From IMG/VR virus record IMGVR_UViG_3300021368_000782, positions 1 through 61,454 of that record: 61,454 nt of DNA. One strand, 5' to 3'. Of the stretch, positions 1 through 61,454 are shown one piece after another (the stretch's first letter is position 1; every line of letters begins with the position of its first letter). The stretch comes from a virus. The position numbers and the translations under genes are program-made. The notes under the pieces are model-generated. The model was not told where the DNA came from. It searched no databases and worked only from the letters and a program-made list of their open reading frames with translations.

Positions 1-103
1 TGATGTAACAATCTCAAGTCCGAACCTTTCTGTGTTCAAACACACTCGACTTGACCTCTGCTACTGGATCGCACTTGAACCTGACTCCACTTATGAATCG
101 TAA
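1..103 (+). CDS. gp45: Sliding clamp gp45, C-terminal fragment (partial)
   Basis: The second reading frame is open from the window edge to TAA at 101-103. It encodes the last 33 residues of the processivity clamp, including LCYWIALEPDSTYES. The gene order 45-44-62-regA is the T4 order and supports the call. The clamp rings DNA and tethers DNA polymerase gp43; in T4 it also activates late transcription. The rest of the gene lies upstream of the window. Confidence 0.75.
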   Translation, partial: DVTISSPNLSVFKHTRLDLCYWIALEPDSTYES

Positions 104-1040
104 AAATTTCCTTTGGGTTGAACAATATCGTCCTCAAAAAGTTGAGGATTGTATTCTTTCTGATAATGTAAAAAATACCTTCCAGGAATTCGTTGAAAAG
201 GGAGAGATTCCGAATCTTCTCCTTTGTGGTCCTGCTGGTATTGGTAAAACAACAATTGCAAAAGCACTCTGTAACGAACTGGGTGTTGACTCTTATGTAA
301 TCAATGGATCCGATGAAGGACGATTTCTGGACACAGTACGAAATCAAGCAAAGAACTTTGCTTCGACCGTTTCGCTTCAAGGAAATGGTAAACCAAAAGT
401 CATCATTATTGACGAAGCTGACAACACAACCAATGATGTACAACTCCTCCTTAGGGCGAATATTGAGGCGTTTCATAGCAACTGCCGATTCATCTTCACC
501 TGCAACTACAAAAACAAAATCATCGAACCCCTCCACAGTCGATGTGCCGTCTTTGACTTTACTTTCAAAGGCAGAGAAAGAGCGTCTGTTGCATCAAAAT
601 TCTTTACGAGAGTCCAGAATATCCTCCGTGAAGAACAGGTTGAGTTTGATCCCAAGGTTGTTGCGGAAGTTGTCCAAAACTATTTCCCAGATTTCCGAAG
701 AACGCTGAATGAGTTGCAGAGATATTCTGCATGTGGTAAAATTGATTCTGGTATTCTGACTACAATGTCAGAAGTCAATCTCACTGGTCTTATGGGATCA
801 TTGAAGTCTAAAGACTTTTCTGGTGTTCGTAAGTGGGTTGTTGACAATCTGGACAATGATGTGACGGTGGTAATTCGTAAAGTCTATGACTCTCTTTACA
901 ATGCACTTGAACCAATGTCTGTTCCGCAAGCTGTTCTGATTATTGCTAAATATCAGTATCAGGCTGCATTCGCTGCAGATCAAGAGATCAACACTCTTGC
1001 TTGCTTTACTGAAATTATGTGTGATTGTAAATTCAAATGA
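93..1040 (+). CDS. gp44: Clamp loader large subunit gp44 (AAA+ ATPase)
   Basis: This is a 315-residue AAA+ ATPase of the DNA polymerase clamp loader. With gp62 it opens and loads the gp45 ring at primer-template junctions. Walker A is GPAGIGKT (about residues 46-53), Walker B is IIIDEAD (105-111) and the SRC arginine-finger motif is at 150-152. I chose ATG 93, which overlaps the gp45 stop by 11 bases and gives the family N-terminus MNRKNFLWVEQYRPQ. An upstream in-frame TTG at 51 would add residues encoded inside gene 45. The 3' end overlaps the next gene by four bases. Confidence 0.95.
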   Translation: MNRKNFLWVEQYRPQKVEDCILSDNVKNTFQEFVEKGEIPNLLLCGPAGIGKTTIAKALCNELGVDSYVINGSDEGRFLDTVRNQAKNFASTVSLQGNGKPKVIIIDEADNTTNDVQLLLRANIEAFHSNCRFIFTCNYKNKIIEPLHSRCAVFDFTFKGRERASVASKFFTRVQNILREEQVEFDPKVVAEVVQNYFPDFRRTLNELQRYSACGKIDSGILTTMSEVNLTGLMGSLKSKDFSGVRKWVVDNLDNDVTVVIRKVYDSLYNALEPMSVPQAVLIIAKYQYQAAFAADQEINTLACFTEIMCDCKFK

Positions 1041-2152
1041 TCTTGACCCCAGAAGATACTCTTTATGCCTATGGTAAAATCCACGAAGCATATGATGGAG
1101 TACAACGTATTGATGACTATTTTCGTATGAAGAAGATGGAGAGGATCGACAAGATTCCTACTCCTCTTTTTGGTATGTCGATGGAAGATGAACTCTTTCA
1201 GAACTATGACATGGATCCGAATGACATGAACTTCAGGATCTTGTCACCTGATCATGAAACCTTCAATACACTTCTGGAAATGACCGCCTCGTTCACCTAC
1301 GAGGATGCTCCTGGTAAGGAGATGAAATTGATGATCCAGGAAACGACCACAGGCAAGGTTGTAGGGTTCATCAAACTGGGTTCACCTATCATCAACTCAA
1401 AACCAAGGAACGAGTACCTTGGAGGGGTGCCTGACCTCACCATTTTCAACAAGCGTGCGATTATGGGATTTATCATTGTCCCAGTTCAACCGTTTGGGTA
1501 TAACTATCTTGGTGGTAAACTGTTGTCTCTAATTTGTGCGAGTCACGAAGTTAGACAAATGCTAAATAAGAAGTACAACACAGAGATGTGTTTGTTTGAG
1601 ACTACATCTTTGTATGGAAACATCAAAGGTACTAGTCAATATGATGGTCTGAAACCCTATGTCAAATATCTTGGTGATACTGATTCTAAGTTTCTACTGA
1701 CGCTTCCTGATTTCATCTATCATGATCTACATAAATGGTTCATTGAAAAGAATGATGGTGAACAATTGATTCACAAAGGTGCTTCTAGTAGAAAACTCAA
1801 AGTGCAGACGAAGATGGTTTCTATCATTCGTAATTCTTTGAAGGAACATCATCCAGATAAGTTTGTTGAGTTCAAGCAGTTTATTGAAAGTCGTCAGGAT
1901 GTAACTACCAAGAAAAGGTTTTACATGTCTGACTATGGATATGAAAATGTCAGAGAAGTTCTGCTAGGAAAGACAGATAAACTAGTTGAAAACAAGATTA
2001 ACTTTGACAAATTTTATCTAGAAAATATGGTAAAATGGTGGAAGAATAAAGCATCTAAAAGGTATACCAAACTCAAGAAGGAAGGTACACTTCGTACAGA
2101 AATTGAGGTATGGAACGCCAAAACATTGAACACGATTGATATTATCAGATGA
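1037..2152 (+). CDS. DruA-like (DUF4338-type) protein
   Basis: This 371-residue protein sits between clamp-loader genes 44 and 62, with ATGA overlaps on both sides. Residues about 95-240 resemble the DUF4338/DruA family of the Druantia anti-phage system: a GKVVGFIKLGSP strand, RAIMGFIIVPVQPFGYNYLG, LLSLICASHEVR, a FETTSLYG segment, then GTSQYDGLKPYVKYLGDTDS. The family match is by pattern memory, not a search. The C-terminus is lysine-rich and could bind nucleic acid (inference). The tight coupling implies expression with the replication genes. Biochemical function is unknown. Confidence 0.55.
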   Translation: MILTPEDTLYAYGKIHEAYDGVQRIDDYFRMKKMERIDKIPTPLFGMSMEDELFQNYDMDPNDMNFRILSPDHETFNTLLEMTASFTYEDAPGKEMKLMIQETTTGKVVGFIKLGSPIINSKPRNEYLGGVPDLTIFNKRAIMGFIIVPVQPFGYNYLGGKLLSLICASHEVRQMLNKKYNTEMCLFETTSLYGNIKGTSQYDGLKPYVKYLGDTDSKFLLTLPDFIYHDLHKWFIEKNDGEQLIHKGASSRKLKVQTKMVSIIRNSLKEHHPDKFVEFKQFIESRQDVTTKKRFYMSDYGYENVREVLLGKTDKLVENKINFDKFYLENMVKWWKNKASKRYTKLKKEGTLRTEIEVWNAKTLNTIDIIR

Positions 2153-3492
2153 ACTTAACTTCCTTTCTAACCGACGATGTTCAGCACAAAAAAACTATCC
2201 GTATTCTTGTCTATCCTAACATCACGTTTTCAAAGGACCTGACGAAAGATAGTTATATTCAGGTGATCACTAACATGATCGCCGAACTCAATAACATCAG
2301 AGATGATCTGTTCTTCTATTTGATCCTCCCTGAGTATTTGAAGTGTCTTGATTTTCCAAATACAAAACAGTATTTCATGAAAGTGCCGACGTATCCACCC
2401 ACGATGCGTTCTCACTTTGATGTGTTTCAGTTCAAGAAAATTGTGGGACACGATATTGATATTGACTTGGTATTCTCTCATCTTCCAGAACATACACATG
2501 ATGTCAAGAATGTGATCAGCAATGTGACTCATCACACTCCTGCTTACTTTGGATATTCACATTGGTTTGACTTGGATGAAGTTGTGACTTGGAGTCACCC
2601 AAGTTTCAACCAAAACATGCTTGGTATTCTGAATATGAATCGGTGTTTTATCAACACTCAATCACAGAAAGATCTTGTTCTGAATCAAGCAATGGAAGTA
2701 TTCAATAGAAATACTGTTGGTGCCCTCGATGAAATCCTCACTGTACAGCATCTAGGCGTTCGTAGAAGAGACATTGATAGATCTATTGTACCTTATCGCA
2801 AGACAATCGTATTTAACCATCGTCCAGAGACATATAAGGACTATAAGAATTTCATGAGTATCATGAAAGAACTGAGAAAACAACGTCAAGATTTCAACGT
2901 CTGGGTTCCTTTACTTGAAAAATCTACAGAGAGTTGGATCTCTACTGAAAAGTTTGATAAGAAAGGATACTACAACAAACTATCTGAGTGCTGTGTTGGA
3001 TTCTCTCCAAAGCAATTGTATGGTGGATGGAGTGTTTCTACTACAGATGGATTAATGAATGGTTGTCCTTTCATCATGTATGATGCTGATTACTATCATG
3101 AACTAAATCCAACTGCTGACTTCTTCTCCAATAATGGTGAAGCAATTACTTTGTTGCATAAGTATCTCGATGATCCAACCTATCGTGCAAGTAAGTCTGT
3201 TGAATCTATACATTACTTGGAAGAAAGTCTTTTGTATGAAGATGAGATTGGAATGATGAGTGAATATATTGATGATCTGGTTGGTACTTTGAAGAGCACT
3301 GATTCGGAAGTTACTGATAAACTTGTAAACTTGATTCGTGAGAATGGTTCGATGACAAAGAAAGAATTGTTTGGCGAACATCTTGGTTGGGGACGTGGAA
3401 TTAAGTATGGTCCCTATCGTCGTGCCCTATTGAATCATCCCAACATTTATGATACAATGGGTCCTGAACCTGAATACTGTTGGGTTGAATGA
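2149..3492 (+). CDS. Glycosyltransferase-like protein (GT-B fold suspected)
   Basis: This 447-residue protein is translationally coupled to the DruA-like gene. The central part contains VFNHRPETYKDYKNFM and later SECCVGFSPKQLYGGWSVS, followed by TDGLMNGCPFIMYD. That layout resembles the nucleotide-sugar-binding half of GT-B glycosyltransferases. The last 60 or so residues (ENGSMTKKELFGEHLGWGRG) look like an appended small helical or winged-helix domain. A target such as DNA, a phage protein or host lipopolysaccharide cannot be read from sequence. Confidence 0.5.
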   Translation: MNLTSFLTDDVQHKKTIRILVYPNITFSKDLTKDSYIQVITNMIAELNNIRDDLFFYLILPEYLKCLDFPNTKQYFMKVPTYPPTMRSHFDVFQFKKIVGHDIDIDLVFSHLPEHTHDVKNVISNVTHHTPAYFGYSHWFDLDEVVTWSHPSFNQNMLGILNMNRCFINTQSQKDLVLNQAMEVFNRNTVGALDEILTVQHLGVRRRDIDRSIVPYRKTIVFNHRPETYKDYKNFMSIMKELRKQRQDFNVWVPLLEKSTESWISTEKFDKKGYYNKLSECCVGFSPKQLYGGWSVSTTDGLMNGCPFIMYDADYYHELNPTADFFSNNGEAITLLHKYLDDPTYRASKSVESIHYLEESLLYEDEIGMMSEYIDDLVGTLKSTDSEVTDKLVNLIRENGSMTKKELFGEHLGWGRGIKYGPYRRALLNHPNIYDTMGPEPEYCWVE

Positions 3493-3653
3493 AGAAGTTT
3501 GCTCGTATTTGGAAGTATAGTCTAGGGAGTTTTTCTGATGACAAAACCCACCGATATGACAACTACGTTGTTTTGGTACGGACTGCTATATTTCTTTCTT
3601 ATCTCATTACTAATTGTTTTATTATTGCAGGAGTGATTCGACATTGGAACTAA
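3489..3653 (+). CDS. Small membrane protein, 54 residues
   Basis: A short open frame starts at an ATGA overlap with the upstream stop and ends inside the start region of gene 62. It encodes a basic N-terminus (MKKFARIWKYSLGS) and one transmembrane helix at about residues 27-50 (VVLVRTAIFLSYLITNCFII). It fills what would otherwise be a 150-base gap in a tightly packed operon, which argues that it is real. I recognise no family. Confidence 0.55.
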   Translation: MKKFARIWKYSLGSFSDDKTHRYDNYVVLVRTAIFLSYLITNCFIIAGVIRHWN

Positions 3654-4018
3654 AAGACTGGCTCAACAGCATCAACACAACAAAGAAAAATCTTCTGGAT
3701 GAAGATCCAACATTGAAGTATCCAGCATTCATCATCAACAGATGTATGTCTGGTCACATCGACACGATCCTTCTTGCGAACGAGATGAACGTTCAGAATC
3801 ATCTAGATCCCAAGTTACAATATGACTTTTTTATAAATATTGTGAGACCAAAAAAGCGCTTCGCGCCCTGGTTGAGAAAAGACAAACTCAATTCGCTAGA
3901 ATTGGTCAAAGAATATTATGGATACAGTGATGAAAAAGCACGTGTAGCTCTAAAGATCTTGACCGATGAACAATTAAATTACATCGCTAAAAGAATGGAT
4001 CGTGGAGGGAAAAGATGA
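3644..4018 (+). CDS. gp62: Clamp loader small subunit gp62
   Basis: This small subunit of the T4-type clamp loader forms the complex with gp44. The protein is about 124 residues and begins ELKDWLNSINTTKKNL, as I recall for cyanophage gp62. No ATG exists near the start. I chose TTG 3644, ten bases after an AGGAG at 3629-3633. TTG 3614 is a longer alternative. It overlaps the preceding 54-residue ORF by ten bases and regA by four. It is shorter than T4 gp62 (187 residues), as is usual in cyanophages. Confidence 0.8.
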   Translation: MELKDWLNSINTTKKNLLDEDPTLKYPAFIINRCMSGHIDTILLANEMNVQNHLDPKLQYDFFINIVRPKKRFAPWLRKDKLNSLELVKEYYGYSDEKARVALKILTDEQLNYIAKRMDRGGKR

Positions 4019-4434
4019 GTGCTGAAATCGAAATTAAATGGGCACCTGACCAAATGGTCGAAGTCACTCTGAATGAACCAGATGACTTTTTGAAGGTACG
4101 CGAAACTTTAACTCGTATCGGAGTTGCGTCTCGCAAAGAAAAGAAATTGTATCAGTCTTGCCATATTCTGCACAAGCAAGGCAAATACTATATCGTTCAC
4201 TTCAAAGAACTTTTTGCTCTAGATGGAAAGAGGGCAAATCTTTTTGAGAATGATGTACAACGTAGAAACAGAGTTACTCAGTTATTGTCTGACTGGGGAC
4301 TTGTAAATATTGTAGACAAAGAAAGAGTCCAAGACTCTGCACCCTTAAGTCAAATTAAGGTGCTGTCCTATAAGGACAAAGGAGACTGGACTCTTGAAAG
4401 TAAGTATAATATTGGTAAGAAAAAGACTGCTTAA
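4015..4434 (+). CDS. regA: RegA translational repressor
   Basis: This 139-residue RNA-binding protein is homologous to T4 RegA, which represses translation of early phage mRNAs by binding near their start codons. It starts MSAEIEIKWAPDQMVEVTLN and contains the conserved KLYQSCHILHKQGKYYIVHF segment. It follows gene 62 with an ATGA overlap, the same order as in T4. It ends about 50 bases from a convergent minus-strand gene; I see no strong terminator in that gap. Confidence 0.93.
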   Translation: MSAEIEIKWAPDQMVEVTLNEPDDFLKVRETLTRIGVASRKEKKLYQSCHILHKQGKYYIVHFKELFALDGKRANLFENDVQRRNRVTQLLSDWGLVNIVDKERVQDSAPLSQIKVLSYKDKGDWTLESKYNIGKKKTA

Positions 4435-4481
4435 CAGTCAATATCCATCTTTAAATAACATATAGTCTTATTAAAAGAAAC

Positions 4482-5039
4482 TCAACAATCATTAAATACG
4501 GAGCCAACTTCAGCACCAATTTCAGACCCTGCTTGCTGTCCTAGTAACATTGCCCATCCACCTGCTAACCATCCAACATAAGGGATGCTAGAGACTGCTG
4601 GGACTACTAGACCAGCACTAATTGCGGTTCCCGCCATTGCACCTTGAGATCGTGCTCCAGCGTCCGCCCGAATACACTCTTCGCTTTTTGCAAGGTGCTT
4701 TCCCTCAGCGTCTGAGACGCTACCTCCGATATTACGAGTACCATCCATAGTGTATTGATCGTGACGATACTCACGACGTTTTTCTTCAGTAGGACCAAAA
4801 AGTCCTCTCTTATGTTTGTCCAACTCTAGAGTTTTATTTGATTCTAGAATCGTAGGATCGTTTGCTTTATATTCAATACTATAACCATTCCTATCAGATT
4901 GCATCTTGTATGATGAATAATCTCCCTTAGGAAAATTAATTACAGGTAATTGCGGTCTGTTGATAACATATCCCAACAGACCTATATGAGCAATACCTAT
5001 TAACGATCCAACACCTAGTAGTGTCCATTTAAAGTTCAT
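4482..5039 (-). CDS. Membrane protein with glycine-rich C-terminal segment
   Basis: This is the last gene of a minus-strand operon of small membrane proteins. The 185-residue product has an N-terminal transmembrane helix (LLGVGSLIGIAHIGLLGYVI), a charged middle (about residues 60-105, rich in KRGLFGPTEEKRREYRHDQY) and a second hydrophobic glycine/alanine-rich stretch (about 130-175). The start ATG overlaps the stop region of the upstream gene. I do not recognise the family. The C-terminal segment resembles glycine-zipper-type membrane-active regions (inference only). Confidence 0.7.
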   Translation of the reverse strand: MNFKWTLLGVGSLIGIAHIGLLGYVINRPQLPVINFPKGDYSSYKMQSDRNGYSIEYKANDPTILESNKTLELDKHKRGLFGPTEEKRREYRHDQYTMDGTRNIGGSVSDAEGKHLAKSEECIRADAGARSQGAMAGTAISAGLVVPAVSSIPYVGWLAGGWAMLLGQQAGSEIGAEVGSVFNDC

Positions 5040-5041
5040 GA

Positions 5042-5488
5042 TTACATTTTGTAAGTGTCATCTGTAGTAATCTTCAGTGGTGCTTGTTCAATTCTAATTG
5101 TTTGAGCAGGACCAGAAGATTTTGCAGCTTCGATTAGTTTTTCTAAATCTGCTTTAGTGATACCACCTGCAGCAGTTGCAGCGTTTGCACCATTCATTTT
5201 CATAGTTCCGTCACCAGACTTCTTAGCAGTCTGGACGCCGAACGTAGCTAACACACCAGTAAAGACTGATGCTATGAAAGTCGGGTCAAGATCTTGTTCA
5301 GGGAACTGAAGTGCTTTAGGAAGATCTACATAAGCTAAAGTTAGAATACCACCAGACCATATCAAAATTCCTAACCTAACGAAGGTAGACAAGATTGCTA
5401 GTTGTTCTTCCTTGTCTTCAGATGCCTCTTTAAGTTTACCGAAGATACCTTTCTTTTTAGGTTCTTCCTGTTTTACTTCTTCAGTCAT
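5042..5488 (-). CDS. Two-helix membrane protein, holin-like topology
   Basis: The 148-residue product has a highly charged N-terminus (MTEEVKQEEPKKKGIFGKL), two hydrophobic stretches (about residues 32-55 and 70-85), and a soluble C-terminal tail with a predicted helix (KADLEKLIEAAKSS). The layout would fit a holin or a membrane anchor, but no lysis cassette lies beside it, so this is only a suggestion. It is conserved-looking and co-oriented with its neighbours. Confidence 0.65.
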   Translation of the reverse strand: MTEEVKQEEPKKKGIFGKLKEASEDKEEQLAILSTFVRLGILIWSGGILTLAYVDLPKALQFPEQDLDPTFIASVFTGVLATFGVQTAKKSGDGTMKMNGANAATAAGGITKADLEKLIEAAKSSGPAQTIRIEQAPLKITTDDTYKM

Positions 5489-5509
5489 TCGATACAGAGT
5501 AAGGCTCTG

Positions 5510-5785
5510 CTATTTAGTTGTTCCTTCGTCTAAAAAGTATTCTGGTAGTGGACACCCTTTGAAATCGTTGATCTCATCTACAGCAAGTACAAACATAGTA
5601 CAAAATCCAACACAGAACGCGAATAACATTTGAGGAAAATTATAGTTCCCCATATGTGCAGTGGGATCAGGTTCATCATCATGAGGATGAATCATCTTTG
5701 CGATCTCCTCTGATCGCTTTTTCGATTTGTCGCCTAACTCTGTCTCTTGCTTCTGGCGATTCGGTTTCTTTTCGGGAGTAGCCAT
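5510..5785 (-). CDS. Small membrane protein, 91 residues
   Basis: I chose ATG at 5785 (MATPEKKPNRQ); an in-frame ATG further upstream would add residues read from the neighbouring gene. The N-terminal half is charged and the C-terminal half has one transmembrane helix (FPQMLFAFCVGFCTMFVLAV) followed by ECxP-like CPLPEYF. It overlaps the upstream 70-residue gene by about 107 bases in another frame, a long overlap even for a phage. Function unknown. Confidence 0.55.
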   Translation of the reverse strand: MATPEKKPNRQKQETELGDKSKKRSEEIAKMIHPHDDEPDPTAHMGNYNFPQMLFAFCVGFCTMFVLAVDEINDFKGCPLPEYFLDEGTTK

Positions 5786-5891
5786 GTTTCTGATGGAAAA
5801 TGAAATGACCTTGACAGAACATAGTAACCCCAAATATTAGGGCAAGAACTATGCCTATCCACTCGATTATTATAACGTTATTTTCAACCAT
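5679..5891 (-). CDS. Small membrane protein, 70 residues
   Basis: An N-terminal transmembrane helix (about residues 6-28, IIIEWIGIVLALIFGVTMF) is followed by a basic tail (RRQIEKAIRGDRKDD). It overlaps both neighbours in the operon. The hydrophobic helix and amphipathic tail look like a real product, but the long overlap with the downstream gene means one of the two could be spurious. Confidence 0.5.
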   Translation of the reverse strand: MVENNVIIIEWIGIVLALIFGVTMFCQGHFIFHQKHGYSRKETESPEARDRVRRQIEKAIRGDRKDDSSS

Positions 5892-6061
5892 GGTAGTAGG
5901 GGTGGAATTACTCCAATAAGTCGAAGGAGACCTTCAGCAAAAAGTGCAAGAACAACCCAGCCAACACACATTGAAATAATCGAAGCATTACGATTATGTT
6001 GTCGTATTGCATCTGCAATTAATACCTCCACTTCTTCTTTACTAATTGGTGTGTTACTCAT
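5870..6061 (-). CDS. Small membrane protein, 63 residues
   Basis: The start is probably ATG 6061 (MSNTPISKEEVEVLIADAI); ATG 6076 would add five residues. The N-terminal half is an amphipathic helix and the C-terminal half is a transmembrane segment (about residues 28-52, ISMCVGWVVLALFAEGLLRL). It overlaps the upstream gene's stop. It belongs to the minus-strand membrane-protein operon. No family is recognised. Confidence 0.6.
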   Translation of the reverse strand: MSNTPISKEEVEVLIADAIRQHNRNASIISMCVGWVVLALFAEGLLRLIGVIPPLLPWLKITL

Positions 6062-6221
6062 TTTCGTCGTAGTCATAAGTTAAACGGCAGTCCCAAACAT
6101 GGTCTTCTTCCCATTCTGGTTCATACAATGGACAAGGTTCCTCGAATAGATGTGCCATTCTTAGTTGTTTAATTCGTTCTTTAAGTTGTTTATAAAATTC
6201 TCTTTTTTCGTCTGGACTCAT
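6054..6221 (-). CDS. Small acidic soluble protein, 55 residues
   Basis: A short frame begins MSPDEKREFYKQLKERIKQL and ends in a tryptophan-containing acidic tail (PEWEEDHVWDCRLTYDYDEN). Its ATG overlaps the stop of the upstream gene (ATGA) and its end overlaps the next start, so it fits the operon exactly. Amphipathic helix at the N-terminus; no recognised family. Confidence 0.55.
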   Translation of the reverse strand: MSPDEKREFYKQLKERIKQLRMAHLFEEPCPLYEPEWEEDHVWDCRLTYDYDENE

Positions 6222-6388
6222 TGAGAGTATTCTCCGAGCATGTCTAGTATATCGTTTAATGTTTCGTTTGCAATATGCAACTGTGAATCGTTATAACTAT
6301 GATACTTACCATGACGATCATGAACTTGATTTTTCAACTTGTAGACTCTTGCAAGCATGTCAACTTTGCTGAGGATTCCACGGGGCAT
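6218..6388 (-). CDS. Small protein, 56 residues
   Basis: The start is ATG 6388 (MPRGILSKVDMLARVYKLKN). The product is mostly helical and charged, with a C-terminal NETLNDILDMLGEYSQ helix. It is the first gene downstream of the minus-strand terminator at 6450-6489 and is coupled by ATGA to the next gene. Its own promoter is not obvious; the region just upstream is AT-rich (6389-6440). Function unknown. Confidence 0.55.
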   Translation of the reverse strand: MPRGILSKVDMLARVYKLKNQVHDRHGKYHSYNDSQLHIANETLNDILDMLGEYSQ

Positions 6389-6449
6389 ACCAAATAATAT
6401 AAAGTACACTATTTATTAGTATAATACAAATATTTTGAAACTGTGACAT

Positions 6450-6489
6450 AAAAAAGGGGTCTTCTGGATTTTGCCAGAGACCCCTTTAT
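6450..6489 (-). terminator. Rho-independent terminator (minus strand)
   Basis: Read on the minus strand, an AAAGGGGTC/GACCCCTTT stem with an inner CTGG/CCAG extension is followed by a run of six T residues. It would end transcripts coming from hsp20 and the 27-residue gene. The stem is symmetric enough to act weakly in the other direction. Confidence 0.8.
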
Positions 6490-6546
6490 GCGGCGACGAT
6501 ATAAATTATTTATGGTGTTGTGAAGTTTAATTCAATGGGTGGTGGA

Positions 6547-6630
6547 TTAGGGTAGTACGCTGGCGATTGGAACACCGATAAAAAGAGTCATTGTGGTTCC
6601 AATTACTAGAGTGGCGGCTGTTAAGTTCAT
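6547..6630 (-). CDS. 27-residue single-helix membrane peptide
   Basis: A strong ribosome-binding site (GGAGGACGACTT) precedes ATG 6630 on the minus strand. The product is almost entirely one hydrophobic helix (MNLTAATLVIGTTMTLFIGV, then PIASVLP). The size and composition recall the tiny transmembrane subunits of photosynthetic complexes, but I cannot match it to a specific Psb or Pet subunit. It lies between hsp20 and the minus-strand terminator. Confidence 0.55.
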   Translation of the reverse strand: MNLTAATLVIGTTMTLFIGVPIASVLP

Positions 6631-6665
6631 AAGTCGTCCTCCATAAGTACATAACTATATATCAT

Positions 6666-6692
6666 TTTTGTATAGCAGTGATACAAAAAGGT
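6666..6692. repeat. AT-rich inverted repeat
   Basis: TTTTTGTAT and ATACAAAAA are separated by seven bases, giving a nine-pair hairpin between the 27-residue gene and hsp20. It could be a weak bidirectional terminator or a processing hairpin. Confidence 0.5.
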
Positions 6693-6721
6693 ATCATTAA
6701 CTACCTACAATTGTTAATAAA

Positions 6722-7168
6722 TCAAGAAATTTCATAGATTTTTAACTTCTGATGATCTGGAACAATCTTCTGCAACTTAATAATCAACATACCATTAGTA
6801 AATTCAACTCCTTCAATTTCTACATCATCAGCTAAATTAAAACCTCTCGCGAAGGTACGGGTTGCAACCCCACGGTGCATATACTCTTCATCTCCCGTTG
6901 TCTTCGCAGACTTGGACTTGACGAACAAAACATTGGATTCGGTGCTTACTTCAATGTCTTCTGGTGCCCATCCAGCCAGTGCCATTTCGATCCTCCATTT
7001 AACCTCTGATTCTTTTACTAGGTTATAAGGTGGATACGCTTCGTTTACAGATCCCATTCCATAAGAATGTAGTCTGTACATCAGATCATCTAGACCTACA
7101 CTGTATCTCTCTGTAGCGTCTACTACGGCATTAAGATCTTTTGCCGTGAACTTTCTAAGTCCCGTCAT
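6722..7168 (-). CDS. hsp20: Hsp20 small heat-shock protein
   Basis: This 148-residue alpha-crystallin-domain chaperone is a common cyanomyovirus gene. The core domain spans about residues 50-145, with EVKWRIEMALAGWAPEDIEV at its start, ATRTFARGFNLADDVEIEG in the middle and the GMLIIKLQKIVPDHQ strand near the end. An AAGGAG ribosome-binding site precedes ATG 7168. A CTAAATA late-type motif lies about 60 bases upstream. It probably protects folding of phage or host proteins during infection. Confidence 0.93.
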   Translation of the reverse strand: MTGLRKFTAKDLNAVVDATERYSVGLDDLMYRLHSYGMGSVNEAYPPYNLVKESEVKWRIEMALAGWAPEDIEVSTESNVLFVKSKSAKTTGDEEYMHRGVATRTFARGFNLADDVEIEGVEFTNGMLIIKLQKIVPDHQKLKIYEIS

Positions 7169-7226
7169 TTGTTATGCTCCTTAAATAAGCGAGTTTGATT
7201 TTGTGATCCCCGAAGGCAATCACAGT

Positions 7227-7233
7227 TATTTAG
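7227..7233 (-). promoter_or_regulatory. Candidate late promoter for hsp20
   Basis: The minus strand reads GTCTAAATAAC, matching the CTAAATA motif seen before several genes here and resembling the T4 late box TATAAATA. It lies about 60 bases upstream of the hsp20 start. Confidence 0.4.
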
Positions 7234-7236
7234 ACT

Positions 7237-7265
7237 ATAACACACAAATTTAGAATTAGTGTTAT
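7237..7265. repeat. Inverted repeat in divergent intergenic region
   Basis: ATAACAC and GTGTTAT are separated by 15 bases midway between divergent hsp20 and the secreted-protein genes. The position suits an operator or a shared hairpin, but nothing else supports it. Confidence 0.35.
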
Positions 7266-7305
7266 CCACACTACAAAGTGGTGTCTTCCGTAAAGAAATC
7301 TTGGT

Positions 7306-7316
7306 CTAAATAAATA
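7306..7316 (+). promoter_or_regulatory. Candidate late promoter for the exported-protein genes
   Basis: CTAAATAAATA is preceded by TGGT and lies 26 bases upstream of ATG 7342. It is the plus-strand counterpart of the hsp20 motif. Confidence 0.45.
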
Positions 7317-7341
7317 TAGGTCTTATTATAGATGAAAAACA

Positions 7342-7836
7342 ATGAGGAAATTTATTCCTTTCATGATGATTCTGATGACCGCTGGTGCCGCACAGGCTGG
7401 CGGACTTGTTACTAAACATGCATCTAGCGTTCAATTGACTGTTGACGCGGCTAGATCTACTGCCACAAGAGTTGGTTCTTCCTACGCCATCTCTGGCTCG
7501 GGTGTAAATACTACAGACGGAACCACTGCAGGGACAATTTCTGCAGGGACTATTTCCTCTGGTCTTCTTGCTCCTGGTAACATCTCAGCAACACAAGCTA
7601 CTGATGGAAATGCATTTAGCTTCAGTCAGTCGTTTACACAAGGTGATGCAATCCCAACTGCAGCTCCTACTACAGGTACTGTACCTAACTTCTCTTCATT
7701 GACAAGTTATACTGCTGGTGATAAGACAGGGTTAGCAGGTACTGTAGGTACTAGTGGTGCCCTTACCGTAACCGCAGGTGGAGCTGGTACTACTGCTACA
7801 GGACAATTTGTCTCTGAGATCACTGTAATTGATTGA
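7342..7836 (+). CDS. Exported low-complexity protein (paralogue of the next gene)
   Basis: This 164-residue protein has an N-terminal signal peptide (about MRKFIPFMMILMTAGAAQAG) and a mature part rich in Thr, Ser, Gly and Ala. It has repeated TISAGTISSG-type turns, as in beta-rich surface proteins. SYAISGSGVNTTDG and NAFSFSQSFTQGD recur in altered form in the next protein, so the two look like paralogues. It follows a late-type promoter. Family and function are unrecognised. Confidence 0.65.
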   Translation: MRKFIPFMMILMTAGAAQAGGLVTKHASSVQLTVDAARSTATRVGSSYAISGSGVNTTDGTTAGTISAGTISSGLLAPGNISATQATDGNAFSFSQSFTQGDAIPTAAPTTGTVPNFSSLTSYTAGDKTGLAGTVGTSGALTVTAGGAGTTATGQFVSEITVID

Positions 7837-7847
7837 GGACGTTCGTA

Positions 7848-8294
7848 ATGACGACTTCTGGAAAGATGAAGTGGTCTATTGTGACGAGTGTGGTGGCAAT
7901 CCTAAGTTTAGGTGCCACCGCCCAGGCAGTCCCCGTTGTGCCCAACTTTACTCAGGGCTCCATGACGAGCCACACGGAGACGACGAGCAAGATCACTGAG
8001 ACCATAAATTCTATGGACTACAACACAGGGTATCAATACTCTGCAACTGGTTCAGGAGTGACGGCGAGTGGCAACCTGTCACCTACGACAGGTAGTAACA
8101 ATGTAACTATTAATGGCGTGACATCATCATGGACAGGTATAACAAACAAACCAAGTTTCACACAAACAACACCAGGGGCAGCGTTCCAGTTCACGGAGAC
8201 GTACTCAGGCCCAGGTCTCAGCAACCACACAATTATAAACAGGGTGACCGAAGTTACAAGCGTAACCGACACCACAAGTATCTTCCAGCAATAA
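7848..8294 (+). CDS. Exported Thr/Ser-rich protein
   Basis: The start is ATG 7848, with a GAGG ten bases upstream; an in-frame TTG at 7833 is an alternative. The 148-residue product has a signal peptide (WSIVTSVVAILSLGATAQA) and a mature part full of Thr and Ser. YQYSATGSGVTASG and AAFQFTETYSGPG mirror segments of the previous protein. Its last third is overlapped in another frame by the next gene. Function unknown. Confidence 0.6.
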   Translation: MTTSGKMKWSIVTSVVAILSLGATAQAVPVVPNFTQGSMTSHTETTSKITETINSMDYNTGYQYSATGSGVTASGNLSPTTGSNNVTINGVTSSWTGITNKPSFTQTTPGAAFQFTETYSGPGLSNHTIINRVTEVTSVTDTTSIFQQ

Positions 8295-8929
8295 TCCTAT
8301 GTCTAACCAACCTTGCGACTGTCCCTGCCACACTGGCGGAAACTGTAGGGGGTGTAAGTGCAACAGCCGCGCCCGTAGCTAATAGTTCAGGCTCAGTCAC
8401 AAATCAAGCCATTCAGGTTCTTCAGGGGCCCTATATTACTAACACATATGGGGCGGGAATCCAGTGTCAAGGTCCCACTGTCAACTTTACGCCGTATGTA
8501 ACTGGGGCATTTAGTCAACAACATCCATATGAACCATACTGGGATAGTCCTGTCTATGACATGACTACCGATGACGATGGCAATTTAAACAACCCAGGGG
8601 ATATTTTATATTACGTTCCTACAAGGACTGGACAGAAAAACAATACAAACATATCAGTAGGTTTCTCTGCTACATGGTCTCGTCCATTAGATAAGAAGTT
8701 ACAAGACCAATGTAAACAAGCTGCTGCAGCGAATATCGCATTGATGCAACAACAACAAGCTAATAAACGCCTTGATTTTGAGATAGCTCGTCTCAAGAAT
8801 TGTGGCGAATTGTTAAAAAAAGGAATTAGATTTGCTCCTGGTACAAAGTATGCTCGTATCTGTGAGGATGTACAAGTTCAAAGTGTGAACTTTATGGTTC
8901 CACATACTCATAATATTCCTAAACCTTGA
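8129..8929 (+). CDS. Exported protein with uncertain start
   Basis: The frame is open from ATG 8129, which gives 266 residues and a 166-base overlap with the previous gene. A signal-peptide-like core (YLPAIILCLTNLATVPATLA) begins only near residue 51, preceded by a basic stretch (YKRNRHHK). No canonical start codon lies between. So it either has an unusually long n-region, uses a non-canonical start, or is joined to the previous frame. The C-terminal part has a Gln-rich helix (ANIALMQQQQANKRLDFEIA) and cysteines. Confidence 0.55.
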   Translation: MDRYNKQTKFHTNNTRGSVPVHGDVLRPRSQQPHNYKQGDRSYKRNRHHKYLPAIILCLTNLATVPATLAETVGGVSATAAPVANSSGSVTNQAIQVLQGPYITNTYGAGIQCQGPTVNFTPYVTGAFSQQHPYEPYWDSPVYDMTTDDDGNLNNPGDILYYVPTRTGQKNNTNISVGFSATWSRPLDKKLQDQCKQAAAANIALMQQQQANKRLDFEIARLKNCGELLKKGIRFAPGTKYARICEDVQVQSVNFMVPHTHNIPKP

Positions 8930-8932
8930 TTC

Positions 8933-9700
8933 ATGGAAATCCCTGATATTAGAATCAAGGGCGGAGATATTGATATTATTCGTATCCCCATGACCCCTGA
9001 TTATTTGTTAGAACCACCTCAAGCATTACAAGTCCCTGTTCCTATCACAAACCAGATCGGTGTGCCCATCGTGGACATCCCTGGTTGTGTTGAGGCACAT
9101 GAGGTGGATGAAAATAATATGCTTGAAAGTGATGACCCAAAGGGTGTCAAGGTATATTGTGATGGTCAGACACCATCTTTCAATCCCATTGATTACAATG
9201 CGAATAAACTAAAGTATGAGTATGAGGCACCTATACCGCCTGTAAGACCACCAGAACCACCAGAAACAAAAACACCTGAAACGCCCAAGACAAAAGTACC
9301 CGAAATAAAATGTCCTACAGAAGTGCAACAATTAGAAGCACCTGTGGGTACACTGACTGATGCTGGTAAGAAAAAGATTGTAGAGTATCGAATTGTTGAA
9401 AAACAATGTGTTGCAATCAAAGATGATCTGCAGATAGTTGATCAGTTTGTCCAAGCAGTTCCATCAATAGGACAAGTTACAACCACAGCAGGTATCACTG
9501 TTATCGCAACTGCTGCAGCAACTGCAACACCTTTCTTACTAAAGATTGTCAAACCAATTGTTAAACAATTAATTAAAAAGATCAAGAAGGCACTAGGAAA
9601 AGAACCTCCTAAGTTATCTCCAAATGAGATTCGCGCCAATAAGTATAGAGAAAAGAAAGGGTTGCCTGAACTCAAGCAACCCAAGAAGAAGAAATTATAG
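8933..9700 (+). CDS. Proline-rich structural-like protein
   Basis: The 255-residue product has a beta-rich N-terminal part (residues 1-95), a proline-rich hinge at about 99-125 (PPVRPPEPPETKTPETP), and a hydrophobic alanine-rich segment (VIATAAATATPFLL) before a very basic C-terminus ending KQPKKKKL. It probably spans or binds a membrane or packs with nucleic acid. It follows the exported genes and could be a surface or virion component. Its end overlaps a convergent gene by six bases. Confidence 0.6.
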   Translation: MEIPDIRIKGGDIDIIRIPMTPDYLLEPPQALQVPVPITNQIGVPIVDIPGCVEAHEVDENNMLESDDPKGVKVYCDGQTPSFNPIDYNANKLKYEYEAPIPPVRPPEPPETKTPETPKTKVPEIKCPTEVQQLEAPVGTLTDAGKKKIVEYRIVEKQCVAIKDDLQIVDQFVQAVPSIGQVTTTAGITVIATAAATATPFLLKIVKPIVKQLIKKIKKALGKEPPKLSPNEIRANKYREKKGLPELKQPKKKKL

Positions 9701-9940
9701 ACCAGGAAGAGAAGGTGTTGGAACAGCAGGACCAGTTGTACTAGGTAACGCTGGTTTCATACTGTCACCAAGCATACCAGGAAGTGCTCCTGCAATTGCT
9801 TCTGTTGCTGCTTTAGCCACTTTTTCTTTCGCACTTTCAATCAGTGCATCTTTTTGGATGTAGACATAAACTCCACCACCAATAATAGAAGCAGTACCTA
9901 GAAACGATAGTACAGCGAGAGTGTTAATAATCTTTTGCAT
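9695..9940 (-). CDS. Small membrane protein, 81 residues
   Basis: I chose ATG 9940 (MQKIINTLAVLSFLGTASII). A single N-terminal transmembrane helix is followed by an alanine-rich amphipathic helix (about residues 33-60) and a proline-rich tail. A CTAAATA motif lies about 25 bases upstream on the minus strand. It is convergent with the proline-rich gene and divergent from the 54-residue gene at 9977. Family unknown. Confidence 0.6.
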   Translation of the reverse strand: MQKIINTLAVLSFLGTASIIGGGVYVYIQKDALIESAKEKVAKAATEAIAGALPGMLGDSMKPALPSTTGPAVPTPSLPGL

Positions 9941-9976
9941 TGTAATACATATAATAAGACTATTTTTATTTAGAAA

Positions 9977-10141
9977 ATGCAGAAGCAAAAATTGAAAGAC
10001 ATATTCAGTCGTCTTCGATCCATTATTGATGAATTGGAATCTGAAATCTATTCAGACCCTGCTGCATACACAAAACCAGTTGGTGATCCTAAGTTTGGGT
10101 TCTACGCCCCAGGTGAAGATGACGATGGATATCCAGATTAA
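9977..10141 (+). CDS. Small conserved protein, 54 residues
   Basis: A short frame begins MQKQKLKDIFSRLRSIIDEL and continues with an acidic, proline- and glycine-containing tail (GFYAPGEDDDGYPD). The helical start and structured tail look like a genuine product. It has no clear ribosome-binding site and lies 36 bases from the divergent start at 9940. Function unknown. Confidence 0.5.
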   Translation: MQKQKLKDIFSRLRSIIDELESEIYSDPAAYTKPVGDPKFGFYAPGEDDDGYPD

Positions 10142-10177
10142 GTTTTTATAAAACTGTATAGCATGTTACAGAATAAC

Positions 10178-10206
10178 TTGACTAAATAGAGCATAAGGTC
10201 TATACT
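10178..10206 (+). promoter_or_regulatory. Sigma-70-type promoter
   Basis: TTGACT and TATACT are separated by 17 bases. The -10 sits inside a perfect palindrome AGGTCTA-TAC-TAGACCT (10196-10212), a possible operator. A CTAAATA late-type motif overlaps at 10182-10188. It serves the small-gene run beginning at 10224. Confidence 0.7.
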
Positions 10207-10223
10207 AGACCTACGTTCATCCC

Positions 10224-10424
10224 ATGTTAAGTTTCTTACTGGCGATGACCTTAGCCCATCATAATGACGGGTCACCTTATGGGTGGCACATGACTTGTGA
10301 AAGGTTCTTACAGAGACGAATAGAAATCCAAATGGATCCCAACCTAGACCAACGGTCTAAGTGGAATCTGATAGGATATCTTAAGTCAAAAGTAGAAGGT
10401 CAATGCGAGGGGACATTTACATGA
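10224..10424 (+). CDS. Small protein, 66 residues
   Basis: The product starts with a short hydrophobic stretch (MLSFLLAMTLAHHND) that could be a weak signal sequence, then a charged body with two cysteines (MTCERFLQRR and EGQCEG). The start lies within CGTTCATCCCATGTT, a 15-base sequence repeated exactly at the next gene's start. It is the first gene behind the promoter at 10178. Function unknown. Confidence 0.5.
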   Translation: MLSFLLAMTLAHHNDGSPYGWHMTCERFLQRRIEIQMDPNLDQRSKWNLIGYLKSKVEGQCEGTFT

Positions 10425-10459
10425 GACGCAAGTAAGTCGCGGAACGGAGCGTTCATCCC

Positions 10460-10621
10460 ATGTTTGAACTACTACTTTATGCTGATATAAAATGCACCGA
10501 TGCTGCTGATATACTCAGACGCCTCGATGCCCATCAGCATATAGCTAATGAGATCAAGGTAGAGATTGTTGAAACCATAAAGGAATCAACACCTCATTGT
10601 CCATGGGACGCAAACGACTGA
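10460..10621 (+). CDS. Small conserved cyanophage protein, 53 residues
   Basis: The product starts MFELLLYADIKCTDAADILR, a pattern I recall from small cyanophage proteins. It is helical and acidic. The ribosome-binding GGAG lies in the loop of a GAACG/CGTTC hairpin (10442-10454), so translation could be sensitive to folding. The start codon sits in the same 15-base repeat as the previous gene's. Function unknown. Confidence 0.6.
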   Translation: MFELLLYADIKCTDAADILRRLDAHQHIANEIKVEIVETIKESTPHCPWDAND

Positions 10622-10663
10622 AGGAACGGGGCTAAAAATCCCTAGTATTTCAGGAGTAAACTT

Positions 10664-10828
10664 ATGAACACCCTCAACCTAATCAAAAAGCAAATCAACA
10701 AAGCTGCAGCACTGCACGATGCTCAGATTGCTATGACTACCTATCGTGGTGTCAAGTATGAGTGTCAACAAGGCGGTGAGGAAGTACATGGTACTTTCTG
10801 CTATCGCGGTCACTCTTACGCTAAGTGA
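10664..10828 (+). CDS. DUF4278-like small protein
   Basis: This 54-residue protein carries AMTTYRGVKYECQQ and FCYRGHSYAK. The YRG-x-x-Y signature resembles DUF4278, a small domain common in cyanobacteria (recognised by memory). A CAGGAG ribosome-binding site precedes ATG 10664. A second protein with the same YRGVxY motif is encoded at 10933. Function is unknown in hosts and phages. Confidence 0.6.
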   Translation: MNTLNLIKKQINKAAALHDAQIAMTTYRGVKYECQQGGEEVHGTFCYRGHSYAK

Positions 10829-10835
10829 GGATGAC

Positions 10836-10931
10836 ATGTTAGCACTACAGGTAGTTGGACTCACATCCATAGGATGTGTCGCGTTCATTGGAATGATCTA
10901 TGGTGAGCTTATCCTCTTATCGAGAGGGTGA
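10836..10931 (+). CDS. 31-residue single-helix membrane peptide
   Basis: A GAGGATGAC ribosome-binding region precedes ATG 10836. The product (MLALQVVGLTSIGCVAFIGM, then a short tail) is one transmembrane helix. It is packed between two DUF4278-like genes with gaps of only one to seven bases, which supports expression. No family is recognised. Confidence 0.5.
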   Translation: MLALQVVGLTSIGCVAFIGMIYGELILLSRG

Positions 10932-10932
10932 A

Positions 10933-11106
10933 ATGACCGAGAACTATGTCTATCATGATGATGACATGGATAAAGATACAAGACCACCGTCTTGTTATCA
11001 ACTCAAATATAGAGGCGTAACATACTGGTCTTGTTACCGCATTCATTTGAAAGACTACTTTGAACAATTGCTATCGGTTGAACCGATGTATAACAGGAGG
11101 GGTTGA
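10933..11106 (+). CDS. Second DUF4278-like small protein
   Basis: This 57-residue protein has an acidic N-terminus (MTENYVYHDDDMDKDTRP) and then YQLKYRGVTYWSCYR, sharing the YRGVxY core of the 10664 product. A GAGAGGGTGAA ribosome-binding site overlaps the upstream stop. Its own TGA stop lies within the TTGACG -35 box of the promoter at 11103, and the 3' end forms the 5' arm of a terminator hairpin. Confidence 0.6.
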   Translation: MTENYVYHDDDMDKDTRPPSCYQLKYRGVTYWSCYRIHLKDYFEQLLSVEPMYNRRG

Positions 11107-11131
11107 CGCCCTTCCTTTTTTATTGTATAAT
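11095..11131 (+). promoter_or_regulatory. Composite terminator-promoter module
   Basis: An AGGAGGG/CCCTTCCT hairpin (one bulge) followed by six T residues forms a terminator. Its loop contains the -35 TTGACG (11103-11108), spaced exactly 17 bases from the -10 TATAAT (11126-11131). The upstream gene's TGA stop is inside the -35. The transcript would start near 11138 and meet the terminator at 11158 after only about 20 bases. Confidence 0.7.
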
Positions 11132-11157
11132 ATAGCTTCCGTGTGAAGGAAGTGTAA

Positions 11158-11190
11158 AGACAGGGTTTAAGAACCCTGTCTTTTTTTGTA
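11158..11190 (+). terminator. Strong Rho-independent terminator
   Basis: GACAGGGTT and AACCCTGTC form a perfect nine-pair stem with a TAAG loop, followed by seven or more T residues. It lies directly downstream of the promoter at 11103-11131, so that promoter would make a transcript of about 50 bases unless there is read-through. Confidence 0.85.
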
Positions 11191-11321
11191 GAAATGTATT
11201 GAAATATACAAATGTTAGTTAAATTAACTTACGATGTATAGATAGTATAGAATTATGCGAGGTGCTATCATGAACCCTAACCCCTCCCCTATAGTATGTA
11301 ATGAATTGTTAGGAGGATATC

Positions 11322-11495
11322 ATGCACAACATTCTGTCTCGCAGTCAGCTAGATGAGTGGCGTCATTTTGAAAATACGATCGATGAGTTTGACTCTGATT
11401 TAGATAGAATCAATGACTACTACGAGTGCTTAATTGAGTGCGAAGAATCAGCGGCATCATGTAAACGAATATGTAAGGAAGTACTTATGGATTGA
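11322..11495 (+). CDS. Small acidic protein, 57 residues
   Basis: A strong TAGGAGG ribosome-binding site precedes ATG 11322. The product begins MHNILSRSQLDEWRHFENTI and contains three cysteines near the C-terminus (ECLIECEESAASCKRICKE), which could be structural. A TTAACT/TATAG promoter-like region lies at about 11222-11252. The 3' end abuts another terminator-promoter module. Function unknown. Confidence 0.6.
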   Translation: MHNILSRSQLDEWRHFENTIDEFDSDLDRINDYYECLIECEESAASCKRICKEVLMD

Positions 11496-11506
11496 AAATG
11501 ATGCTT

Positions 11507-11542
11507 GGGGGGGTTGCGACCCCCTCTTTTTTTGTGTATAAT
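11507..11542 (+). promoter_or_regulatory. Composite terminator-promoter module
   Basis: A GGGGG/CCCCC stem with a TTGCGA loop is followed by a TCTTTTTTT run, forming a terminator. The loop is also the -35 (11514-11519), separated by 17 bases from TATAAT (11537-11542). It has the same architecture as the modules at 11095 and 43835. A CTAAATA motif follows at about 11557. Confidence 0.75.
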
Positions 11543-11566
11543 TAGTATCAGAATGGCTAAATAGTA

Positions 11567-11785
11567 ATGTATACGATATGGATTCACACAGTTGCATTTT
11601 TCCAAGTGGTCGTTATGAATTGTATTCAACCCACCAACTGGCAGTATTGCTATCGTGTGGACCAGTGGTTGATACCTGATCTCATTGAAGGAATAATGAT
11701 ATACACTGGAGAAAAGACTCCATATCAATCAGAAAAGGAATACTTAAAAAGTGTACAGGGAACCGCATCTTCAGGAGAAGAGTGA
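11567..11785 (+). CDS. Small protein, up to 72 residues
   Basis: ATG 11567 gives 72 residues; an internal ATG at 11615 (MNCIQPTNWQYCYRVDQWLI) gives 56 and may be the real start, since conserved-looking sequence begins there. The tail is acidic. It is transcribed from the TATAAT promoter ending at 11542. The stop overlaps the ribosome-binding region of the next gene. Function unknown. Confidence 0.5.
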   Translation: MYTIWIHTVAFFQVVVMNCIQPTNWQYCYRVDQWLIPDLIEGIMIYTGEKTPYQSEKEYLKSVQGTASSGEE

Positions 11786-11788
11786 TGA

Positions 11789-11950
11789 ATGTGCCCGCCT
11801 TTGGAGGGAGTGGGAAACTCTGTGGCGAAAAAAGCATTAGGTGCGCCAGAGGCGAGAGAAAAGTGGGGTCAATGTGTGATTGAATTTGGTGAAATGGTAA
11901 GTCAGGAAGTCAAGACAAATCCAAGATATAGGGACATGAGGAAGATATAG
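11789..11950 (+). CDS. Small protein, 53 residues
   Basis: A CAGGAG sequence lies upstream of ATG 11789 (MCPPLEGVGNSVAKKALGAP). The product is an amphipathic, helix-forming peptide with a basic C-terminus (NPRYRDMRKI). It lies four bases after the previous stop and shortly before petE, so it is probably co-transcribed with them. Family unrecognised. Confidence 0.5.
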   Translation: MCPPLEGVGNSVAKKALGAPEAREKWGQCVIEFGEMVSQEVKTNPRYRDMRKI

Positions 11951-11972
11951 ATAGTGTAGTTGCTAAGACTAA

Positions 11973-12296
11973 ATGAAGTTCTTTTTTGCACTTCTTGCTA
12001 CACTCTTTCTTGCTACACCTGCTTGGGCTGTAGATGTCCAAATGGGTTCTGGTGGTAACTTGATTTTTGAACCAGCTGATGTTACAATATCAGCAGGAGA
12101 ATCAGTTCATTTCGTGAACAATATGCTTCCTCCACATAATGTGATCGTCGAAGATCATCCAGAACTTGGACATGAGGCACTTGCTATGCTTCCTGGTGAA
12201 GAGTTTGATGTTGCATTCCCCGAGCCTGGTGACTATACTTATTGGTGTGGTCCTCACAAGGGTGCTGGTATGATTGGGACGGTACATGTTGAATGA
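11973..12296 (+). CDS. petE: Plastocyanin
   Basis: This 107-residue blue-copper electron carrier shuttles electrons from cytochrome b6f to photosystem I or terminal oxidases in the thylakoid lumen. A signal peptide of about 19 residues ends in PAWA. The copper ligands are visible: His55 (LPPHNV), Cys92, His95 and Met100 (YWCGPHKGAGM). A CTAAATGAAG motif surrounds the start. The gene heads the block with transaldolase and terminal oxidase, which fits a role in keeping electron flow going during infection. Confidence 0.93.
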   Translation: MKFFFALLATLFLATPAWAVDVQMGSGGNLIFEPADVTISAGESVHFVNNMLPPHNVIVEDHPELGHEALAMLPGEEFDVAFPEPGDYTYWCGPHKGAGMIGTVHVE

Positions 12297-12313
12297 TGTA
12301 TACCCACAACTAT

Positions 12314-12970
12314 ATGAAAATCTTTCTTGATACTGCCGACATTGACGAGATTCGCGCTGCGAATGAGACTGGTCTAATTGACGGTGTGACTACTAATCCT
12401 ACTCTTATTCTTAGAGCTGGGAGGACTCTAGAGGATGTTGCCAAACAACTCATTGAAGAGTTTCCACATTTTGAAAGTGTATCTACTGAGGTTGTAGCAG
12501 ACACTTCCGAAGAAATGATTGCTCAAGCGCAAAAGTTTATCGGTCTTGGTCCTGCAATCACAATCAAACTACCTTGTACTATTGAAGGTCTTAAAGCATG
12601 TAAAGTGCTTAATAAGGCTGGAGTCAAAACTAATGTGACTCTCATCTTTAGTGCTGCACAAGCAGTTCTCGCTGCTAAATCTGGTGCAACATATGTTTCT
12701 CCTTTTGTAGGAAGACTAGATGATCAATCAGTTGCAGGTCTTGAAGTAGTTCGATCTATCACTGAGTTGTATTGTCGATGGGGAGTTAGAACACAGGTTC
12801 TTTCTGCATCTATCAGAAGTGTTCAGCGTGCTGTACGCTCTTGGTATAATGGTGCGGAAGTCGTGACAATGCCCCCCAAAATCTTTTGGCAGATGTATAA
12901 TCATATTCTAACCGAAGATGGGTTAGATAGATTCCAAAAAGATTGGGACGCCGCTAATGCAGAACTTTAA
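12314..12970 (+). CDS. talC: Transaldolase (TalC type)
   Basis: This 218-residue short transaldolase is of the TalC/fructose-6-phosphate-aldolase-like subfamily carried by many cyanophages. It begins MKIFLDTADIDEIR. The Schiff-base lysine lies in AITIKLPCT (Lys85). ATG 12314 was chosen over 12293 because it gives the exact family start. With gnd and zwf downstream it would push host carbon into the pentose phosphate pathway, giving NADPH and ribose phosphate for nucleotides. The end overlaps the oxidase gene. Confidence 0.93.
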   Translation: MKIFLDTADIDEIRAANETGLIDGVTTNPTLILRAGRTLEDVAKQLIEEFPHFESVSTEVVADTSEEMIAQAQKFIGLGPAITIKLPCTIEGLKACKVLNKAGVKTNVTLIFSAAQAVLAAKSGATYVSPFVGRLDDQSVAGLEVVRSITELYCRWGVRTQVLSASIRSVQRAVRSWYNGAEVVTMPPKIFWQMYNHILTEDGLDRFQKDWDAANAEL

Positions 12971-13460
12971 TCAATTTGTATTAAATTTCACAATTTCAAT
13001 TATCGACTACCTCTACCGAGGTAGACCGTTTCAACGTTTCTGGGTGCTTGAGGAAATTGCTCGGGCACCCTATTTTGCTTTTTTAAGTGTGCTACATTTA
13101 CGCGAATCTATGGGTTTGCGTGGTCCAGAACACATCTATTTGATGGAGGAACATTTTGCTCAAACACTTAACGAAACAGAACATCTTGAGTATATGGAGA
13201 GCAGGGGTGGTAGTGCTTATTGGGTGGATCGCTTTTTCGCCAGACACCTCGTACTTATCTACTATTGGGTCAACGTGGTTTATTATTGGGTGGCTCCTCG
13301 CGCTGCTTACCATCTCTCCTACGAAATAGAGATCCACGCCGCGACTACATATGCTAAGTATCTTGCAGATTATGGTCATGATGACAAGATTCTAGAAATC
13401 TTGAACGATGAATTACATCATTCAAAAGAACTCAAAGAAGCAATGGAGATGATCAATTGA
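12957..13460 (+). CDS. ptox: Plastoquinol terminal oxidase (PTOX)
   Basis: This di-iron oxidase of the alternative oxidase family moves electrons from plastoquinol to oxygen in the photosynthetic membrane. The 167-residue product shows the iron-binding motifs LEEIARAPYF (about 31-40), LNETEHLEYM (71-80), YEIEIHA (122-128) and DELHH (151-155). It overlaps talC by 14 bases. It would relieve over-reduction and supply ATP without carbon fixation, together with the plastocyanin gene. Confidence 0.92.
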   Translation: MQNFNQFVLNFTISIIDYLYRGRPFQRFWVLEEIARAPYFAFLSVLHLRESMGLRGPEHIYLMEEHFAQTLNETEHLEYMESRGGSAYWVDRFFARHLVLIYYWVNVVYYWVAPRAAYHLSYEIEIHAATTYAKYLADYGHDDKILEILNDELHHSKELKEAMEMIN

Positions 13461-13669
13461 CCAAAACAATTATCCTCATTGGGTGTTTTACACCACTTGT
13501 AATTATCTACATAGTAATGAAACTTGCTGTGTGGATTTCTGCAGTCAATTCTGAAACAGAATATGTCAAACAAGAACCCTTCAGAAAACGAGGACCTTAT
13601 GTGGCAGATGCATATGCAGACGTTGACGAGGAGGAAGAGGAGTATGGAGATCGCACAGATTATCGATAA
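13457..13669 (+). CDS. Small membrane protein, 70 residues, TTG start
   Basis: A TTG at 13457 overlaps the oxidase stop (TTGA) and has GGAGATGA upstream. The N-terminus is one transmembrane helix (IILIGCFTPLVIIYIVMKLA) and the C-terminus is very acidic (DVDEEEEEYGD). No in-frame ATG precedes the helix, so TTG is the likely start. The purine-rich code for the acidic tail doubles as the ribosome-binding site for the next gene. Confidence 0.6.
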   Translation: MTKTIILIGCFTPLVIIYIVMKLAVWISAVNSETEYVKQEPFRKRGPYVADAYADVDEEEEEYGDRTDYR

Positions 13670-13790
13670 TGCTCTGGAAGAGTATTATTCGGAACAAGGT
13701 CTGCCAGTTCCTAACTGGAAACAACGAAAAGATCCACAATGGTGGATCGATTATCTTAAAGAACTAAACACTGATCCAAACAATCCATGA
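13644..13790 (+). CDS. Small conserved protein, 48 residues
   Basis: GAAGAGGAGT immediately precedes ATG 13644. The product begins MEIAQIIDNALEEYYSEQGL and contains KDPQWWIDYLKEL, a pattern I recall between cyanophage carbon-metabolism genes. It overlaps the upstream gene by 26 bases and gnd by four. Function unknown; the coupling suggests production with 6PGDH. Confidence 0.6.
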   Translation: MEIAQIIDNALEEYYSEQGLPVPNWKQRKDPQWWIDYLKELNTDPNNP

Positions 13791-14824
13791 AAGTAGGAAT
13801 TATCGGACTCGGCCGGATGGGAGAAGGAATGTCCCGTCGTATGATCAAAGCAGGAATTGAAGTCCATGGGTATCGCAACAATGTTCAAAAAGCTGAGGAA
13901 CAATATGAGAAGGGTTATATCAGTGGATATACCACTTCTCTGGAAAGCCTTGTTCAAGTAGTACACAATCAGGAGGGAATGGTCGGCAGGGCACCTGGCA
14001 TCTTTATGATGGTAGTGCCGGCAGAAACAGTAGAGGACACAATCAATGAGTTATTACAGTTTTGTGTGGAGGGAGATATTATTATTGATCATGGTAATAG
14101 TAATTTTAAAGACACTCGCAGACGAGCAGACAGGCTTGCTAAATTGGGCATCTCGTATCTTGACTGTGGCACTAGTGGCGGTGTGTACGGTTTGGACCGT
14201 GGATACTGTCTTATGGTTGGTGGTGCAAATTTTGCAGTATCCGCCTGCGCTCCAATCTTTAGGGCACTCGCACCCGGCATTGGAGCTGCCTCTCGTACAG
14301 ATCCCCTCAGTTATGAAACAAGCGCCGAGCATGGTTGGTTACATTGTGGACCACCTGGAGCAGGTCATTTTGTAAAGATGGTGCATAATGGGATCGAGTA
14401 TGGTATAATGCAAGCATATGCGGAGGGATTCAACATCTTACACGAAGCAAATGCAGGATCCAAGTATGTCAAAGCAGGAGACGCAGAGGTTGCTCCAATG
14501 GACTGTCCAGCAGATTACTGCTATGACATTGACGTTTCTGAAGTGGCTGAGTTATGGCGCCGCGGTAGTGTGGTTGGGTCTTGGTTGCTTGATCTTAGTG
14601 CGGATGTACTTAGGGGCAATAGAGAGCTTACTAACTTCGATGGGGGCGTCTCCGATAGTGGGGAAGGTCGTTGGACTTTGCATACTGCTGTGGACCTTGG
14701 CGTACCGTCTCCTGTTATCAGCAGTGCGTTGTGGTCTCGCTTTGAGTCACGCCGTCTTGGTGCTTTCGCAGCCAAGGTTCTGAATGGAATGAGATTTAAG
14801 TTTGGGGGACATGATGTTAGGTGA
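13787..14824 (+). CDS. gnd: 6-phosphogluconate dehydrogenase, decarboxylating
   Basis: This 345-residue enzyme converts 6-phosphogluconate to ribulose-5-phosphate, making NADPH. The N-terminal Rossmann motif is GIIGLGRMGEGMSRR. Substrate and catalytic segments follow: DCGTSGGVYGLDRGYCLMVG, then GPPGAGHFVKMVHNGIEYG with the catalytic lysine. It is shorter than the 460-residue host form and matches the short 6PGDH type. It lies directly before zwf, giving both oxidative pentose phosphate dehydrogenases in a row. Confidence 0.95.
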   Translation: MKVGIIGLGRMGEGMSRRMIKAGIEVHGYRNNVQKAEEQYEKGYISGYTTSLESLVQVVHNQEGMVGRAPGIFMMVVPAETVEDTINELLQFCVEGDIIIDHGNSNFKDTRRRADRLAKLGISYLDCGTSGGVYGLDRGYCLMVGGANFAVSACAPIFRALAPGIGAASRTDPLSYETSAEHGWLHCGPPGAGHFVKMVHNGIEYGIMQAYAEGFNILHEANAGSKYVKAGDAEVAPMDCPADYCYDIDVSEVAELWRRGSVVGSWLLDLSADVLRGNRELTNFDGGVSDSGEGRWTLHTAVDLGVPSPVISSALWSRFESRRLGAFAAKVLNGMRFKFGGHDVR

Positions 14825-14942
14825 CTTCTTATTATGGATATCCATACCGTTTGTATGTGCCACCTTCGCATTTGGACGACTTAAAGGTGAAAATGACTAT
14901 TACGACTCGGACGACTACGATGGAAACGGAACCGCTCACTAG
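14814..14942 (+). CDS. Small membrane protein between gnd and zwf, 42 residues
   Basis: GGGGGAC precedes tandem ATGs at 14811 and 14814. The product is one transmembrane helix (FLLWISIPFVCATFAFG) with an acidic tail (ENDYYDSDDYDG). It overlaps gnd by 11 bases and zwf by 23. The same design (helix plus acidic tail) occurs at 13457, 40187 and 45058. Function unknown. Confidence 0.5.
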   Translation: MLGDFLLWISIPFVCATFAFGRLKGENDYYDSDDYDGNGTAH

Positions 14943-16260
14943 AGGGATTGTTATCTTTGGTGCAACAGGAGACCTGTGTAAAAAGAAACTAATCCCTGCA
15001 CTTTATAAACTTTGGCAGAAAGAACTTCTACCAGAGAATTTTCTTATCACTGGAAGTGCTAGGAGAGAACCAACTGCAGAAATGTGGAAACAATCTCTTG
15101 GTGAATATCCAGCTGATTTTTTACAGCATTTAGATTATCAATGTGCTGATCTGGACAATGTTGAAACATTGAAAAACTTACCAGAGTACATTGATGACAT
15201 GACATATTTTCTGTCCGTACCGCCAGAACGCTATGAAAATGCTATCATCCATCTCAAAGAAGCAGGATGTCTCGACGACCCAGACCACTCCCGTTTGGTT
15301 GTGGAAAAACCCTTTGGGCACGATTATAAATCTGCTCATCATCTACAGTCTGTGGTTGAGCGACACCTACGCGAGAAACAAGTCTATCGTATTGACCATT
15401 ATCTTGGTAAAGATACTGTCAATAATATTCTTGCTACAAGGTTTAGCAATATTCTTCTTGAACCACTTTGGAACAGGCAACACATAGAAGAAGTACAGAT
15501 CTTTGCAACCGAAACATTTGGTTGTGATGGTCGAGCACAATACTATGATACTGCAGGTGCAGTTAGAGATATGCTTCAAAACCATATCTTACAGGTGTTT
15601 TCCCTGATTGCTATGGAACCTCCTTGCCGAATGGATGCAAAAGAAGTTCGTCGTGAGAAAACGAAAGTTCTTGCTGCTACTAGATTGGGGAGGGATACAA
15701 TCCTTGGACAATACGAAAAATATAAAGATGAAGAGGGTGTTAATCCTAACAGTCACACTCCTACCTTCGTTGCTGGTACTTTATTCTGTGATAACTGGCG
15801 TTGGCAGGACGTTCCTTTTCGCGTCATGACTGGTAAGAACATGCCCTATGGGTGTGTTGAAGTTGTGATCAAACTTAAAGCCCCACCGCTAAAACTATAT
15901 GAAGGTGAAGTTGGTGATCGCATTGTTATGCGTTTACAGCCTAATCCCCATCTTGATATTAGGATGGACATTAAGTCACCTGGACTTAACAATGAGTTGG
16001 AACTAGCAACTCTTACCCATGCATATCCACAGGATAGAGCAATTGATGGTTACGAGAAACTTCTAAATGATGCTATTAATGGAGATCAATCTAATTTCGT
16101 CCACGCTGACGAAGTTATGGAATCCTGGAGGATCGTTGATGATCTTCTCTGTACTGGTGACAAGTGTGCCATTCGTACTGTTCCTTATCTCTATCTCCCA
16201 GGAACATGGGGACCACAACACATAACTGAAAGAATTACTAGTTGGGATTATCCAGCATGA
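14920..16260 (+). CDS. zwf: Glucose-6-phosphate 1-dehydrogenase
   Basis: This 446-residue enzyme oxidises glucose-6-phosphate to 6-phosphogluconolactone with reduction of NADP. The nucleotide-binding motif GIVIFGATGDLCKKKLIPAL is near the N-terminus, and the active-site RIDHYLGKDTVNN lies about one third of the way in. I chose ATG 14920 (METEPLTRG); ATG 14893 would add nine residues. It is shorter than host G6PDH (about 500 residues), mostly at the C-terminus. It overlaps the next tiny ORF by four bases. Confidence 0.94.
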   Translation: METEPLTRGIVIFGATGDLCKKKLIPALYKLWQKELLPENFLITGSARREPTAEMWKQSLGEYPADFLQHLDYQCADLDNVETLKNLPEYIDDMTYFLSVPPERYENAIIHLKEAGCLDDPDHSRLVVEKPFGHDYKSAHHLQSVVERHLREKQVYRIDHYLGKDTVNNILATRFSNILLEPLWNRQHIEEVQIFATETFGCDGRAQYYDTAGAVRDMLQNHILQVFSLIAMEPPCRMDAKEVRREKTKVLAATRLGRDTILGQYEKYKDEEGVNPNSHTPTFVAGTLFCDNWRWQDVPFRVMTGKNMPYGCVEVVIKLKAPPLKLYEGEVGDRIVMRLQPNPHLDIRMDIKSPGLNNELELATLTHAYPQDRAIDGYEKLLNDAINGDQSNFVHADEVMESWRIVDDLLCTGDKCAIRTVPYLYLPGTWGPQHITERITSWDYPA

Positions 16261-16340
16261 CAACAATATTCATATTTGTTTTCATAACGTTGTTAACTCT
16301 TGGTATGGAACTAACATGGCCAATTAAATACAGAGGGTAA
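16257..16340 (+). CDS. 27-residue membrane peptide
   Basis: An ATGA overlap with the zwf stop starts a 27-residue, single-helix product (MTTIFIFVFITLLTLGMELT). The end supplies the AGAGGG ribosome-binding site of the next small gene. The call rests on position and hydrophobicity only. Confidence 0.4.
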   Translation: MTTIFIFVFITLLTLGMELTWPIKYRG

Positions 16341-16341
16341 C

Positions 16342-16503
16342 ATGCATACAGTTCAACTGCTCGTTAGATCAGTTATGCAGACTCCATGGTGCTTAGGCGT
16401 CATGGGGTTCTTTTTGGTTTTTGTCCCTGTATTGGGGATGTGGGCAGTCCACCATTATGGTTGGGAACACTGGGAACCATTTGACAAGAAGCACAAGGAG
16501 TGA
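16342..16503 (+). CDS. Small membrane protein, 53 residues
   Basis: AGAGGGTAAC precedes ATG 16342. The product has one transmembrane helix (about residues 17-36, WCLGVMGFFLVFVPVLGMW) followed by an aromatic HHYGWEHWEPF segment and a basic end. It is the last gene of the carbon-metabolism run. A sigma-70 promoter starts inside its 3' end. Function unknown. Confidence 0.5.
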   Translation: MHTVQLLVRSVMQTPWCLGVMGFFLVFVPVLGMWAVHHYGWEHWEPFDKKHKE

Positions 16504-16509
16504 TATACT
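16481..16509 (+). promoter_or_regulatory. Sigma-70-type promoter upstream of the DNA polymerase operon
   Basis: TTGACA and TATACT are 17 bases apart. It lies within the 3' end of the upstream membrane-protein gene and would drive the 16531 gene and gene 43. Confidence 0.7.
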
Positions 16510-16530
16510 AGTAGGACTCAACCTCTACCT

Positions 16531-16758
16531 ATGAATCTAAAAGTAATACAACTGAATACAGGAGACTATATTATCGCTGATGTTGAGGAACTCGAAGAAG
16601 AACCTTCTTGTTACCTCAAGAACTGTTATCAGATCATTGATGGTAAACTACATGAATGGCCTAAGTACAGTTCTGAACGTGAAGCATTGATCTTCTCTGA
16701 TAGAATCGTAACCATATCCGAACCCCACCCTGATATCGTCAAACAACTGCCTTCATGA
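16531..16758 (+). CDS. Small conserved protein upstream of gene 43, 75 residues
   Basis: This acidic, probably beta-rich protein begins MNLKVIQLNTGDYIIADVEE, a pattern of small Lsm/SH3-barrel-like phage proteins. That fold idea is inference. It overlaps gene 43 by four bases, so it is co-translated with DNA polymerase. Function unknown. Confidence 0.65.
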   Translation: MNLKVIQLNTGDYIIADVEELEEEPSCYLKNCYQIIDGKLHEWPKYSSEREALIFSDRIVTISEPHPDIVKQLPS

Positions 16759-19244
16759 AGTTCTACACTAACGTCCAACTTGTCGGAAACACTATCCTCT
16801 ATCGTGGATATGAGTATGGGGAACGTGTAATTCATCGTGACTCTTTTTCTCCGACGTTGTTCGTAACCGCTAACAAGGAAACGAAACACAAAACTCTGGA
16901 TGGTAAGAATGTAAAACCGATCAAATTTGAATCTGTTCGTGAAGCAAGAGACTTCATGAAACGGTATGATGGTGTTCAAGACTTTGATGTCTTTGGATAC
17001 GAACGCTTTTTGTATCAGTATATGTCTGACAAGTTTCCTCAAGAGGAGATGAAGTTTGATATGTCTGTGATGAATATCATGTCTCTTGATATTGAGGTTG
17101 AGTCCGAGAACGGATTCCCTAATGTTGAAGATGTTGCTGAGAAAGTTCTTTGTATCACTGTCAAAGATTTCAACTCAAAGCAACTGATCACTTGGGGTGT
17201 TCGTGAGTATGATAACAAGAGAGATGATGTAAACTATATTTGTTGTGATAATGAAAGGGATCTTCTGCTGAAGTTCCTTGACTATTGGGTTCAGAACACA
17301 CCTGATGTCATCACTGGTTGGAATGTATATCTTTATGACATTCCATACCTTGCTCGTCGTATTGACCGTATCCTTGGTGAGAAATACAAGAAGTCTCTGT
17401 CTCCTTGGAATCTAATTCAGGAACGTGAGATCTACATTCAGGGTCGTAAGAATCTTGCTTATGATCTTGCAGGTGTTTCTTGTCTCGACTATCTGGATCT
17501 TTATCGTAAGTTCACCTATACCAATCAGGAATCCTACCGTCTCGATCATATCGCTATGATCGAATTGGGTGAACAGAAACTAGATCACAGTGAGTTCGAG
17601 AACTTCAAAGACTTCTATACCTACAACTGGCAGAAGTTTATTGATTACAACATTCATGACGTAGAACTTGTTGACCGTATGGAAGACAAGATGCGACTGA
17701 TTGAATTGTGTCTGACGATGGCATATGATGCACGTCAGAACTATGAAGATGTTTATTCTCAGGTGAAGACTTGGGATAACATCATCTTCAATTTCTTGAG
17801 GAAGGACAATATTGTTGTTCCTCAGAAAACAAATCATAAGAAAGATTCCGCTTACGCTGGTGCTTATGTCAAGGAACCGATTCCTGGAAGCTATGATTGG
17901 GTGGTTAGTTTTGACCTTAACAGTCTTTATCCCCATCTTATTATGCAGTACAATATCTCGCCAGAGACCTTACAAGATACTCGACACGATTCAGCAACCG
18001 TCGAAAAGATATTGAGTAAACAGTGCATCATTCCTGGTCCGTATGCAGTTTGTGCGAACGGTGCCCAGTATCAGACTGATGTTCAGGGATTCCTTCCCAA
18101 ACTGATGTCTCAGATGTATAATGATCGTGTTGTTTTCAAGAAACGAATGCTTGCCGCAAAGCAAGCATACGAACACAAACCAACAAAAGAACTAGAAAAA
18201 GAGATTGCACGTTGCAACAATGTGCAGATGGCGAAGAAGATTTCTTTGAACTCTGCTTATGGTGCCATCGGTAATGAATACTTCAGGTATTTCAAACTTG
18301 CAAATGCAGAAGCAATCACTTTGTCTGGTCAGGTTTCAATTCGTTGGATTGAGAACAAGATGAATGAGTATCTAAATACTCTGTTGCAATCAAAGGACAT
18401 CGATTATGTTATCGCATCAGACACTGATTCGATCTATCTTAATCTCGGACCTCTTGTTACTAAATTTTTTAGTAATAAGTCTGACAATAAAACAGCAATT
18501 GTGGGGATACTTGACAAGATCTGTCAAGAAAAACTGGAACCTTTTATTGAGGGTTCATATCAAGAACTTGCAGATTACGTTTCGGCATTTGACCAAAAGA
18601 TGCAAATGAAACGTGAGAACATCGCTGACCGTGGTATCTGGACTGCAAAGAAAAGATACATTCTTAATGTATGGGACAGTGAAGGTGTTCGTTATGAAGA
18701 ACCCAAGATGAAAATCATGGGTCTTGAAACTGCAAGATCATCCACACCCGCTTTCTATCGAGACAAACTCAAGAAAGCATTCAAAATTATCATCAACAAA
18801 TCAAATGATGAACTGATCCAATTCATCGATGATGTAAAACAAGAAACCAGGAAGAGAGATGTCGCTGAGATTTCTTTCCCCCGTGGTTTGAATGGATTGT
18901 CTAAGTATGCATCCAGTTCTGATCTGTATGCTAAAGGAACTCCAATCCACGTTCGTGGTGCGATCCTATATAATCATCATGTCAAGAAGATGAAACTGGG
19001 TCACAAATATCCGATGATTCAGGAAGGTGAAAAAATCAAATTCTGTTATCTGAAGAAACCAAACCCGATCGGGGAAAACGTCATCGCTTATCTCCAGACG
19101 ATGCCGAAAGAATTTAATCTGGAGAAATACATCGACTACACCACACAGTTCGAGAAGAGTTTCCTAGAACCACTAAGAAACGTTGTTGAAACTATTGGTT
19201 GGCAAGTCGAAAGAAAAGGATCACTTGAAGCATTTTTTGTATAG
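16755..19244 (+). CDS. gp43: DNA polymerase gp43 (family B)
   Basis: This 829-residue replicative polymerase has 3'-5' exonuclease activity. The exonuclease motifs are [23 protein letters not shown] and [10 protein letters not shown]. The polymerase motifs are A ([12 protein letters not shown]), B ([14 protein letters not shown]) and C (ASDTDSIYL). It is close in size to T4 gp43 (898). The neighbours uvsX and 41 follow immediately, forming the core replication/recombination operon. Confidence 0.97.
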
Positions 19245-19249
19245 TAACT

Positions 19250-20269
19250 ATGTCATTTTTAAAATCTGTTATTTCGGAGTTGGACAATGAGTTTGCATCT
19301 GTTGCCGAAGACGGCATCGCCGCTGGGGATTGTGATTCGTTTGTGGACACTGGCGCTTACATCTTCAATGCTCTTGTGTCTGGCAGCATTTTTGGTGGTC
19401 TCCCATCAAACAAAATCACTGCACTCGCAGGAGAATCCAGTACAGGTAAAACCTTCTTTGCCCTAAGTATTGTCAAGTATTTCCTGCAACAGAATCCAAC
19501 TGGTCAGGTCATTTACTTTGAATCTGAATCTGCAATCACCAAGGGTATGCTTGCTGATCGTGGTATTGATGTCAAACGTATTGGTCTGGTTCCTGTCACC
19601 ACTGTTCAGGAGTTCAGGACTCAGGCAATCAAGGTTGTCGATGAGTACATGAAACTCAAGAAGAAGGACCGCCCACCCCTGATGTTTGTTCTTGACTCTC
19701 TTGGTATGCTATCTACCACTAAAGAGGTTGAGGACGCTACTGCGGGTAAGGAGACGCGAGATATGACCCGTGCCCAAGTGGTCAAGTCTATCTTCAGAAT
19801 CCTATCTTTGAAACTGGGTCAAGCTGGTATTCCCTTGATCGTTACCAACCATACCTATGATGTTGTGGGATCTTATATGCCACAGAAAGAAATGGGTGGT
19901 GGTTCTGGTCTTAAGTATGCCGCATCTACAATCATCTATCTGTCCAAATCTAAAGAGAAGGATGGTACAGAAGTTGTAGGTAATATCATCAAATGCAAAG
20001 CATTTAAATCACGATTCACAAAGGAGAACTCTCTTGTCGCAACACGTCTTTTTTATGACGAACGTGGACTTGACCGCTATTACGGATTACTGGAACTGGG
20101 TGAGAAGTATGGAGTCTTCGAGAAGTCAGGGAATCGCTACAAAATTGGTGAATCTTCTGTTTATCCTAAATCTATTCTCGCTGATCCAGAGAAGTACTTC
20201 ACGCCAGAAGTGATGCAAGCCCTTGACGAAGCTGCTAAGAAGGAGTATAGTTACGGTAGCTTTGAGTAA
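19250..20269 (+). CDS. uvsX: UvsX RecA-like recombinase
   Basis: This 339-residue strand-exchange protein acts in recombination-dependent replication and repair. Walker A is GESSTGKT (residues 61-68) and Walker B is in [11 protein letters not shown]. The [12 protein letters not shown] segment corresponds to the L2 DNA-binding region. It starts five bases after gene 43 and precedes gene 41 by two bases, so the three are likely co-transcribed. Confidence 0.95.
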
Positions 20270-20271
20270 GT

Positions 20272-21642
20272 ATGAAGATTGAATCCAAGATTCTGTGTCA
20301 CCTTATCCATGATGAGAAGTATCTGAGGAAAGTTCTGCCTTTCCTCAAGGATGTATACTTCGAGAATCTCAGTGAGAAGATTATCTTTGAAGAGATTAAC
20401 AACTACATGAATGAGTATGACGGTGTTCCTAACAACAGCGTCCTCAAGATTGAACTTGAAAAGAGGAAAGACATTTCCGAAGATGTCTTCAAAGAATCTG
20501 TCACTATGTTGGATGGTCTTCGTATGGAGAAGACTGATCCACAGTGGTTACTTGACACTACAGAGAAGTGGTGTAAAGAAAGAGCAGTCTATCTTGCTCT
20601 GATTGAGTCTGTCAAGATCGCTGATGGTCGCGACAAGACTAAGAATCGTGATGCTATTCCATCCATTCTATCAGAAGCACTAGGAGTCTCATTCGATGAT
20701 CACATTGGTCACGACTATCTCTCGGATGTTGAGGAGAGATTCGAGTTCTATCACAAGAAAGAAGACAAAATTCCATTTGATCTGGACTTCTTCAACCGTA
20801 TCACAAAGGGTGGTCTTCCTAACAAAACTCTCAATATTGCTCTTGCAGGTACTGGCGTGGGTAAGTCTCTCTTTATGTGTCATTGTGCCGCTGCTGCTCT
20901 TAATCAAAGTAAAAACGTTCTCTATATCACGATGGAGATGTCTGAAGAGAAGATTGCTGAACGCATCGACTCCAATCTCCTGAACGTAAATATCAAAGAT
21001 CTGGTGGATCTTCCCAAACAGTTATTTGAAACTAAGGTGGAGAAAATTGCAAAGAAGACACAAGGAACTCTCATCATCAAAGAGTATCCCACTGCCTCCG
21101 CCCATTCGGGACACTTTGAATCGCTACTTAACGAACTATCTCTTAAGAAGGGTTTTTCGCCCGATATTATTTTCGTTGATTATCTCAACATTTGTTCTTC
21201 AAGTCGATTTAAAGGTACTATCGTTAATTCATACACCTTTGTCAAAGCTATTGCAGAAGAGCTTAGAGGTCTTGCTGTAAAATGTAATGTACCTATTGTA
21301 TCTGCAACACAAACAACTCGCTCTGGATATGGTAACTCTGATGTTGAACTCACTGACACTTCTGAATCTTTCGGTCTCCCTGCTACTGCTGATCTTATGT
21401 TTGCTTTGATCTCTACAGAAGAACTTGAAGACATGAATCAGATTATGGTCAAACAGTTGAAGAATAGATATAATGACCTCAACATGAACAAAAGGTTTGT
21501 GGTGGGTATTGACAGGTCGAAGATGAGGTTGTATAATGTAGAGGCCAGCGCCCAGGGTAACATCATTGACTCTGGTAGAGATTCCGAAACTATGGAATCT
21601 CTTGATAATAAAATTCGTAATTTTGAAGGTTTTAAAGTATGA
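20272..21642 (+). CDS. gp41: Replicative helicase gp41 (DnaB-like)
   Basis: This 456-residue hexameric 5'-3' helicase works with primase gp61 and loader gp59, both in this window. Walker A is AGTGVGKSLFM (about residue 194) and Walker B is IIFVDYLNICS. The N-terminal domain (residues 1-140) is the usual DnaB-like helical collar. It overlaps mazG by four bases. Confidence 0.95.
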   Translation: MKIESKILCHLIHDEKYLRKVLPFLKDVYFENLSEKIIFEEINNYMNEYDGVPNNSVLKIELEKRKDISEDVFKESVTMLDGLRMEKTDPQWLLDTTEKWCKERAVYLALIESVKIADGRDKTKNRDAIPSILSEALGVSFDDHIGHDYLSDVEERFEFYHKKEDKIPFDLDFFNRITKGGLPNKTLNIALAGTGVGKSLFMCHCAAAALNQSKNVLYITMEMSEEKIAERIDSNLLNVNIKDLVDLPKQLFETKVEKIAKKTQGTLIIKEYPTASAHSGHFESLLNELSLKKGFSPDIIFVDYLNICSSSRFKGTIVNSYTFVKAIAEELRGLAVKCNVPIVSATQTTRSGYGNSDVELTDTSESFGLPATADLMFALISTEELEDMNQIMVKQLKNRYNDLNMNKRFVVGIDRSKMRLYNVEASAQGNIIDSGRDSETMESLDNKIRNFEGFKV

Positions 21643-22040
21643 TTGATCCTGCCAAGTATCTGGAGTTTGTAAATGCGGTTACGTCGGTACAAAGTAAAGA
21701 CCATGAAGCGTTTGTCTATCGCGTTCAGGAACTCGAAGGCCAAGGTTTTCATTCCGAGCGATTGCTTACTGCATCTGTAGGAATGTGTGCGGAAGCAGGT
21801 GAGTTTACTGAAGTCGTCAAAAAGATGGTCTTCCAAGGTAAACCTGTGAATGATGAAAACATGTTCCACCTTAAACGTGAACTGGGTGACATCATGTGGT
21901 ATGTTGCTCAAGCATGTATGGGTCTCGGTGTTTCACTAGATGAAATCATTGAGATGAATGTTGACAAACTCAAAGCACGTTATCCTGGTGGTGAATTTGA
22001 TGTTCACTACTCTGAGAATCGTCAGGAGGGTGACGTATGA
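21639..22040 (+). CDS. mazG: MazG-like nucleotide pyrophosphohydrolase
   Basis: This 133-residue NTP pyrophosphatase is of the type widespread in cyanophages. The metal-binding signature is visible as MCAEAGEFTEVVKKM followed by LKRELGDIMWYVAQ (ExxE and ExxD helices). Proposed substrates in the literature include dGTP/dCTP and ppGpp; I cannot tell which applies. It is coupled to gene 41 and to the next small membrane gene by four-base overlaps. Confidence 0.9.
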   Translation: MIDPAKYLEFVNAVTSVQSKDHEAFVYRVQELEGQGFHSERLLTASVGMCAEAGEFTEVVKKMVFQGKPVNDENMFHLKRELGDIMWYVAQACMGLGVSLDEIIEMNVDKLKARYPGGEFDVHYSENRQEGDV

Positions 22041-22222
22041 ATCTCTTCGCACAAGCTCAACTCGACCTAGTAGATGCTTGGAACATGAGTTGGGAAGAGG
22101 GCATCCAGTTCATTATTGTTCTGGTTGGTCTATATTATGTCAAGAAAAGGATGGACTTGTATTTTGCTAAGAAGCAAGCAAGGACAACCATTTACAAAGT
22201 AAAAATTGTAGAGGAACAATGA
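22037..22222 (+). CDS. Small membrane-associated protein, 61 residues
   Basis: The product has one hydrophobic helix (about residues 23-36, IQFIIVLVGLYYVKK) flanked by an acidic N-terminal helix and a basic C-terminus. It overlaps mazG by four bases and the next gene by four. Function unknown. Confidence 0.6.
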   Translation: MNLFAQAQLDLVDAWNMSWEEGIQFIIVLVGLYYVKKRMDLYFAKKQARTTIYKVKIVEEQ

Positions 22223-22362
22223 CTAAAAAACAATTCGTAAATTCTAAGGGTGACACTTGGGAATGGGAAGAAACTCCTGAGACTCAAGAAGCACTCAAAA
22301 AGATGTGGAAACATATTGCAGAACTTGAATTGAAAGCACCTGATTATGGAGTAGGAAAATGA
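22219..22362 (+). CDS. Small protein, 47 residues
   Basis: A GAGGAACA ribosome-binding site precedes ATG 22219. The product begins MTKKQFVNSKGDTWEWEETP and forms an amphipathic helix with an acidic face. Four-base overlaps join it to both neighbours. Function unknown. Confidence 0.6.
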   Translation: MTKKQFVNSKGDTWEWEETPETQEALKKMWKHIAELELKAPDYGVGK

Positions 22363-22583
22363 AGGACGAACCAATTACAGTTGAAGACTATAAACTAGTC
22401 TCGGATGAGTTCTTTCAGAAGTACAACTATGTAGCAGATCGTCTTGGTCCTACAAAAAAAGCGGAAGACATTCTAAAAGTAATGGAATCGCTGAGTGGTG
22501 CAGTTATGAAAGAACGAGTAAAAGAAAAGGTCGGACCTTTCGGATTCAACAAAAAAACAGAAGACGATGACAGCACTGATTGA
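22359..22583 (+). CDS. Small charged protein, 74 residues
   Basis: A helical, charged protein (MKDEPITVEDYKLVSDEFFQ at the start) with an acidic end (KKTEDDDSTD). It starts at an ATGA overlap and overlaps the next gene by 17 bases. No recognised domain. Confidence 0.65.
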   Translation: MKDEPITVEDYKLVSDEFFQKYNYVADRLGPTKKAEDILKVMESLSGAVMKERVKEKVGPFGFNKKTEDDDSTD

Positions 22584-22773
22584 ACCTACTGATCCTAGAT
22601 ACTTCAGACAAACCTCTAACAAACCATACGATCGTCACATCTACAAAGTTGTATTCAGAAACAAAGTATACAAGTTTGATAGTTGGGACGCAGCAATGGG
22701 TTGTTGGTTTGAGAAAAAAGACTTGGGTCAGTTCAAGACTATTGAAGTCTTAGATAGGAAAAAGAAACCATGA
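22567..22773 (+). CDS. Small basic protein, 68 residues
   Basis: The product begins MTALIEPTDPRYFRQTSNKP and contains HIYKVVFRNKVYKFDSWDA, a small beta-hairpin-like core, then a basic C-terminus. It overlaps both neighbours. Function unknown. Confidence 0.65.
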   Translation: MTALIEPTDPRYFRQTSNKPYDRHIYKVVFRNKVYKFDSWDAAMGCWFEKKDLGQFKTIEVLDRKKKP

Positions 22774-23045
22774 ATGCTTATGCACTCGCTGCTTCTATTT
22801 TAGATGGAACATTCGATGAGGAATATCCTGTGATAGAAAACGAAGATAGATTCAAGAAGTTTACTTTTGGTGGTCGTGAAGTAACTCCTATCCATCTCCT
22901 CTTGCTCTTGAGTGAGATGGAAGGAGTCTATCAACATCTCAAGTATATGGGATTTGAGGAAGATATGAATAGTATGGAAGAGTTGAAAAAGAAATACTAT
23001 AAACTGTACTTCCAAAAGGTAAGGGAAGAAAAGGAATCTAAATAA
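22770..23045 (+). CDS. Small protein, 91 residues
   Basis: The last gene of the operon that began with gene 43 encodes a helical protein (MNAYALAASILDGTFDEEYP at the start; lysine/glutamate-rich end). Its stop is directly followed by a terminator. No recognised family. Confidence 0.65.
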   Translation: MNAYALAASILDGTFDEEYPVIENEDRFKKFTFGGREVTPIHLLLLLSEMEGVYQHLKYMGFEEDMNSMEELKKKYYKLYFQKVREEKESK

Positions 23046-23068
23046 GAGGGTAAGGACCCTCTTTTTTC
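23045..23068 (+). terminator. Rho-independent terminator abutting the next start codon
   Basis: AGAGGGT/ACCCTCT form a seven-pair stem followed by a T run that ends directly at ATG 23069. The only ribosome-binding-like sequence for the next gene (AAGGAC at 23052) is in the hairpin loop. Confidence 0.8.
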
Positions 23069-24784
23069 ATGCCTGAAGCACTGGGAAAATTAACATACTC
23101 AACTCTTAAACGAAGAGCCGGAAGAACTGATAAATTCCTTGAGAAACTCAGGGAAGGGGAGGATTTTGTTTTTACTGACGGTACTGCATCAAAATTAGAT
23201 GGTGTCATTGTTGGTACTGGTACTGGAACCACATATACAAAAGATGATACCGAAACATTAAAAGTAATTTTTGATAATAACGATAAACTAACTTTAAAAT
23301 TAAAAGTTGGTGCTTCAACAAAAGCTTTTGGTACTCTTGCAAAAACAGCAGAATTTGGTGGACAATCTTCTAGTTCTTCTTCAGCAGCAGTTGGAGGAAA
23401 AGTAACTGAAGTTCTTAGTGAAATTGGATTTTGTTTTTACTATGCACTACAAGAAAATGGTCATTTAGATGATTACAATTTGGAAGTGTGGTCTACAGTA
23501 AATAATGTAGCTACATTTAAATCACTATGTTCGACATATAGTGGTGTTCCAAAAATGTTGAAGTTTCAATATAAAGATGTAAAAGATATTAATGCTAGAA
23601 TTGGAACCATGTATTCCTTTTTGAAGGATCATGGTTGGGATGAAGTCTTAAGAACTCAGGTAAGTGCCTTTAAAAGGAAATATCCATCTGTAAATTCTAG
23701 TTATTATCTTGCTAGACCTTCTGCAATACCAGATGCATTCAATCCGTATTCTACATATAGATTGATTAGTGGTACTGTGAAAGACTATGCAGGATTGTCT
23801 AGAGCTATTGGCGAAGATAAATGGAATCCAGCTGATTTCTGGATCTTCAATGATAAAGGTATAAGATTTATGCGTCAGTGGAATGATAAATCGAAACGAC
23901 TAAGAAGTTTGAGGACAGAGAACTATAGCGTTAGTTATATGAATCTTGTTAATAAACAATTAATTAATTTGTATAGACAAGGTTTAGTATATCCAGTTTC
24001 TCTGAAGAGAACATCTGGCACTCCGAATATCAAGGAAATTAATAGTGGAAGAGATGAGATATCTCAAATTGTGGAGTATGATAGAGTCGAACTTTCAAAT
24101 ACAAATTTGGATGTTCAGATTTATTTCACTGTTAAAACTTATGAAGAGAGATCTTTAATATCTACCAAAAATTTGAAAGCAAAAATGAAAACCAAAGCAG
24201 GTGGTTTTCGACTTGAATTAGAGGAAGCTGCTGGTGGTTCTGCAAGACATGGATCTATTGGTATGGGATTGCAGGAATTTATTATCAAAGACACATCTGA
24301 TCAAGGAATTAAAAGACTGGATGATATCAGGGGAGACGCAAAGTATAATAATATAAGAAATGAATTCCCAACCAGAGGTAATAGACACTGGTTGGGGACA
24401 ACTGACTATATTTCATCTAGAAATATTGAAACACTGATTCCGTATTTAAGTGAATTGATGTCTGAAGTTAATTCTACTGGAGCCGATATTGGTGCATTTA
24501 CTAATAAGTATTCTGGATCTGAACAAATTGGAACAAAGATTGGCGCTGCAGAACTTGCAGTATCAATCGCCAAAATTGTGAATAGATATTCTAGAGATAT
24601 TGTTATGGAAAATTTATACAATGCAGCTGGATCACAGGGTATTGCAGCTGGTGTATCTCAGTCACAATTAGATAGGAGAAGACAACTATTGGGAATGTCG
24701 GAAGACGATGTTATCACAATTGTTAACGATACAAAGGCACTGAACGCAGTCTTTCAGGCTGGGTTCCATTTAAAAATTATGTGA
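23069..24784 (+). CDS. Unknown 571-residue protein
   Basis: I do not recognise a characterised family. The N-terminal 90 residues are beta-rich with a GTGTGTTYTKDDTETLKVIF turn, followed by KAFGTLAKTAEFGG, a segment I recall from other large-phage proteins of unknown role, and a serine run. The remainder is mixed alpha/beta with no clear catalytic motif. Start ATG 23069 directly follows a terminator. It precedes the ligase-like nucleotidyltransferase and may belong to the same module. Confidence 0.6.
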   Translation: MPEALGKLTYSTLKRRAGRTDKFLEKLREGEDFVFTDGTASKLDGVIVGTGTGTTYTKDDTETLKVIFDNNDKLTLKLKVGASTKAFGTLAKTAEFGGQSSSSSSAAVGGKVTEVLSEIGFCFYYALQENGHLDDYNLEVWSTVNNVATFKSLCSTYSGVPKMLKFQYKDVKDINARIGTMYSFLKDHGWDEVLRTQVSAFKRKYPSVNSSYYLARPSAIPDAFNPYSTYRLISGTVKDYAGLSRAIGEDKWNPADFWIFNDKGIRFMRQWNDKSKRLRSLRTENYSVSYMNLVNKQLINLYRQGLVYPVSLKRTSGTPNIKEINSGRDEISQIVEYDRVELSNTNLDVQIYFTVKTYEERSLISTKNLKAKMKTKAGGFRLELEEAAGGSARHGSIGMGLQEFIIKDTSDQGIKRLDDIRGDAKYNNIRNEFPTRGNRHWLGTTDYISSRNIETLIPYLSELMSEVNSTGADIGAFTNKYSGSEQIGTKIGAAELAVSIAKIVNRYSRDIVMENLYNAAGSQGIAAGVSQSQLDRRRQLLGMSEDDVITIVNDTKALNAVFQAGFHLKIM

Positions 24785-24786
24785 CC

Positions 24787-24815
24787 TTGACAAAACGCTA
24801 AAAGTCTGGTAGGAT
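24787..24815 (+). promoter_or_regulatory. Sigma-70-type promoter
   Basis: TTGACA and TAGGAT are 17 bases apart, two bases after the upstream stop. It would drive the 24822 gene, leaving almost no untranslated leader (transcription start near 24822). Confidence 0.55.
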
Positions 24816-24821
24816 ACAGTC

Positions 24822-26012
24822 ATGGCAAAAAACACTCACCTCGAACACTTAGAAGACGACATCCTCAACAATGGTAGTGAGGGTGGTAAAGCTGCTGTCG
24901 CTTTCTTGAGATCTCTTGGGGACATGCTATCTCAGGGTGACGGTAGGATGAAAGTTACTACTAAATGGGATGGAGCTCCTGCTATTATATGTGGGACTGA
25001 CCCAACAGCTAATGTATTTTTCGTTGGTAATAAATCTGTTTTTGCAAAAACATCACCTAAAGTTTGTTATAATGATGCAATCGTAGACAAGTATTATCCC
25101 GCTAGTGGATTGAATTCCATCTTAAAAGATTGTTTGAAGTATCTTTCAAAATTGAATATCGAAGGTGTAATTCAAGGAGACTTACTTTTTACTGAAAATA
25201 CAAAAACAATTGCTACTATTGGCGGAAAACGCTGTGTAGTATTTCAACCAAACACTATTACATATGCAATCCCGCTTGATACAGAACTTGGTCAACGTGT
25301 TAACTCTTCTAAAATTGGCATTGTTTTCCATACCACTTATAATGGTTCTTCTCTTCAAGGGATGTCTGCAGGATTTGGTGTCGATGTATCTCCGTATCAG
25401 GGACATGATGATATTGCTGTGTTCTCTTCCGACTTCAGTGACGCAAGTGGTTCTGCAAATTTCAATATGGCGGAACTGAGAACTTTTAACATGTCTATCA
25501 ATAAGGCAGAAGGTTCTCTGAAACAAGCATCTAGATTCCTGGATGCAATGGCTGGTACTGATCGCTATTCTTTCAACGTTATCTTCAAACAGTTTTTCAA
25601 TACTTATATTCGCGCTGGTAGGTCTATTCCTTCTGTTAATACTGTGGTTGCAGATTTTGCTGCATACTATGAAAAACTCATGGACACTGAGATCCAGAAG
25701 AAGAAAACTGACTCTGCAAAGAACAAGTGGATCAAAGTTAAAACAGATGGTTTGAAGTTTATCGCTGCAAACAAACAGTCTATCTACATGACTGCTGCAT
25801 CTTATAAGAACTTGACTGCAGCAAAACTGATTGTGATCCGCAAACTAGAGAAAGTCAAGGACATTGGTACGTTCTTGAAGGACGGAAATGGATATAAAGT
25901 TACCGCACCAGAAGGTTTCGTTGCGATTAAATCTGGTCGTGCTATGAAATTAGTTGATAGACTTGAGTTCTCGGTTGCGAACTTCACGGTGGACAAAAAT
26001 TGGGACAAATAA
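24822..26012 (+). CDS. Ligase/nucleotidyltransferase-superfamily-like protein
   Basis: This 396-residue protein shows the ordered motifs of the covalent nucleotidyltransferase (DNA/RNA ligase and capping enzyme) superfamily. Motif I is KWDG (residues 48-51, lysine as AMP acceptor), a motif III-like segment is VIQGDLLF (116-123), motif IV is EGFVAIK (364-370) and motif V is MKLV (375-378). A helical insertion separates motifs III and IV. Many phage relatives are labelled as of unknown function. The call is by motif pattern only. It sits directly before an NMNAT-like gene. Confidence 0.55.
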   Translation: MAKNTHLEHLEDDILNNGSEGGKAAVAFLRSLGDMLSQGDGRMKVTTKWDGAPAIICGTDPTANVFFVGNKSVFAKTSPKVCYNDAIVDKYYPASGLNSILKDCLKYLSKLNIEGVIQGDLLFTENTKTIATIGGKRCVVFQPNTITYAIPLDTELGQRVNSSKIGIVFHTTYNGSSLQGMSAGFGVDVSPYQGHDDIAVFSSDFSDASGSANFNMAELRTFNMSINKAEGSLKQASRFLDAMAGTDRYSFNVIFKQFFNTYIRAGRSIPSVNTVVADFAAYYEKLMDTEIQKKKTDSAKNKWIKVKTDGLKFIAANKQSIYMTAASYKNLTAAKLIVIRKLEKVKDIGTFLKDGNGYKVTAPEGFVAIKSGRAMKLVDRLEFSVANFTVDKNWDK

Positions 26013-26043
26013 ATAATATGGTAGAAACCATTTGAGGTTTTGG

Positions 26044-27309
26044 ATGAAGTCGTTTAGCAATTTTTTCGGTGAGGCTCGTACCAAAGCAGGAAAGGAAGCT
26101 GAGAAGAAGGGTTTAGTTCACACAGGTAAAGGATATTACGCCGATAAGAATGGTGCTATTGTCGCCAAAGCTGAAGGTGGTGAAAGACTAGTCAATCTTT
26201 CTGCGAAAGAAAAAGCAAGTCTAAAGAACGGATCTCCTTTGATGCCTCCGCAATCTGCTGCGGATGTAGAAACGATGCAACAGATGGCGTCTGGTCTTCA
26301 GTCAGTGAAGGGTGGACAAGAACAACCTGCAGCCGAAGAAGAACCCAAAGCGGAAAAAGAAAAAGGTGATGAGGAAGAAGCACTAGTACCTCGTAATGAG
26401 GGTGGTGGTGAAATCGTCATTACTTTTGGTCGCTTCAATCCACCTCACGTTGGACATGAAAAACTCATCAATAGAGTTGCTGATGAAGCACATTCTAGTG
26501 GTGCAGACTATATGATCTACCCAAGTCATTCAAACGATCCTAAAAAGAATCCTCTGGATTTTGGAACTAAGTTGAATGCCATGCAACACATGTTCCCTAG
26601 TCACGCTTCTAACATTGCAAATGATCCGCAAAACGGAAGAAACATTTTTGATGTTCTGAAGAATCTACATGCACAGGGATATGATAATGTGAAGGTTGTC
26701 GTTGGTGATGACCGTGTAAAAGAGTTTACGAATATGACTTCCAAATATAATGGGAAGACATACAACTTTGGTAAACTTGACGTTGTAAGTGCTGGAGAAA
26801 GAGATCCTGATTCTGATGATGTAGAAGGTATGTCTGCATCTAAGATGAGAAAAGCGGCAATGGAAAATGACTATGACGCTTTTAAGAAAGGTCTACCTAA
26901 AGATATGGCATCGAAGGAAGCAAAAGCAATCTACATGCAGTTGCGTCGTTCAATGAATATCGATGAACAAACTTGGGAAGTTGCTCCTAAGTTGGAGGAA
27001 GAAAATCTCCGCGAAGCATATCGCAACGGTGAAATCTTCAATGTAAATGACATTGTAGAGAACCTCAACACTGGTGTAATCGGCAGAATTATTACCCGTG
27101 GTACAAACTATGTCATCGTAGTTGATGAGGAAAACAGAGTCTTCCGCAACTGGATCAAAGATCTTATGGAAGTCCATTGGGAGATCGGTACTGATGAATA
27201 CCGCAATGCAGTGATGGCATTGACTCCTGGTCAACCTGTGGTTGATTTTACAAAAAACAAAATCACACTAAATAGTAAAAAAACGAGCAAAAAGAATGGA
27301 CTTAAATAA
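26044..27309 (+). CDS. NMNAT-like nucleotidyltransferase with capsid-targeting-like N-terminus
   Basis: This 421-residue multidomain protein starts at ATG 26044 with a GAGG upstream. Residues 1-20 (MKSFSNFFGEARTKAGKEAE) resemble the T4 internal-protein capsid-targeting sequence, MKTYQEFIAE followed by ARVGAGK in IPIII. After a charged linker (about 85-115) comes a HIGH-type nucleotidyltransferase domain: VITFGRFNPPHVGHEKLI and, later, GMSASKMRKAA. This resembles NadR/NMN adenylyltransferases. A C-terminal small beta domain (GVIGRIITRGTNYVIVVDEE) follows. Substrate is unproven. Confidence 0.7.
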   Translation: MKSFSNFFGEARTKAGKEAEKKGLVHTGKGYYADKNGAIVAKAEGGERLVNLSAKEKASLKNGSPLMPPQSAADVETMQQMASGLQSVKGGQEQPAAEEEPKAEKEKGDEEEALVPRNEGGGEIVITFGRFNPPHVGHEKLINRVADEAHSSGADYMIYPSHSNDPKKNPLDFGTKLNAMQHMFPSHASNIANDPQNGRNIFDVLKNLHAQGYDNVKVVVGDDRVKEFTNMTSKYNGKTYNFGKLDVVSAGERDPDSDDVEGMSASKMRKAAMENDYDAFKKGLPKDMASKEAKAIYMQLRRSMNIDEQTWEVAPKLEEENLREAYRNGEIFNVNDIVENLNTGVIGRIITRGTNYVIVVDEENRVFRNWIKDLMEVHWEIGTDEYRNAVMALTPGQPVVDFTKNKITLNSKKTSKKNGLK

Positions 27310-28954
27310 GTATTCTTCATATCTTTCACTCGATCCTTCTGCACTCTATGCTGCACAAAGATTGGTAGAAAGAGTTGTTAGATATCATGGCGAGGAATAT
27401 GAAGCCATGGTTCAGGAACTAGAGGAGTCTCTACATGGCAAGACTCTAGAATATGCAATGGAACTCTTCGAGGAGAGAATTGCTGAAGGTCTAGAGTACA
27501 TGGGTGTAAAGATTGCCTTCAATGGTAAGACTTACAGTGCTCCTACTGTTGGACTCTATGGTGTTAAATCGAAACCAGAAATTAAAGCTGGTATCAAAGC
27601 AAAGGTTCTCGCGAGAAACGAAAGAGAACAGAAAGAAGAATACGAAGTCTCTCTTGCTGACAAGAAAGGTAATACTCAGGCTTATAAGAACTATAAGGCT
27701 GGTATGAAAAATAAGTTGACTGGTAAACCTCTATACAAAGCAGGTAAAGGTGTTGAAGAAGCACTTGATCCTGTAGGTCAGGAAGACGGTGATGTCAACA
27801 ACGACGGTAAGAAGGACAAGACCGATAAGTATCTGAAGAATCGTCGTCGTGCAATCAGCAAGGCAATTGCTGCTAAAGAAGAACATGAAATCGAAGCACT
27901 GGTTGATTACTTTGTAACTGAACAGATCGCTAAGAGTCCAGAAGAACTCGACGAGATCATGTTTGAGATCGATGAGGAGCATACCGAGTACTTCCTTGAG
28001 AAAGCAATGGAACTCAAGGGTAAGAAGAAAGGTAATGTAATCATCAATCCTAAGACGGAGAAGATGCAAGAAGAGGAACAGTCTGGTCAAGAAAAGACTC
28101 AACTTGCAAATCAAAAGAGAATGATGGCGAAGAAACATATGATGGATCGCCAGAAGATGCAACTCAAGAAACAGGGTAAACTCAACGTCAACGCTGAAAG
28201 TGTTGAGATGGTTAATGAGGTAGATTACTCTGGTACTCCTGCGAAGAATGATGCTGAGTCTGAGAAGGCAAAACAGTATCCTACGTTCGCTGAACTGAAA
28301 GCAAAACTTGCACAAGCAGGTGATCCTGCAAAGGGAATTCCTGCTGATACTCAACTACCACAGACTTCTTTGAAGAAGGAAGAGGTAGAAGATATCGAAG
28401 AACTCTATAAGGGTAAGCACGGTCAGTCTGAGAAAGAGTATCAAGACTCACGTTCTGATGCAGGTAAGATGGTCTCTGGTGATTCCAAGGGTAGTGGTGC
28501 AAATTATTCTTATAAAGCAAAGAATACTGGACCTAATCCTGCTGGAGGTTCTAAGAAACCACAAGGTCAAGCTCGCATGGGTGCCAAAGATAGAGAGTAT
28601 CTTAAGTATCGCAAGGCAAACCTGAAGGCGAAGAAGGAAGAGTTTGAGATGGATGAGGCAACTTATCCTCAGGATTTCAAAGGTGGTCCTGTAGCAAAAA
28701 AGAAAACAGGTAAACCCAATGCTCAGGGTGACTATGGTAAGAAGGACATCAATGAAGAAGATGCAGATCGTTTGAGAGATCAACGCATGGAACGTGGTGG
28801 TGTTGATGGTAATACCAATTACAGAAAACCAGCAAAGTTCGCATCTGGTCCTTCTAAGAAAAAGTATGACGGTATGTCCGCACTCGATAGAGTGAAGTCA
28901 GATATTCGCGCCAAGTATGGTAAGGGTGCGATTATGGATACTAAGAAGAAGTGA
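27296..28954 (+). CDS. Highly charged protein with a dockerin-type EF-hand loop
   Basis: This 552-residue, lysine/glutamate-rich protein overlaps the NMNAT-like gene by 14 bases. Residues 166-177 form a canonical EF-hand/dockerin calcium loop (GDVNNDGKKDKTD) with acidic or polar residues at positions 1, 3, 5, 9 and 12. Much of the rest is predicted helical or disordered, with Met/Lys/Gln-rich stretches (MMAKKHMMDRQKMQLKKQG). The composition suggests an internal head, scaffold-like or packaged protein (inference). Confidence 0.65.
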   Translation: MDLNKYSSYLSLDPSALYAAQRLVERVVRYHGEEYEAMVQELEESLHGKTLEYAMELFEERIAEGLEYMGVKIAFNGKTYSAPTVGLYGVKSKPEIKAGIKAKVLARNEREQKEEYEVSLADKKGNTQAYKNYKAGMKNKLTGKPLYKAGKGVEEALDPVGQEDGDVNNDGKKDKTDKYLKNRRRAISKAIAAKEEHEIEALVDYFVTEQIAKSPEELDEIMFEIDEEHTEYFLEKAMELKGKKKGNVIINPKTEKMQEEEQSGQEKTQLANQKRMMAKKHMMDRQKMQLKKQGKLNVNAESVEMVNEVDYSGTPAKNDAESEKAKQYPTFAELKAKLAQAGDPAKGIPADTQLPQTSLKKEEVEDIEELYKGKHGQSEKEYQDSRSDAGKMVSGDSKGSGANYSYKAKNTGPNPAGGSKKPQGQARMGAKDREYLKYRKANLKAKKEEFEMDEATYPQDFKGGPVAKKKTGKPNAQGDYGKKDINEEDADRLRDQRMERGGVDGNTNYRKPAKFASGPSKKKYDGMSALDRVKSDIRAKYGKGAIMDTKKK

Positions 28955-28994
28955 TACTAAATAGTGTGGCTCGCAATATTTGAGGCACACTATT

Positions 28995-29198
28995 ATGTTA
29001 TCTTTCTTACTACCATTCGCATACAAAATTGTTGACGCTGCAGTTGCCAAAATCCCTGATGATGAGGAACTGGGCGAAAAACTACTTGACATTTGCTTAC
29101 TCATTCTGGGTAAAGCAGTCAAACTGACAAAGACTGATATGGATGATCAGCTTTTAGAAGCTGTCACCAAAGCAATCAAAACACGCGAGGAAGCGTGA
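28995..29198 (+). CDS. Small helical protein, 67 residues
   Basis: A GAGG lies 10 bases before ATG 28995; a CTAAATA late-type motif is upstream at about 28957. The product begins MLSFLLPFAYKIVDAAVAKI and is wholly helical with an acidic centre. It is followed at once by a terminator. No recognised family. Confidence 0.65.
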   Translation: MLSFLLPFAYKIVDAAVAKIPDDEELGEKLLDICLLILGKAVKLTKTDMDDQLLEAVTKAIKTREEA

Positions 29199-29201
29199 TC
29201 T

Positions 29202-29223
29202 AGGGGGCATACGCCCCCTTTTG
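29202..29223 (+). terminator. Rho-independent terminator
   Basis: GGGGGC and GCCCCC form a perfect stem with an ATA-type loop, followed by TTTTG. It closes the 24822-29198 transcription unit. Confidence 0.85.
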
Positions 29224-29224
29224 T

Positions 29225-29232
29225 TATAAATA
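29225..29232 (+). promoter_or_regulatory. T4-type late promoter TATAAATA
   Basis: An exact TATAAATA late box lies 34 bases upstream of the Ig-domain virion gene, immediately after a terminator. This is the expected layout for a late, gp55/gp33/gp45-dependent start. Confidence 0.7.
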
Positions 29233-29265
29233 AATTATAGGAATACAAACTTATAAGGAAGTCCA

Positions 29266-30051
29266 ATGGCAATTTACGGAACAATCGATGCCGCAACTTT
29301 TGCAAACAATGTAGGTGTCACCTCTGGTGATGCTACCGTCACTAAGAACGCTGCTGACACAGTTGCGGAAGGTGATGTCCTTGAATTGGGTGGAGTTGCT
29401 TACATCGTAAGAACAGTTACTAGTACTACTGCAATCGAACTGCATAAAGCATATGCAGGTTCTACCAACAATGCCCTCTCTGGTGCAGTTCGTAGAACTC
29501 CTCCTAAGTCGGTTGCTGAGTTTGTCGTCAAAGGTGGCGACAGCAACACTGACTGGCAAATGATTTTTGTTGACACCACCGAGAGAGATGTTGCATCTAA
29601 CAAATCTCGTGGTATCACTGGTCCTGGTTGGTGGTTGTACAGATCGTACACTGATGTATCGGGTAGAACCCGTCATAAAGCAGAATGTCTCGCATTCGTT
29701 CACGCAACTGCTGCTGCAGCCGGTGACGACGCTGATGACACCATCGTGGCAGACGTGCTCGAAACGATTACGATCGGCACTCAACCTGCTAACCAGACCA
29801 CTTCTTCTGGTGCTGCAACCTTCACTGTTGCTGCAACTGTCGATCAGTCTGGTACTCTTGCATATCAGTGGCAGAAGAGAACCAGTTCTGGTGGTAGATT
29901 CTCCAACGTCTCTGGTGCAACTAGTGCATCTCTCGCGTTGACTGGTCAAACCGCCGCTGCTGATGGTAATCAGTATCGCGTTAAGATTACCACCTCTAAG
30001 GGTGCTGCAGAAGTTACATCTAGTGTCGCAACCTTGACCTTCGGTTCTTGA
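29266..30051 (+). CDS. Virion protein with C-terminal Ig-like domain
   Basis: The 261-residue product has an N-terminal beta-rich domain (residues 1-150, including GPGWWLYRSYTDVSGRTRHK) and an Ig-like fold at about 165-261, with the typical tryptophan in TLAYQWQKR and the tyrosine-corner motif GNQYRVKIT. Ig-like domains decorate capsids and tails of T4-like phages. An exact late promoter precedes it and AAGGAAG is the ribosome-binding site. It is probably a capsid or tail decoration protein. Confidence 0.7.
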   Translation: MAIYGTIDAATFANNVGVTSGDATVTKNAADTVAEGDVLELGGVAYIVRTVTSTTAIELHKAYAGSTNNALSGAVRRTPPKSVAEFVVKGGDSNTDWQMIFVDTTERDVASNKSRGITGPGWWLYRSYTDVSGRTRHKAECLAFVHATAAAAGDDADDTIVADVLETITIGTQPANQTTSSGAATFTVAATVDQSGTLAYQWQKRTSSGGRFSNVSGATSASLALTGQTAAADGNQYRVKITTSKGAAEVTSSVATLTFGS

Positions 30052-30068
30052 TAATTTGATTTTATAAT

Positions 30069-30431
30069 ATGAAGTTTAATGAGTTGAATGAGGATAACTT
30101 TCTGTTATTCGCTATAAAACATTATGACAACCCACAATGTGCCACGAAAGATGACTTCTATGAAGATCTGAAACGTTTTAAGTACATCAAGAGACTGTTC
30201 AAAAGATACGTCAAAACTGGTGTACTTAAAACTCATCTTTTATTGAATCACATTATTGTTGTTTATAACATCTTTGGTGATGCTGGTACTCCTCTCTTGT
30301 TTTTTAAACTAGAGTCTGAGTACTGGTCTCCGCTAAAGTCTTTTATGGTGTATCTTGATCGTATGGGTGATCAAGATTTGACTCAGGTTAACGTTGATGA
30401 ACACTGTTTGGAAGAGTTGAAGAAGATATGA
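30069..30431 (+). CDS. Conserved protein, 120 residues
   Basis: This helical protein begins MKFNELNEDNFLLFAIKHYD and ends in an acidic helix. The hydrophobic core (HLLLNHIIVVYNIFGDAG) looks like a compact helical fold rather than a membrane segment. I recall similar proteins near virion genes of cyanophages. It overlaps the next gene by four bases. Function unknown. Confidence 0.65.
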   Translation: MKFNELNEDNFLLFAIKHYDNPQCATKDDFYEDLKRFKYIKRLFKRYVKTGVLKTHLLLNHIIVVYNIFGDAGTPLLFFKLESEYWSPLKSFMVYLDRMGDQDLTQVNVDEHCLEELKKI

Positions 30432-30871
30432 CAATTGCAAACTCTGCTGGTAATGGTGGATTCTCGGGTTCGGCGAATGCTGCAGGACCCACTGCTGGTT
30501 ATGATCCAGTGATTGATTTTAGAAAAAAGGTTCCCAGAAGATTACCAAAACCTTATCGTGATGCTATGAGAGATGAGCAGAAGAAGACTAAGAAATTGAG
30601 AGAGATGGTTAGAAACCATCAGATGAAACAACTTAATGAAAGCGGTGGTAAGGTAATCGACCAACTCAAAAAACTAGTTCACGGTGGTGAATCTGGTGCA
30701 ATTACATTTGACTCGGGTGAGAAGATGCAGATGAACCCTGCTGCTGCATCTAAATTAGTAGACTTATACAGAAATTTAAATGCAAGTAACAGAGTGAAGA
30801 TGATTAAAACTATTAATAGTTCATCTTCTGGTCTTGTTAAGATACAACAATTCGCTGACTCAAGAGGATAA
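30428..30871 (+). CDS. Virion-associated-like protein, 147 residues
   Basis: The glycine/alanine-rich N-terminus (ANSAGNGGFSGSANAAG) is followed by a basic stretch (RKKVPRRLPKPYRDAM) and a helical C-terminal half with KIQQFADSRG at its end. The layout suggests a structural or internal protein. Four-base overlap with the preceding gene; family unknown. Confidence 0.6.
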   Translation: MTIANSAGNGGFSGSANAAGPTAGYDPVIDFRKKVPRRLPKPYRDAMRDEQKKTKKLREMVRNHQMKQLNESGGKVIDQLKKLVHGGESGAITFDSGEKMQMNPAAASKLVDLYRNLNASNRVKMIKTINSSSSGLVKIQQFADSRG

Positions 30872-30875
30872 GACA

Positions 30876-31286
30876 ATGGCCTTCGGTCTGGGAAAAATAC
30901 AAGTCCTAGAATCCAAATTAGATATCTACGAAGATCTTTCTAGAGAAATGCTTTCTAGGTTAGAGAATGCTGTAGATAAAATTTCGGAGAATAGTAATCG
31001 TGTTGCTCTTGTTCTTGAAAGACATGAGGCAAGATTGGACGAAGGCGAAAGAACTAATGAAGCGATCATGAAGTTGGTCGAAAGAGTTGAAGAGAAGATT
31101 GATAAGGTAGAAGATAGAGTCAATCAACTCTCAAGATTCAGATGGATATCGATCGGTATCGGTACTGCTGCAGTTGTAATCTTGAAGTCATCAGAACTCT
31201 TTGGAACTATCCTGTCACTTCCACAAAAACAATTGACAAACTCAACCATCTATGGTAGCATACCAACAGTCGGTCGCATTATGTAA
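30876..31286 (+). CDS. Coiled-coil protein with C-terminal membrane helix
   Basis: ATG 30876 follows AGAGGATAAGAC. The 136-residue product has a long coiled coil (about residues 15-90, with heptad repeats such as KLVERVEEKIDKVEDRVNQL) and a hydrophobic helix at about 93-112. The topology resembles small spanin or membrane-anchor proteins, but no lysis genes are adjacent. It overlaps the primase start by one base. Confidence 0.65.
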   Translation: MAFGLGKIQVLESKLDIYEDLSREMLSRLENAVDKISENSNRVALVLERHEARLDEGERTNEAIMKLVERVEEKIDKVEDRVNQLSRFRWISIGIGTAAVVILKSSELFGTILSLPQKQLTNSTIYGSIPTVGRIM

Positions 31287-32269
31287 TGAGTTTCATTGAC
31301 GAGAAATACATCAACTTGTATTCTCCGAGACTTGAAAAGTTTGCTAAAAAGAAGAGAGGTCTGTACAATTTCAGATGTCCCTATTGTGGTGATTCCAAGC
31401 GTAACAGGAATCGTGCAAGGGGGTTTTTCTTTCTGAAGGGTGCTGACTACATCTACAAGTGTCACAACTGTGGTGTAGGTAGAACTCTTGCAAACTTCTT
31501 GAAAGATCACGACGTTATGCTCCATGACGCTTATGTTATGGAGAGGTTTAAGAATGGAATTACGGGTAAGGGAACCAACACGCCAACACCAAAACTAGAG
31601 TTTGAGAAACCTAAGTTCAAGAAGAACATTCTCTCGACTCTGAACAAGATGGAAGAACTAAATAGTTCTCACCCGGCTGTTGAATATCTAAATTCCAGAC
31701 GAATCCCGTTGAAAGGATTGTACTACACTGATAAATTTAAACAGTGGACTAACACCCACAAACATACCTTCGAGAGTGTAGATACAGACGAACCAAGAAT
31801 CATCATACCTCTAATTGCTGATGGTGAAGTGTTTGGTTTTCAGGGAAGATCCCTAAACCCAAAGTCCAAGTTACGCTACATCACGGTGATGTTGGATGAC
31901 TCCAAACCTAAAGTGTTTGGTTTGAATCGTATTGATACTAAAGAGGTTGTTTATGTCACAGAAGGACCCTTCGACAGTTATTTCCTTGGAAATGCTATTG
32001 CTATGTGTGGTAGCGATGTTGACCTCCGCTCTATGGATTATCAGTTCGTTTTCGTCTTCGACAACGAACCAAGAAACGCAGAAATCGTTAAGAAGATTGA
32101 TGCAGCCGCCAAGCGTGGAGATCAGGTAGTCATCTTTCCAAAAGATATCAAGGAGAAAGACTTGAATGATATGGTCCTTGCTGGACGAGACGTACAAACT
32201 ATGGTAGAATCAAATACCTATAGTGGACTAGAAGCAACTATTAAACTGACTGAATGGAAACGAGTATGA
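31286..32269 (+). CDS. gp61: DNA primase gp61
   Basis: This 327-residue primase works with helicase gp41. An N-terminal zinc-binding module carries CPYCGDSKRNRNRARG and YKCHNCG. The TOPRIM domain has VYVTEGPFDSYFLGNA and FVFVFDNEP. The size matches T4 gp61 (342). The end overlaps nrdA by four bases, linking priming to nucleotide supply. Confidence 0.95.
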   Translation: MSFIDEKYINLYSPRLEKFAKKKRGLYNFRCPYCGDSKRNRNRARGFFFLKGADYIYKCHNCGVGRTLANFLKDHDVMLHDAYVMERFKNGITGKGTNTPTPKLEFEKPKFKKNILSTLNKMEELNSSHPAVEYLNSRRIPLKGLYYTDKFKQWTNTHKHTFESVDTDEPRIIIPLIADGEVFGFQGRSLNPKSKLRYITVMLDDSKPKVFGLNRIDTKEVVYVTEGPFDSYFLGNAIAMCGSDVDLRSMDYQFVFVFDNEPRNAEIVKKIDAAAKRGDQVVIFPKDIKEKDLNDMVLAGRDVQTMVESNTYSGLEATIKLTEWKRV

Positions 32270-34578
32270 GCAACGGGATCAAAGTACAGAAAAGAACTGG
32301 TGAATTCGAGCCCTTAAATCTCGATAAGATGCATACTATGGTCGAGTTTGCATGTGAAGGACTTGCTGGTGTTTCTGCTTCACAAGTAGAAATGCAGTCA
32401 GGTATTCAATTTTTTGATGGTATTACTACAGAACAGATTCAACAGATCCTGATTCGTTCTGCAAGTGATTTGATCACCCTGGAGAATCCAAATTACCAGT
32501 TTGTTGCTGCTAGACTTCTGTTGTTTAGTATGCGTAAATCTGTTTTTGGTGCATCTTGGGCAATCAGTCATACTCATCTTTCTATCCACATTGAGAAGTG
32601 TGTTAAGAAAAATGTCTATGATGACTCAATCATTAATAAGTATACAGCAGAAGAGTGGGATACGATCGATAAGTATATCGACCATGGTCGTGATTTCCTG
32701 TTTACATATGCAGGACTTCGCCAAGTTGCCGATAAGTATCTCGTTCAGGATCGAAGCAGTGGAGAAGTCTATGAGACTCCTCAATACATGTATATCATGA
32801 TCGCAGCGACTTTGTTCCAAAACTATCCAAAGGAAACACGTCTCGATTATGTCAAACGATACTACGACGCAATCTCCAAACACAAAATCAACATTCCCAC
32901 ACCTGTCATGGCAGGAGTGCGAACTCCACTTCGACAGTTTGCTAGCTGTGTTCTTGTTGATATTGATGACACCCTCGATTCTATCTTTAGCTCTGATATG
33001 GCAATTGGCCAATACGTTGCACAAAGGGCGGGAATCGGTATCAACTCGGGTCGCATCAGGGGTATCAACAGTAAAATCAGAGGCGGAGAGGTTCAACACA
33101 CAGGTGTGGTCCCCTTCCTCAAAAAGTTTGAAGCAACTGTACGATGTTGCACACAAAACGGCATCCGAGGTGGATCAGCGACTGTCCACTTTCCTATCTG
33201 GCACCAAGAAATAGAGGACATCATTGTACTTAAAAATAACAAAGGGACCGAAGACAACCGAGTTCGTAAACTGGACTACTCGATCCAAATTTCAAAACTC
33301 TTCTATGAAAGGTTCATCAAAAACGAAGATATTTCTCTCTTCAGTCCGCACGACGTGCCGGGTCTTTATGATGCTTTTGGCACTGAATCATTTGATGATC
33401 TCTATACAAGTTATGAATCTGATGGATCTATTCCGAGAAAGACTATCGGGGCGCAGAAACTGATCCTTGATATGCTCAAGGAACGTGCAGAGACTGGTCG
33501 TGTATATTTGATGAATATCGATCACTGCAACAGTCACTCGTCTTTCAAGGACAAGGTGAATATGTCGAACTTGTGTCAAGAGATTACACTTCCGACTGAT
33601 CCTATCAAACATATTGATGATGATGCTGGTGAGATTGCATTGTGTATTCTGTCTGCTATCAATGTCGGTAAGTTGAAGAACCTGGATGATCTTGAAGAAC
33701 TCTGTAATCTTGCTGTAAGGGGTCTGGAGGAGTTGATTGACTATCAACAGTACCCAGTTGCTGCTGCAGAACGTTCAACTAAGTATCGTCGTTCTCTTGG
33801 TATTGGTTATATCGGACTTGCACATTATCTTGCACGTCATGGTTTCTATTATAGTGAAACACAAGCACACAAACTTGTTCATGACCTGACAGAAGCATTC
33901 CAGTTCTATCTACTCAAAGCATCCAATGAAATTGCTAGAGAGAAAGGACCTTGTGAAGGTTTCTCACGAACAAAATATGCTGATGGAATTCTTCCGATCG
34001 ATACATATAAGAGTGATGTAGATGATATTGTACCGAATGAGTTGAACTATGATTGGAATCGTCTTAGGGCATCTATTCTCGAATACGGACTCAGGCACTC
34101 AACACTGTCCGCACAGATGCCATCGGAGAGCAGTTCCGTTGTGTCTAATGAAACAAACGGTATCGAGCCACCTAGAGACTACCTGTCCGTTAAGAAGTCG
34201 AAAAAAGGGCCTCTTAAACAGATTGTTCCACAATATGGTTCCCTAAAAAGTAACTATACTTTACTCTGGGATATGTCATCTAATGAAGGATATATCAAGA
34301 TAGTTTCTGTTATGCAAAAATTCTTTGATCAAGCTATCAGTGGTAACTGGAGTTATAATCCAGAGAACTATCCTGACAATGAAGTGCCTGTTTCGGTGAT
34401 GGCACAAGACTTTCTAACTACATACAAATACGGTTGGAAGACTTCTTATTATCAGAACACCTACGATGCAAAGACAGATGCAGATGAAGACTTGACAAAG
34501 AAAAAGGATGCGTTAGAATCTATGCTTGCAGACATAGAATCTCTAGATGAAGACGATTGTGAATCTTGTAAAATTTGA
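32266..34578 (+). CDS. nrdA: Ribonucleotide reductase class Ia, large subunit NrdA
   Basis: This 770-residue catalytic subunit reduces ribonucleoside diphosphates to make dNTPs. ATG 32266 overlaps the primase stop (ATGA); the frame extends slightly upstream. Visible motifs include the N-terminal ATP-cone region, PTPVMAGVRTPLRQFASC with an active-site cysteine, NLCQEITLPT and the C-terminal redox pair CESC. No intein or intron is seen. It precedes nrdB by six bases. Confidence 0.96.
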   Translation: MSNGIKVQKRTGEFEPLNLDKMHTMVEFACEGLAGVSASQVEMQSGIQFFDGITTEQIQQILIRSASDLITLENPNYQFVAARLLLFSMRKSVFGASWAISHTHLSIHIEKCVKKNVYDDSIINKYTAEEWDTIDKYIDHGRDFLFTYAGLRQVADKYLVQDRSSGEVYETPQYMYIMIAATLFQNYPKETRLDYVKRYYDAISKHKINIPTPVMAGVRTPLRQFASCVLVDIDDTLDSIFSSDMAIGQYVAQRAGIGINSGRIRGINSKIRGGEVQHTGVVPFLKKFEATVRCCTQNGIRGGSATVHFPIWHQEIEDIIVLKNNKGTEDNRVRKLDYSIQISKLFYERFIKNEDISLFSPHDVPGLYDAFGTESFDDLYTSYESDGSIPRKTIGAQKLILDMLKERAETGRVYLMNIDHCNSHSSFKDKVNMSNLCQEITLPTDPIKHIDDDAGEIALCILSAINVGKLKNLDDLEELCNLAVRGLEELIDYQQYPVAAAERSTKYRRSLGIGYIGLAHYLARHGFYYSETQAHKLVHDLTEAFQFYLLKASNEIAREKGPCEGFSRTKYADGILPIDTYKSDVDDIVPNELNYDWNRLRASILEYGLRHSTLSAQMPSESSSVVSNETNGIEPPRDYLSVKKSKKGPLKQIVPQYGSLKSNYTLLWDMSSNEGYIKIVSVMQKFFDQAISGNWSYNPENYPDNEVPVSVMAQDFLTTYKYGWKTSYYQNTYDAKTDADEDLTKKKDALESMLADIESLDEDDCESCKI

Positions 34579-34584
34579 GGACTT

Positions 34585-35757
34585 ATGGATCTAAGACGTA
34601 CACCAGTAAATAAAACAATTGAAGGCATGACTGTCTTCAATAAGAATAAAGTTAATACCAAGAAACAACCTATGTTTTTTGGTCAGCCTCTGGGAGTCCA
34701 GAGGTATGACTCATACAAGTATCCTATCTTTGACAAACTTACACAACAACAATTGGGATATTTCTGGAGACCCGAAGAGGTCTCTCTCCAGAAAGATAGA
34801 TCTGATTATCAGACTCTCACACCAGAACAGAAGCACATTTTTACCAGCAATCTTAAGTACCAAGTTATGCTGGACTCTGTACAAGGGCGTGGTCCTGGGA
34901 TGGCTTTTGTCCCTTACTGCTCACTACCTGAGTTGGAAGCTGCTATGACCATCTGGGAGACCATGGAGATGATCCATAGTCGCTCATACACCTACATCAT
35001 GAAGAATGTCTATTCAGACCCTTCAGAGGTCTTTGACACCATTCTGGATGACGATAGGATCTTGGACCGTGCCAAGAGTGTCACAGCGTCCTATGACGCA
35101 CTGATCAATGCTGCTCACCAGTTCGATACTGGTAATATGTGGAAGGGTGATTGGAAAGATTCTCCTACTGCACAGTGGGAGATTAAGGATCTTAAGAGAA
35201 AACTGTATCTTGCTATGGTTAACGTGAATATCCTTGAGGGTATTCGTTTCTATGTTTCATTTGCTTGTACGTTTGCCTTTGGTGAACTCAAACTGATGGA
35301 AGGATCCGCTAAAATTATTTCACTAATCGCTCGTGATGAGTCACAACATCTTGTATTGACTCAAAATATTCTTAAGAATTGGGCGAATGGCGATGATCCT
35401 GTTATGCAGGATATCATGCGTGAAGAGGAAGAGAACGTCATTCAGATGTTCAGGAATGCAGTTGACGAGGAGAAGAGTTGGGCGGACTATCTTTTTAAAG
35501 ATGGTTCGATGATTGGTCTAAACGCTAAACTGCTAAGTCAGTATGTCGAATGGATCGCTAATCGTCGTATGAAGGCGGTTGGACTTGATCCAATTTATGA
35601 TGTTGCTGCAAAGAACAATCCTCTGCCTTGGACTCAATACTGGTTGAACTCCAAGGGTCAACAGAATGCTCCACAAGAAACAGAAATCGAATCTTACATC
35701 GTTGGAGGTATCAAACAAGATGTCAAAGGAGACACGTTCGCAGGATTCAGCCTTTGA
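34585..35757 (+). CDS. nrdB: Ribonucleotide reductase small subunit NrdB
   Basis: This 390-residue radical-generating subunit partners NrdA. Di-iron ligand segments are seen as AMTIWETMEMIHSRSYTYI and ARDESQHLVLTQ, with the tyrosine-bearing helix between. A GAGGACTT ribosome-binding site precedes the start. The 3' end overlaps a small gene by 38 bases. Confidence 0.95.
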   Translation: MDLRRTPVNKTIEGMTVFNKNKVNTKKQPMFFGQPLGVQRYDSYKYPIFDKLTQQQLGYFWRPEEVSLQKDRSDYQTLTPEQKHIFTSNLKYQVMLDSVQGRGPGMAFVPYCSLPELEAAMTIWETMEMIHSRSYTYIMKNVYSDPSEVFDTILDDDRILDRAKSVTASYDALINAAHQFDTGNMWKGDWKDSPTAQWEIKDLKRKLYLAMVNVNILEGIRFYVSFACTFAFGELKLMEGSAKIISLIARDESQHLVLTQNILKNWANGDDPVMQDIMREEEENVIQMFRNAVDEEKSWADYLFKDGSMIGLNAKLLSQYVEWIANRRMKAVGLDPIYDVAAKNNPLPWTQYWLNSKGQQNAPQETEIESYIVGGIKQDVKGDTFAGFSL

Positions 35758-35893
35758 GAAAATTTGGAAAGAGATGGATGAGATTGAACCTCTCACTCCA
35801 TCTGTGAAACAATGTTATGATGCTTATCTGAATGCTGCAGAAGCATACGATAAAGTATTGGATGAATTAGATGGACCAGAAACCACAGTTTGA
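35720..35893 (+). CDS. Small helical protein, 57 residues
   Basis: GGAGG at about 35703 lies upstream of ATG 35720 (MSKETRSQDSAFEKIWKEMD). The product is an acidic helical peptide. It overlaps nrdB by 38 bases and the next gene by 23. Function unknown. Confidence 0.55.
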   Translation: MSKETRSQDSAFEKIWKEMDEIEPLTPSVKQCYDAYLNAAEAYDKVLDELDGPETTV

Positions 35894-36263
35894 ATTTGAA
35901 GTCGTCTTCGATAAAGAGAAGGAGACTACAATTCAAAAAATTAAGAGGTGGATCTCAAAGAGAAAACCGCCTCTTAATACCATTCTCATGCACCTATTTT
36001 CCTATGTGGAAGTATGGTATTGGGAAGGTAAACTCAAACAAACCATGTCTGGCGTTGACAGTCAGATAGAAGATTTACATGAATTATGGGACAATGAACA
36101 CTCCGTCAGAATCAGAGTGGAGGAAGAACCTTCTGGAGTCGCCGGTCTTTCCACTTTCACAATCAGATCTCCGTTTGTTGATAAAGGGACCGAAGAGTCT
36201 GAGTCAGGCGTGGAGACTTCAAGCTTTGAAATTGAAATTCCAGATCCATGGGATAAAAAGTAA
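35871..36263 (+). CDS. Acidic protein, 130 residues
   Basis: The N-terminal half is basic (KEKETTIQKIKRWISKRKPP) and the C-terminal half is strongly acidic and beta-like (GVETSSFEIEIPDPWDKK). It is the last of the nrd-linked small genes. No known domain is recognised. Confidence 0.6.
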   Translation: MDQKPQFEFEVVFDKEKETTIQKIKRWISKRKPPLNTILMHLFSYVEVWYWEGKLKQTMSGVDSQIEDLHELWDNEHSVRIRVEEEPSGVAGLSTFTIRSPFVDKGTEESESGVETSSFEIEIPDPWDKK

Positions 36264-36291
36264 TAAATAGTACATCTTATCATGTACACAT

Positions 36292-36657
36292 ATGAAACCT
36301 CAATCTGCAAAAGCCAAAGGAAGGAATTTGCAAAAGTGGTTCAGAAACATTCTTATTGAAAAACTAAATATTCACCCCGAGGATATCGAATCCCGATCCA
36401 TGGGAGCCGGTGGTGAAGACCTTATCATGGCACGAGCGGCTAGACAAAAGTTCCCGTTTTCTGTAGAATGCAAGAACGTTGAGAAACTAAACGTCTGGGA
36501 AGCTTACGAACAAGCCAAGGAGAATTCTAAAAACTACGAACCAATAGTTGTAATGAAAAAGAATAGAAAAAAACCATTGGTGGTAGTTGACGCTGAATTC
36601 TTTGTTGGATTACTAGAACTCAAAAATGGCACCATTAACGAGGAAGGATCTAATTAA
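36292..36657 (+). CDS. PD-(D/E)XK-type nuclease, putative Holliday junction resolvase
   Basis: This 121-residue protein has the restriction-endonuclease-fold signature: an acidic GAGGEDLIMARAARQ segment (about 39-52) followed by FSVECKNVEKLNVWEAYEQA (56-75) with the E-C-K catalytic core. The basic N-terminus (KPQSAKAKGRNLQKWFR) fits a structure-specific nuclease. Late-type AATAAATAG is just upstream. It might process branched DNA before packaging; this is inferred. Confidence 0.65.
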   Translation: MKPQSAKAKGRNLQKWFRNILIEKLNIHPEDIESRSMGAGGEDLIMARAARQKFPFSVECKNVEKLNVWEAYEQAKENSKNYEPIVVMKKNRKKPLVVVDAEFFVGLLELKNGTINEEGSN

Positions 36658-36829
36658 AATCATCGTAGCAGACGAGATGGTTGGAATGCAAGATCCCACC
36701 GAATACAACAAAAATCTTAGACATTGCTATCAAAACTGGGAACACAAATCTAGTATAGAGCTTTGTACTAAATACAATCAGATTAGACACGAACACTTGA
36801 CGGTCGATCTGTTAGCCACAGACCCTTGA
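36626..36829 (+). CDS. Small protein, 67 residues
   Basis: A helical protein (MAPLTRKDLIKIIVADEMVG at the start) overlapping the nuclease gene by 32 bases. Its TGA stop lies inside the -35 hexamer of the tRNA promoter. Two cysteines and several histidines are present without a clear metal motif. Function unknown. Confidence 0.6.
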   Translation: MAPLTRKDLIKIIVADEMVGMQDPTEYNKNLRHCYQNWEHKSSIELCTKYNQIRHEHLTVDLLATDP

Positions 36830-36854
36830 CACTCCAGTCCAGATCCTTTATAAT
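36826..36854 (+). promoter_or_regulatory. Sigma-70 promoter of the tRNA region
   Basis: TTGACA and TATAAT, consensus, are 17 bases apart. Transcription would start near 36861, six bases before tRNA-Val. The upstream stop codon TGA (36827-36829) is part of the -35. Confidence 0.85.
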
Positions 36855-36866
36855 GTGACCTGACAA

Positions 36867-36938
36867 GGGAGATTAACTCAGCGGTAGAGTGGTTCCCTTA
36901 CAAGGAATAAGTCACTGGTTCGATCCCAGTATCTCCCA
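36867..36938 (+). tRNA. tRNA-Val (TAC)
   Basis: The cloverleaf is complete: acceptor GGGAGAT/ATCTCCC, D arm ACTC/GAGT, anticodon stem GTTCC/GGAAT with loop CTTACAA (anticodon TAC), and T arm with GGTTCGATCC. CCA is not fully encoded. Confidence 0.95.
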
Positions 36939-36956
36939 CCTGATCATTTTATAACT

Positions 36957-37346
36957 ATGATTCTTGAAACACTTTTGGCACTCACGCCACTTGACTATGA
37001 CTATCTTGCACGTGCTGTTCAAGTAGAAGCGGCACCTGGAACGATGGATGAATACTGTGTTGCAGTATCTGTCTTGAATCGTGTTCGATCACCATATTTC
37101 CCCAACACAGTTGCGGATGTAGTATATGCCCCTGGACAGTATGAGGGGTTTGTCTACAAGCGACCTGTGGCGAATCCTGTTGTCGTTCAACGACTGATGG
37201 ATAATAGTAAAATGCTTTCAGCATATAGTATTATTGGTGATAGAACTGACTTCAAAGGTCAGACACAACTACCCTACAGGGTTGTGTCTGAAGATCCAAT
37301 GTGTTCTCCTAACGGTAACTTCTTCCATTATCACTGGCAATCATGA
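36957..37346 (+). CDS. SleB-like cell wall hydrolase
   Basis: This 129-residue protein resembles the SleB/CwlJ hydrolase family. It has an N-terminal LARAVQVEAAPGTMDEYCVA with the catalytic glutamate, VSVLNRVRSPYFPNTVADVV, APGQYEGF, then DFKG and GNFFHYHWQS at the end. It could act as the lysozyme-like lysis enzyme or in peptidoglycan remodelling. No signal peptide is seen. A homologous domain sits in the tape-measure-like protein at 59515. Confidence 0.8.
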   Translation: MILETLLALTPLDYDYLARAVQVEAAPGTMDEYCVAVSVLNRVRSPYFPNTVADVVYAPGQYEGFVYKRPVANPVVVQRLMDNSKMLSAYSIIGDRTDFKGQTQLPYRVVSEDPMCSPNGNFFHYHWQS

Positions 37347-37756
37347 TCATTAGAAAACTCAAAGAAGTCAAAGAATTACTTACCAAAAAAACTAGTAACG
37401 AAATTGAATGTGCAATTGACGAAGACGTTGTTGATTGTAAAGAACTAGAAGATGATGGTTTGGATTACGAAGATCAGTATTATACAGGAGTTCCTGCTCC
37501 TCCTTATCTACAAGACGATCCATGGTTTGGTCCTGCTCCTACCTATTCACAGAAGCAACTAGACTACATGGTACAGGAAACAGAAATTAAACAAAAAGAA
37601 AGAGAGGAGAACTTCTCTGTGGAGTCTGAAGACATCCATCAAAGGATGTATGAGATTGCCACTCAAAATTCTCCTACAACCATCCAGCTGAACCCGCCTG
37701 GTGGGTCTGAGAACGTCTGGATGTCTGGTACAGGTATGGGACAATTCAATGAGTAA
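37343..37756 (+). CDS. Acidic protein, 137 residues
   Basis: A basic first 20 residues are followed by an acidic, proline-rich, probably disordered middle (ELEDDGLDYEDQYYTGVPAP) and a Gln/Glu-rich helix. It overlaps the hydrolase gene by four bases. It might be its partner or regulator, but nothing shows this. Family unknown. Confidence 0.6.
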   Translation: MIIRKLKEVKELLTKKTSNEIECAIDEDVVDCKELEDDGLDYEDQYYTGVPAPPYLQDDPWFGPAPTYSQKQLDYMVQETEIKQKEREENFSVESEDIHQRMYEIATQNSPTTIQLNPPGGSENVWMSGTGMGQFNE

Positions 37757-37964
37757 TGAAGACTGGCGGTACACCGACTCAAAAATGAGACTTCGTTCAG
37801 AAGTATTTGAAATTCTTCTCCATCGATTCGGTTCAAAACTTGACGACAATGGAGAACCAATGTATAATATGTCATCAATTACGGAGTGCGCCCACGACTG
37901 GGTTTCACAAGGTAATAAAAGATCTGATGGTATTGTAAAGTACTATCTCGCCTATTATTCGTAG
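37749..37964 (+). CDS. Small protein, 71 residues
   Basis: I chose ATG 37749 (MSNEDWRYTDSKMRLRSEVF), overlapping the previous gene by eight bases. The product is a compact helical domain with ITECAHDWVSQG. I recall related small proteins in other cyanophages. Function unknown. Confidence 0.65.
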   Translation: MSNEDWRYTDSKMRLRSEVFEILLHRFGSKLDDNGEPMYNMSSITECAHDWVSQGNKRSDGIVKYYLAYYS

Positions 37965-37974
37965 GTTCTTTTCT

Positions 37975-38048
<74 letters not shown>

Positions 38049-38226
38049 TTAGGAACTTGAGACGTTCCAACCATAGGTGCCACTCAGCAACAGGGCCATC
38101 ACTGTCCTGCAAGTTTGGAATCAGCCCCCTTTGGATATTCGCGGAGGACCTGCGTCTTACTCCATTGCAAACTGTCAGTATACTGGGTGTAGCGCCCACA
38201 TAGTATAAGGATAAGTGTAATGTCAT
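38049..38226 (+). other. Non-coding, structured-looking spacer between tRNAs
   Basis: These 178 bases contain no convincing ORF. They include GGAAC/GTTCC and TGGGTG/CGCCCA hairpins and several short complementary stretches. Compared with flanking genes it is GC-richer. It may be part of a processed RNA or a decayed tRNA array. Confidence 0.4.
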
Positions 38227-38298
38227 TGGCCTATAGTTCAGCGGCAGAACGTCTGACTGTTAATCAGAATGTCCCTGGTTCGATCCCAGGTGGGCCAG
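38227..38298 (+). tRNA. tRNA-Asn (GTT)
   Basis: Acceptor TGGCCTA/TGGGCCA (one G-U pair), anticodon stem TCTGA/TCAGA with loop CTGTTAA (anticodon GTT), and T arm CCTGG/CCAGG are complete. Confidence 0.93.
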
Positions 38299-38299
38299 T

Positions 38300-38318
38300 T
38301 ACCGAGGTTTTCTCGGTA
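38300..38318 (+). repeat. Hairpin after tRNA-Asn
   Basis: TACCGAG and CTCGGTA form a seven-pair stem with a short T-rich loop directly 3' of the tRNA. No T run follows, so it is more likely a processing or stability element than a terminator. Confidence 0.5.
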
Positions 38319-38338
38319 TATACATAGATTGAATTCAC

Positions 38339-38500
38339 ATGATCGATTTCGATAGTTTTACAGGACGATTTTATCTTTGCTACAAAGGACGAATTGTATG
38401 GTTTGATTGTTATGATCACGCCGAAGACTGGATTCAACTAAACAACCTGGAGGAATACTTCAATGGACTGGGACAGCACAACGAAAGATCAAAAGCGTAA
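38339..38500 (+). CDS. Small protein, 53 residues
   Basis: The product begins MIDFDSFTGRFYLCYKGRIV and is rich in aromatic and acidic residues, with a beta-hairpin-like start and a helical end. It overlaps the next gene by 38 bases. Function unknown. Confidence 0.5.
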   Translation: MIDFDSFTGRFYLCYKGRIVWFDCYDHAEDWIQLNNLEEYFNGLGQHNERSKA

Positions 38501-38654
38501 AGATGCATTTCACATCTTTTACGAAAGCGTACTGAAACCAGACCATGAGCTGCGTCAAGATGCACATGAGCAGAAATGTTATAATGAACTTCTTGAATGG
38601 CGTTCCGAAGTTATTGCTTACTTGGATGGTCGTCGTGTACAAGAATTCTATTGA
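38463..38654 (+). CDS. Small charged protein, 63 residues
   Basis: CTGGAGGAA precedes ATG 38463. The product (MDWDSTTKDQKRKDAFHIFY at the start) is a charged helical peptide. Its TGA stop ends one base before tRNA-Pro begins, so the transcript must be cleaved right at the end of the gene to make the tRNA. Confidence 0.6.
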   Translation: MDWDSTTKDQKRKDAFHIFYESVLKPDHELRQDAHEQKCYNELLEWRSEVIAYLDGRRVQEFY

Positions 38655-38728
38655 CGGGGAGTGGCGCAGTTTGGTAGCGCGCTTGCTTTGGGAGCAAGAT
38701 GCCGCAGGTTCAAATCCTGTCTCCCCGA
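38655..38728 (+). tRNA. tRNA-Pro (TGG)
   Basis: Acceptor CGGGGAG/CTCCCCG, anticodon stem CTTGC/GCAAG with loop TTTGGGA (anticodon TGG), and T arm GCAGG/CCTGT are complete. It abuts the preceding stop codon. Confidence 0.95.
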
Positions 38729-38752
38729 TCCCCAAATAATTGAGGACTATTA

Positions 38753-38950
38753 ATGCCAGAAATCATCAAAATCAAAGACATGGAAGCGAACATGGATCAC
38801 TATATGGATCGATGTGAAGCAGGAGAAACGTTCTTTATTGAACACGAAGATGGTAAACTGGTTGCAATGGTTCCTGCGAAGGAATTTGAGGACGCAAAGG
38901 AAATCATCAACGACTTCCATTACCAGCATAATCATGACGATGCTTGCTAA
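38753..38950 (+). CDS. Phd/YefM-like orphan antitoxin
   Basis: This 65-residue protein resembles the Phd/YefM antitoxin N-terminal domain: IKIKDMEANMDHYMDRCEAG, then a TFFIEHEDGKLVAMVPAKEF strand pair, then a short helix. No toxin gene is beside it. It may neutralise a host toxin or autoregulate as a small DNA-binding protein; both ideas are inference. A TTGAGGA ribosome-binding site precedes the start. Confidence 0.55.
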   Translation: MPEIIKIKDMEANMDHYMDRCEAGETFFIEHEDGKLVAMVPAKEFEDAKEIINDFHYQHNHDDAC

Positions 38951-38968
38951 TTTATCTGAAATAAACTA

Positions 38969-39427
38969 ATGACATTTGAAGAACTATTTGAAGGTACTTT
39001 TGAAAACGAGAAACAGGCAAAGTCTGGTACTCAATGGTCTTGGATTGTAATCAAGAACGAGAAGATTGACACAGATACCTTCAGGTGTACTCAAGCGTAT
39101 AAGTTTGATGAAGATAACCCCTATAAAGAATACATCACCAAGTTTACCTATGACGGTAACAAAGTCTATTCCAGAATGTATACTAAAGATCTGGAATACC
39201 GCCAAGGTTGTGATCTAGTTTTTGAATTACAAGACGATGGTGTGTGGTATGGTCATAATACCTGTAAAGACTGTTGGGTAGAGGTTGGTAAAATCAAAGC
39301 ATATCAACTCTCTGACATCCGTATTAGTGAAGGTCATTACAACATCATTGATGTGGGTGTTGATCCAGTTAAGAGAGACATTGTTTGGGGTTCCAAATAT
39401 GGTTATCTCAAGTTTGTGCCAATTTAG
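38969..39427 (+). CDS. cpeT: CpeT-like phycobiliprotein lyase
   Basis: This 152-residue T-type lyase-like protein is carried by several cyanophages. Visible family segments are LFEGTFENEKQAKSGTQWSW, CTQAYKFDEDNPYKEYITKF, EYRQGCDLVF and DVGVDPVKRDIVWGSKYGYL. In hosts, CpeT/CpcT attach bilin to phycobiliproteins; the phage enzyme could maintain light harvesting. The gene points to a phycobilisome-containing host such as Synechococcus. Its stop lies ten bases inside tRNA-Thr. Confidence 0.82.
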   Translation: MTFEELFEGTFENEKQAKSGTQWSWIVIKNEKIDTDTFRCTQAYKFDEDNPYKEYITKFTYDGNKVYSRMYTKDLEYRQGCDLVFELQDDGVWYGHNTCKDCWVEVGKIKAYQLSDIRISEGHYNIIDVGVDPVKRDIVWGSKYGYLKFVPI

Positions 39428-39491
39428 CTCAGTTGGATAGAGCAGCTGTTTTGTAAACAGCAGGTCAACGGTTCAAGTCCGTTAATTGGCT
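39418..39491 (+). tRNA. tRNA-Thr (TGT)
   Basis: Acceptor GCCAATT/AATTGGC, anticodon stem GCTGT/ACAGC with loop TTTGTAA (anticodon TGT), and T arm AACGG/CCGTT are complete. Its first ten bases are also the last codons and stop of cpeT. Confidence 0.95.
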
Positions 39492-39544
39492 CTAGTCTCG
39501 GACAGACTTAAAACTTGCCCTGGTCGGGATGGGTTTTACGACCC

Positions 39545-39665
39545 CTCGGGTTTCTTGTTTTTCCATAAGAACAAGTGGTGCGGATGGGATAACCTCCCGC
39601 CAGGTTTCTTGTTTCCTGTCAAAGAACAAGTGGCGTGCATGGCTTTTGGGGACTGACCGTCCCCA
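39545..39665 (+). repeat. Tandem hairpin repeats in non-coding spacer
   Basis: Two direct repeats 54 bases apart share GGTTTCTTGTTT and AGAACAAGTGG, and each forms a CTTGTT/AACAAG hairpin (39554-39575 and 39608-39630). A GGGGAC/GTCCCC hairpin follows next to tRNA-Leu. No ORF explains the region, so it is probably a structured RNA or repeat element. Confidence 0.6.
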
Positions 39666-39669
39666 CCTA

Positions 39670-39752
39670 GTCGGTATGGCGGAATTGGTAGACGCGCTGG
39701 GTTTAGGTTCCAGTGGCTTTATGCTGTGGAGGTTCAAGTCCTCTTACCGACA
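39670..39752 (+). tRNA. tRNA-Leu (TAG)
   Basis: This is a class II tRNA with a long variable arm (TGGCTTTATGCTGT). Acceptor GTCGGTA/TACCGAC, anticodon stem CTGGG/TCCAG with loop TTTAGGT (anticodon TAG), and T arm GGAGG/CCTCT are present. Confidence 0.95.
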
Positions 39753-39763
39753 TTTTACAAAAC

Positions 39764-39792
39764 TTGACAAAATGTAAAGTTTACTATATAAT
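39764..39792 (+). promoter_or_regulatory. Sigma-70 promoter of hli
   Basis: Consensus TTGACA and TATAAT are 17 bases apart, 25 bases upstream of the hli start codon. The transcription start is expected near 39799. Confidence 0.85.
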
Positions 39793-39816
39793 AGTAACAG
39801 TTCTTTACATAAGACA

Positions 39817-40035
39817 ATGACCGTAACAACGAATGAGTATGGCCAACAGAATATGTTCGCCAAAGAACCTCAGATGTATGTTTCTAAGACCGACGCTGAG
39901 CGTTATGGTTACGAGACATATGCAGAACGTGCTGAGAAACTAAATGGTCGCACTGCGATGCTTGGTTTTATTGCAGCAGTTATTTCTTATGCTACCACTG
40001 GTAGTATTTTCTTCTTCGGTGCCTTCGGCATCTGA
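39817..40035 (+). CDS. hli: High-light-inducible protein (Hli), 72 residues
   Basis: This single-helix chlorophyll a/b-binding-like protein carries the Hli signature AEKLNGRTAMLGFIAAVISY followed by ATTGSIF. Such proteins protect photosystem assembly and dissipate excess light energy in the thylakoid membrane. The N-terminal 35 residues are polar. It is driven by a consensus promoter and followed by a second, shorter Hli gene. Confidence 0.93.
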   Translation: MTVTTNEYGQQNMFAKEPQMYVSKTDAERYGYETYAERAEKLNGRTAMLGFIAAVISYATTGSIFFFGAFGI

Positions 40036-40079
40036 TGATTCCCGCACTTTTATCACTAAATTTTTATCGGAGATTTACA

Positions 40080-40187
40080 ATGAACGAAACAGCAGAACGT
40101 TTTAATGGTTGGGCAGCAATGATCGGTATCATTGCAGCATTCGGTGCATACGCAACTACAGGACAACTTATCCCAGGAGTCTGGTAA
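40080..40187 (+). CDS. hli: Short Hli protein, 35 residues
   Basis: The product MNETAERFNGWAAMIGIIAA, then FGAYATTGQLIPGVW, is a minimal Hli domain with the E-R-x-N-G-x-x-A-M signature. A GGAGATTTACA ribosome-binding region precedes ATG 40080. Its stop overlaps the next start (TAATG). It may pair with the longer Hli protein, since Hlips work as dimers. Confidence 0.85.
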   Translation: MNETAERFNGWAAMIGIIAAFGAYATTGQLIPGVW

Positions 40188-40318
40188 TGGATGTGTTGGC
40201 ATCTGTAATCCTAGGATTCGGGGTCGCATGGTTGATAATCAATTTTAATACTGATATTGATAATGATGACGATGATCTTGGTGGTGGCATGATGATTCCA
40301 GCGACAAACCCCATTTGA
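40187..40318 (+). CDS. Small membrane protein with acidic tail, 43 residues
   Basis: ATG 40187 overlaps the hli stop. One transmembrane helix (VLASVILGFGVAWLIINF) is followed by an acidic stretch (NTDIDNDDDDL). Its stop TGA lies in the -35 of the petF promoter. Function unknown; the linkage to Hli suggests the photosynthetic membrane. Confidence 0.6.
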   Translation: MDVLASVILGFGVAWLIINFNTDIDNDDDDLGGGMMIPATNPI

Positions 40319-40343
40319 CAAAAGACACAATTAGTTGTAAAAT
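40315..40343 (+). promoter_or_regulatory. Sigma-70-type promoter of petF
   Basis: TTGACA and TAAAAT are 17 bases apart, 26 bases upstream of petF. The upstream stop TGA is inside the -35. Confidence 0.75.
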
Positions 40344-40369
40344 CTAGGTTCGTTCACACACTACGTTTA

Positions 40370-40663
40370 ATGACTTTCAATGTTACTCTCATCTCTCCCG
40401 ACGGCACCACGAATGCCATTACCTGTGAGGACGATCAGTACATTCTCGATGCGGCTGACGAAGCGGGTATTGACCTACCCTATTCGTGCCGTGCTGGTGC
40501 TTGCTCGACGTGTGCGGGTAAACTTGAATCCGGCACTGTAGATCAGTCTGATCAGTCTTTTCTAGATGATGATCAAATGGAAGCAGGATTTGTACTCACT
40601 TGTGTTGCATATCCCACTTCTGATGTTACAATTAAAACTGAACAAGAGGACTCACTTTACTGA
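40370..40663 (+). CDS. petF: 2Fe-2S ferredoxin
   Basis: This 97-residue plant-type ferredoxin has the cluster ligands Cys40, Cys45, Cys48 and Cys78 in the pattern [12 protein letters not shown] and VLTCVA. It accepts electrons from photosystem I and could feed ribonucleotide reduction, NADPH production or bilin synthesis during infection. It overlaps the next gene by one base. Confidence 0.95.
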
Positions 40664-40989
40664 TGATTGGAAAACTTGATCCTGATGAAGACATTATGGA
40701 TGATTCTATTATCGCACAACGGAAATCAACTGCCTTAATGAAGGCACTACATGACAACATCAAAAATACCATCGCAAAACTAGGATGGGATTGCTATGAT
40801 AATGTAGTCGTTGAAATTGCAGGATCATCAGTCTATATGATTGATGGTGCTGGTACTAAATGGGCTCCACATAAGGGAACGGTTAAATATAATAAAGATG
40901 CGTTCATCGTGATCAAAAATCTTGATCGCAATCCAACTGTTCCATCTCAACCGAACCCTGAACTGAAGCAACACCATGCCGAATCCTGA
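40663..40989 (+). CDS. Conserved protein, 108 residues
   Basis: An alpha/beta protein with a helical start ([20 protein letters not shown]) and beta-rich centre (DNVVVEIAGSSVYMIDGAGT). It is co-translated with ferredoxin. It overlaps the next gene by 14 bases. Function unknown. Confidence 0.6.
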   Translation: MIGKLDPDEDIMDDSIIAQRKSTALMKALHDNIKNTIAKLGWDCYDNVVVEIAGSSVYMIDGAGTKWAPHKGTVKYNKDAFIVIKNLDRNPTVPSQPNPELKQHHAES

Positions 40990-41128
40990 TGCACTCTGGG
41001 AAGACATCCAGAAACTTGATGACTTGTATGAGGAACTCCTTTGGGATCCTGATGATGAGTTGCAATTCACACATGATGGTGAAAAGATCATAATTATCAA
41101 TAAAACTCAGAGTCTTAAGTATAAATAA
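40976..41128 (+). CDS. Small acidic protein, 50 residues
   Basis: The product begins MPNPDALWEDIQKLDDLYEE and ends in a beta-hairpin-like DGEKIIIINKTQ. Its last codons (AAG TAT AAA TAA) overlap an exact late promoter box. Function unknown. Confidence 0.5.
   Translation: MPNPDALWEDIQKLDDLYEELLWDPDDELQFTHDGEKIIIINKTQSLKYK
41120..41127 (+). promoter_or_regulatory. T4-type late promoter TATAAATA
   Basis: An exact late box overlaps the stop codon of the 50-residue gene, 22 bases upstream of the 30-residue membrane peptide. Confidence 0.6.
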
Positions 41129-41148
41129 CTACTCCTTGCACATTTAAA

Positions 41149-41241
41149 ATGGCACTTCTCGCAACAGTTGGTATTTTACTCGGTACTTTTGTGGGTGCCG
41201 CGTTGATGACACAATCAGGTGAAGAGTCTACTAAGACATAA
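41149..41241 (+). CDS. 30-residue membrane peptide
   Basis: The product (MALLATVGILLGTFVGAALM, then a polar tail) is a single transmembrane helix. It stands alone between a late promoter and a strong terminator, which supports real expression. It could be a tiny photosystem or holin-like peptide; unresolved. Confidence 0.5.
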   Translation: MALLATVGILLGTFVGAALMTQSGEESTKT

Positions 41242-41276
41242 TACGCAAATCTAAAATCATTCTAAAATATAAACAA

Positions 41277-41323
41277 AACTGGATAGAACTCTTATAAAAT
41301 AAGGGGGTTCTATCCAGTTTTTT
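41277..41323 (+). terminator. Strong Rho-independent terminator
   Basis: AACTGGATAGAAC and GTTCTATCCAGTT form a perfect 13-pair stem followed by TTTTTT. Confidence 0.9.
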
Positions 41324-41335
41324 GCCAGTAGTCAC

Positions 41336-41557
41336 ATGAAGAATTTACACCAGACATACGGTCACTATCTACACACCGATAAACTGCTCGACGATCATGA
41401 TATTAATGAGCGAGTTCTATCATATGGGTGGACCGATGATGGTGAAAAATTAACTGGGTACTATGTCTTGACAGAACACCACCATCTGTACTATAATCTT
41501 CAGGACCAGTTGGTTGAGAAGGTTCCTTCAGAATCAGTCGCTGGTCGCGTTGCTTGA
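41336..41557 (+). CDS. Small protein, 73 residues
   Basis: A polar, aromatic-rich protein starting MKNLHQTYGHYLHTDKLLDD with a beta-hairpin-like GYYVLTEHHHLYYNL centre. It starts 13 bases after a terminator with no obvious promoter of its own. Its TGA stop is in the next promoter's -35. Function unknown. Confidence 0.6.
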   Translation: MKNLHQTYGHYLHTDKLLDDHDINERVLSYGWTDDGEKLTGYYVLTEHHHLYYNLQDQLVEKVPSESVAGRVA

Positions 41558-41587
41558 CAGATCTGAAAAAATCTGTTAGTATAAATA
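41554..41587 (+). promoter_or_regulatory. Overlapping early and late promoters
   Basis: TTGACA (41554-41559) and TAGTAT (41577-41582) are 17 bases apart, and an exact late TATAAATA begins at 41580. The spacer contains an ACAGAT/ATCTGT inverted repeat. CTTAACCT at about 41588 resembles one half of a cyanobacterial Pho box. Confidence 0.6.
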
Positions 41588-41695
41588 CTTAACCTTGTGT
41601 CATATTTGTTACAAGGGTATACTTAAACGGAACCATGTCGAGGTTCCTATCATCCGTGGGTTAAACTCTACGAGAAATAACTAAAGGTACAAACA

Positions 41696-42067
41696 ATGAT
41701 CAAATCTTTCTTCGCTGCTGTTGCAGCTGCTCCTCTCTTCGCTGGTGCTGCAATTGCCGGCCCTTACGTCAATGTAGAAACTAATGCTGGTTGGACTGGT
41801 TCTGACTACACTGGCGCTACTACTGATTTCCATGTGGGCTATGAAGGCGCACTGGGTGAGTCTGCTTCTTACTATGTCCAAGGTGGCGCTAGTCTGGTAA
41901 CTCCTGACAGTGGTTCCGATGAGACTGTTCCTTCTGGTAAGGCAGGTATCGGTGTTGCTGTTACCGATGCAGTTGGTCTCTATGGTGAAGTCTCCTTCAT
42001 CGGTTCTGGCGACGACTCCATCGACCGTGGTTACGGTGGTAAATTGGGCGTGAAGTACAACTTCTGA
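41696..42067 (+). CDS. Outer-membrane beta-barrel-like protein, 123 residues
   Basis: A signal peptide (SFFAAVAAAPLFAGAAIAG) is followed by alternating beta strands (FHVGYEGALGESASYYVQGG and YGGKLGVKYNF). It ends in phenylalanine, as outer-membrane proteins do. It is a paralogue of the 42266 product (shared AGPYV start and G-V-K-Y-x-F end). It may modify host outer-membrane permeability; the linkage to pstS hints at phosphate uptake. Confidence 0.65.
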   Translation: MIKSFFAAVAAAPLFAGAAIAGPYVNVETNAGWTGSDYTGATTDFHVGYEGALGESASYYVQGGASLVTPDSGSDETVPSGKAGIGVAVTDAVGLYGEVSFIGSGDDSIDRGYGGKLGVKYNF

Positions 42068-42108
42068 TAACCAGAAGTTAACTTAGAAAGGATATCCTAA
42101 CAATAAAT

Positions 42109-42137
42109 TGCCGCTCCTTACTAGGGGCGGTTTTTTT
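42109..42137 (+). terminator. Rho-independent terminator
   Basis: CCGCTCC and GGGGCGG (one G-U pair) form a stem followed by seven T residues, 40 bases after the beta-barrel gene. Confidence 0.85.
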
Positions 42138-42178
42138 ATGGTTAAATTTAAATTAACCCGTATTAAATACCTTAGTTT

Positions 42179-42222
42179 GTTAAAGACCCCTTAACGACAA
42201 CATCAAATTTTTTTGATATAAT
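42179..42222 (+). promoter_or_regulatory. Pho-box-like promoter of the pstS unit
   Basis: TTAAAGAC and TTAACGAC recur with an 11-base period, as in the 8+3 repeat of cyanobacterial PhoB boxes, and lie about 20-40 bases upstream of TATAAT (42217-42222) in place of a -35. It would let the host PhoB activate the second barrel gene and pstS under phosphate stress. Confidence 0.55.
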
Positions 42223-42265
42223 ATGCAGGTCTTTAACGGACAAACACTTTATTCTAAAAAAAGAA

Positions 42266-42628
42266 ATGAAACAAATCGCACTTGCCGCTCTGGCACTTTC
42301 TGCACTAGCGACACCTGCTTTCGCTGGTCCTTATGTCGAATCAAAGCATGAGTTTAAGGGCACTGATGAGGACTACTCCAAAGCAGTCCACCAAGGTCGC
42401 GTTGGATATGAATGGAAAACTGGTCGTTTCTCTCCTTACGTTGAAGGAGGTCTGGGTGTATCTGCTCCAGATGGTGGTGATAATGACACCTTCAAAGTTC
42501 TTGAAGTTGGTAGTAAAGTAAAGATCACTGATAGTTTCTCTGCTTATGGTAAGTGGGAAAACGTCTTCCAAGATAGCGATGACACTCGCGACTGGAAAGT
42601 AGAAATCGGCACCAAGTACAAGTTCTGA
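42266..42628 (+). CDS. Outer-membrane beta-barrel-like protein, 120 residues
   Basis: A signal peptide (MKQIALAALALSALATPAFA) precedes amphipathic strands (VGYEWKTGRFSPYVEGGLGV, WKVEIGTKYKF). The C-terminal phenylalanine is typical of outer-membrane barrels. It is separated from pstS by 11 bases and lies behind the Pho-box-like promoter, suggesting a role in phosphate access (inference). It is a paralogue of the 41696 product. Confidence 0.65.
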   Translation: MKQIALAALALSALATPAFAGPYVESKHEFKGTDEDYSKAVHQGRVGYEWKTGRFSPYVEGGLGVSAPDGGDNDTFKVLEVGSKVKITDSFSAYGKWENVFQDSDDTRDWKVEIGTKYKF

Positions 42629-42639
42629 GGTAAAGGAGA

Positions 42640-43602
42640 ATGAAACTCAAAGCACTCGCTGCCACTGTTTTGGCAGCACCCCTGATGGTGGCATGTGGGT
42701 CCACCGAGACAACATCCTTCAAACTTAATGGAGCAGGTGCTACCTTCCCTGCTCCTCTATACAACTCCTGGTTCCAAGAAATGGCTAAGGAGACGGGTAA
42801 CCAAGTCAACTATCAAGCAGTTGGTAGTGGTGCTGGTGTCCGTCAATATACTGCTAAGACCGTTGACTTCGGTGCCAGTGATGGTGCTGTAAGTGATGAG
42901 AAACAGAAGATTCCCATGATTCATGTTCCCATGACTGGTGGTGCTATTGTTCCTGCTTATAACAATCCTGGTTGTGAAGCAAAGATGACTCAGACACAAC
43001 TTGCTGATGTCTTCCTTGGTAAGATCACTAACTGGTCTGAGTTTGGTTGTGCTGACAAGAAGATCACAACTGTATGGAGGTCTGATGGCTCGGGCACCAC
43101 CAAAGGTTTTACCAACTCTTTGTCCGCTTTCTCTCCTGAATGGAAAAAGAATGTAGGAACTGGTAAGTCAGTCTCTTGGCCTGTTGGTATTGGTGGTAAA
43201 GGTAACTCTGGTGTTGCCGCTGGTATCAAACAACTGGATGGTGCTATTGGTTATCTAAACTATGGTTATGTAACTGGTGGTCAGTTCCAACAGGTTTCTC
43301 TGCAAAACAAGTCAGGTAACTTTGTAAAGGCAAATGCAGAAACTTCTGCTGCAGGTCTTGACAAGATTATTCTGGACGATAAACTGAGAGGTGCCGATCC
43401 AAACCCTGCAGGTGCGAATGCTTACCCAATCGTATCTCTGACCTGGATCTTGGCATATCCTGAGTCCAAAGAAGGAGTCAAGGAGACGCTACGTTATATG
43501 TTGAGTGAAGAGTCTCAAGCGAAATCTGATGCTCTGGGTTATGTACCTCTTCCAGAGTCTCTTCGACAAAAAGCGCTTGCTGCTGTTGACACGATTCAGT
43601 AA
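42640..43602 (+). CDS. pstS: Phosphate-binding protein PstS
   Basis: This 320-residue periplasmic phosphate-binding component of the Pst ABC transporter has a lipoprotein signal ending MVACGS (lipid-modified Cys19). Phosphate-contact segments include NGAGATFPAPLYNSWF, GSGAGVRQYTA and RSDGSGTTKGFT. AAAGGAGA is the ribosome-binding site. It raises phosphate supply for DNA synthesis in P-limited hosts. A promoter for the next gene lies inside its 3' end. Confidence 0.95.
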   Translation: MKLKALAATVLAAPLMVACGSTETTSFKLNGAGATFPAPLYNSWFQEMAKETGNQVNYQAVGSGAGVRQYTAKTVDFGASDGAVSDEKQKIPMIHVPMTGGAIVPAYNNPGCEAKMTQTQLADVFLGKITNWSEFGCADKKITTVWRSDGSGTTKGFTNSLSAFSPEWKKNVGTGKSVSWPVGIGGKGNSGVAAGIKQLDGAIGYLNYGYVTGGQFQQVSLQNKSGNFVKANAETSAAGLDKIILDDKLRGADPNPAGANAYPIVSLTWILAYPESKEGVKETLRYMLSEESQAKSDALGYVPLPESLRQKALAAVDTIQ

Positions 43603-43614
43603 ATGTAGTATAGT
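43586..43614 (+). promoter_or_regulatory. Sigma-70-type promoter
   Basis: TTGACA and TATAGT are 17 bases apart; the -35 is within the last codons of pstS. It drives the 43642 gene. Confidence 0.75.
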
Positions 43615-43641
43615 CAGGGGATCTCTTGATCCCCTTCGATA

Positions 43642-43845
43642 ATGAAAAGAAAACTTAAGAAGGCAATCAAAAAATTTTTTGAACCTACTGATAAACAAGA
43701 ATCATTTGACTATGATAATCTCTTTGATCTTGTAGAGAGACTTCAATATCGTATTGAAGATATGGAAAATGAACATATGCAACTTATAGTTAGGTTTGCT
43801 CACCTTGAAGCCAAACTTGACAATCACGAACATGAAGGGGGTTGA
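43642..43845 (+). CDS. Small charged helical protein, 67 residues
   Basis: A basic start (MKRKLKKAIKKFFEP) is followed by a coiled-coil-like helix (LVERLQYRIEDMENEHMQLI) and a histidine-containing end. The stop TGA is in the -35 of the following promoter and the last codons form a terminator stem. Function unknown. Confidence 0.65.
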   Translation: MKRKLKKAIKKFFEPTDKQESFDYDNLFDLVERLQYRIEDMENEHMQLIVRFAHLEAKLDNHEHEGG

Positions 43846-43870
43846 CAACCCTCTTCTTTTTTTGTATAAT
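43835..43870 (+). promoter_or_regulatory. Composite terminator-promoter module
   Basis: GAAGGGGGTT and AACCCTCTTC pair over ten positions (one G-U) with a GAC loop, then a T run. TTGACA (43842-43847) spans the loop, and TATAAT (43865-43870) follows at 17 bases. The stop codon of the upstream gene is inside the -35. Confidence 0.8.
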
Positions 43871-43889
43871 ACTGGAAAATCATTTTGTC

Positions 43890-44087
43890 ATGAACTACAA
43901 ACCTTATTCACCTGAGTGGCATAGGTATCGTTATCTTAAGGAAGCGATTGATAAATACTTCGAGGATTACGTTGACAACGAAGTTATTTACGAAGACATT
44001 ATGTGCATTCTAGGAGATAGAATGTCAAATGCAGTTAATGAAGTCAACAAAGTTCTTGATTTAAAAGACAAACTCAAAAAGAACTAA
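43890..44087 (+). CDS. Small protein, 65 residues
   Basis: ATG 43890 (MNYKPYSPEWHRYRYLKEAI) lies 19 bases after the -10. The product is helical and charged, with many aromatic residues. An in-frame upstream extension would cover the promoter and is unlikely. Function unknown. Confidence 0.65.
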   Translation: MNYKPYSPEWHRYRYLKEAIDKYFEDYVDNEVIYEDIMCILGDRMSNAVNEVNKVLDLKDKLKKN

Positions 44088-44088
44088 C

Positions 44089-44400
44089 ATGCTTTCAACC
44101 CAGTATCGACTCCGATTGGAGTTCATCTGCAAAAAGATTGCTAACAACGAAGAAGTAAAACTAGAGGATATGATCTGGGCAGAGAAACTTGCCAAGGCTC
44201 ATACAACTGCTAGAGATTGGTTGAACAAAGCACGCCGACAGTCCAATGGGATTGAGGAGGGCAGTATCGACGATTTTATGAATAAGATGGGACTAGGAGA
44301 CCCCGACCCATCTAATCATAGAACGGGGTTTGAAGGTGCTGATGAAATTGTAGACTGGTTCCAACGCGATAAACCTGATGACTGGAGACAACGTGACTGA
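44089..44400 (+). CDS. Helical protein, 103 residues
   Basis: The product begins MLSTQYRLRLEFICKKIANN and ends WRQRD. The central part is a helical hairpin with basic and acidic faces. The final bases (GGAGACAACGTGACTGA) double as the ribosome-binding site and GTG start of the next gene, and nearly the same sequence recurs 118 bases later. Confidence 0.65.
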   Translation: MLSTQYRLRLEFICKKIANNEEVKLEDMIWAEKLAKAHTTARDWLNKARRQSNGIEEGSIDDFMNKMGLGDPDPSNHRTGFEGADEIVDWFQRDKPDDWRQRD

Positions 44401-44518
44401 AAAGATTACTCCCGAGACATACGAAAAAATGAATGAGGAGTTTGAAGAGGATGGTCTTGCTTTCAGGATCAAAGTTCCCACACAAAAAGAAATCGATGAA
44501 TGGAGGCAACGTGACTGA
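44393..44518 (+). CDS. Small protein with GTG start, 41 residues
   Basis: GGAGACAAC precedes GTG 44393. The product (VTEKITPETYEKMNEEFEED at the start) ends EWRQRD, repeating the C-terminus of the previous protein. The frame overlaps both neighbours by eight bases. Function unknown. Confidence 0.5.
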   Translation: MTEKITPETYEKMNEEFEEDGLAFRIKVPTQKEIDEWRQRD

Positions 44519-44684
44519 TAATGGATTTGAACCTTGGGAGGAAGAAACTAACAGGGTAATTGCTAAAGATCTCATTGAGAATGTTGAAAAACTTTTATGT
44601 GGTAAGGCACATTACCTTGAGTGCTCTGACCGTACTACATATCACAAAAAAATTGTAATTGAATACGATCACGAAAACAAATGA
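44511..44684 (+). CDS. Small protein with GTG start, 57 residues
   Basis: GGAGGCAAC precedes GTG 44511, a near copy of the previous start region. The acidic product contains VEKLLCGKAHYLECSDRTTY with two cysteines. It overlaps the glutaredoxin gene by four bases. Function unknown. Confidence 0.55.
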   Translation: MTDNGFEPWEEETNRVIAKDLIENVEKLLCGKAHYLECSDRTTYHKKIVIEYDHENK

Positions 44685-44923
44685 CAGACAACGCAGTTCT
44701 CTATTCAAAAGAAAATTGTCAGTGGTGCGACCGTGCCAGAATGTTACTTGACAATTTGAACATCGATTATCTTGAATACAAATACGAAAAAGATTTTACT
44801 AAAGAACAATTCTACGATGAGTTTGGAGAAGGTGCTACCTTTCCCCAGGTGAACTTTGGTTCGACTCACGTCGGCGGATTTAAGGACACACTGCATTACC
44901 TGCAGGACAGACGAGTTATTTGA
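44681..44923 (+). CDS. Glutaredoxin
   Basis: This 80-residue thiol-disulfide oxidoreductase has active site CQWC (Cys13-Cys16) and the TFPQVNFGSTHVGGF substrate-binding region with the conserved cis-proline. It probably reduces the phage ribonucleotide reductase (T4 NrdC role). Its TGA stop is inside the -35 of the next promoter. Confidence 0.92.
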   Translation: MTDNAVLYSKENCQWCDRARMLLDNLNIDYLEYKYEKDFTKEQFYDEFGEGATFPQVNFGSTHVGGFKDTLHYLQDRRVI

Positions 44924-44948
44924 CAAACCCCCTAACCCATAGTATAAT
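44920..44948 (+). promoter_or_regulatory. Sigma-70 promoter
   Basis: Consensus TTGACA and TATAAT are 17 bases apart. A CTAAATA late-type motif lies downstream at about 44990. The leader to the next gene is about 100 bases and contains no convincing ORF. Confidence 0.85.
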
Positions 44949-45057
44949 ACAGAGGAAATCAATCAAGTCTTTCGCTTCTGTGTTAGTTTCTAAATAATCA
45001 TAGAACTATAGGGGGACACACTTTTTCTCAATAGAAACAAACACAGGGAGTAAACCA

Positions 45058-45285
45058 ATGATGATAGCTGTTTATGTGTTCGTAGTTCTCGGAGCATTCC
45101 TCATGGGAACTGTAACCTCTTGGGTCGCCAAGGATCATATCGATGCCTTCATCGATAATGCTGCATATGCAAAAGCAGTCACGCATCCAGAAATGCTGAA
45201 CTCTGATGGCACTGTTGATCAGTCTGAACTGTTAACACTAAGCTTTTTGTCAGATGAAGACTTTGATGACGATGATGACCTATGA
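45058..45285 (+). CDS. Membrane protein with acidic tail, 75 residues
   Basis: CAGGGAG precedes ATG 45058. One N-terminal transmembrane helix (IAVYVFVVLGAFLMGTVTSW) is followed by a soluble helix and an acidic tail (DEDFDDDDDL). It has the same design as other tiny membrane proteins in this genome. Function unknown. Confidence 0.65.
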   Translation: MMIAVYVFVVLGAFLMGTVTSWVAKDHIDAFIDNAAYAKAVTHPEMLNSDGTVDQSELLTLSFLSDEDFDDDDDL

Positions 45286-45294
45286 ATTAAGATC

Positions 45295-46149
45295 ATGATT
45301 CTCGTTGACATGAATCAGTGCATGATCAGTAACTTGATGATGCAGATTAAAGTCGGTGACAAACTAGATGAAAAACTAGTCCGACATATGGTACTCAATT
45401 CCCTGAGATCTTACAATAGAAAGTTCAGGGAAGAGTACGGAAACATGGTCCTTTGCTACGATAGTAAACACTATTGGCGCAAGGACTATTTTCCTTTTTA
45501 TAAACAAAATAGAAAGAAGGATAGAGAAAAATCTAATCACGATTGGAACGCAATCTTTGAAGTGCTAAACAAGATTCGTGATGAGATCAGAGACAACTTC
45601 CCATACATTGTAATGGAGGTATCTGGTGCAGAGGCTGATGACATTATCAGTGCCTTATGTAAGTATTCTTCAGACACATCAGATGAAAAGGTACTAATCC
45701 TTTCTGGTGATAAAGACTTCATTCAACTCAAGAAGTTTTCTACTGTTAGTCAGTACAACCCTCTTCAAAAACATTTTGTCAAAGATGTAGATCCTATTGA
45801 ATACATCGCAGAACACATCATCAAAGGTGATCGTTCTGATGGCATCCCTAACTTCCTGTCTTCTGATGATACTTTCGTTACCAACAAAAGGCAACGACCA
45901 ATAAGTAAGAAGAACCTAGAGAAGTGGATTTATTCTAGTCCTTCTGTATTTTGTAATACACAGGAGAAACTAGATAACTATGAGAGAAACAAGACACTGA
46001 TTGATCTTGACTGCATCCCTTTATCACTTCGGATGGAAATTGTCGATAAATTTAAAGTGTTAAATAGTAATGATAAAACAAAGTTGTCGATTGACTACTT
46101 CGTCAAGAACGAATTGACTTCACTCATGAATAACTTGGAGGATTTTTAA
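45295..46149 (+). CDS. rnh: RNase H (5'-3' exonuclease, FEN-like)
   Basis: This 284-residue homologue of T4 Rnh removes RNA primers from Okazaki fragments. Acidic metal-binding motifs are seen in MILVDMNQC, NMVLCYDSKHYWR, VSGAEADDIISALC and LSGDKDFIQLK. The DRSDGIPNF segment is the helix-hairpin-helix-like region. It belongs with the replication genes. Confidence 0.9.
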   Translation: MILVDMNQCMISNLMMQIKVGDKLDEKLVRHMVLNSLRSYNRKFREEYGNMVLCYDSKHYWRKDYFPFYKQNRKKDREKSNHDWNAIFEVLNKIRDEIRDNFPYIVMEVSGAEADDIISALCKYSSDTSDEKVLILSGDKDFIQLKKFSTVSQYNPLQKHFVKDVDPIEYIAEHIIKGDRSDGIPNFLSSDDTFVTNKRQRPISKKNLEKWIYSSPSVFCNTQEKLDNYERNKTLIDLDCIPLSLRMEIVDKFKVLNSNDKTKLSIDYFVKNELTSLMNNLEDF

Positions 46150-46152
46150 ACC

Positions 46153-46605
46153 ATGGCTGAATTACAAAAGGACCAAATGCTTCTTTCAGAAGTATTGCAA
46201 AAGGTATCTAATGCTAAAACAAAAGCACAGAAGATCAAAATTCTAAAAGATCTTCGTACTGATGCCCTTGTCTCTATCCTGATTTGGAATTATGATGACA
46301 GTGTAAAGTCCATGCTCCCTGAGGGCGATGTACCTTATACACCAAATGATGCACCAGTTGGCACAGAACACACTCGTCTTCTGCAAGAGTATCGTAAACT
46401 GTTCCACTTTGTAAAAGGTGGTAATGACTCACTACAGAGAACTACTCGCGAAAGGATGTTCATTCAAATGCTTGAAGGTCTCAGTTCTGCTGAAGCATCA
46501 CTTATCTGTTTGGTAAAAGATAAAAAACTTCAGAAGAAATACAAAGTAACCAAAGCTTGTATTGATGAGGCATACCCCGACATTGAGTGGGGGAATCGCA
46601 GTTGA
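46153..46605 (+). CDS. Conserved T4-like protein, 150 residues
   Basis: A helical protein starting MAELQKDQMLLSEVLQKVSN with LEGLSSAEASLICLVKDKKL and KVTKACIDEAYPDIEW towards the end. I recall homologues next to rnh in other marine T4-like phages, without a known function. The layout suggests a replication or recombination accessory role (inference). Confidence 0.7.
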   Translation: MAELQKDQMLLSEVLQKVSNAKTKAQKIKILKDLRTDALVSILIWNYDDSVKSMLPEGDVPYTPNDAPVGTEHTRLLQEYRKLFHFVKGGNDSLQRTTRERMFIQMLEGLSSAEASLICLVKDKKLQKKYKVTKACIDEAYPDIEWGNRS

Positions 46606-46859
46606 AGAAAGGAGTTAAAATTCTCCATAAAAAATGTCATCCAGACCTCGCTCAAGATAGATCTCTTCCTTATACAGCTTACTTGGTGACATATGTTGAA
46701 GATGGAGAGACTAGTTACGATATCGCAACCTGTAGTAAACAGGTAGAATTATTTGATTATTATTGGGATCTTTATAGACATGACTTCAAGAGATTCGATC
46801 AAACTGAAGGAAGAGTCAATCCGAAACTTTGGAACCCAAAGAAGGATGAAAAAAAATGA
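46602..46859 (+). CDS. Small protein with TTG start, 85 residues
   Basis: TTG 46602 overlaps the previous stop (TTGA) and gives MKKGVKILHKKCHPDLAQDR; a GTG at 46587 is an alternative. The product has a short beta-rich centre (TAYLVTYVEDGETSYDIATC) and a basic end. It overlaps the next gene by four bases. Function unknown. Confidence 0.6.
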   Translation: MKKGVKILHKKCHPDLAQDRSLPYTAYLVTYVEDGETSYDIATCSKQVELFDYYWDLYRHDFKRFDQTEGRVNPKLWNPKKDEKK

Positions 46860-47020
46860 AAACCTTAGATGTTGCTTTAGTACAATTCTTTCGTAGAGTT
46901 GAAGTGATCACCGCTATGGAGATGGGTGGTAAGATCTCATCAGAAGAGGCTTACCAACGAATCAAAATAGAGATGAAACTACTAAAGAAAAACAGAAAAC
47001 ATATCAACAAAGCCTCCTAA
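46856..47020 (+). CDS. Small basic protein, 54 residues
   Basis: The product (MKTLDVALVQFFRRVEVITA at the start) is helical and ends in a lysine-rich stretch. Its last codons form the 5' arm of a terminator. Function unknown. Confidence 0.55.
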   Translation: MKTLDVALVQFFRRVEVITAMEMGGKISSEEAYQRIKIEMKLLKKNRKHINKAS

Positions 47021-47063
47021 CGGGGGTTTTTTTCTTGACATAATAAGCGCTTAATGTTAGAAT
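47008..47063 (+). promoter_or_regulatory. Terminator followed by promoter of thyX
   Basis: CCTCC/GGGGG with flanking A/T pairs and a seven-T run form a terminator at about 47008-47034. TTGACA (47035-47040) follows at once and is 17 bases from TAGAAT (47058-47063). Confidence 0.7.
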
Positions 47064-47085
47064 TACATCATGTTCGGAGAAAACT

Positions 47086-47724
47086 ATGACGGTTAAACTT
47101 GTCTCGGTCACACCTGATGCTGAGAAGACAATGGCTTATGTTGCTAGGGTGTCCAATCCTAACAACCAACCCAACCCCAACTATGCGGGTCTGCTTCGTT
47201 ACTGCATCAAACATCAACACTGGTCTGTGTTTGAACAAGCATTCATGACTCTGGAGATTGAGACTACCCGTGGTATCGCAGCCCAGATCCTACGTCACCG
47301 TAGCTTCACATATCAGGAATTTTCACAACGGTATGCAGATGTAAGTCTGTTGACTGACAACATTCCTATTCCCGAACTACGCCGTCAAGATACCAAGAAT
47401 CGTCAGAACTCAACTGATGACCTTCCTCCTGGTGTTGTTGAACAGTATCAGAAGAAGATCCAGAAACACTTTGATGATGCATCTGCACTCTATCAAAACC
47501 TTCTGGATGTCGGAGTCGCAAAAGAGTGTGCTCGCTTTGTCCTGCCTCTCGCTTGTCCGACTCGTATCTACATGACCGGCAGTGTTCGGTCTTGGCTTCA
47601 TTACATCGATCTGAGGTCCGCCCACGGTACTCAGAAAGAACACATGGACATCGCTAATGCATGTCGTGACATTTTCAAAGAACAATTCCCAATTGTTTCT
47701 GAGGCAATGGAATGGAATACATGA
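47086..47724 (+). CDS. thyX: Flavin-dependent thymidylate synthase ThyX
   Basis: This 212-residue enzyme makes dTMP from dUMP with FAD and NADPH. The ThyX motif region RHRSFTYQEFSQRY (about residues 70-83) and the C-terminal GSVRSWLHYIDLRSAHGTQK segment are present. It complements NrdAB in dNTP supply. It overlaps the next gene by 13 bases. Confidence 0.95.
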   Translation: MTVKLVSVTPDAEKTMAYVARVSNPNNQPNPNYAGLLRYCIKHQHWSVFEQAFMTLEIETTRGIAAQILRHRSFTYQEFSQRYADVSLLTDNIPIPELRRQDTKNRQNSTDDLPPGVVEQYQKKIQKHFDDASALYQNLLDVGVAKECARFVLPLACPTRIYMTGSVRSWLHYIDLRSAHGTQKEHMDIANACRDIFKEQFPIVSEAMEWNT

Positions 47725-48209
47725 TCTATGATGATTTCCTCCCTGAAGATTTGTTTGTACAAGTCAGGGATGCAATCATCAATTCCAATTTCCCCATGTA
47801 TTATCAGACCACTACAGTGACTGATAAAAAACGACAAGATGAAATTAGTTTTGCCCATACTCTTTATAGAGACTATGGACCAACTAGTAGTAATTTTGAT
47901 ATTCTAAAGTTGTTGATTGGTCAAAGTGATATCATTGATTGTAAATCTATTTTGAGATCAAAGATCAATTGCTATCCTAGAACTGAGAAACTTGTCGAAC
48001 ATGATCTACACACTGATTATGATTTCCCACATAAAGGTTTCTTATATTACTTGAATACTTGTGATGGGTATACTATACTGAATAATGGAGAGGATACTGT
48101 GGACAGCGTTGAAAATCGACTTTTGGTTTTTGATCCTTCTATACCACATGCATCCACATCATGCACTGATGAAAAGTGTAGATGGAACATTATCATGAAT
48201 TACCTATGA
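47712..48209 (+). CDS. 2-oxoglutarate/Fe(II)-dependent oxygenase
   Basis: This 165-residue protein has the jelly-roll oxygenase motif HTDYD (about 97-101, H-x-D), a distal histidine in PSIPHAST, and an arginine in KCRWNIIM for 2-oxoglutarate. Such proteins are common in cyanophages. The substrate could be a protein, nucleotide or metabolite. ATG 47712 or 47721 is the start. It overlaps thyX and the next gene. Confidence 0.85.
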   Translation: MEYMIYDDFLPEDLFVQVRDAIINSNFPMYYQTTTVTDKKRQDEISFAHTLYRDYGPTSSNFDILKLLIGQSDIIDCKSILRSKINCYPRTEKLVEHDLHTDYDFPHKGFLYYLNTCDGYTILNNGEDTVDSVENRLLVFDPSIPHASTSCTDEKCRWNIIMNYL

Positions 48210-48733
48210 ACATCTTTGTGACTGACCCTGACCCTATTGCCTGTGCTAAAGTTCTCCCTGATAAACACATTGTTAAGATGCCACTTGAATGCTGTCAAAT
48301 GCTATCTATTGTTGCATCTGACAAGTGGGGTCATGGATTTGGTACGCTTCCGAAAGCAGACGGTAACCCTTATGCAACTGAGAAGGGTGCATTTCGTAAT
48401 CATCCTTGTACTAAATGGGCAAATGACTATGTACTCAACTGGAGGTGGTTGATTCGTCATGGTCTTGCCCTATGTGAAGAGTATTCACATAGATACCAAA
48501 AGATCCATACCTGTCTTACTGCACTATCACATGCAAACCAAATTTTTCCATTTGGAGATCCTACAGGTAGATCTGGAAAAGACCCTAAACCCTTTGTTCG
48601 CGCTATGCCAGATGAGTTTAAACTTGACACAAGCATCGACACTTTTACTGCTTACAAAATGTACATTAGCAGCAAACCTTGGGTTGCATCTAATTATCTT
48701 CGTGACCCATCCAGAAAGCCCGATTGGGTCTGA
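48206..48733 (+). CDS. Conserved phage protein, 175 residues
   Basis: The start is ATG 48206, coupled to the oxygenase stop. The N-terminus MNIFVTDPDPIACAKVLPDK, then HIVKMPLECCQML, and the centre HPCTKWANDYVLNWRWLIRH define a family I have seen in many phages without a settled function. Conserved His, Cys and Trp suggest a DNA repair or enzymatic fold, but no catalytic set is clear to me. Confidence 0.7.
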   Translation: MNIFVTDPDPIACAKVLPDKHIVKMPLECCQMLSIVASDKWGHGFGTLPKADGNPYATEKGAFRNHPCTKWANDYVLNWRWLIRHGLALCEEYSHRYQKIHTCLTALSHANQIFPFGDPTGRSGKDPKPFVRAMPDEFKLDTSIDTFTAYKMYISSKPWVASNYLRDPSRKPDWV

Positions 48734-48736
48734 GTC

Positions 48737-49072
48737 ATGAGACATATTTTATTTACTTTAAAAGAATGTCCACACTACCTCCTAGATGATGAAGCACATA
48801 TTCGTGAATCCTTAGTTGCTGCTGCAATACTTGCAGAGAGTACACTTCTAGACTTGTCATCACACAAGTTTGATCCACAAGGAGTCACTGCGGTTGCTTT
48901 ACTTGCTGAGTCACACATCAGCATACATACATGGCCCGAAAAAGGTATGGCTGTCTGTGATGTATTTACTTGCGGGGATCACACTAAACCAGAATCCGCT
49001 GCAAAGTATCTGTATCAAGTCATGGGTGCCAAAGATTCGGTCTCTGAAACCTTCACTAGACCATTGCACTAA
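48737..49072 (+). CDS. speD: S-adenosylmethionine decarboxylase SpeD
   Basis: This 111-residue prokaryotic-type pyruvoyl enzyme is used for polyamine synthesis. The self-cleavage site is E58-S59 in AESHISIHTWPE, with His64 and the catalytic Cys79 (DVFTCGDH). Polyamines neutralise packaged DNA and support photosystem II. It starts four bases after the preceding gene. Confidence 0.94.
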   Translation: MRHILFTLKECPHYLLDDEAHIRESLVAAAILAESTLLDLSSHKFDPQGVTAVALLAESHISIHTWPEKGMAVCDVFTCGDHTKPESAAKYLYQVMGAKDSVSETFTRPLH

Positions 49073-49095
49073 ATAAAACTACACCATTTAAAATC

Positions 49096-49329
49096 ATGCC
49101 CACATACCCTGTTAAACATAAAGAGACTGGGGAGACTAAGACTCTCCACATGACCATGAAAGACTACTGTACCTGGAAGGATGAGAATCCAGACTGGGAT
49201 AAGGATTGGTCTGCAGGGTGTGCAGGCGTCGCCGAAGTTGGTGAATGGAAAAACAAAGTTGACGGTGGATTCAAAGATGTCTTGACGAATATCAAGAACC
49301 ACCACCCAGGCGCCACATTTGAAGTCTAA
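49096..49329 (+). CDS. Small conserved protein, 77 residues
   Basis: The product begins MPTYPVKHKETGETKTLHMT, reminiscent of the FmdB-type small zinc-ribbon start, but lacks its CxxC pairs. A CTAAATA motif is just upstream (49070). Common in cyanophages beside phoH; function unknown. Confidence 0.65.
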   Translation: MPTYPVKHKETGETKTLHMTMKDYCTWKDENPDWDKDWSAGCAGVAEVGEWKNKVDGGFKDVLTNIKNHHPGATFEV

Positions 49330-49337
49330 ACAAAACT

Positions 49338-50078
49338 ATGCCAAGAAAGAAGAAATCTCTCGCTGATACTAGCGCAAAGGTGATGCGTCGTAAGAAACCG
49401 ATCAATAATGATCAACTTCTTGACATTTCGCCACTTACCCCAACACAAGACAAGGTGTTTGAGGAGTGGACTAAAGACAAAAACCTTTGTCTCTTTGGTG
49501 CTGCAGGTACAGGTAAAACATTTGTTGCTCTGTATCTTGCACTGAAGTCTGTTCTGGATGAGAACACTCCCTATGAGAAGATCTATATCGTCAGATCTCT
49601 TGTAGCAACCCGTGAGATTGGTTTCCTTCCTGGTGACCATGATGACAAAGCTGCATTGTATCAGATTCCATATAAGAACATGGTTCAATACATGTTCGAG
49701 ATGCCTTCTGATTCAGACTTTGACATTCTCTATGATAAACTGAAAGAACAGGAAACTATTTCTTTCTGGTCCACCAGTTTTATTCGTGGTACTACTCTCG
49801 ATAACTCTATTGTTATCATTGATGAGATGCAGAACTTGAATTTTCACGAACTTGATAGTATAATTACAAGGTGTGGTCAAGACACCAAGATTATTTTCTC
49901 TGGTGATGCCGTACAGTCCGACCTTCAAAAGACTAATGAACGTAATGGTATTCTAAATTTCATGAGTATCATTCGGAACATGGAAGAGTTCAGTTGTATT
50001 GAATTCAATATCCAAGACATTGTTCGTTCTGGTCTGGTCCGAAGTTATCTTGTCGCAAAAATTGAAGCAGGATTTTGA
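49338..50078 (+). CDS. phoH: PhoH-like ATPase
   Basis: This 246-residue P-loop ATPase has Walker A GAAGTGKTFVAL, Walker B IVIIDEMQNL and the FSGDAVQSDL motif. PhoH is widespread in cyanophages; its role (RNA helicase/nuclease-related) is uncertain. The basic N-terminus (MPRKKKSLADTSAKVMRRKK) may bind RNA. It overlaps the exonuclease start (TGATG). Confidence 0.94.
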   Translation: MPRKKKSLADTSAKVMRRKKPINNDQLLDISPLTPTQDKVFEEWTKDKNLCLFGAAGTGKTFVALYLALKSVLDENTPYEKIYIVRSLVATREIGFLPGDHDDKAALYQIPYKNMVQYMFEMPSDSDFDILYDKLKEQETISFWSTSFIRGTTLDNSIVIIDEMQNLNFHELDSIITRCGQDTKIIFSGDAVQSDLQKTNERNGILNFMSIIRNMEEFSCIEFNIQDIVRSGLVRSYLVAKIEAGF

Positions 50079-50740
50079 TGTTTGAACATGTTGAACTCGA
50101 TCTCCCTGCTAAACTTAAACGCGAAGAGATCGACGGTAAGAGATACTATCGATTACCTGATGATGATGTAACTAAATTAGTTTCCATCACCACGGTTACT
50201 AGTTTCCAATCTAGAAAAGCAATTGCAAAGTGGCGCCGTAAAGTCGGTGAATCAGAAGCAAACAAAATTTCTAGTCGTGCTGCAAGTCGTGGGACTGATA
50301 TGCACACACTGGTTGAACACTACTTAAAGAACGAACCAATCCCAGAGAAACAACCACTCTCTGAATTCTTATTTAAGTTTGCTAAACCAAAACTAAACAA
50401 CCTAAACAAAATCCACGCTTTAGAAAAGTCCCTATATAGTAAGAGACTTGGCGTAGCAGGAACTGTTGATTGCATTGCAGAATACAACGGTGAACTCGCT
50501 ATAGTTGACTTCAAGACTTCAAAAGAACCAAAACCTAGAGAATGGATTGAAAGTTACTTCGTACAAGCTGTTGGATATGCTTGTATGTTGTACGAATTGA
50601 CTGGTATTTCAGTCAAAAAACTTGTTATCATTATGTCATGTGAAAATGGAGAGTGCGCCGTCTATGAAGAGTACGACAAACAAAAGTATATTCGATTACT
50701 TATGCAGTACATCCGTAACTGGAAAGAATTTAATGAGTAG
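50078..50740 (+). CDS. RecB/MGME1-like exonuclease
   Basis: This 220-residue PD-(D/E)XK nuclease has the core GVAGTVDCIAEYNGELAIVD, then FKTSK, with conserved D, D and K. It resembles Cas4/RecB-type and mitochondrial MGME1 single-strand exonucleases. A role in DNA recombination or host DNA degradation is plausible. The upstream RASRGTDMHTLVEHYL segment is the usual family start. Confidence 0.85.
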   Translation: MFEHVELDLPAKLKREEIDGKRYYRLPDDDVTKLVSITTVTSFQSRKAIAKWRRKVGESEANKISSRAASRGTDMHTLVEHYLKNEPIPEKQPLSEFLFKFAKPKLNNLNKIHALEKSLYSKRLGVAGTVDCIAEYNGELAIVDFKTSKEPKPREWIESYFVQAVGYACMLYELTGISVKKLVIIMSCENGECAVYEEYDKQKYIRLLMQYIRNWKEFNE

Positions 50741-51002
50741 ACAAAAGGACGAACTGGAGAACTTGCTCGAGGGTAAGTTCTTAACTGCCTCTAAGTTCTC
50801 TCTGGAGATCGAAGAGATTGTTCGTGACTGCAAAGGTGAACTTAATTACATCGAAGCTATCATTTGCTACTGCGAAGAAAACCAGATCGAGTTGGAGTCT
50901 GTAAACAAACTGATTTCCAAACCACTCAAAGAAAAGATCCGTGCTGACGCACAGAGATTGAATTGCATCAAAAGAACCACTCGCGCTAAACTGCCGCTGT
51001 GA
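50733..51002 (+). CDS. gp33: Late transcription co-activator gp33
   Basis: This 89-residue protein bridges RNA polymerase and the gp45 clamp on late promoters in T4. ATG 50733 gives MSRQKDELENLLEGKF; the family core is LNYIEAIICYCEENQIELES, then ISKPLKEKIRADAQRLN and a basic end. It overlaps gene 59 by four bases. It fits the TATAAATA late boxes in the window. Confidence 0.85.
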   Translation: MSRQKDELENLLEGKFLTASKFSLEIEEIVRDCKGELNYIEAIICYCEENQIELESVNKLISKPLKEKIRADAQRLNCIKRTTRAKLPL

Positions 51003-51592
51003 CGGGGTTTGAAGTATACAAAACCTATCTAGCAATCAAATTACATTTCACAAAGGACGACTACAATTACTTTACTTTCAATGGGAAGTCAAGGGCATCT
51101 GAGTCGTCCTTTGAAAAAAGAAAAGACAGATACTTTTTCAAGAAACTTGCTACTAAGTTTGACAAAGATACTATCTTACAGTTCTTTGTGTCTCATTTTG
51201 TAGAGAATAGTAGTACATGGATTGGTGATCTATCTGTATACAACTCTTCCACATATAATGCTTGGAAGAAAAAGATTCAATCTATGACATTCATGTTTGA
51301 GAATGATATAGATTATCTTATTGACATCTGTAATTTTGAAGATTTATTTGATTGCAAATCTGGTAATCATCCTATACTATTGCAAGCGTATCTTGGTGAT
51401 AGAGTAACTCTAGAATCCATGGTAATATTGAATGCTCTGGTCAAATATATTCCTGACTTTGATAAGAAGATCAAGGAACCTATTGTATGGGCAGAAGTAA
51501 GAAAGAAGGTAGTGAAATACGAACCTTTTCTTTCTATAGACAAGACTAAATATAAGCGTATCCTATTACAAAAACTCGATGGCATTCTTTGA
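50999..51592 (+). CDS. gp59: Helicase loader gp59
   Basis: This 197-residue loader places helicase gp41 on forks covered by gp32. The GTG start at 50999 gives MTGFEVYKTYLAIKLHFTKD, typical of gp59. The order 33-59-(small gene)-32 is as in other T4-likes. The all-helical sequence and length (T4: 217) support the call. Confidence 0.85.
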   Translation: MTGFEVYKTYLAIKLHFTKDDYNYFTFNGKSRASESSFEKRKDRYFFKKLATKFDKDTILQFFVSHFVENSSTWIGDLSVYNSSTYNAWKKKIQSMTFMFENDIDYLIDICNFEDLFDCKSGNHPILLQAYLGDRVTLESMVILNALVKYIPDFDKKIKEPIVWAEVRKKVVKYEPFLSIDKTKYKRILLQKLDGIL

Positions 51593-51908
51593 TGAGGTTC
51601 CCATCCGTGCTGAAGCTGCAGAACTCTTTGATCTATATCAAAGTATGATGCGTCTAAGTATGGGTGGGTTATTGAATATGGAGCAGAAACAAGATTACCT
51701 AGACAAAATGACTAGGATTGTTGAACTGCAAAAGATCATGTACTTCAGAGCAAAATACTCTGAGGAAGATGATGCATTTGAATTCATCCAACACATGAAG
51801 CAATGCTCTAGAGTCTTGGGATACGATGGTGATGTAGATGAGGTCTTCACTGCTATGGAGTCGGACCTCAACAAAGCTCAACAAGCACTTAATATGGGAG
51901 ACACTTGA
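51579..51908 (+). CDS. DUF1825-like protein, 109 residues
   Basis: The N-terminus MAFFDEVPIRAEAAELFDLY and the helical layout resemble DUF1825, a small protein universal in marine cyanobacteria (remembered, not searched). If so, this is a host-derived gene embedded between 59 and 32. Its TGA stop is inside the -35 of the gene 32 promoter. Function unknown in host and phage. Confidence 0.6.
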   Translation: MAFFDEVPIRAEAAELFDLYQSMMRLSMGGLLNMEQKQDYLDKMTRIVELQKIMYFRAKYSEEDDAFEFIQHMKQCSRVLGYDGDVDEVFTAMESDLNKAQQALNMGDT

Positions 51909-51933
51909 CTCCCACCCTACAACCTGTTATAAT
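51905..51933 (+). promoter_or_regulatory. Sigma-70 promoter of gene 32
   Basis: TTGACT and TATAAT are 17 bases apart. The 50-base leader before ATG 51988 contains CGGAGAAC as ribosome-binding site. The upstream stop TGA is inside the -35. Confidence 0.8.
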
Positions 51934-51987
51934 GATTTCGTGGACAACACCACACAAGCCAAATACGAACAAATACGGAGAACACAC

Positions 51988-52908
51988 ATGTCTTTTTCTT
52001 CCCTCAAGCGCGACTCTGCTTCCGCTTTTGAAAAACTGACTCGCGAACTGGAAAAGGTTTCATCTGGAGATAACGGATCGAACAGAGATGACAACCTTTG
52101 GAAACCAGAAATGGATAAGTCAGGTAACGGTTATGCAGTGATTCGCTTCCTGCCCGCGCCCGATGGTGAAGATCTGCCTTGGGCAAAGATCTTTAGTCAT
52201 GCATTCCAAGGTCCTGGTGGATGGTATATTGAAAATTCTTTGACTACCATTGGTAAGTCTGACCCTGTTGGTGACATGAATCGCCAACTCTGGAACAGTG
52301 GTTCTGATCGCGACAAAGAAACTGCTCGCAAACAGAAACGTAAACTGTCCTACTACTCTAACATCTATGTCGTTCAGGATCCTCTGCATCCCGAGAACGA
52401 AGGTAAGGTCTTCCTCTACAAGTATGGTAAGAAGATCCATGACAAGGTTGTTGAAGCAATGCAACCTGCATTTGCAGACGAGACTCCCATCAATCCTTTT
52501 GACTTCTGGAAGGGTGCTAACTTCAAACTGAAGATTCGCAAACTTGATGGTTACTGGAACTATGACAAGTCTGAGTTTGATTCTCCTTCAACTCTTGGTA
52601 AGTTTGATGATGATCAACTCGAAGCAATCTACAAGTCTCAGTATTCTCTCGCAGAACTGACTGCTGCAGACAAGTTCAAGACCTACGAAGAACTTGAGAA
52701 ACGCATGAATACTGTGCTGAACACCAAGAAAGCACCTCGTATCGATCCCGAGACTGTTGAAGATGAGAACGAAGGTCGCGGTTACGATCACGCTAGTGAT
52801 AGTTTCAACGCTCCTGATATCACACCTACAGCTGTAGTTCCTCAGATGAGTGCAGAAGAAAGTGAAGAGGATGCAATGTCTTACTTCGCTCGTCTTGCTG
52901 AAGAATGA
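51988..52908 (+). CDS. gp32: Single-stranded DNA-binding protein gp32
   Basis: This 306-residue SSB has a basic N-terminal cooperativity segment (MSFSSLKRDSASAFEKLTRE), an OB-fold core including NGYAVIRFLPAPDGEDLPWA, and an acidic C-terminal tail (SAEESEEDAMSYFARLAEE) that binds replication partners. The T4 zinc finger is not obvious. It is the last gene of the plus-strand replication block. Confidence 0.93.
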   Translation: MSFSSLKRDSASAFEKLTRELEKVSSGDNGSNRDDNLWKPEMDKSGNGYAVIRFLPAPDGEDLPWAKIFSHAFQGPGGWYIENSLTTIGKSDPVGDMNRQLWNSGSDRDKETARKQKRKLSYYSNIYVVQDPLHPENEGKVFLYKYGKKIHDKVVEAMQPAFADETPINPFDFWKGANFKLKIRKLDGYWNYDKSEFDSPSTLGKFDDDQLEAIYKSQYSLAELTAADKFKTYEELEKRMNTVLNTKKAPRIDPETVEDENEGRGYDHASDSFNAPDITPTAVVPQMSAEESEEDAMSYFARLAEE

Positions 52909-52917
52909 TAAATAGTT

Positions 52918-52941
52918 GTGTCACTCTTTCGTGCGTGACAC
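52918..52941 (+). repeat. Inverted repeat after gene 32
   Basis: GTGTCAC and GTGACAC, ten bases apart, lie just downstream of an ATAAATA late-type motif at 52908-52914. It would form a seven-pair hairpin near the 5' end of any late transcript from there. Confidence 0.45.
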
Positions 52942-52967
52942 TCTACGAATAGGAATATCGCTTTAAT

Positions 52968-52994
52968 GAGGGGGTTAACCACCCCTCTTTTTTT
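52968..52994 (+). terminator. Rho-independent terminator
   Basis: GAGGGG and CCCCTC with a GTTAACCA-type loop are followed by seven T residues. It separates the gene 32 unit from the convergent baseplate genes. Confidence 0.88.
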
Positions 52995-53697
52995 ATGATC
53001 TGACGAATGGTTCGGAGATTCTTAGACCTTCCCTACTAACTTTATAATCAGTATTATATTCAAGCAACTTCTCTAGTTCTTCTTCCAATAGACTTAGATA
53101 TCTCTTCCTAGGAATAATAATATCTCTTTTCTTTTCATTCTGTTCATATTCATACTCTCTGTTAGTAACTGCAGTAAGACCTTGTGTGGCAGATACAGTG
53201 TTCACAACTTGTGTTCTTACACCATTGGTTGTACTGTCTGTATAATATTCAAATGACCAGTCAGGTAAATATCCAGATGCTTGTTGTGTAGTAGTTTCTG
53301 CATATTCAACAATGATACCCTGTTTTAATACTTCGCCCAAATTACTATCAACTACTCTATCAGTTTCCCAGTGACGAATCTTATCAACATTACTAGCACC
53401 ATACTTAGTTTCCATATAGTCTTCTAATTCATCTGGTCCCATAGGCCATTCAGAGTGAATATCTGTGATGTTATTCAACAACAAAATCGTCCAATAATAA
53501 GTAGAGTCATTATATTGTTTGAATGCAAGTTGTTCTACAGTCTCTCCTGGTAGAATAGTATAAGGAACTGAAGAACTAAACACTGCATTATAACCATCAC
53601 GAGCTCTTACTCTACGAAATAAGTTCTTCGATAGTTTAAAATTATTTTTATCCTTGAAATCAGGATATAAAAAATCTGGTTGGGAATTGAAAAACAT
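52993..53697 (-). CDS. gp53: Baseplate wedge subunit gp53
   Basis: This 234-residue T4 gp53-like protein has GYNAVFSSSVPYTILPGETV, then QLAFKQYNDSTYYWTILLLN, a LysM-like segment typical of gp53, and the WPMGPDELEDYMETKYG motif. gp53 joins baseplate wedges around the hub. It is read on the minus strand after gp48 with one base between them. Confidence 0.9.
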   Translation of the reverse strand: MFFNSQPDFLYPDFKDKNNFKLSKNLFRRVRARDGYNAVFSSSVPYTILPGETVEQLAFKQYNDSTYYWTILLLNNITDIHSEWPMGPDELEDYMETKYGASNVDKIRHWETDRVVDSNLGEVLKQGIIVEYAETTTQQASGYLPDWSFEYYTDSTTNGVRTQVVNTVSATQGLTAVTNREYEYEQNEKKRDIIIPRKRYLSLLEEELEKLLEYNTDYKVSREGLRISEPFVRS

Positions 53698-53698
53698 T

Positions 53699-54706
53699 TT
53701 AGAAATTCTCGTTGATTACTTCGGTCTGTGTAATGATTTCTGTCTCGGTGAAATTCAATGTCATTGTGTATGCAACTGGATTTGCACCTTCATAAGTTGC
53801 CCAAATAGCATCAGGAGTGTAGTTGACAACAACTCCTGTCAAAATACATGGTTTGAGTCTTGGTAACGCTTCAATTTCTGCACCATTGTTACCTTGATGC
53901 CAAGAGATTCTAAAGATCTTAGGTATTGTCAACCAACGATCTGATACAGATCCTGCATCATCACCATTACCAAGAGTTGCAGCGTAATCTGGTAACGCCA
54001 TTGCTCTAAGTTTTTTGATAATTGCTTTGATCTTTGTAGTTTCTCCATCATTTCTTGGAACAAGTTTCCAATCAAATGTAAACTGTCTCATGTTTACACC
54101 GTTGAACACCTGTTCGGTATATGGGTTTTGAATTCTACCGAATGCATTCTGTGTGATTTGATTTGCAGAACTACCACCCATCTGAGCAACAGCATCTAAT
54201 GCACCCATTGCAAGACCAGTCTTACCAGCACCTGCAGCTGCTTGAAGAGTATCTGTAATTGCAGAGGATCCTTCGTTATTAACAATTTGACTTGCCAGTT
54301 TAGGAAGAACCTTTCCAAGAATACCAGAGTTCTGTGTATAGTTTGGATTGTCAGAATAATTTACATTTGCTGGTACAGGTAAAATCACTGTACCATGTGG
54401 TGCTGCATTAATCTTTGTCTTGGATTGTGTATTACCAAGAAAACTAGTAGCACTAACTACATCATTAGATACACCTGACTCACTCTCTACTGCTTTCTGA
54501 ACAATATCTTCTGCTGTTCCAGTAGTTGTAAAACTAATCTGAGATACCTTTACAAATTCTACAATATCAATCTGCATATAATCATATCCGCCACCTGAAG
54601 GCCACTGCAAATCGCCGACAAGTCTATTTTTACTACCCAGCAACCTTCTAGTATTACTGCTAAGTAATGCTAGAGCGTCTGGTATAGGGTACTGCTTCGA
54701 TGCCAT
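53699..54706 (-). CDS. gp48: Baseplate tail tube cap gp48
   Basis: This 335-residue protein matches gp48, which caps the baseplate hub and starts tail-tube growth with gp54. Helpful segments are the YMQIDIVEFVKVSQISF start and the C-terminal GVVVNYTPDAIWATYEGANP and AYTMTLNFTETEIITQTEV, a tube-protein-like fold. It is divergent from gene 4. An ATAAATA sequence lies at the divergent junction. Confidence 0.88.
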   Translation of the reverse strand: MASKQYPIPDALALLSSNTRRLLGSKNRLVGDLQWPSGGGYDYMQIDIVEFVKVSQISFTTTGTAEDIVQKAVESESGVSNDVVSATSFLGNTQSKTKINAAPHGTVILPVPANVNYSDNPNYTQNSGILGKVLPKLASQIVNNEGSSAITDTLQAAAGAGKTGLAMGALDAVAQMGGSSANQITQNAFGRIQNPYTEQVFNGVNMRQFTFDWKLVPRNDGETTKIKAIIKKLRAMALPDYAATLGNGDDAGSVSDRWLTIPKIFRISWHQGNNGAEIEALPRLKPCILTGVVVNYTPDAIWATYEGANPVAYTMTLNFTETEIITQTEVINENF

Positions 54707-54741
54707 AAATATTTTTATGCGATCTATTCCTATAGCTATAT

Positions 54742-55179
54742 ATGAACACTTTGAAGGGTAGATATATTCCGAGGAACATTCGGAAGTATAGAGGAGACTA
54801 CAAGAACATCATTTATCGTTCTTCATGGGAACTTAAGTTCATGAAATACTGTGATTTAAATGACAGTATTCTTGAATGGGGTAGTGAAGAAGTTGTGATT
54901 CCATATAGATCTCCGCTAGATAACAGAATTCACAGATACTTTGTTGACTTCTATATTAAGGTAGAAGACATGAACGGTAACATCAAGAAGTATTTGATTG
55001 AAGTCAAACCCAAAAGACAAACTGCTCCTCCACCAAAACCAAAGAGACAAACTAAAAGATACATCAGTGAAGTCACTGAGTATGCAAAGAATCAGGCTAA
55101 ATGGAAAGCCGCAACTGAATTCTGTGAAGACAGACAGTGGAGTTTTATGATAATTACCGAAGACGAACTTAAGGTATGA
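54742..55179 (+). CDS. gp4: Head completion protein gp4 (nuclease-like)
   Basis: This 145-residue gp4-type protein is needed to finish DNA-filled heads. YRSSWELKFMKYCDLNDSIL and the TnsA-like nuclease core FVDFYIK with YLIEVKPKRQ are visible. The basic middle (PKPKRQTKRY) suggests DNA binding. It overlaps the next gene by four bases. Confidence 0.85.
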   Translation: MNTLKGRYIPRNIRKYRGDYKNIIYRSSWELKFMKYCDLNDSILEWGSEEVVIPYRSPLDNRIHRYFVDFYIKVEDMNGNIKKYLIEVKPKRQTAPPPKPKRQTKRYISEVTEYAKNQAKWKAATEFCEDRQWSFMIITEDELKV

Positions 55180-55664
55180 GTATATTCTCACTAGTTAAAG
55201 ACGCTGCTGGAGACGAACCAAGATCATTTGGTTGGTATCGAGACAATGTGAAAACTCTTTTTAAGATAAGTGATCTATATGCTGATCTGGTACAACAGGA
55301 AGAGACGCTAAATCCTGTACCAGGACAGTTATACATGTTTGAATATCAGGCAGTCTACGCAGCAAGATTAAATTTCTATGATAGATTCCCTCTTGTGTAT
55401 ATCACAGGTACTGGAGATCCATTTAGAGGTATCAATCTACACTATCTCGCATTGAGACCCAGATTGAACCTAGTATTAAACCTAGAAAATGGTGTTCTTG
55501 CAGGTGTTCCCAAGAGAGCATATCATAACTATCTACTCAAGGGGTTGGAAACTCCCTTATACCTGATAAATAGTGATGATTACAGAACTGCTGCCTTCCT
55601 ACCTGTGGAGGACTTCGGCGGTACGAGTAAAACAGCAGTCTGGAACGGAGCAAAACAACAATGA
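55176..55664 (+). CDS. T4-like structural protein, 162 residues
   Basis: This protein has PGQLYMFEYQAVYAARLNFY followed by DRFPLVYIT and RGINLHYLALRPR, a signature I have seen in proteins near head and tail genes of large myoviruses. Exact T4 equivalent unsure. It is coupled to gene 4 and the tube-initiator gene by four-base overlaps, so it probably acts in virion assembly. Confidence 0.65.
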   Translation: MSIFSLVKDAAGDEPRSFGWYRDNVKTLFKISDLYADLVQQEETLNPVPGQLYMFEYQAVYAARLNFYDRFPLVYITGTGDPFRGINLHYLALRPRLNLVLNLENGVLAGVPKRAYHNYLLKGLETPLYLINSDDYRTAAFLPVEDFGGTSKTAVWNGAKQQ

Positions 55665-56413
55665 CCGTAGAGAGAGTATCAAATCTAAACGTTTTATCAA
55701 ATTATAATGAGTTCAAAGCGAACGTCAGTAAGTTTGGCTATAGTATGGCCAACTTATATGATATTCAATTTGATGTATATCAATCTAGTGCATTGTACAC
55801 AGAACTTGCCTCAGACTTTGATTTGGCAACAGATGAGGGTAGTGCAACTCTAAAGGATATCGCACAGTTGATGAGATTATATACGACTGAGTGTACTATG
55901 CCTGGTGTCACTATGTCCGATAGTGAATATCGAATCACCAACACACCTCAGTTAAAATATGCCTATGGTGCAGTCTTTAATGAGTTTAGTGTTACATTTC
56001 TGATGGATGCAAACTCGAACATCAGGAAGTTGTTTGATAAGTGGACAAACGTCATTTATCCATATTCAGCATTCCAAGGTGCTGGTGATGGTGTTTTAAG
56101 AACTAGATATAAAGATGAGTACATTGCTGATATCACTGTAGTTAAATATGAAAGAGCAACTTCTTCTATAAGGAATAGATCTTTTGCTAATAACATCCCA
56201 GGTAGAAGAATTATTCCAAATGGTGAGAGTGATGCAACTACTGGTTTTAAAGATAACGTTGCAGTTCATGCCGTAAGGATGAAAAATGCATTTCCAAAAT
56301 CTATTGACTCAATGAGTCTTTCTTCTGATGCTGGTCAGATGACTCAGTTCTCTGTTTCATTTGAGTATGAGTCATTACAGACTAGTACTCCTACCAGATC
56401 TGCCCTCAGATAA
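55661..56413 (+). CDS. gp54: Tail tube-like protein, probably gp54 tube initiator
   Basis: This 250-residue protein has MANLYDIQFDVYQ near the start and EFSVTFLMDANSNIRKLFDK in the middle, the tube-protein (gp19/gp54) fold pattern. Its place between gp48-linked genes and gp26 fits gp54, the first layer of the tail tube. The gp19 assignment is less likely because the main tube gene usually lies with gene 18. Confidence 0.7.
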   Translation: MTVERVSNLNVLSNYNEFKANVSKFGYSMANLYDIQFDVYQSSALYTELASDFDLATDEGSATLKDIAQLMRLYTTECTMPGVTMSDSEYRITNTPQLKYAYGAVFNEFSVTFLMDANSNIRKLFDKWTNVIYPYSAFQGAGDGVLRTRYKDEYIADITVVKYERATSSIRNRSFANNIPGRRIIPNGESDATTGFKDNVAVHAVRMKNAFPKSIDSMSLSSDAGQMTQFSVSFEYESLQTSTPTRSALR

Positions 56414-56417
56414 ACCT

Positions 56418-56425
56418 TATAAATA
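56418..56425 (+). promoter_or_regulatory. T4-type late promoter TATAAATA
   Basis: An exact late box sits five bases after the tube-like gene and 26 bases before ATG 56451 of gene 26. Confidence 0.65.
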
Positions 56426-56450
56426 TTTTCAGATTATATTATTTGTTGTA

Positions 56451-57167
56451 ATGCCTTTACCAAAGCTAAACGCTCCAACATATGAGTTGGCACTTCCTTC
56501 CACAGGAAAAAAGATTAGATACCGTCCTTTCCTAGTTAAAGAAGAAAAGATTCTTCTGGTTGCTATGGAATCTGAGGATGAAAAACAAATGCAAGGAGCT
56601 GTAAAACAGATCCTAAAAAACTGCATTCTATCTAGAGGAGTTAAAGTAGATGATTTGTCAGTCTTTGACATTGAATATCTATTCCTCAATATCCGTGGTA
56701 AGTCTGTTGGTGAAGAAGTTAAGTTGAATCTCATCTGTCCAGATGACAACGAAACTCAAGTCGAAGTGACTATTGATATCGAAGACATTCAAGTTCAAAA
56801 ACCTGAAGGTCATGATCGTGTTGTGAAACTAACTGAGGAAGTTGCTCTGGTGATGAAGTATCCAAGTATGGAAACTTTCGTCAAGAATAACATCACAGGT
56901 GATGGTAATAATGTAGATAGTATCTTTGATCTTACAATTGGATGTATTGATCAAGTTGTAGAAGGTGAGGATGTATACGAATCTAGTAGTTTTTCCAAGA
57001 AAGAACTATTAGAATTCATGGATACCATGGATAGTAGTCAATTCCAGTCGGTTCAGAATTTCTTTGAAACGATGCCTAAACTATCTCACACTGTTGAAAT
57101 CACTAACCCCAAGACTGGTGTAAAGAGTGATGTTGTTATTGAGGGTCTACAGAGTTTTTTCGATTAG
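56451..57167 (+). CDS. gp26: Baseplate hub subunit gp26
   Basis: This 238-residue protein is of the T4 gp26/T4_baseplate family, with KLNAPTYELALPSTGKKIRY and PFLVKEEKILLVAMES near the start. ATG 56451 was chosen; an upstream in-frame ATG would precede the late promoter. The last codons, AGT TTT TTC GAT TAG, contain a perfect T TTT TTC slippery site, so a fraction of ribosomes may continue in the -1 frame into gp51. Confidence 0.88.
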   Translation: MPLPKLNAPTYELALPSTGKKIRYRPFLVKEEKILLVAMESEDEKQMQGAVKQILKNCILSRGVKVDDLSVFDIEYLFLNIRGKSVGEEVKLNLICPDDNETQVEVTIDIEDIQVQKPEGHDRVVKLTEEVALVMKYPSMETFVKNNITGDGNNVDSIFDLTIGCIDQVVEGEDVYESSSFSKKELLEFMDTMDSSQFQSVQNFFETMPKLSHTVEITNPKTGVKSDVVIEGLQSFFD

Positions 57168-57346
57168 TTCTAGCTCACGAGTCCCTTGAAAACTATTACA
57201 GAACCAATTTTGTAATGGTCCAACATCACAAGTGGGACCTAGAACAATTAGAAAATATGATGCCTTGGGAAAGAGAAATTTACGTTCAAATGCTTGTCGA
57301 TTATATCGAAGAAGAAAATGAACGAATTAAAAGTCAACAAAGATAA
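57155..57346 (+). CDS. gp51: gp51 baseplate hub assembly protein, likely made by -1 frameshift
   Basis: The -1 frame after the gp26 slip site encodes FFRLVLAHESLENYYRTNFV and then MVQHHKWDLEQLENMMPWER, matching gp51-type sequence. No start codon exists in this frame between a TGA at 57140 and ATG 57215, yet the conserved-looking part begins before that ATG. So gp51 is either the C-terminal extension of gp26 (about 300 residues in total) or a short 43-residue protein from ATG 57215. The organisation mirrors tail-assembly chaperones upstream of tape-measure genes. Confidence 0.7.
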   Translation, partial: FFRLVLAHESLENYYRTNFVMVQHHKWDLEQLENMMPWEREIYVQMLVDYIEEENERIKSQQR

Positions 57347-57349
57347 CTA

Positions 57350-59515
57350 ATGGCACTACCAGCAATTGCAGGAGCATTCACAAAAGGTCTACTAGGTGCA
57401 GGAGCACGTGGGGCGGCGACTGGTGGTGCAAGAGCTATGGCTGGTCAAGCAGCAAAAGGTGCTGCAAGACAAGGATTCAAGAAGTTTGCCAAAGGGATGA
57501 CGGGCAGAACTTCAGATGATTATAAAGCAAGAGTTGATGGTATCAATCCAGAGACTGGAGAATATTTAACACCAGAAGAAAGAAAGGCAAGATTTAAAGG
57601 TTTCTCAGTAGGAACTAAACCAGGATCTCAAAAGTTATTATCTGGTGGACCAACACAGACTGTAGCTGCGTTACCACCCGCTGGTGGCGTTGGTGCTGAT
57701 AGTACTTCTGATACTCAAACTAGGACGGTAAATCATCTGGAAAAAATCCAGATGTATCTAGAAAAATTACTTAAGATTGAAGAGAGTGCTTTAGCAAGAC
57801 TTCAAGATAGAATTCTGGAAACTGCTAAAGAAGATCAAAGAGATGCTGCCGCTGCAGAAGAGAATAAACAAGAAAAAGGAAAACCGAAAGAAGATAGAAG
57901 AAGAGGTAACCCTGTTGTTCAGGGGATGAAGAAGAAAGCTGGAGGAATCTTCCAGTTCTTGATGGATCTTGGGATGAAGTTTATTGGATTCAAGATCCTT
58001 GACTGGTTATCTGATCCAGAAAACAAAAAGAAAATTGATACAGTTGTAGGATTCTTCCAAGGTGTTTGGGGATTCCTGACTGCAGTTGGTACAGCAATTG
58101 GAGATGGTTGGAACTGGACTGTCGAAACTGTTGAAGCAGGTATCGAAGGAATCAAATCATTCGCAAAAGGTATAGAAGAATTCTTCACCTTTGAATGGCT
58201 TGATATTGATGGAATGATGGAACAGTTCAATGGTTTCATCACATTCTTTACTGACGGTGTTAAAAACTTATTGGACGATGCTGTAAATTGGGTTAATAGT
58301 ATTCCAGGATTATTCTCTCAGGTCGGAGAATTTATTGTCGGATCCTTTATGGACTTTTTGGGAATTCCGCAAGATATTGAAGAACCAACGACACCAGTAC
58401 CAGATCCTTCAAAAGATACTGTAGGTGATACAGTACCACAAACAATAGATGTACCTGGGCACGAGACAGAAGATGGAACAGTAATACCTGGAAAGAGTGA
58501 TAACGAAGGACTTCCAGAAATGGGGAAAGGTGGTGCATTGACTGGTCCAAGTCATGCAGGTGGTGGTGTTAATATCAATGCTGAAGGTGGTGAATATGTA
58601 CTGAATAAAAAAGCTGTTGCTGCAATTGGTACACAAGCACTTGACAGAATTAATTTTGGTATGTTCCCGAGTGGATATAAAGGTCCTGGTATGGGTGCAG
58701 GTGGTCATGTTGTTACTTCTACCATGGGTAATAGATCATTTGCATTATCTCCTGGTATGCACATGGGTGTTGATATCTCTACTGGTATCGGTGAAAAACT
58801 ACAAGCGATTAATCCTGGTGTTGTGGAGGGAGTTGGATATGATGGTGGTTATGGTAACTATGTAAGTTGGGTTGATAGTAAGACAGGACTGGGTAACTTC
58901 TATGCTCACATGAATCAAACAGCTAGAGTTAAGGTTGGTCAGAGAGTCAATAAAGGTACAGTTCTGGGATATACTGGTAATACTGGTAGATCTAGTGGTC
59001 CACACTTACATTGGGAAACTGCAACCAATCCTGCTGATACTGGGAGATCAAAATCAGCTGTTCTTTCGAGAATTAATCCTCTAAGTAAATATAATAAAGA
59101 AGCACCTTTCGGTGGTACAGAAACTGCTGTACCAACGCAACCTGGAGAAAAAACTGATTTATCTGCAGATCCACCATCCGAACAACAAAAAGCAAAAGCA
59201 GATGGATCTACTACCACTCCAACTCCAACTCAACCCAAGTTGAGTAAAGAAGCATTAATTCTGAATGCCGCAAATAGTTTGGCAGAAATGATGGGTGGTA
59301 AAGCAGTGAATACTGAAGACATCTTATCCAATCTTCAGAATGAAAACAATAGAGTTACTGGGGAACAGGAATCCGCTGCAGAAACAACAACTGAAACAGT
59401 TAACTTGGATCAGTCTGGAAGTTTTCAGACTGGTATGGATGTTGATTATGATGTACCATCTTTGGGTTTCAACTTCCCACCGTTCTATCAAGCATTCTTC
59501 CCACTTAATCCATAA
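57350..59515 (+). CDS. Tape-measure-like tail protein with M23 peptidase domain
   Basis: This 721-residue protein has an Ala/Gly-rich start, a coiled coil (about 125-160), hydrophobic helices including FKILDWLSDPENKKKIDTVV, a linker, and an M23 endopeptidase domain. The zinc motif is HMGVD (about residue 470) and the second HLHW is near 551. It probably sits inside the tail and cuts peptidoglycan during DNA entry. A GGALTGPSHAGGGVNINAEG segment precedes the peptidase. It shares the LDWxSxPEN module with the next gene. Confidence 0.75.
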   Translation: MALPAIAGAFTKGLLGAGARGAATGGARAMAGQAAKGAARQGFKKFAKGMTGRTSDDYKARVDGINPETGEYLTPEERKARFKGFSVGTKPGSQKLLSGGPTQTVAALPPAGGVGADSTSDTQTRTVNHLEKIQMYLEKLLKIEESALARLQDRILETAKEDQRDAAAAEENKQEKGKPKEDRRRGNPVVQGMKKKAGGIFQFLMDLGMKFIGFKILDWLSDPENKKKIDTVVGFFQGVWGFLTAVGTAIGDGWNWTVETVEAGIEGIKSFAKGIEEFFTFEWLDIDGMMEQFNGFITFFTDGVKNLLDDAVNWVNSIPGLFSQVGEFIVGSFMDFLGIPQDIEEPTTPVPDPSKDTVGDTVPQTIDVPGHETEDGTVIPGKSDNEGLPEMGKGGALTGPSHAGGGVNINAEGGEYVLNKKAVAAIGTQALDRINFGMFPSGYKGPGMGAGGHVVTSTMGNRSFALSPGMHMGVDISTGIGEKLQAINPGVVEGVGYDGGYGNYVSWVDSKTGLGNFYAHMNQTARVKVGQRVNKGTVLGYTGNTGRSSGPHLHWETATNPADTGRSKSAVLSRINPLSKYNKEAPFGGTETAVPTQPGEKTDLSADPPSEQQKAKADGSTTTPTPTQPKLSKEALILNAANSLAEMMGGKAVNTEDILSNLQNENNRVTGEQESAAETTTETVNLDQSGSFQTGMDVDYDVPSLGFNFPPFYQAFFPLNP

Positions 59516-61454
59516 TGGCAATTAAAAGCGCTATCGTACCTTATCAGGCAAATAAATCTTCTGTTATGGTTCAACCACAGCAGTCGATGAGTGCTATCGT
59601 GCCTGTACAGAAAGAGACTGCAAAGAAAGCGGAAGTTACTGCAAGAGATGTAAGAGCATCTGTACTCAGACTACTCAGAAAGAGACAACAAAGAGATAGA
59701 TTAGAAGCAAAATATTATAAGTTAGAGAAGACACTAAACGAAAGACAGAAAGCGAGAAAGGAAGAAGCTAAAAATGAAAACAATAGTTTCTTAGGGAAAG
59801 TTGGTAGTGGATTTAGAAATAGGGCAAAGAAAGCTGGTGGTGATCTCCTTGGTAGTATTGGTAAACTACTAGGTTTTCTTGCCCTGGATTGGATTTCTAA
59901 ACCAGAAAACCAGGCAATCCTCAAAGGTATTGTAGATGTCACTAAAGGAATATTCCAATTTATTGATTGGTGGGTAACTGGATCTGTTGATAATTTATTG
60001 ACTGGTTTCTCTGAAATGGTTGGGGGAGATAGTCTCTTAGAAAGATTTGTCGGATTTATTAAAGTTGTAACAGGTATTCTTGGTCTCAGATATTTCTTAA
60101 AACCAGGATTATTATTCAAAGACTTTAATACAATTAAGAAAGCGATTCAGTCTAAAGGTTTTAGAAAGTTAAATATCTTCTTTAAAAAATGGCAAAAACA
60201 AGGTGCTGGTAAAGCACTTAAGTTTGCCTTCCCTAAGATTGCCACCGTTCTTAGTAGTATTAAGACTAGTTTAGCAAGTAAAATTAGTGGTTCTGGTGTT
60301 GGTAAGTTAATGGAAAAGATCATCACGATGATCAGAGTACAACTAAGTAAAAGAGGTGCTGGTGCTTTAAAACCACTTATCAAAAAAATTGTAAAAGGTC
60401 CGATTCAATTTATCAATAAAATTCCTATTGTTGGTCCATTAATTGGTGCTGGTATTAACGTTGCTCTTGGTGATCCATGGGACAAAGCAATCATTAAAGC
60501 TCTTGGTGCTTCCTTGGGTCAATGGTTAGGTGCTGGTTTAGGTACTCTTATTTTCCCAGGTATCGGTACATTTGTTGGTGGATTCTTAGGTAACCTAATT
60601 GGTGACTGGTTGGGTGGAAGAATCTATGATATGATAACGGGCAAAAATGCTCCACCTCCAACAGAGGAAGAGAAAAAGAGACTTCAAATTGTTCGAGATG
60701 CGATGGACAAAAACTATGATGAGATGAGTGAGTCAGAGAAAGCAGAATACATCGCCAGGATTGCAAAGAAAAATAAGTTGACAGTTGAGCAGGTGAAGAC
60801 TATGCTCGAGAAAAAATCAACTGATCCTGATACCACTTCCGATGGTAACCCACCAGTAGATACCACAGAAGTTACTGGTGGTTTGTTGAAAGGATTGACT
60901 AAAGATGATTATAGAGAACTTGCATTTATTGTAAGTGGTGAAGCTCAAAGAGGAACTAAAGATGAGTATGGTGTTGCAGCAAATGTTTTAATTAGACTTG
61001 CAAGTCCAAATTATCCAAGCACAATTAAAGCTGTTGGCGCTGCTCCTGGACAGTATGAAGCTGTATTCAAAGGAAAAGCAAGATATGACGATGAATTAGC
61101 TGCAAAACTAGAATCACCAGAAGGACAAGCAGAAATTGTAAAAGCTTTAAGAATTTTAAATGGTAGAACAGATTTTAAAGGGACATCGATGTACCAACAC
61201 ATGGGTGCTTCTGACGTTAAATTTTCTGATAGGGGTAACTTCTATCATTATTCTTCCCAGATGAAAAAGAGTGATCCCGTACCATCTCCAATTCCAAATC
61301 AAGAATGGAAAAAATTTATTGGCGGACAAGGTGGTGGACTACCAAAACAAATTCCATCTAGACACAACAGATTATCTGATGTAAGTATGGATGTAGTACA
61401 AAGTAAACGACGCAGACCTAGGAAAAAAGTAACAGTGATCGTCAACAACCAAGG
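59515..61454 (+). CDS. Tape-measure-like tail protein with SleB hydrolase domain (partial)
   Basis: The frame opens at a TAATG overlap with the previous stop and runs off the window, giving at least 646 residues. A basic coiled coil (about 30-80) is followed by LLGFLALDWISKPENQAIL, hydrophobic Gly-rich helices (about 300-365), and a SleB-like domain at about 465-585 with FIVSGEAQRGTKDEYGVAAN, APGQYEAVF, DFKG and DRGNFYHYSSQ. The end is basic. It is a second tail-borne cell-wall enzyme, paralogous to the preceding protein in its core. Confidence 0.75.
   Translation, partial: MAIKSAIVPYQANKSSVMVQPQQSMSAIVPVQKETAKKAEVTARDVRASVLRLLRKRQQRDRLEAKYYKLEKTLNERQKARKEEAKNENNSFLGKVGSGFRNRAKKAGGDLLGSIGKLLGFLALDWISKPENQAILKGIVDVTKGIFQFIDWWVTGSVDNLLTGFSEMVGGDSLLERFVGFIKVVTGILGLRYFLKPGLLFKDFNTIKKAIQSKGFRKLNIFFKKWQKQGAGKALKFAFPKIATVLSSIKTSLASKISGSGVGKLMEKIITMIRVQLSKRGAGALKPLIKKIVKGPIQFINKIPIVGPLIGAGINVALGDPWDKAIIKALGASLGQWLGAGLGTLIFPGIGTFVGGFLGNLIGDWLGGRIYDMITGKNAPPPTEEEKKRLQIVRDAMDKNYDEMSESEKAEYIARIAKKNKLTVEQVKTMLEKKSTDPDTTSDGNPPVDTTEVTGGLLKGLTKDDYRELAFIVSGEAQRGTKDEYGVAANVLIRLASPNYPSTIKAVGAAPGQYEAVFKGKARYDDELAAKLESPEGQAEIVKALRILNGRTDFKGTSMYQHMGASDVKFSDRGNFYHYSSQMKKSDPVPSPIPNQEWKKFIGGQGGGLPKQIPSRHNRLSDVSMDVVQSKRRRPRKKVTVIVNNQ

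Follow-up and report, generated by a model that had tools for sequence, protein, structure and literature searches.

We found that a 421-residue NMNAT-like enzyme encoded by a marine cyanophage starts with a short tag of the kind that brings internal proteins into the head of phage T4. That the tag is a T4-type capsid-targeting sequence (CTS) and that the enzyme is encapsidated is well supported by homology, and we put the probability of this reading at roughly 0.82. Capsid targeting had been proposed in a preliminary description of the DNA, and it gained support from conservation at the positions that matter in T4, from orthologues present in virions, from other tagged cargo and from matching motifs in MCPs.

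The stretch analysed (the window, 61,454 nucleotides) derives from a T4-like phage of marine cyanobacteria whose nearest annotated relatives are Kyanoviridae. DNA polymerase, UvsX, gp41-type genes and nrdA/B are readable in it, as are host-like metabolic genes including transaldolase, gnd/zwf and pstS. Among the phage records matching the gene, 367 cover at least 80% of the protein, typically from residue 1. A GAGG-type ribosome site lies 7 nt upstream of the ATG at 26044, and relatives use the same start methionine. Residues 1-17, encoded at 26044-26094, read MKSFSNFFGEARTKAGK. A structure model (mean pLDDT 80.6) showed a short helix at residues 5-10, followed by a confidently modelled small domain, a disordered linker, a confident NMNAT-like domain and a beta domain. 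The small domain, referred to as module 2, follows the pattern AxxAxxxGLxxxGxGxYxDxxG. Mean column entropy is 2.17 bits over residues 51-120, compared with 1.1-1.5 elsewhere in the protein. The protein had been described as a HIGH-motif nucleotidyltransferase with a small beta domain, and GRFNPPHVGH, MSASKMR and the C-terminal beta domain were indeed all present.

Table 1. Features of the NMNAT-like gene and its surroundings (positions in the window).
Feature	Position	Strand	Evidence
Terminator-like sites bounding the block	23044-23063 and 29202-29219
571-aa hypothetical protein, first gene of the block	23069..24784	+	weak similarity to S-ShM2_179 and S-H9-1 gp143, same position
DUF6267 protein with ligase-type motifs, upstream partner in synteny	24822..26012	+	Pfam DUF6267 E=1e-130
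Whole gene, cyanophage T4-GC190 'cytitidyltransferase', 421 aa	26044..27309	+	560 phage records matched
Putative capsid-targeting propeptide, residues 1-10 (MKSFSNFFGE)	26044..26073	+	conserved F4, F7, E10 (77 relatives); T4 mutational roles; T4 ipII/ipIII control
Predicted prohead-protease cut, between E10 and A11
Small folded adaptor-like domain (module 2), residues 14-62	26083..26229	+	pLDDT 86-95 over residues 11-60
Low-complexity linker, residues 63-120	26230..26403	+	poorly conserved; pLDDT mostly <50
HIGH-superfamily nucleotidyltransferase domain, residues 121-303	26404..26952	+	Pfam, PHROG, Foldseek matches
GRFNPPHVGH (HIGH motif), residues 129-138	26428-26457	+
MSASKMR, residues 263-269	26830-26850	+
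C-terminal SH3-like beta domain, residues 330-378	27031..27177	+	strands 337-376, pLDDT about 90
552-residue homologue of virion proteins S-SCSM1_89 and _92	27296..28954	+	53-67% identical over 49-126 residues (blastp)

Residues 1-11 (MKSFSNFFGEA) align with MKTYQEFIAEA of T4 IPII/IPIII. When compared with the T4 sequences (NC_000866; ipII MKTYQEFIAEARVGAGK, ipIII MKTYQEFIAEASVVKAK), five residues are identical (M1, K2, F7, E10, A11) and three have similar counterparts (S3/T, F4/Y, F8/I). This alignment confirmed the earlier observation that the N-terminus resembles the T4 internal-protein signal, E-A site included. The match had been drawn over 17 residues, of which the first 11 hold up; other homologues do not conserve the stretch after residue 11, which was given no weight. 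ARVGAGK, previously attributed to IPIII, is placed in IPII by RefSeq T4 (NC_000866).

In an alignment of 77 distinct relatives, F occupies position 4 in 91% and position 7 in 100%, and E occupies position 10 in 99%; residue 8 is hydrophobic, mostly L, I or F, and residue 11 is mainly A or S. The relatives were picked as best matches to a tag-containing query, and the values describe conservation among full-length orthologues, not a superfamily survey. Codons differ at the conserved tag residues, indicating that selection acts on the peptide. In T4 IPIII, targeting depends on residues 4 and 7 and processing on residues 8 and 10 (reviewed in PMC9026906). The conserved positions of the cyanophage tag are the same four, and the window protein satisfies both the targeting requirement of a T4-type CTS (aromatic residue 4 and F7; here F4 and F7) and the processing requirement (hydrophobic residue 8, E10 and A/G/S thereafter; here F8, E10 and A11).

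To assess chance occurrence, we searched 1.67 Mb of phage loci for K.[FYL]..F[LIMFV].E[AGSDEQRT] immediately following a start codon. The pattern matched 100 times, against zero matches when the DNA was reversed or shuffled. NMNAT-like genes account for 87 of the matches, and the remaining 13 include the positive controls T4 ipII and ipIII as well as a kinase, adenylate-kinase genes and small genes nearby. As these loci were chosen by NMNAT and DUF6267 searches, the count is not a genome-wide rate. Looking for the same signal on further proteins of this phage had been suggested as a check; within the 61-kb window the N-terminal tag occurs only on the gene at 26044-27309.

Several orthologues have been found in virions. 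S-SCSM1_91, a virion protein (PMC9602691), starts MKSFLQFLKEA, has the same full architecture and is 40% identical to the window protein over residues 1-402. S-CREM2 gp154 (MKNFSSFLTEA) was detected in virions as well (PMC10665884), as was S-SZBM1_140 (MRFRQFIIEA; PMC9146016). The T4-GC190 orthologue of S-SM1 is present in purified particles (PMC3037559), and virion presence is likewise reported for S-CBWM1. The T4-GC190 cytitidyltransferase/NMNAT-like virion protein is the same gene as ours in the same genomic position, with a full-length homologue in virions. Presence in the mature virion is established by published proteomics for orthologues only, not for the window phage. The virion presence of the NMNAT-like protein is already published and its delivery is not itself new. 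Among the openly licensed papers searched, none ties this protein to a capsid-targeting sequence or to other cargo, and the link between tag and cargo, including its use on other enzymes, seems to be the new part. The short versions gp154, S-SZBM1_140 and P-RSM6 have lost module 2 and kept the tag, which identifies the tag as the constant part.

We then asked how well the tag predicts cargo, using S-CREM2 (218 CDS) as test genome because its virion list is printed in its paper (PMC10665884). The fixed pattern marked 4 of the 218 N-termini, namely gp6, gp13, gp14 and gp154, each of which has been detected in virions (Fisher p=0.0027), compared with 0.002 matches expected per shuffled proteome. 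A tag profile trained without S-CREM2 scored its top five CDS from 27 to 1.0 and the sixth at -9.5. All five were virion-detected, the fifth being gp136 (MQTFSMFFSED), which the fixed pattern had missed. The five comprise the NMNAT-like gp154, the kinase-like gp14, the SAM lyase gp6 (PF23780 E=2e-19) and two unknowns. A rank test of the tag score over all S-CREM2 virion proteins was not significant (p=0.24). This is expected because tail and shell proteins need no tag, and the information lies solely in the highest ranks. Matches in gp209 and gp84, obtained by scanning the first 25 residues, lack the E, look like chance and were discarded.

In virion-detected gp12 of S-CREM2 the motif lies at residues 17-26 and not at the N-terminus, and it is also away from the N-terminus in the S-CRM01 and S-H34 homologues. 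Module 2 recurs once in gp12 and twice in gp14, indicating that tag and adaptor serve unrelated proteins. As a separate observation, gp12 (L021, 7704-10313) is called Cas9 in the paper and the record, has no Pfam match and belongs to phrog_3561, whose N-terminus matches the window tag plus module 2. We also noted that S-SCSM1_93 (L188, 41627-41836), a 69-residue virion protein, has a tag-like stretch, RTFKEFLEYIE, at its C-terminus.

Tagged genes recur next to the DUF6267 gene. In S-CRM01 a run of tagged proteins follows it, including a kinase (MISFDQFLSEK) and an NMNAT-like protein (MKLFNQFFKEA). In wild contigs the gene after DUF6267 is tagged whether it encodes an NMNAT-like protein, an adenylate kinase or a zeta-like P-loop protein. 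The adenylate kinase of L134 (2954-3538) matches PF00406 with E=1e-38, and a tagged gene of this type lies directly or shortly after DUF6267 in L134, L137, L138, L141, L153 and L155. These adenylate kinases indicate that a different nucleotide enzyme can fill the cargo slot. P-loop proteins with tag-like starts (MKQFLTHLSEG, FIQYINEG and MKFKEFLLQEG) were seen just after DUF6267 in L139, where the protein is zeta-toxin-like, L143 and L144.

In the window, the gene sits directly after the DUF6267 gene in a co-directional block spanning 23069-29200. The 552-residue protein downstream is probably another head or internal protein; it is lysine- and glutamate-rich and has an EF-hand-like DVNNDGKKDKTDKYL in common with S-SCSM1 virion proteins. 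ATAAATA is a possible T4-type late promoter element, and a copy at 26009-26015, 35 nt before the gene, was not taken as evidence since the window holds 14 copies compared with 12.9 expected by chance.

The tag is not universal. Homologues that have the domain and lack the signal had been named in advance as evidence that would refute the idea. The tag is present in most cyanophage orthologues but absent from the P-HM1/S-H9-1 clade and from jumbo-phage homologues such as that of RaK2. S-H9-1 gp145, L148 and P-HM1_162, which occupy the same genomic slot, are shorter catalytic proteins without the tag, and in S-H9-1 and P-HM1 the C-terminal beta domain is encoded by a gene of its own (gp146 and P-HM1_163, respectively). 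These tag-less homologues count against universality, yet they are distinct branches. In the split loci (L189, 4673-6570, P-HM1_162/163; L012, 4992-5800, S-H9-1), the genes for the split-off C-terminal domain have degenerate tag-like starts (MKSLADFTKK and MKDFKKLREEA).

Prohead protease exists in cyanophages, and their MCPs carry related motifs near residue 50-60: LLTE↓A in S-CREM2, ILTE↓A in S-SZBM1 and SGSFLAE↓A in S-SCSM1, all three matching the end of the tag. The MCP of S-SM1 has ILTE↓T. A cut at E10↓A11 in the window phage is supported by this sequence comparison and not shown. Position P3 of the window tag is F (FGE↓A) as opposed to L/I in T4, and F is also seen in relatives. Cleavage by the prohead protease remains inferred in the absence of N-terminal peptide data.

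Encapsidation might be achieved differently if the N-terminus were merely a prohead-protease site while module 2 or the C-terminal beta domain targeted the head. The tag does end in an L/I-x-E↓A motif like the MCP cleavage site, and module 2 is common to two other virion proteins. However, the T4 targeting positions 4 and 7 are as conserved as the cleavage residues, gp154 and S-SZBM1_140 are found in virions without module 2, and gp6 and gp13 possess neither module 2 nor the NMNAT C-terminal domain, making this account improbable. Alternatively, an abundant intracellular metabolic enzyme might contaminate virions, with the motif serving, for example, translation or protein stability. CsCl-purified preparations may hold contaminants, as the S-CREM2 and S-SCSM1 authors themselves caution (PMC10665884, PMC9602691), and the tag-less clade retains the enzyme in its slot. 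Detection in several independent phages speaks against carry-over, as does the fact that, of 218 S-CREM2 proteins, the five picked out by the tag have all been detected in virions. The internal position of the motif in gp12 and in the S-CRM01 and S-H34 homologues of gp12 makes an effect at the start codon less plausible. We therefore consider contamination very improbable and favour a CTS that loads the enzyme into the head.

Less settled is what the encapsidated enzyme does. The nucleotidyltransferase domain matched Pfam CTP_transf_like (E=2.5e-6, 28.2 bits, cut-off 21) and the protein matched phrog_395 (E=1.7e-100). Motifs and Rossmann fold qualify it as a HIGH-superfamily nucleotidyltransferase, and HIGH and SxSxxR-type catalytic motifs are invariant among relatives. 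It fell short of the curated NadD family (TIGR00482, 20.3 bits, cut-off 112.45), and searching the PDB by sequence with the family profile yielded no significant match. In Foldseek the best match was NadD 8aih (E=1.9e-6, TM 0.62). Bacterial NadD has the same fold and catalytic motifs; by structural alignment the window protein is only about 16% identical to it, lies below the NCBIfam cut-off and has extra N- and C-terminal domains. NMN/NaMN adenylyltransferase activity is our best guess, an inference we would give even odds, and the substrate is unproven. It is possible, if somewhat less likely, that the encapsidated enzyme transfers the nucleotide to another substrate, such as pantetheine or sugar phosphate, protein or an RNA end, perhaps together with the DUF6267 protein, and has no part in NAD synthesis. 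The sequence scores reach the superfamily level only, PPAT and FAD synthetase match by fold too, phrog_455 spans DUF6267 plus the NMNAT domain, and the two genes adjoin in many phages. Against this, the 28 best Foldseek matches are all NadD/NMNAT and the catalytic motifs are intact.

With respect to the DUF6267 protein itself, invariant KWDG, QGD, EGxV and KxVxR are ordered as in DNA/RNA ligase-type nucleotidyltransferases. A structure search gave no significant PDB match, DNA/RNA ligases recurring among the weak matches only. The protein does not appear in the accessible portion of the S-SZBM1 virion list (PMC9146016).

By analogy with T4, we propose that the propeptide MKSFSNFFGE would bind the scaffolding core during prohead assembly, an inferred interaction, and that the prohead protease would cut after E10 to leave a mature N-terminus ARTKAGK.... 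The small domain, linker, NMNAT-fold enzyme and SH3-like domain would then stay in the head with the DNA. Ejection of the enzyme into the cell at infection is likely, again as judged from T4. There it would probably move AMP to NMN/NaMN, making or restoring NAD+, or perform a related adenylyl transfer. Phage NAD+ reconstitution pathways such as NARP1 exist (PMC12774641). The benefit could possibly be NAD+ supply at the onset of infection or the countering of an NAD-depleting defence, which is inferred and without a tested link to NARP1.

Like the window protein, T4 IPI/IPII/IPIII have a 10-residue N-terminal propeptide with an aromatic residue 4, F7, a hydrophobic residue 8, E10 and a small residue after the cut, and they are found in the virion, as are orthologues of the window protein. 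Unlike these small basic proteins, the window protein is an enzyme of 421 residues whose tag is followed by a folded domain; the window phage belongs to Kyanoviridae and T4 to Straboviridae, and cleavage has not been shown in the former. T4 gpAlt, an injected ADP-ribosyltransferase, is a head-packaged enzyme too and in T4 is gp21-processed and ejected; its chemistry is different and its propeptide differs, having 7 residues (PMC9026906).

We tentatively suggest that T4-like marine phages share a portable head-loading code, in which a CTS, in many cases with a small adaptor domain behind it, delivers swappable enzymes (NMNAT-like, adenylate kinase, SAM lyase, protein kinase or zeta-like P-loop kinase) as soon as infection begins. 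If this speculative code were true, NAD+/ATP would be restored or host immunity blunted before any phage gene is expressed. The five tagged S-CREM2 proteins include three of the four enzymes that its authors list separately among the virion proteins, as regulatory or metabolic. Cyanophages belong to the most abundant viruses of the ocean and their injected proteins are largely unknown; a tag readable from sequence would allow these proteins to be predicted. The tag also takes head targeting of the T4 kind into a second phage family and onto true metabolic enzymes, and it could allow chosen proteins to be loaded into cyanophage heads.

Follow-up and report, generated by a model that had tools for sequence, protein, structure and literature searches.

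A predicted -1 frameshift from gene 26 into gp51 and a probable two-form tail assembly chaperone in an uncultured T4-like virus

Gene 26 of the marine T4-like phage in IMG/VR virus record IMGVR_UViG_3300021368_000782, analyzed here over the whole stretch of 61,454 nucleotides (the window), very probably encodes a tail assembly chaperone made in two forms, gp26 and a gp26-gp51 fusion reached by a -1 slip, for which T4 uses two genes. Most ribosomes would end at the TAG at 57165 and release the short form, gp26, while a minority would slip back one base on the heptamer T TTT TTC (57155-57161), pass the stop in the -1 frame, and yield a predicted fusion of 298 amino acids. By analogy with the G and GT proteins of lambda, gp26 would coat the tape measure protein, and recruitment of tail-tube or hub subunits would fall to the additional C-terminal domain that the fusion carries. 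In T4, the same two proteins would come from the paralogous genes 26 and 51, where the slip site is absent. The fusion had been put forward in the original prediction, and at the level of sequence it is supported by a conserved slip site, by candidate stimulatory elements, and by the loss of that site in genomes that have a full-length gene of its own for the long form.

All features described in the window lie on the + strand. Gene 26 (56451..57167), whose start was read directly from the sequence as the ATG at 56451-56453, encodes 238 amino acids of the short, TAC-N-like chaperone form and matches PF12322 (5e-75) and phrog_150 (6e-83). Its 3' end reads GAG GGT CTA CAG AGT TTT TTC GAT TAG, which confirms the heptamer in the phase of the gene with TTT (57156-57158) and TTC (57159-57161) as zero-frame codons, an X XXY YYZ arrangement for -1 frameshifting located shortly 5' of the stop codon (57165..57167). 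The distance of six bases to the stop given originally applies to the start of the TTC codon and not to the heptamer, which ends 3 nt before TAG with GAT alone in between. A Shine-Dalgarno-like GAGGG (57141..57145) precedes the heptamer by 9 nt. The -1 frame is open from 57143, past the TGA at 57140-57142, to the TAA at 57344-57346, and its first ATG is at 57215, as had been claimed, with no GTG or TTG earlier. This reading frame (57143..57346) matches phrog_634 (8e-30), annotated as "baseplate hub assembly catalyst." It matches phrog_150 as well, in the C-terminal part where longer gp26-family members that are already fused have their end. The gp51 domain would thus be the C-terminal domain of the long form, with the predicted fusion, join(56451..57161,57161..57346), derived from the sequence and its relatives. 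Coding in the -1 frame across the gene 26 stop was conserved in the relatives compared.

The window's open reading frames contain 34 in-phase A/T slippery heptamers in 16,705 codons, and the one in gene 26 is alone among them in having a stop at most 9 nt away together with a 179-nt extension in the -1 frame that shows homology to a known family. A second candidate, at 46587-46859 and 46850-47020, was rejected. It has AAAAAAA 6 nt before the stop and an open -1 frame, and the downstream reading frame carries an ordinary overlapping ATG, so that ordinary translational coupling is likelier there. A near-identity search against GenBank phages gave no match to the window, and no second gp26-like gene was present in this 61-kb record, which is a fragment.

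Aligning the junctions between genes 26 and 51 had been proposed as a check, and the first 84 junctions compared (the window, 80 IMG/VR loci, P-SSM2, Pelagibacter phage Mosig, and S-SRM01) all carry the heptamer in phase close to the 3' end of gp26. The distance from the heptamer start to the stop was usually 10 nt, with single cases of 7 and 31 nt. When gp26 homologs were clustered at 80% protein identity, T TTT TTN occurred near the 3' end of the gene in 53 of 54 clusters, ranging from cyanophages to Vibrio, Aeromonas, Stenotrophomonas, Rhizobium, and Caulobacter phages; KVP40-like Vibrio, Sinorhizobium, Acidovorax, Acinetobacter, and Pseudoalteromonas phages also keep the site, and distant phages write it as TTTTTTC, TTTTTTT, TTTTTTG, or TTTTTTA. 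Single distant gp26 proteins used as queries against viral contigs recovered few or zero loci. The residue preceding the two phenylalanines varies (S, A, D, N, T) while the third base of its codon is always T, and serine in this place is encoded by both AGT and TCT. Phe-Phe sites at the junction are written NNT TTT TTY in 51 of 51 cases versus 4 of 53 internal Phe-Phe sites of the same genes (Fisher p = 2e-25, indicative only since the sequences are related). This codon pattern points to selection on the nucleotides that goes beyond the protein. Two near-identical Stenotrophomonas junctions (L096 and L095, both at 3241) have 5 and 6 T, respectively, in the slip run; the difference is probably a sequencing error, and if real it would abolish the normal gp26 end.

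Three relatives of the Ackermannviridae type (Vibrio 1.244.A, Vibrio D528, and Aeromonas phiA8-29; loci L089, L122, and L123) keep a gp51-like -1 frame after gp26 and have CTTTTC or CTTTTTC instead of T TTT TTC. In phiA8-29, the -1 frame has no early start codon. Another slip site or reinitiation is possible in this group.

Two further elements surround the heptamer. The glutamate codon at the place of GAGGG is GAG in 37 of 42 clusters, compared with 31% in the remainder of the genes (p = 8e-14). Downstream, an 11-bp stem lies 5 nt 3' of the heptamer in most cyanophage relatives. The stem was picked by eye and afterwards tested with slid and shuffled controls, so the test leans towards the sequences that suggested it: at least 9 of the 11 pairs form in 60 of 100 sequences versus 0.5% of mononucleotide shuffles, and both the covariation score and the count of double-changed cells exceed those of all 500 shuffles. 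RNAalifold run on the junction alignment returned just 3 pairs. In divergent phages (ME01, SH-Ab 15599, Cr30, LG08, and MED4-213), a comparable position is taken by other, unrelated strong stems. The window (5 of 11 pairs) and its nearest relatives do not form the 11-bp stem, so the signal in this clade would consist of the heptamer and the upstream element.

Termination followed by reinitiation, or an internal start past the gene 26 stop, could instead produce gp51 as a separate small protein and leave the T run incidental. Most cyanophage relatives do have an ATG three codons past the heptamer, database annotations begin there or further in, and Vibrio 1.244.A has a TAATG overlap. The original prediction had named relatives with a normal gp51 start and without the slippery run as its refutation, and these were found in the first respect only: the relatives with the early ATG keep the slip site too, and the window's own clade is without that ATG. 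The window and 18 other loci, most of which conserve the encoded residues, have no ATG, GTG, or TTG among their ten initial -1 codons. The heptamer is moreover constrained at synonymous sites, the ATG of the relatives sits inside the stem with GAGGG too far upstream to be its ribosome site, and the gp51 of T4 itself carries a gp26-like domain. Production of gp51 solely as a separate protein is therefore improbable, and free gp51 from the early ATG in other relatives, as judged from these reading frames, is possible and not needed. This ATG, the missing stem of the window, and the Ackermannviridae junctions without the heptamer are points that weigh against a frameshift. Public records (L082 at 3064-3198, L109 after 2513, and similar ones) show gp51 as a truncated separate gene or omit it, as expected where gene finders do not model a frameshift.

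The shift itself could come from RNA polymerase, instead of the ribosome, slipping on the T run, which comprises six or seven T in nearly all relatives. For transcriptional slippage, six T would be a short tract. The tract keeps six T and a fixed phase, and the upstream Shine-Dalgarno-like element and the spaced stem of the relatives are marks of ribosomal frameshifting, which makes a polymerase origin very unlikely. A sequencing or assembly error that split one gene into two frames has a negligible chance of being the cause and is already refuted by conservation. Homopolymers do attract indels, as the single-T difference between the Stenotrophomonas pair illustrates, but the same arrangement recurs in about 100 independent contigs and in complete GenBank genomes.

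The comparison also offers a reason for the absence of the slip in T4. T4 gp51 has 249 amino acids, of which residues 1-201 are gp26-like (PF12322, 4e-52) and are followed by a gp51 tail (phrog_634, 1e-23), as an alignment also shows; thus, T4 would encode the short form in gene 26 and the fused long form in gene 51, and by their sequences the two proteins are paralogs. A PF12322 scan of 22 complete records found two copies in T4, Jiaodavirus Nispero, Tulanevirus Aes508, and Campylobacter CPt10, none of which has the slip site; of the 18 genomes with one copy, 17 have it (Fisher p = 0.0007, a value that ignores shared ancestry). The occurrence of the two-gene state without a slip site in two separate groups, the T4 lineage and the Campylobacter phages, is a sturdier statement than the p-value. 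Where Phe-Phe is kept in T4-type gene 26, it is written TTC TTT. The two gp26-family genes of CPt10 (L102, 2326-3060, and L121, 894-1571) are widely separated in its genome. One is long and has a gp51-like C-terminus, and the other is short and has no slip site; this arrangement in a distant group is similar to the two-gene state of T4. As a tentative extension, for which the chances seem close to balanced and slightly unfavorable, the routes to the two chaperone forms may be interchangeable within the T4 superfamily: a dnaX-like signal (Shine-Dalgarno-like element, T TTT TTN, and covarying stem), duplication with fusion in the T4 lineage and Campylobacter phages, and, in Ackermannviridae, a non-canonical slip around CTTTTC.

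The original prediction had also read the pair, T4 gp26 and gp51 included, as a chaperone system of the G/GT type. This idea is not new, and it is supported by the paralogy, by gene position, and by a predicted fold resembling the HK97 chaperone. A tail-tube-like gene (55661..56413; PF23849, phrog_45) lies directly 5' of gene 26, and the two tape-measure-like genes expected downstream were found: one with an M23 peptidase domain directly follows (57350..59515), and a second tape-measure-like or cell wall hydrolase protein (59515..61452) runs past the end of the window, both assigned from domain and phrog matches and, for the first, from the tail tape measure annotation in this region in relatives. 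The order of tube-like gene, gp26, gp51, and tape-measure-like gene, in the window and in the annotations of relatives, is the position of a tail chaperone, and the short and long forms have a common N-terminal domain, through the frameshift arrangement here and as separate paralogs in T4. Both tape-measure-like proteins carry domains of the peptidoglycan hydrolase type, the M23 peptidase domain and a weak Hydrolase_2 match.

The predicted model of gp26 has a mean pLDDT of 88. Compared against the PDB, its N-terminal domain (residues 1-92) was closest to the uncharacterised 3FGX (Z 8.0) and to the HK97 tail assembly chaperone 2OB9 (Z 7.8, in the range where chance matches occur through a common arrangement). 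YqbN (3KLU, Z 7.0) and 5IR0 (Z 5.4), the PLE1 tail assembly chaperone (PMC12987554), came next, and unrelated proteins appeared from Z 4.3 downward. Foldseek of the gp26 model gave no significant E-value; since such Z scores can also be reached by a common arrangement, the fold match supports the chaperone reading and does not prove it. No sequence-related solved structure was found for gp26, and a model of the T4-type full-length gp51 had an unrelated protein as its best PDB match (Z 4.8), with no chaperone among the matches listed. For T4, PMC3004832 lists both gp26 and gp51 as hub assembly chaperones and describes gp51 as required yet absent from the particle.

PMC10885494 and PMC12846349 credit Vladimirov, Gautam and Davidson (2022, Virology 566:9-15) with identifying the tail assembly chaperone genes of T4-like phages. 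Citing that work, PMC10885494 describes T4-like phages in which one short and one fused long gene replace the frameshift, and PMC12846349 describes frameshift signals of the poly-T type in the TAC-N genes of such phages. As represented there, these chaperones belong to the same gene family as gene 26, and the window contributes a new uncultured member. The frameshifted T4-like chaperone is thus already known, and the present case is a correct rediscovery in a new phage, with possible added detail from the covariation of the stem, the preference for GAG, and the contrast in copy number. For most marine T4-like phages, our comparisons indicate that translation would append gp51 to gp26, whereas annotations often make it a separate "baseplate hub assembly catalyst"; the gene models in hundreds of genome records may therefore be wrong. 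The comparisons also offer a natural comparison between a protein ratio set by frameshifting and one set by two genes.

The -1 signal of Escherichia coli dnaX combines a Shine-Dalgarno-like element about 10 nt upstream, an A-based slippery heptamer, and a downstream stem-loop. The junction described here resembles it in the upstream element and the heptamer and, in relatives, in the downstream stem; it differs in that the heptamer is T-based and that the stem was not found in the window. The tail chaperone frameshift of Vandenendeviridae and Andersonviridae (phage Adele, PMC12846349) belongs to other phage families and uses the motif GTTTTT rather than T TTT TTC. A further parallel is with lambda G and GT, whose chaperone roles are described in PMC5009743. 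Both systems have a -1 slip near the end of the short gene, a fusion to a C-terminal domain, and a location between the tube and tape measure genes, whereas they share no detectable sequence similarity, the T4-like slip site is T TTT TTC, and the T4-like protein is larger, with a second domain that carries Cys pairs in many members. According to PMC5009743, long-tailed phages conserve the G-T frameshift "except T4," and the two-gene arrangement of T4 would provide a simple reason for this long-listed exception.
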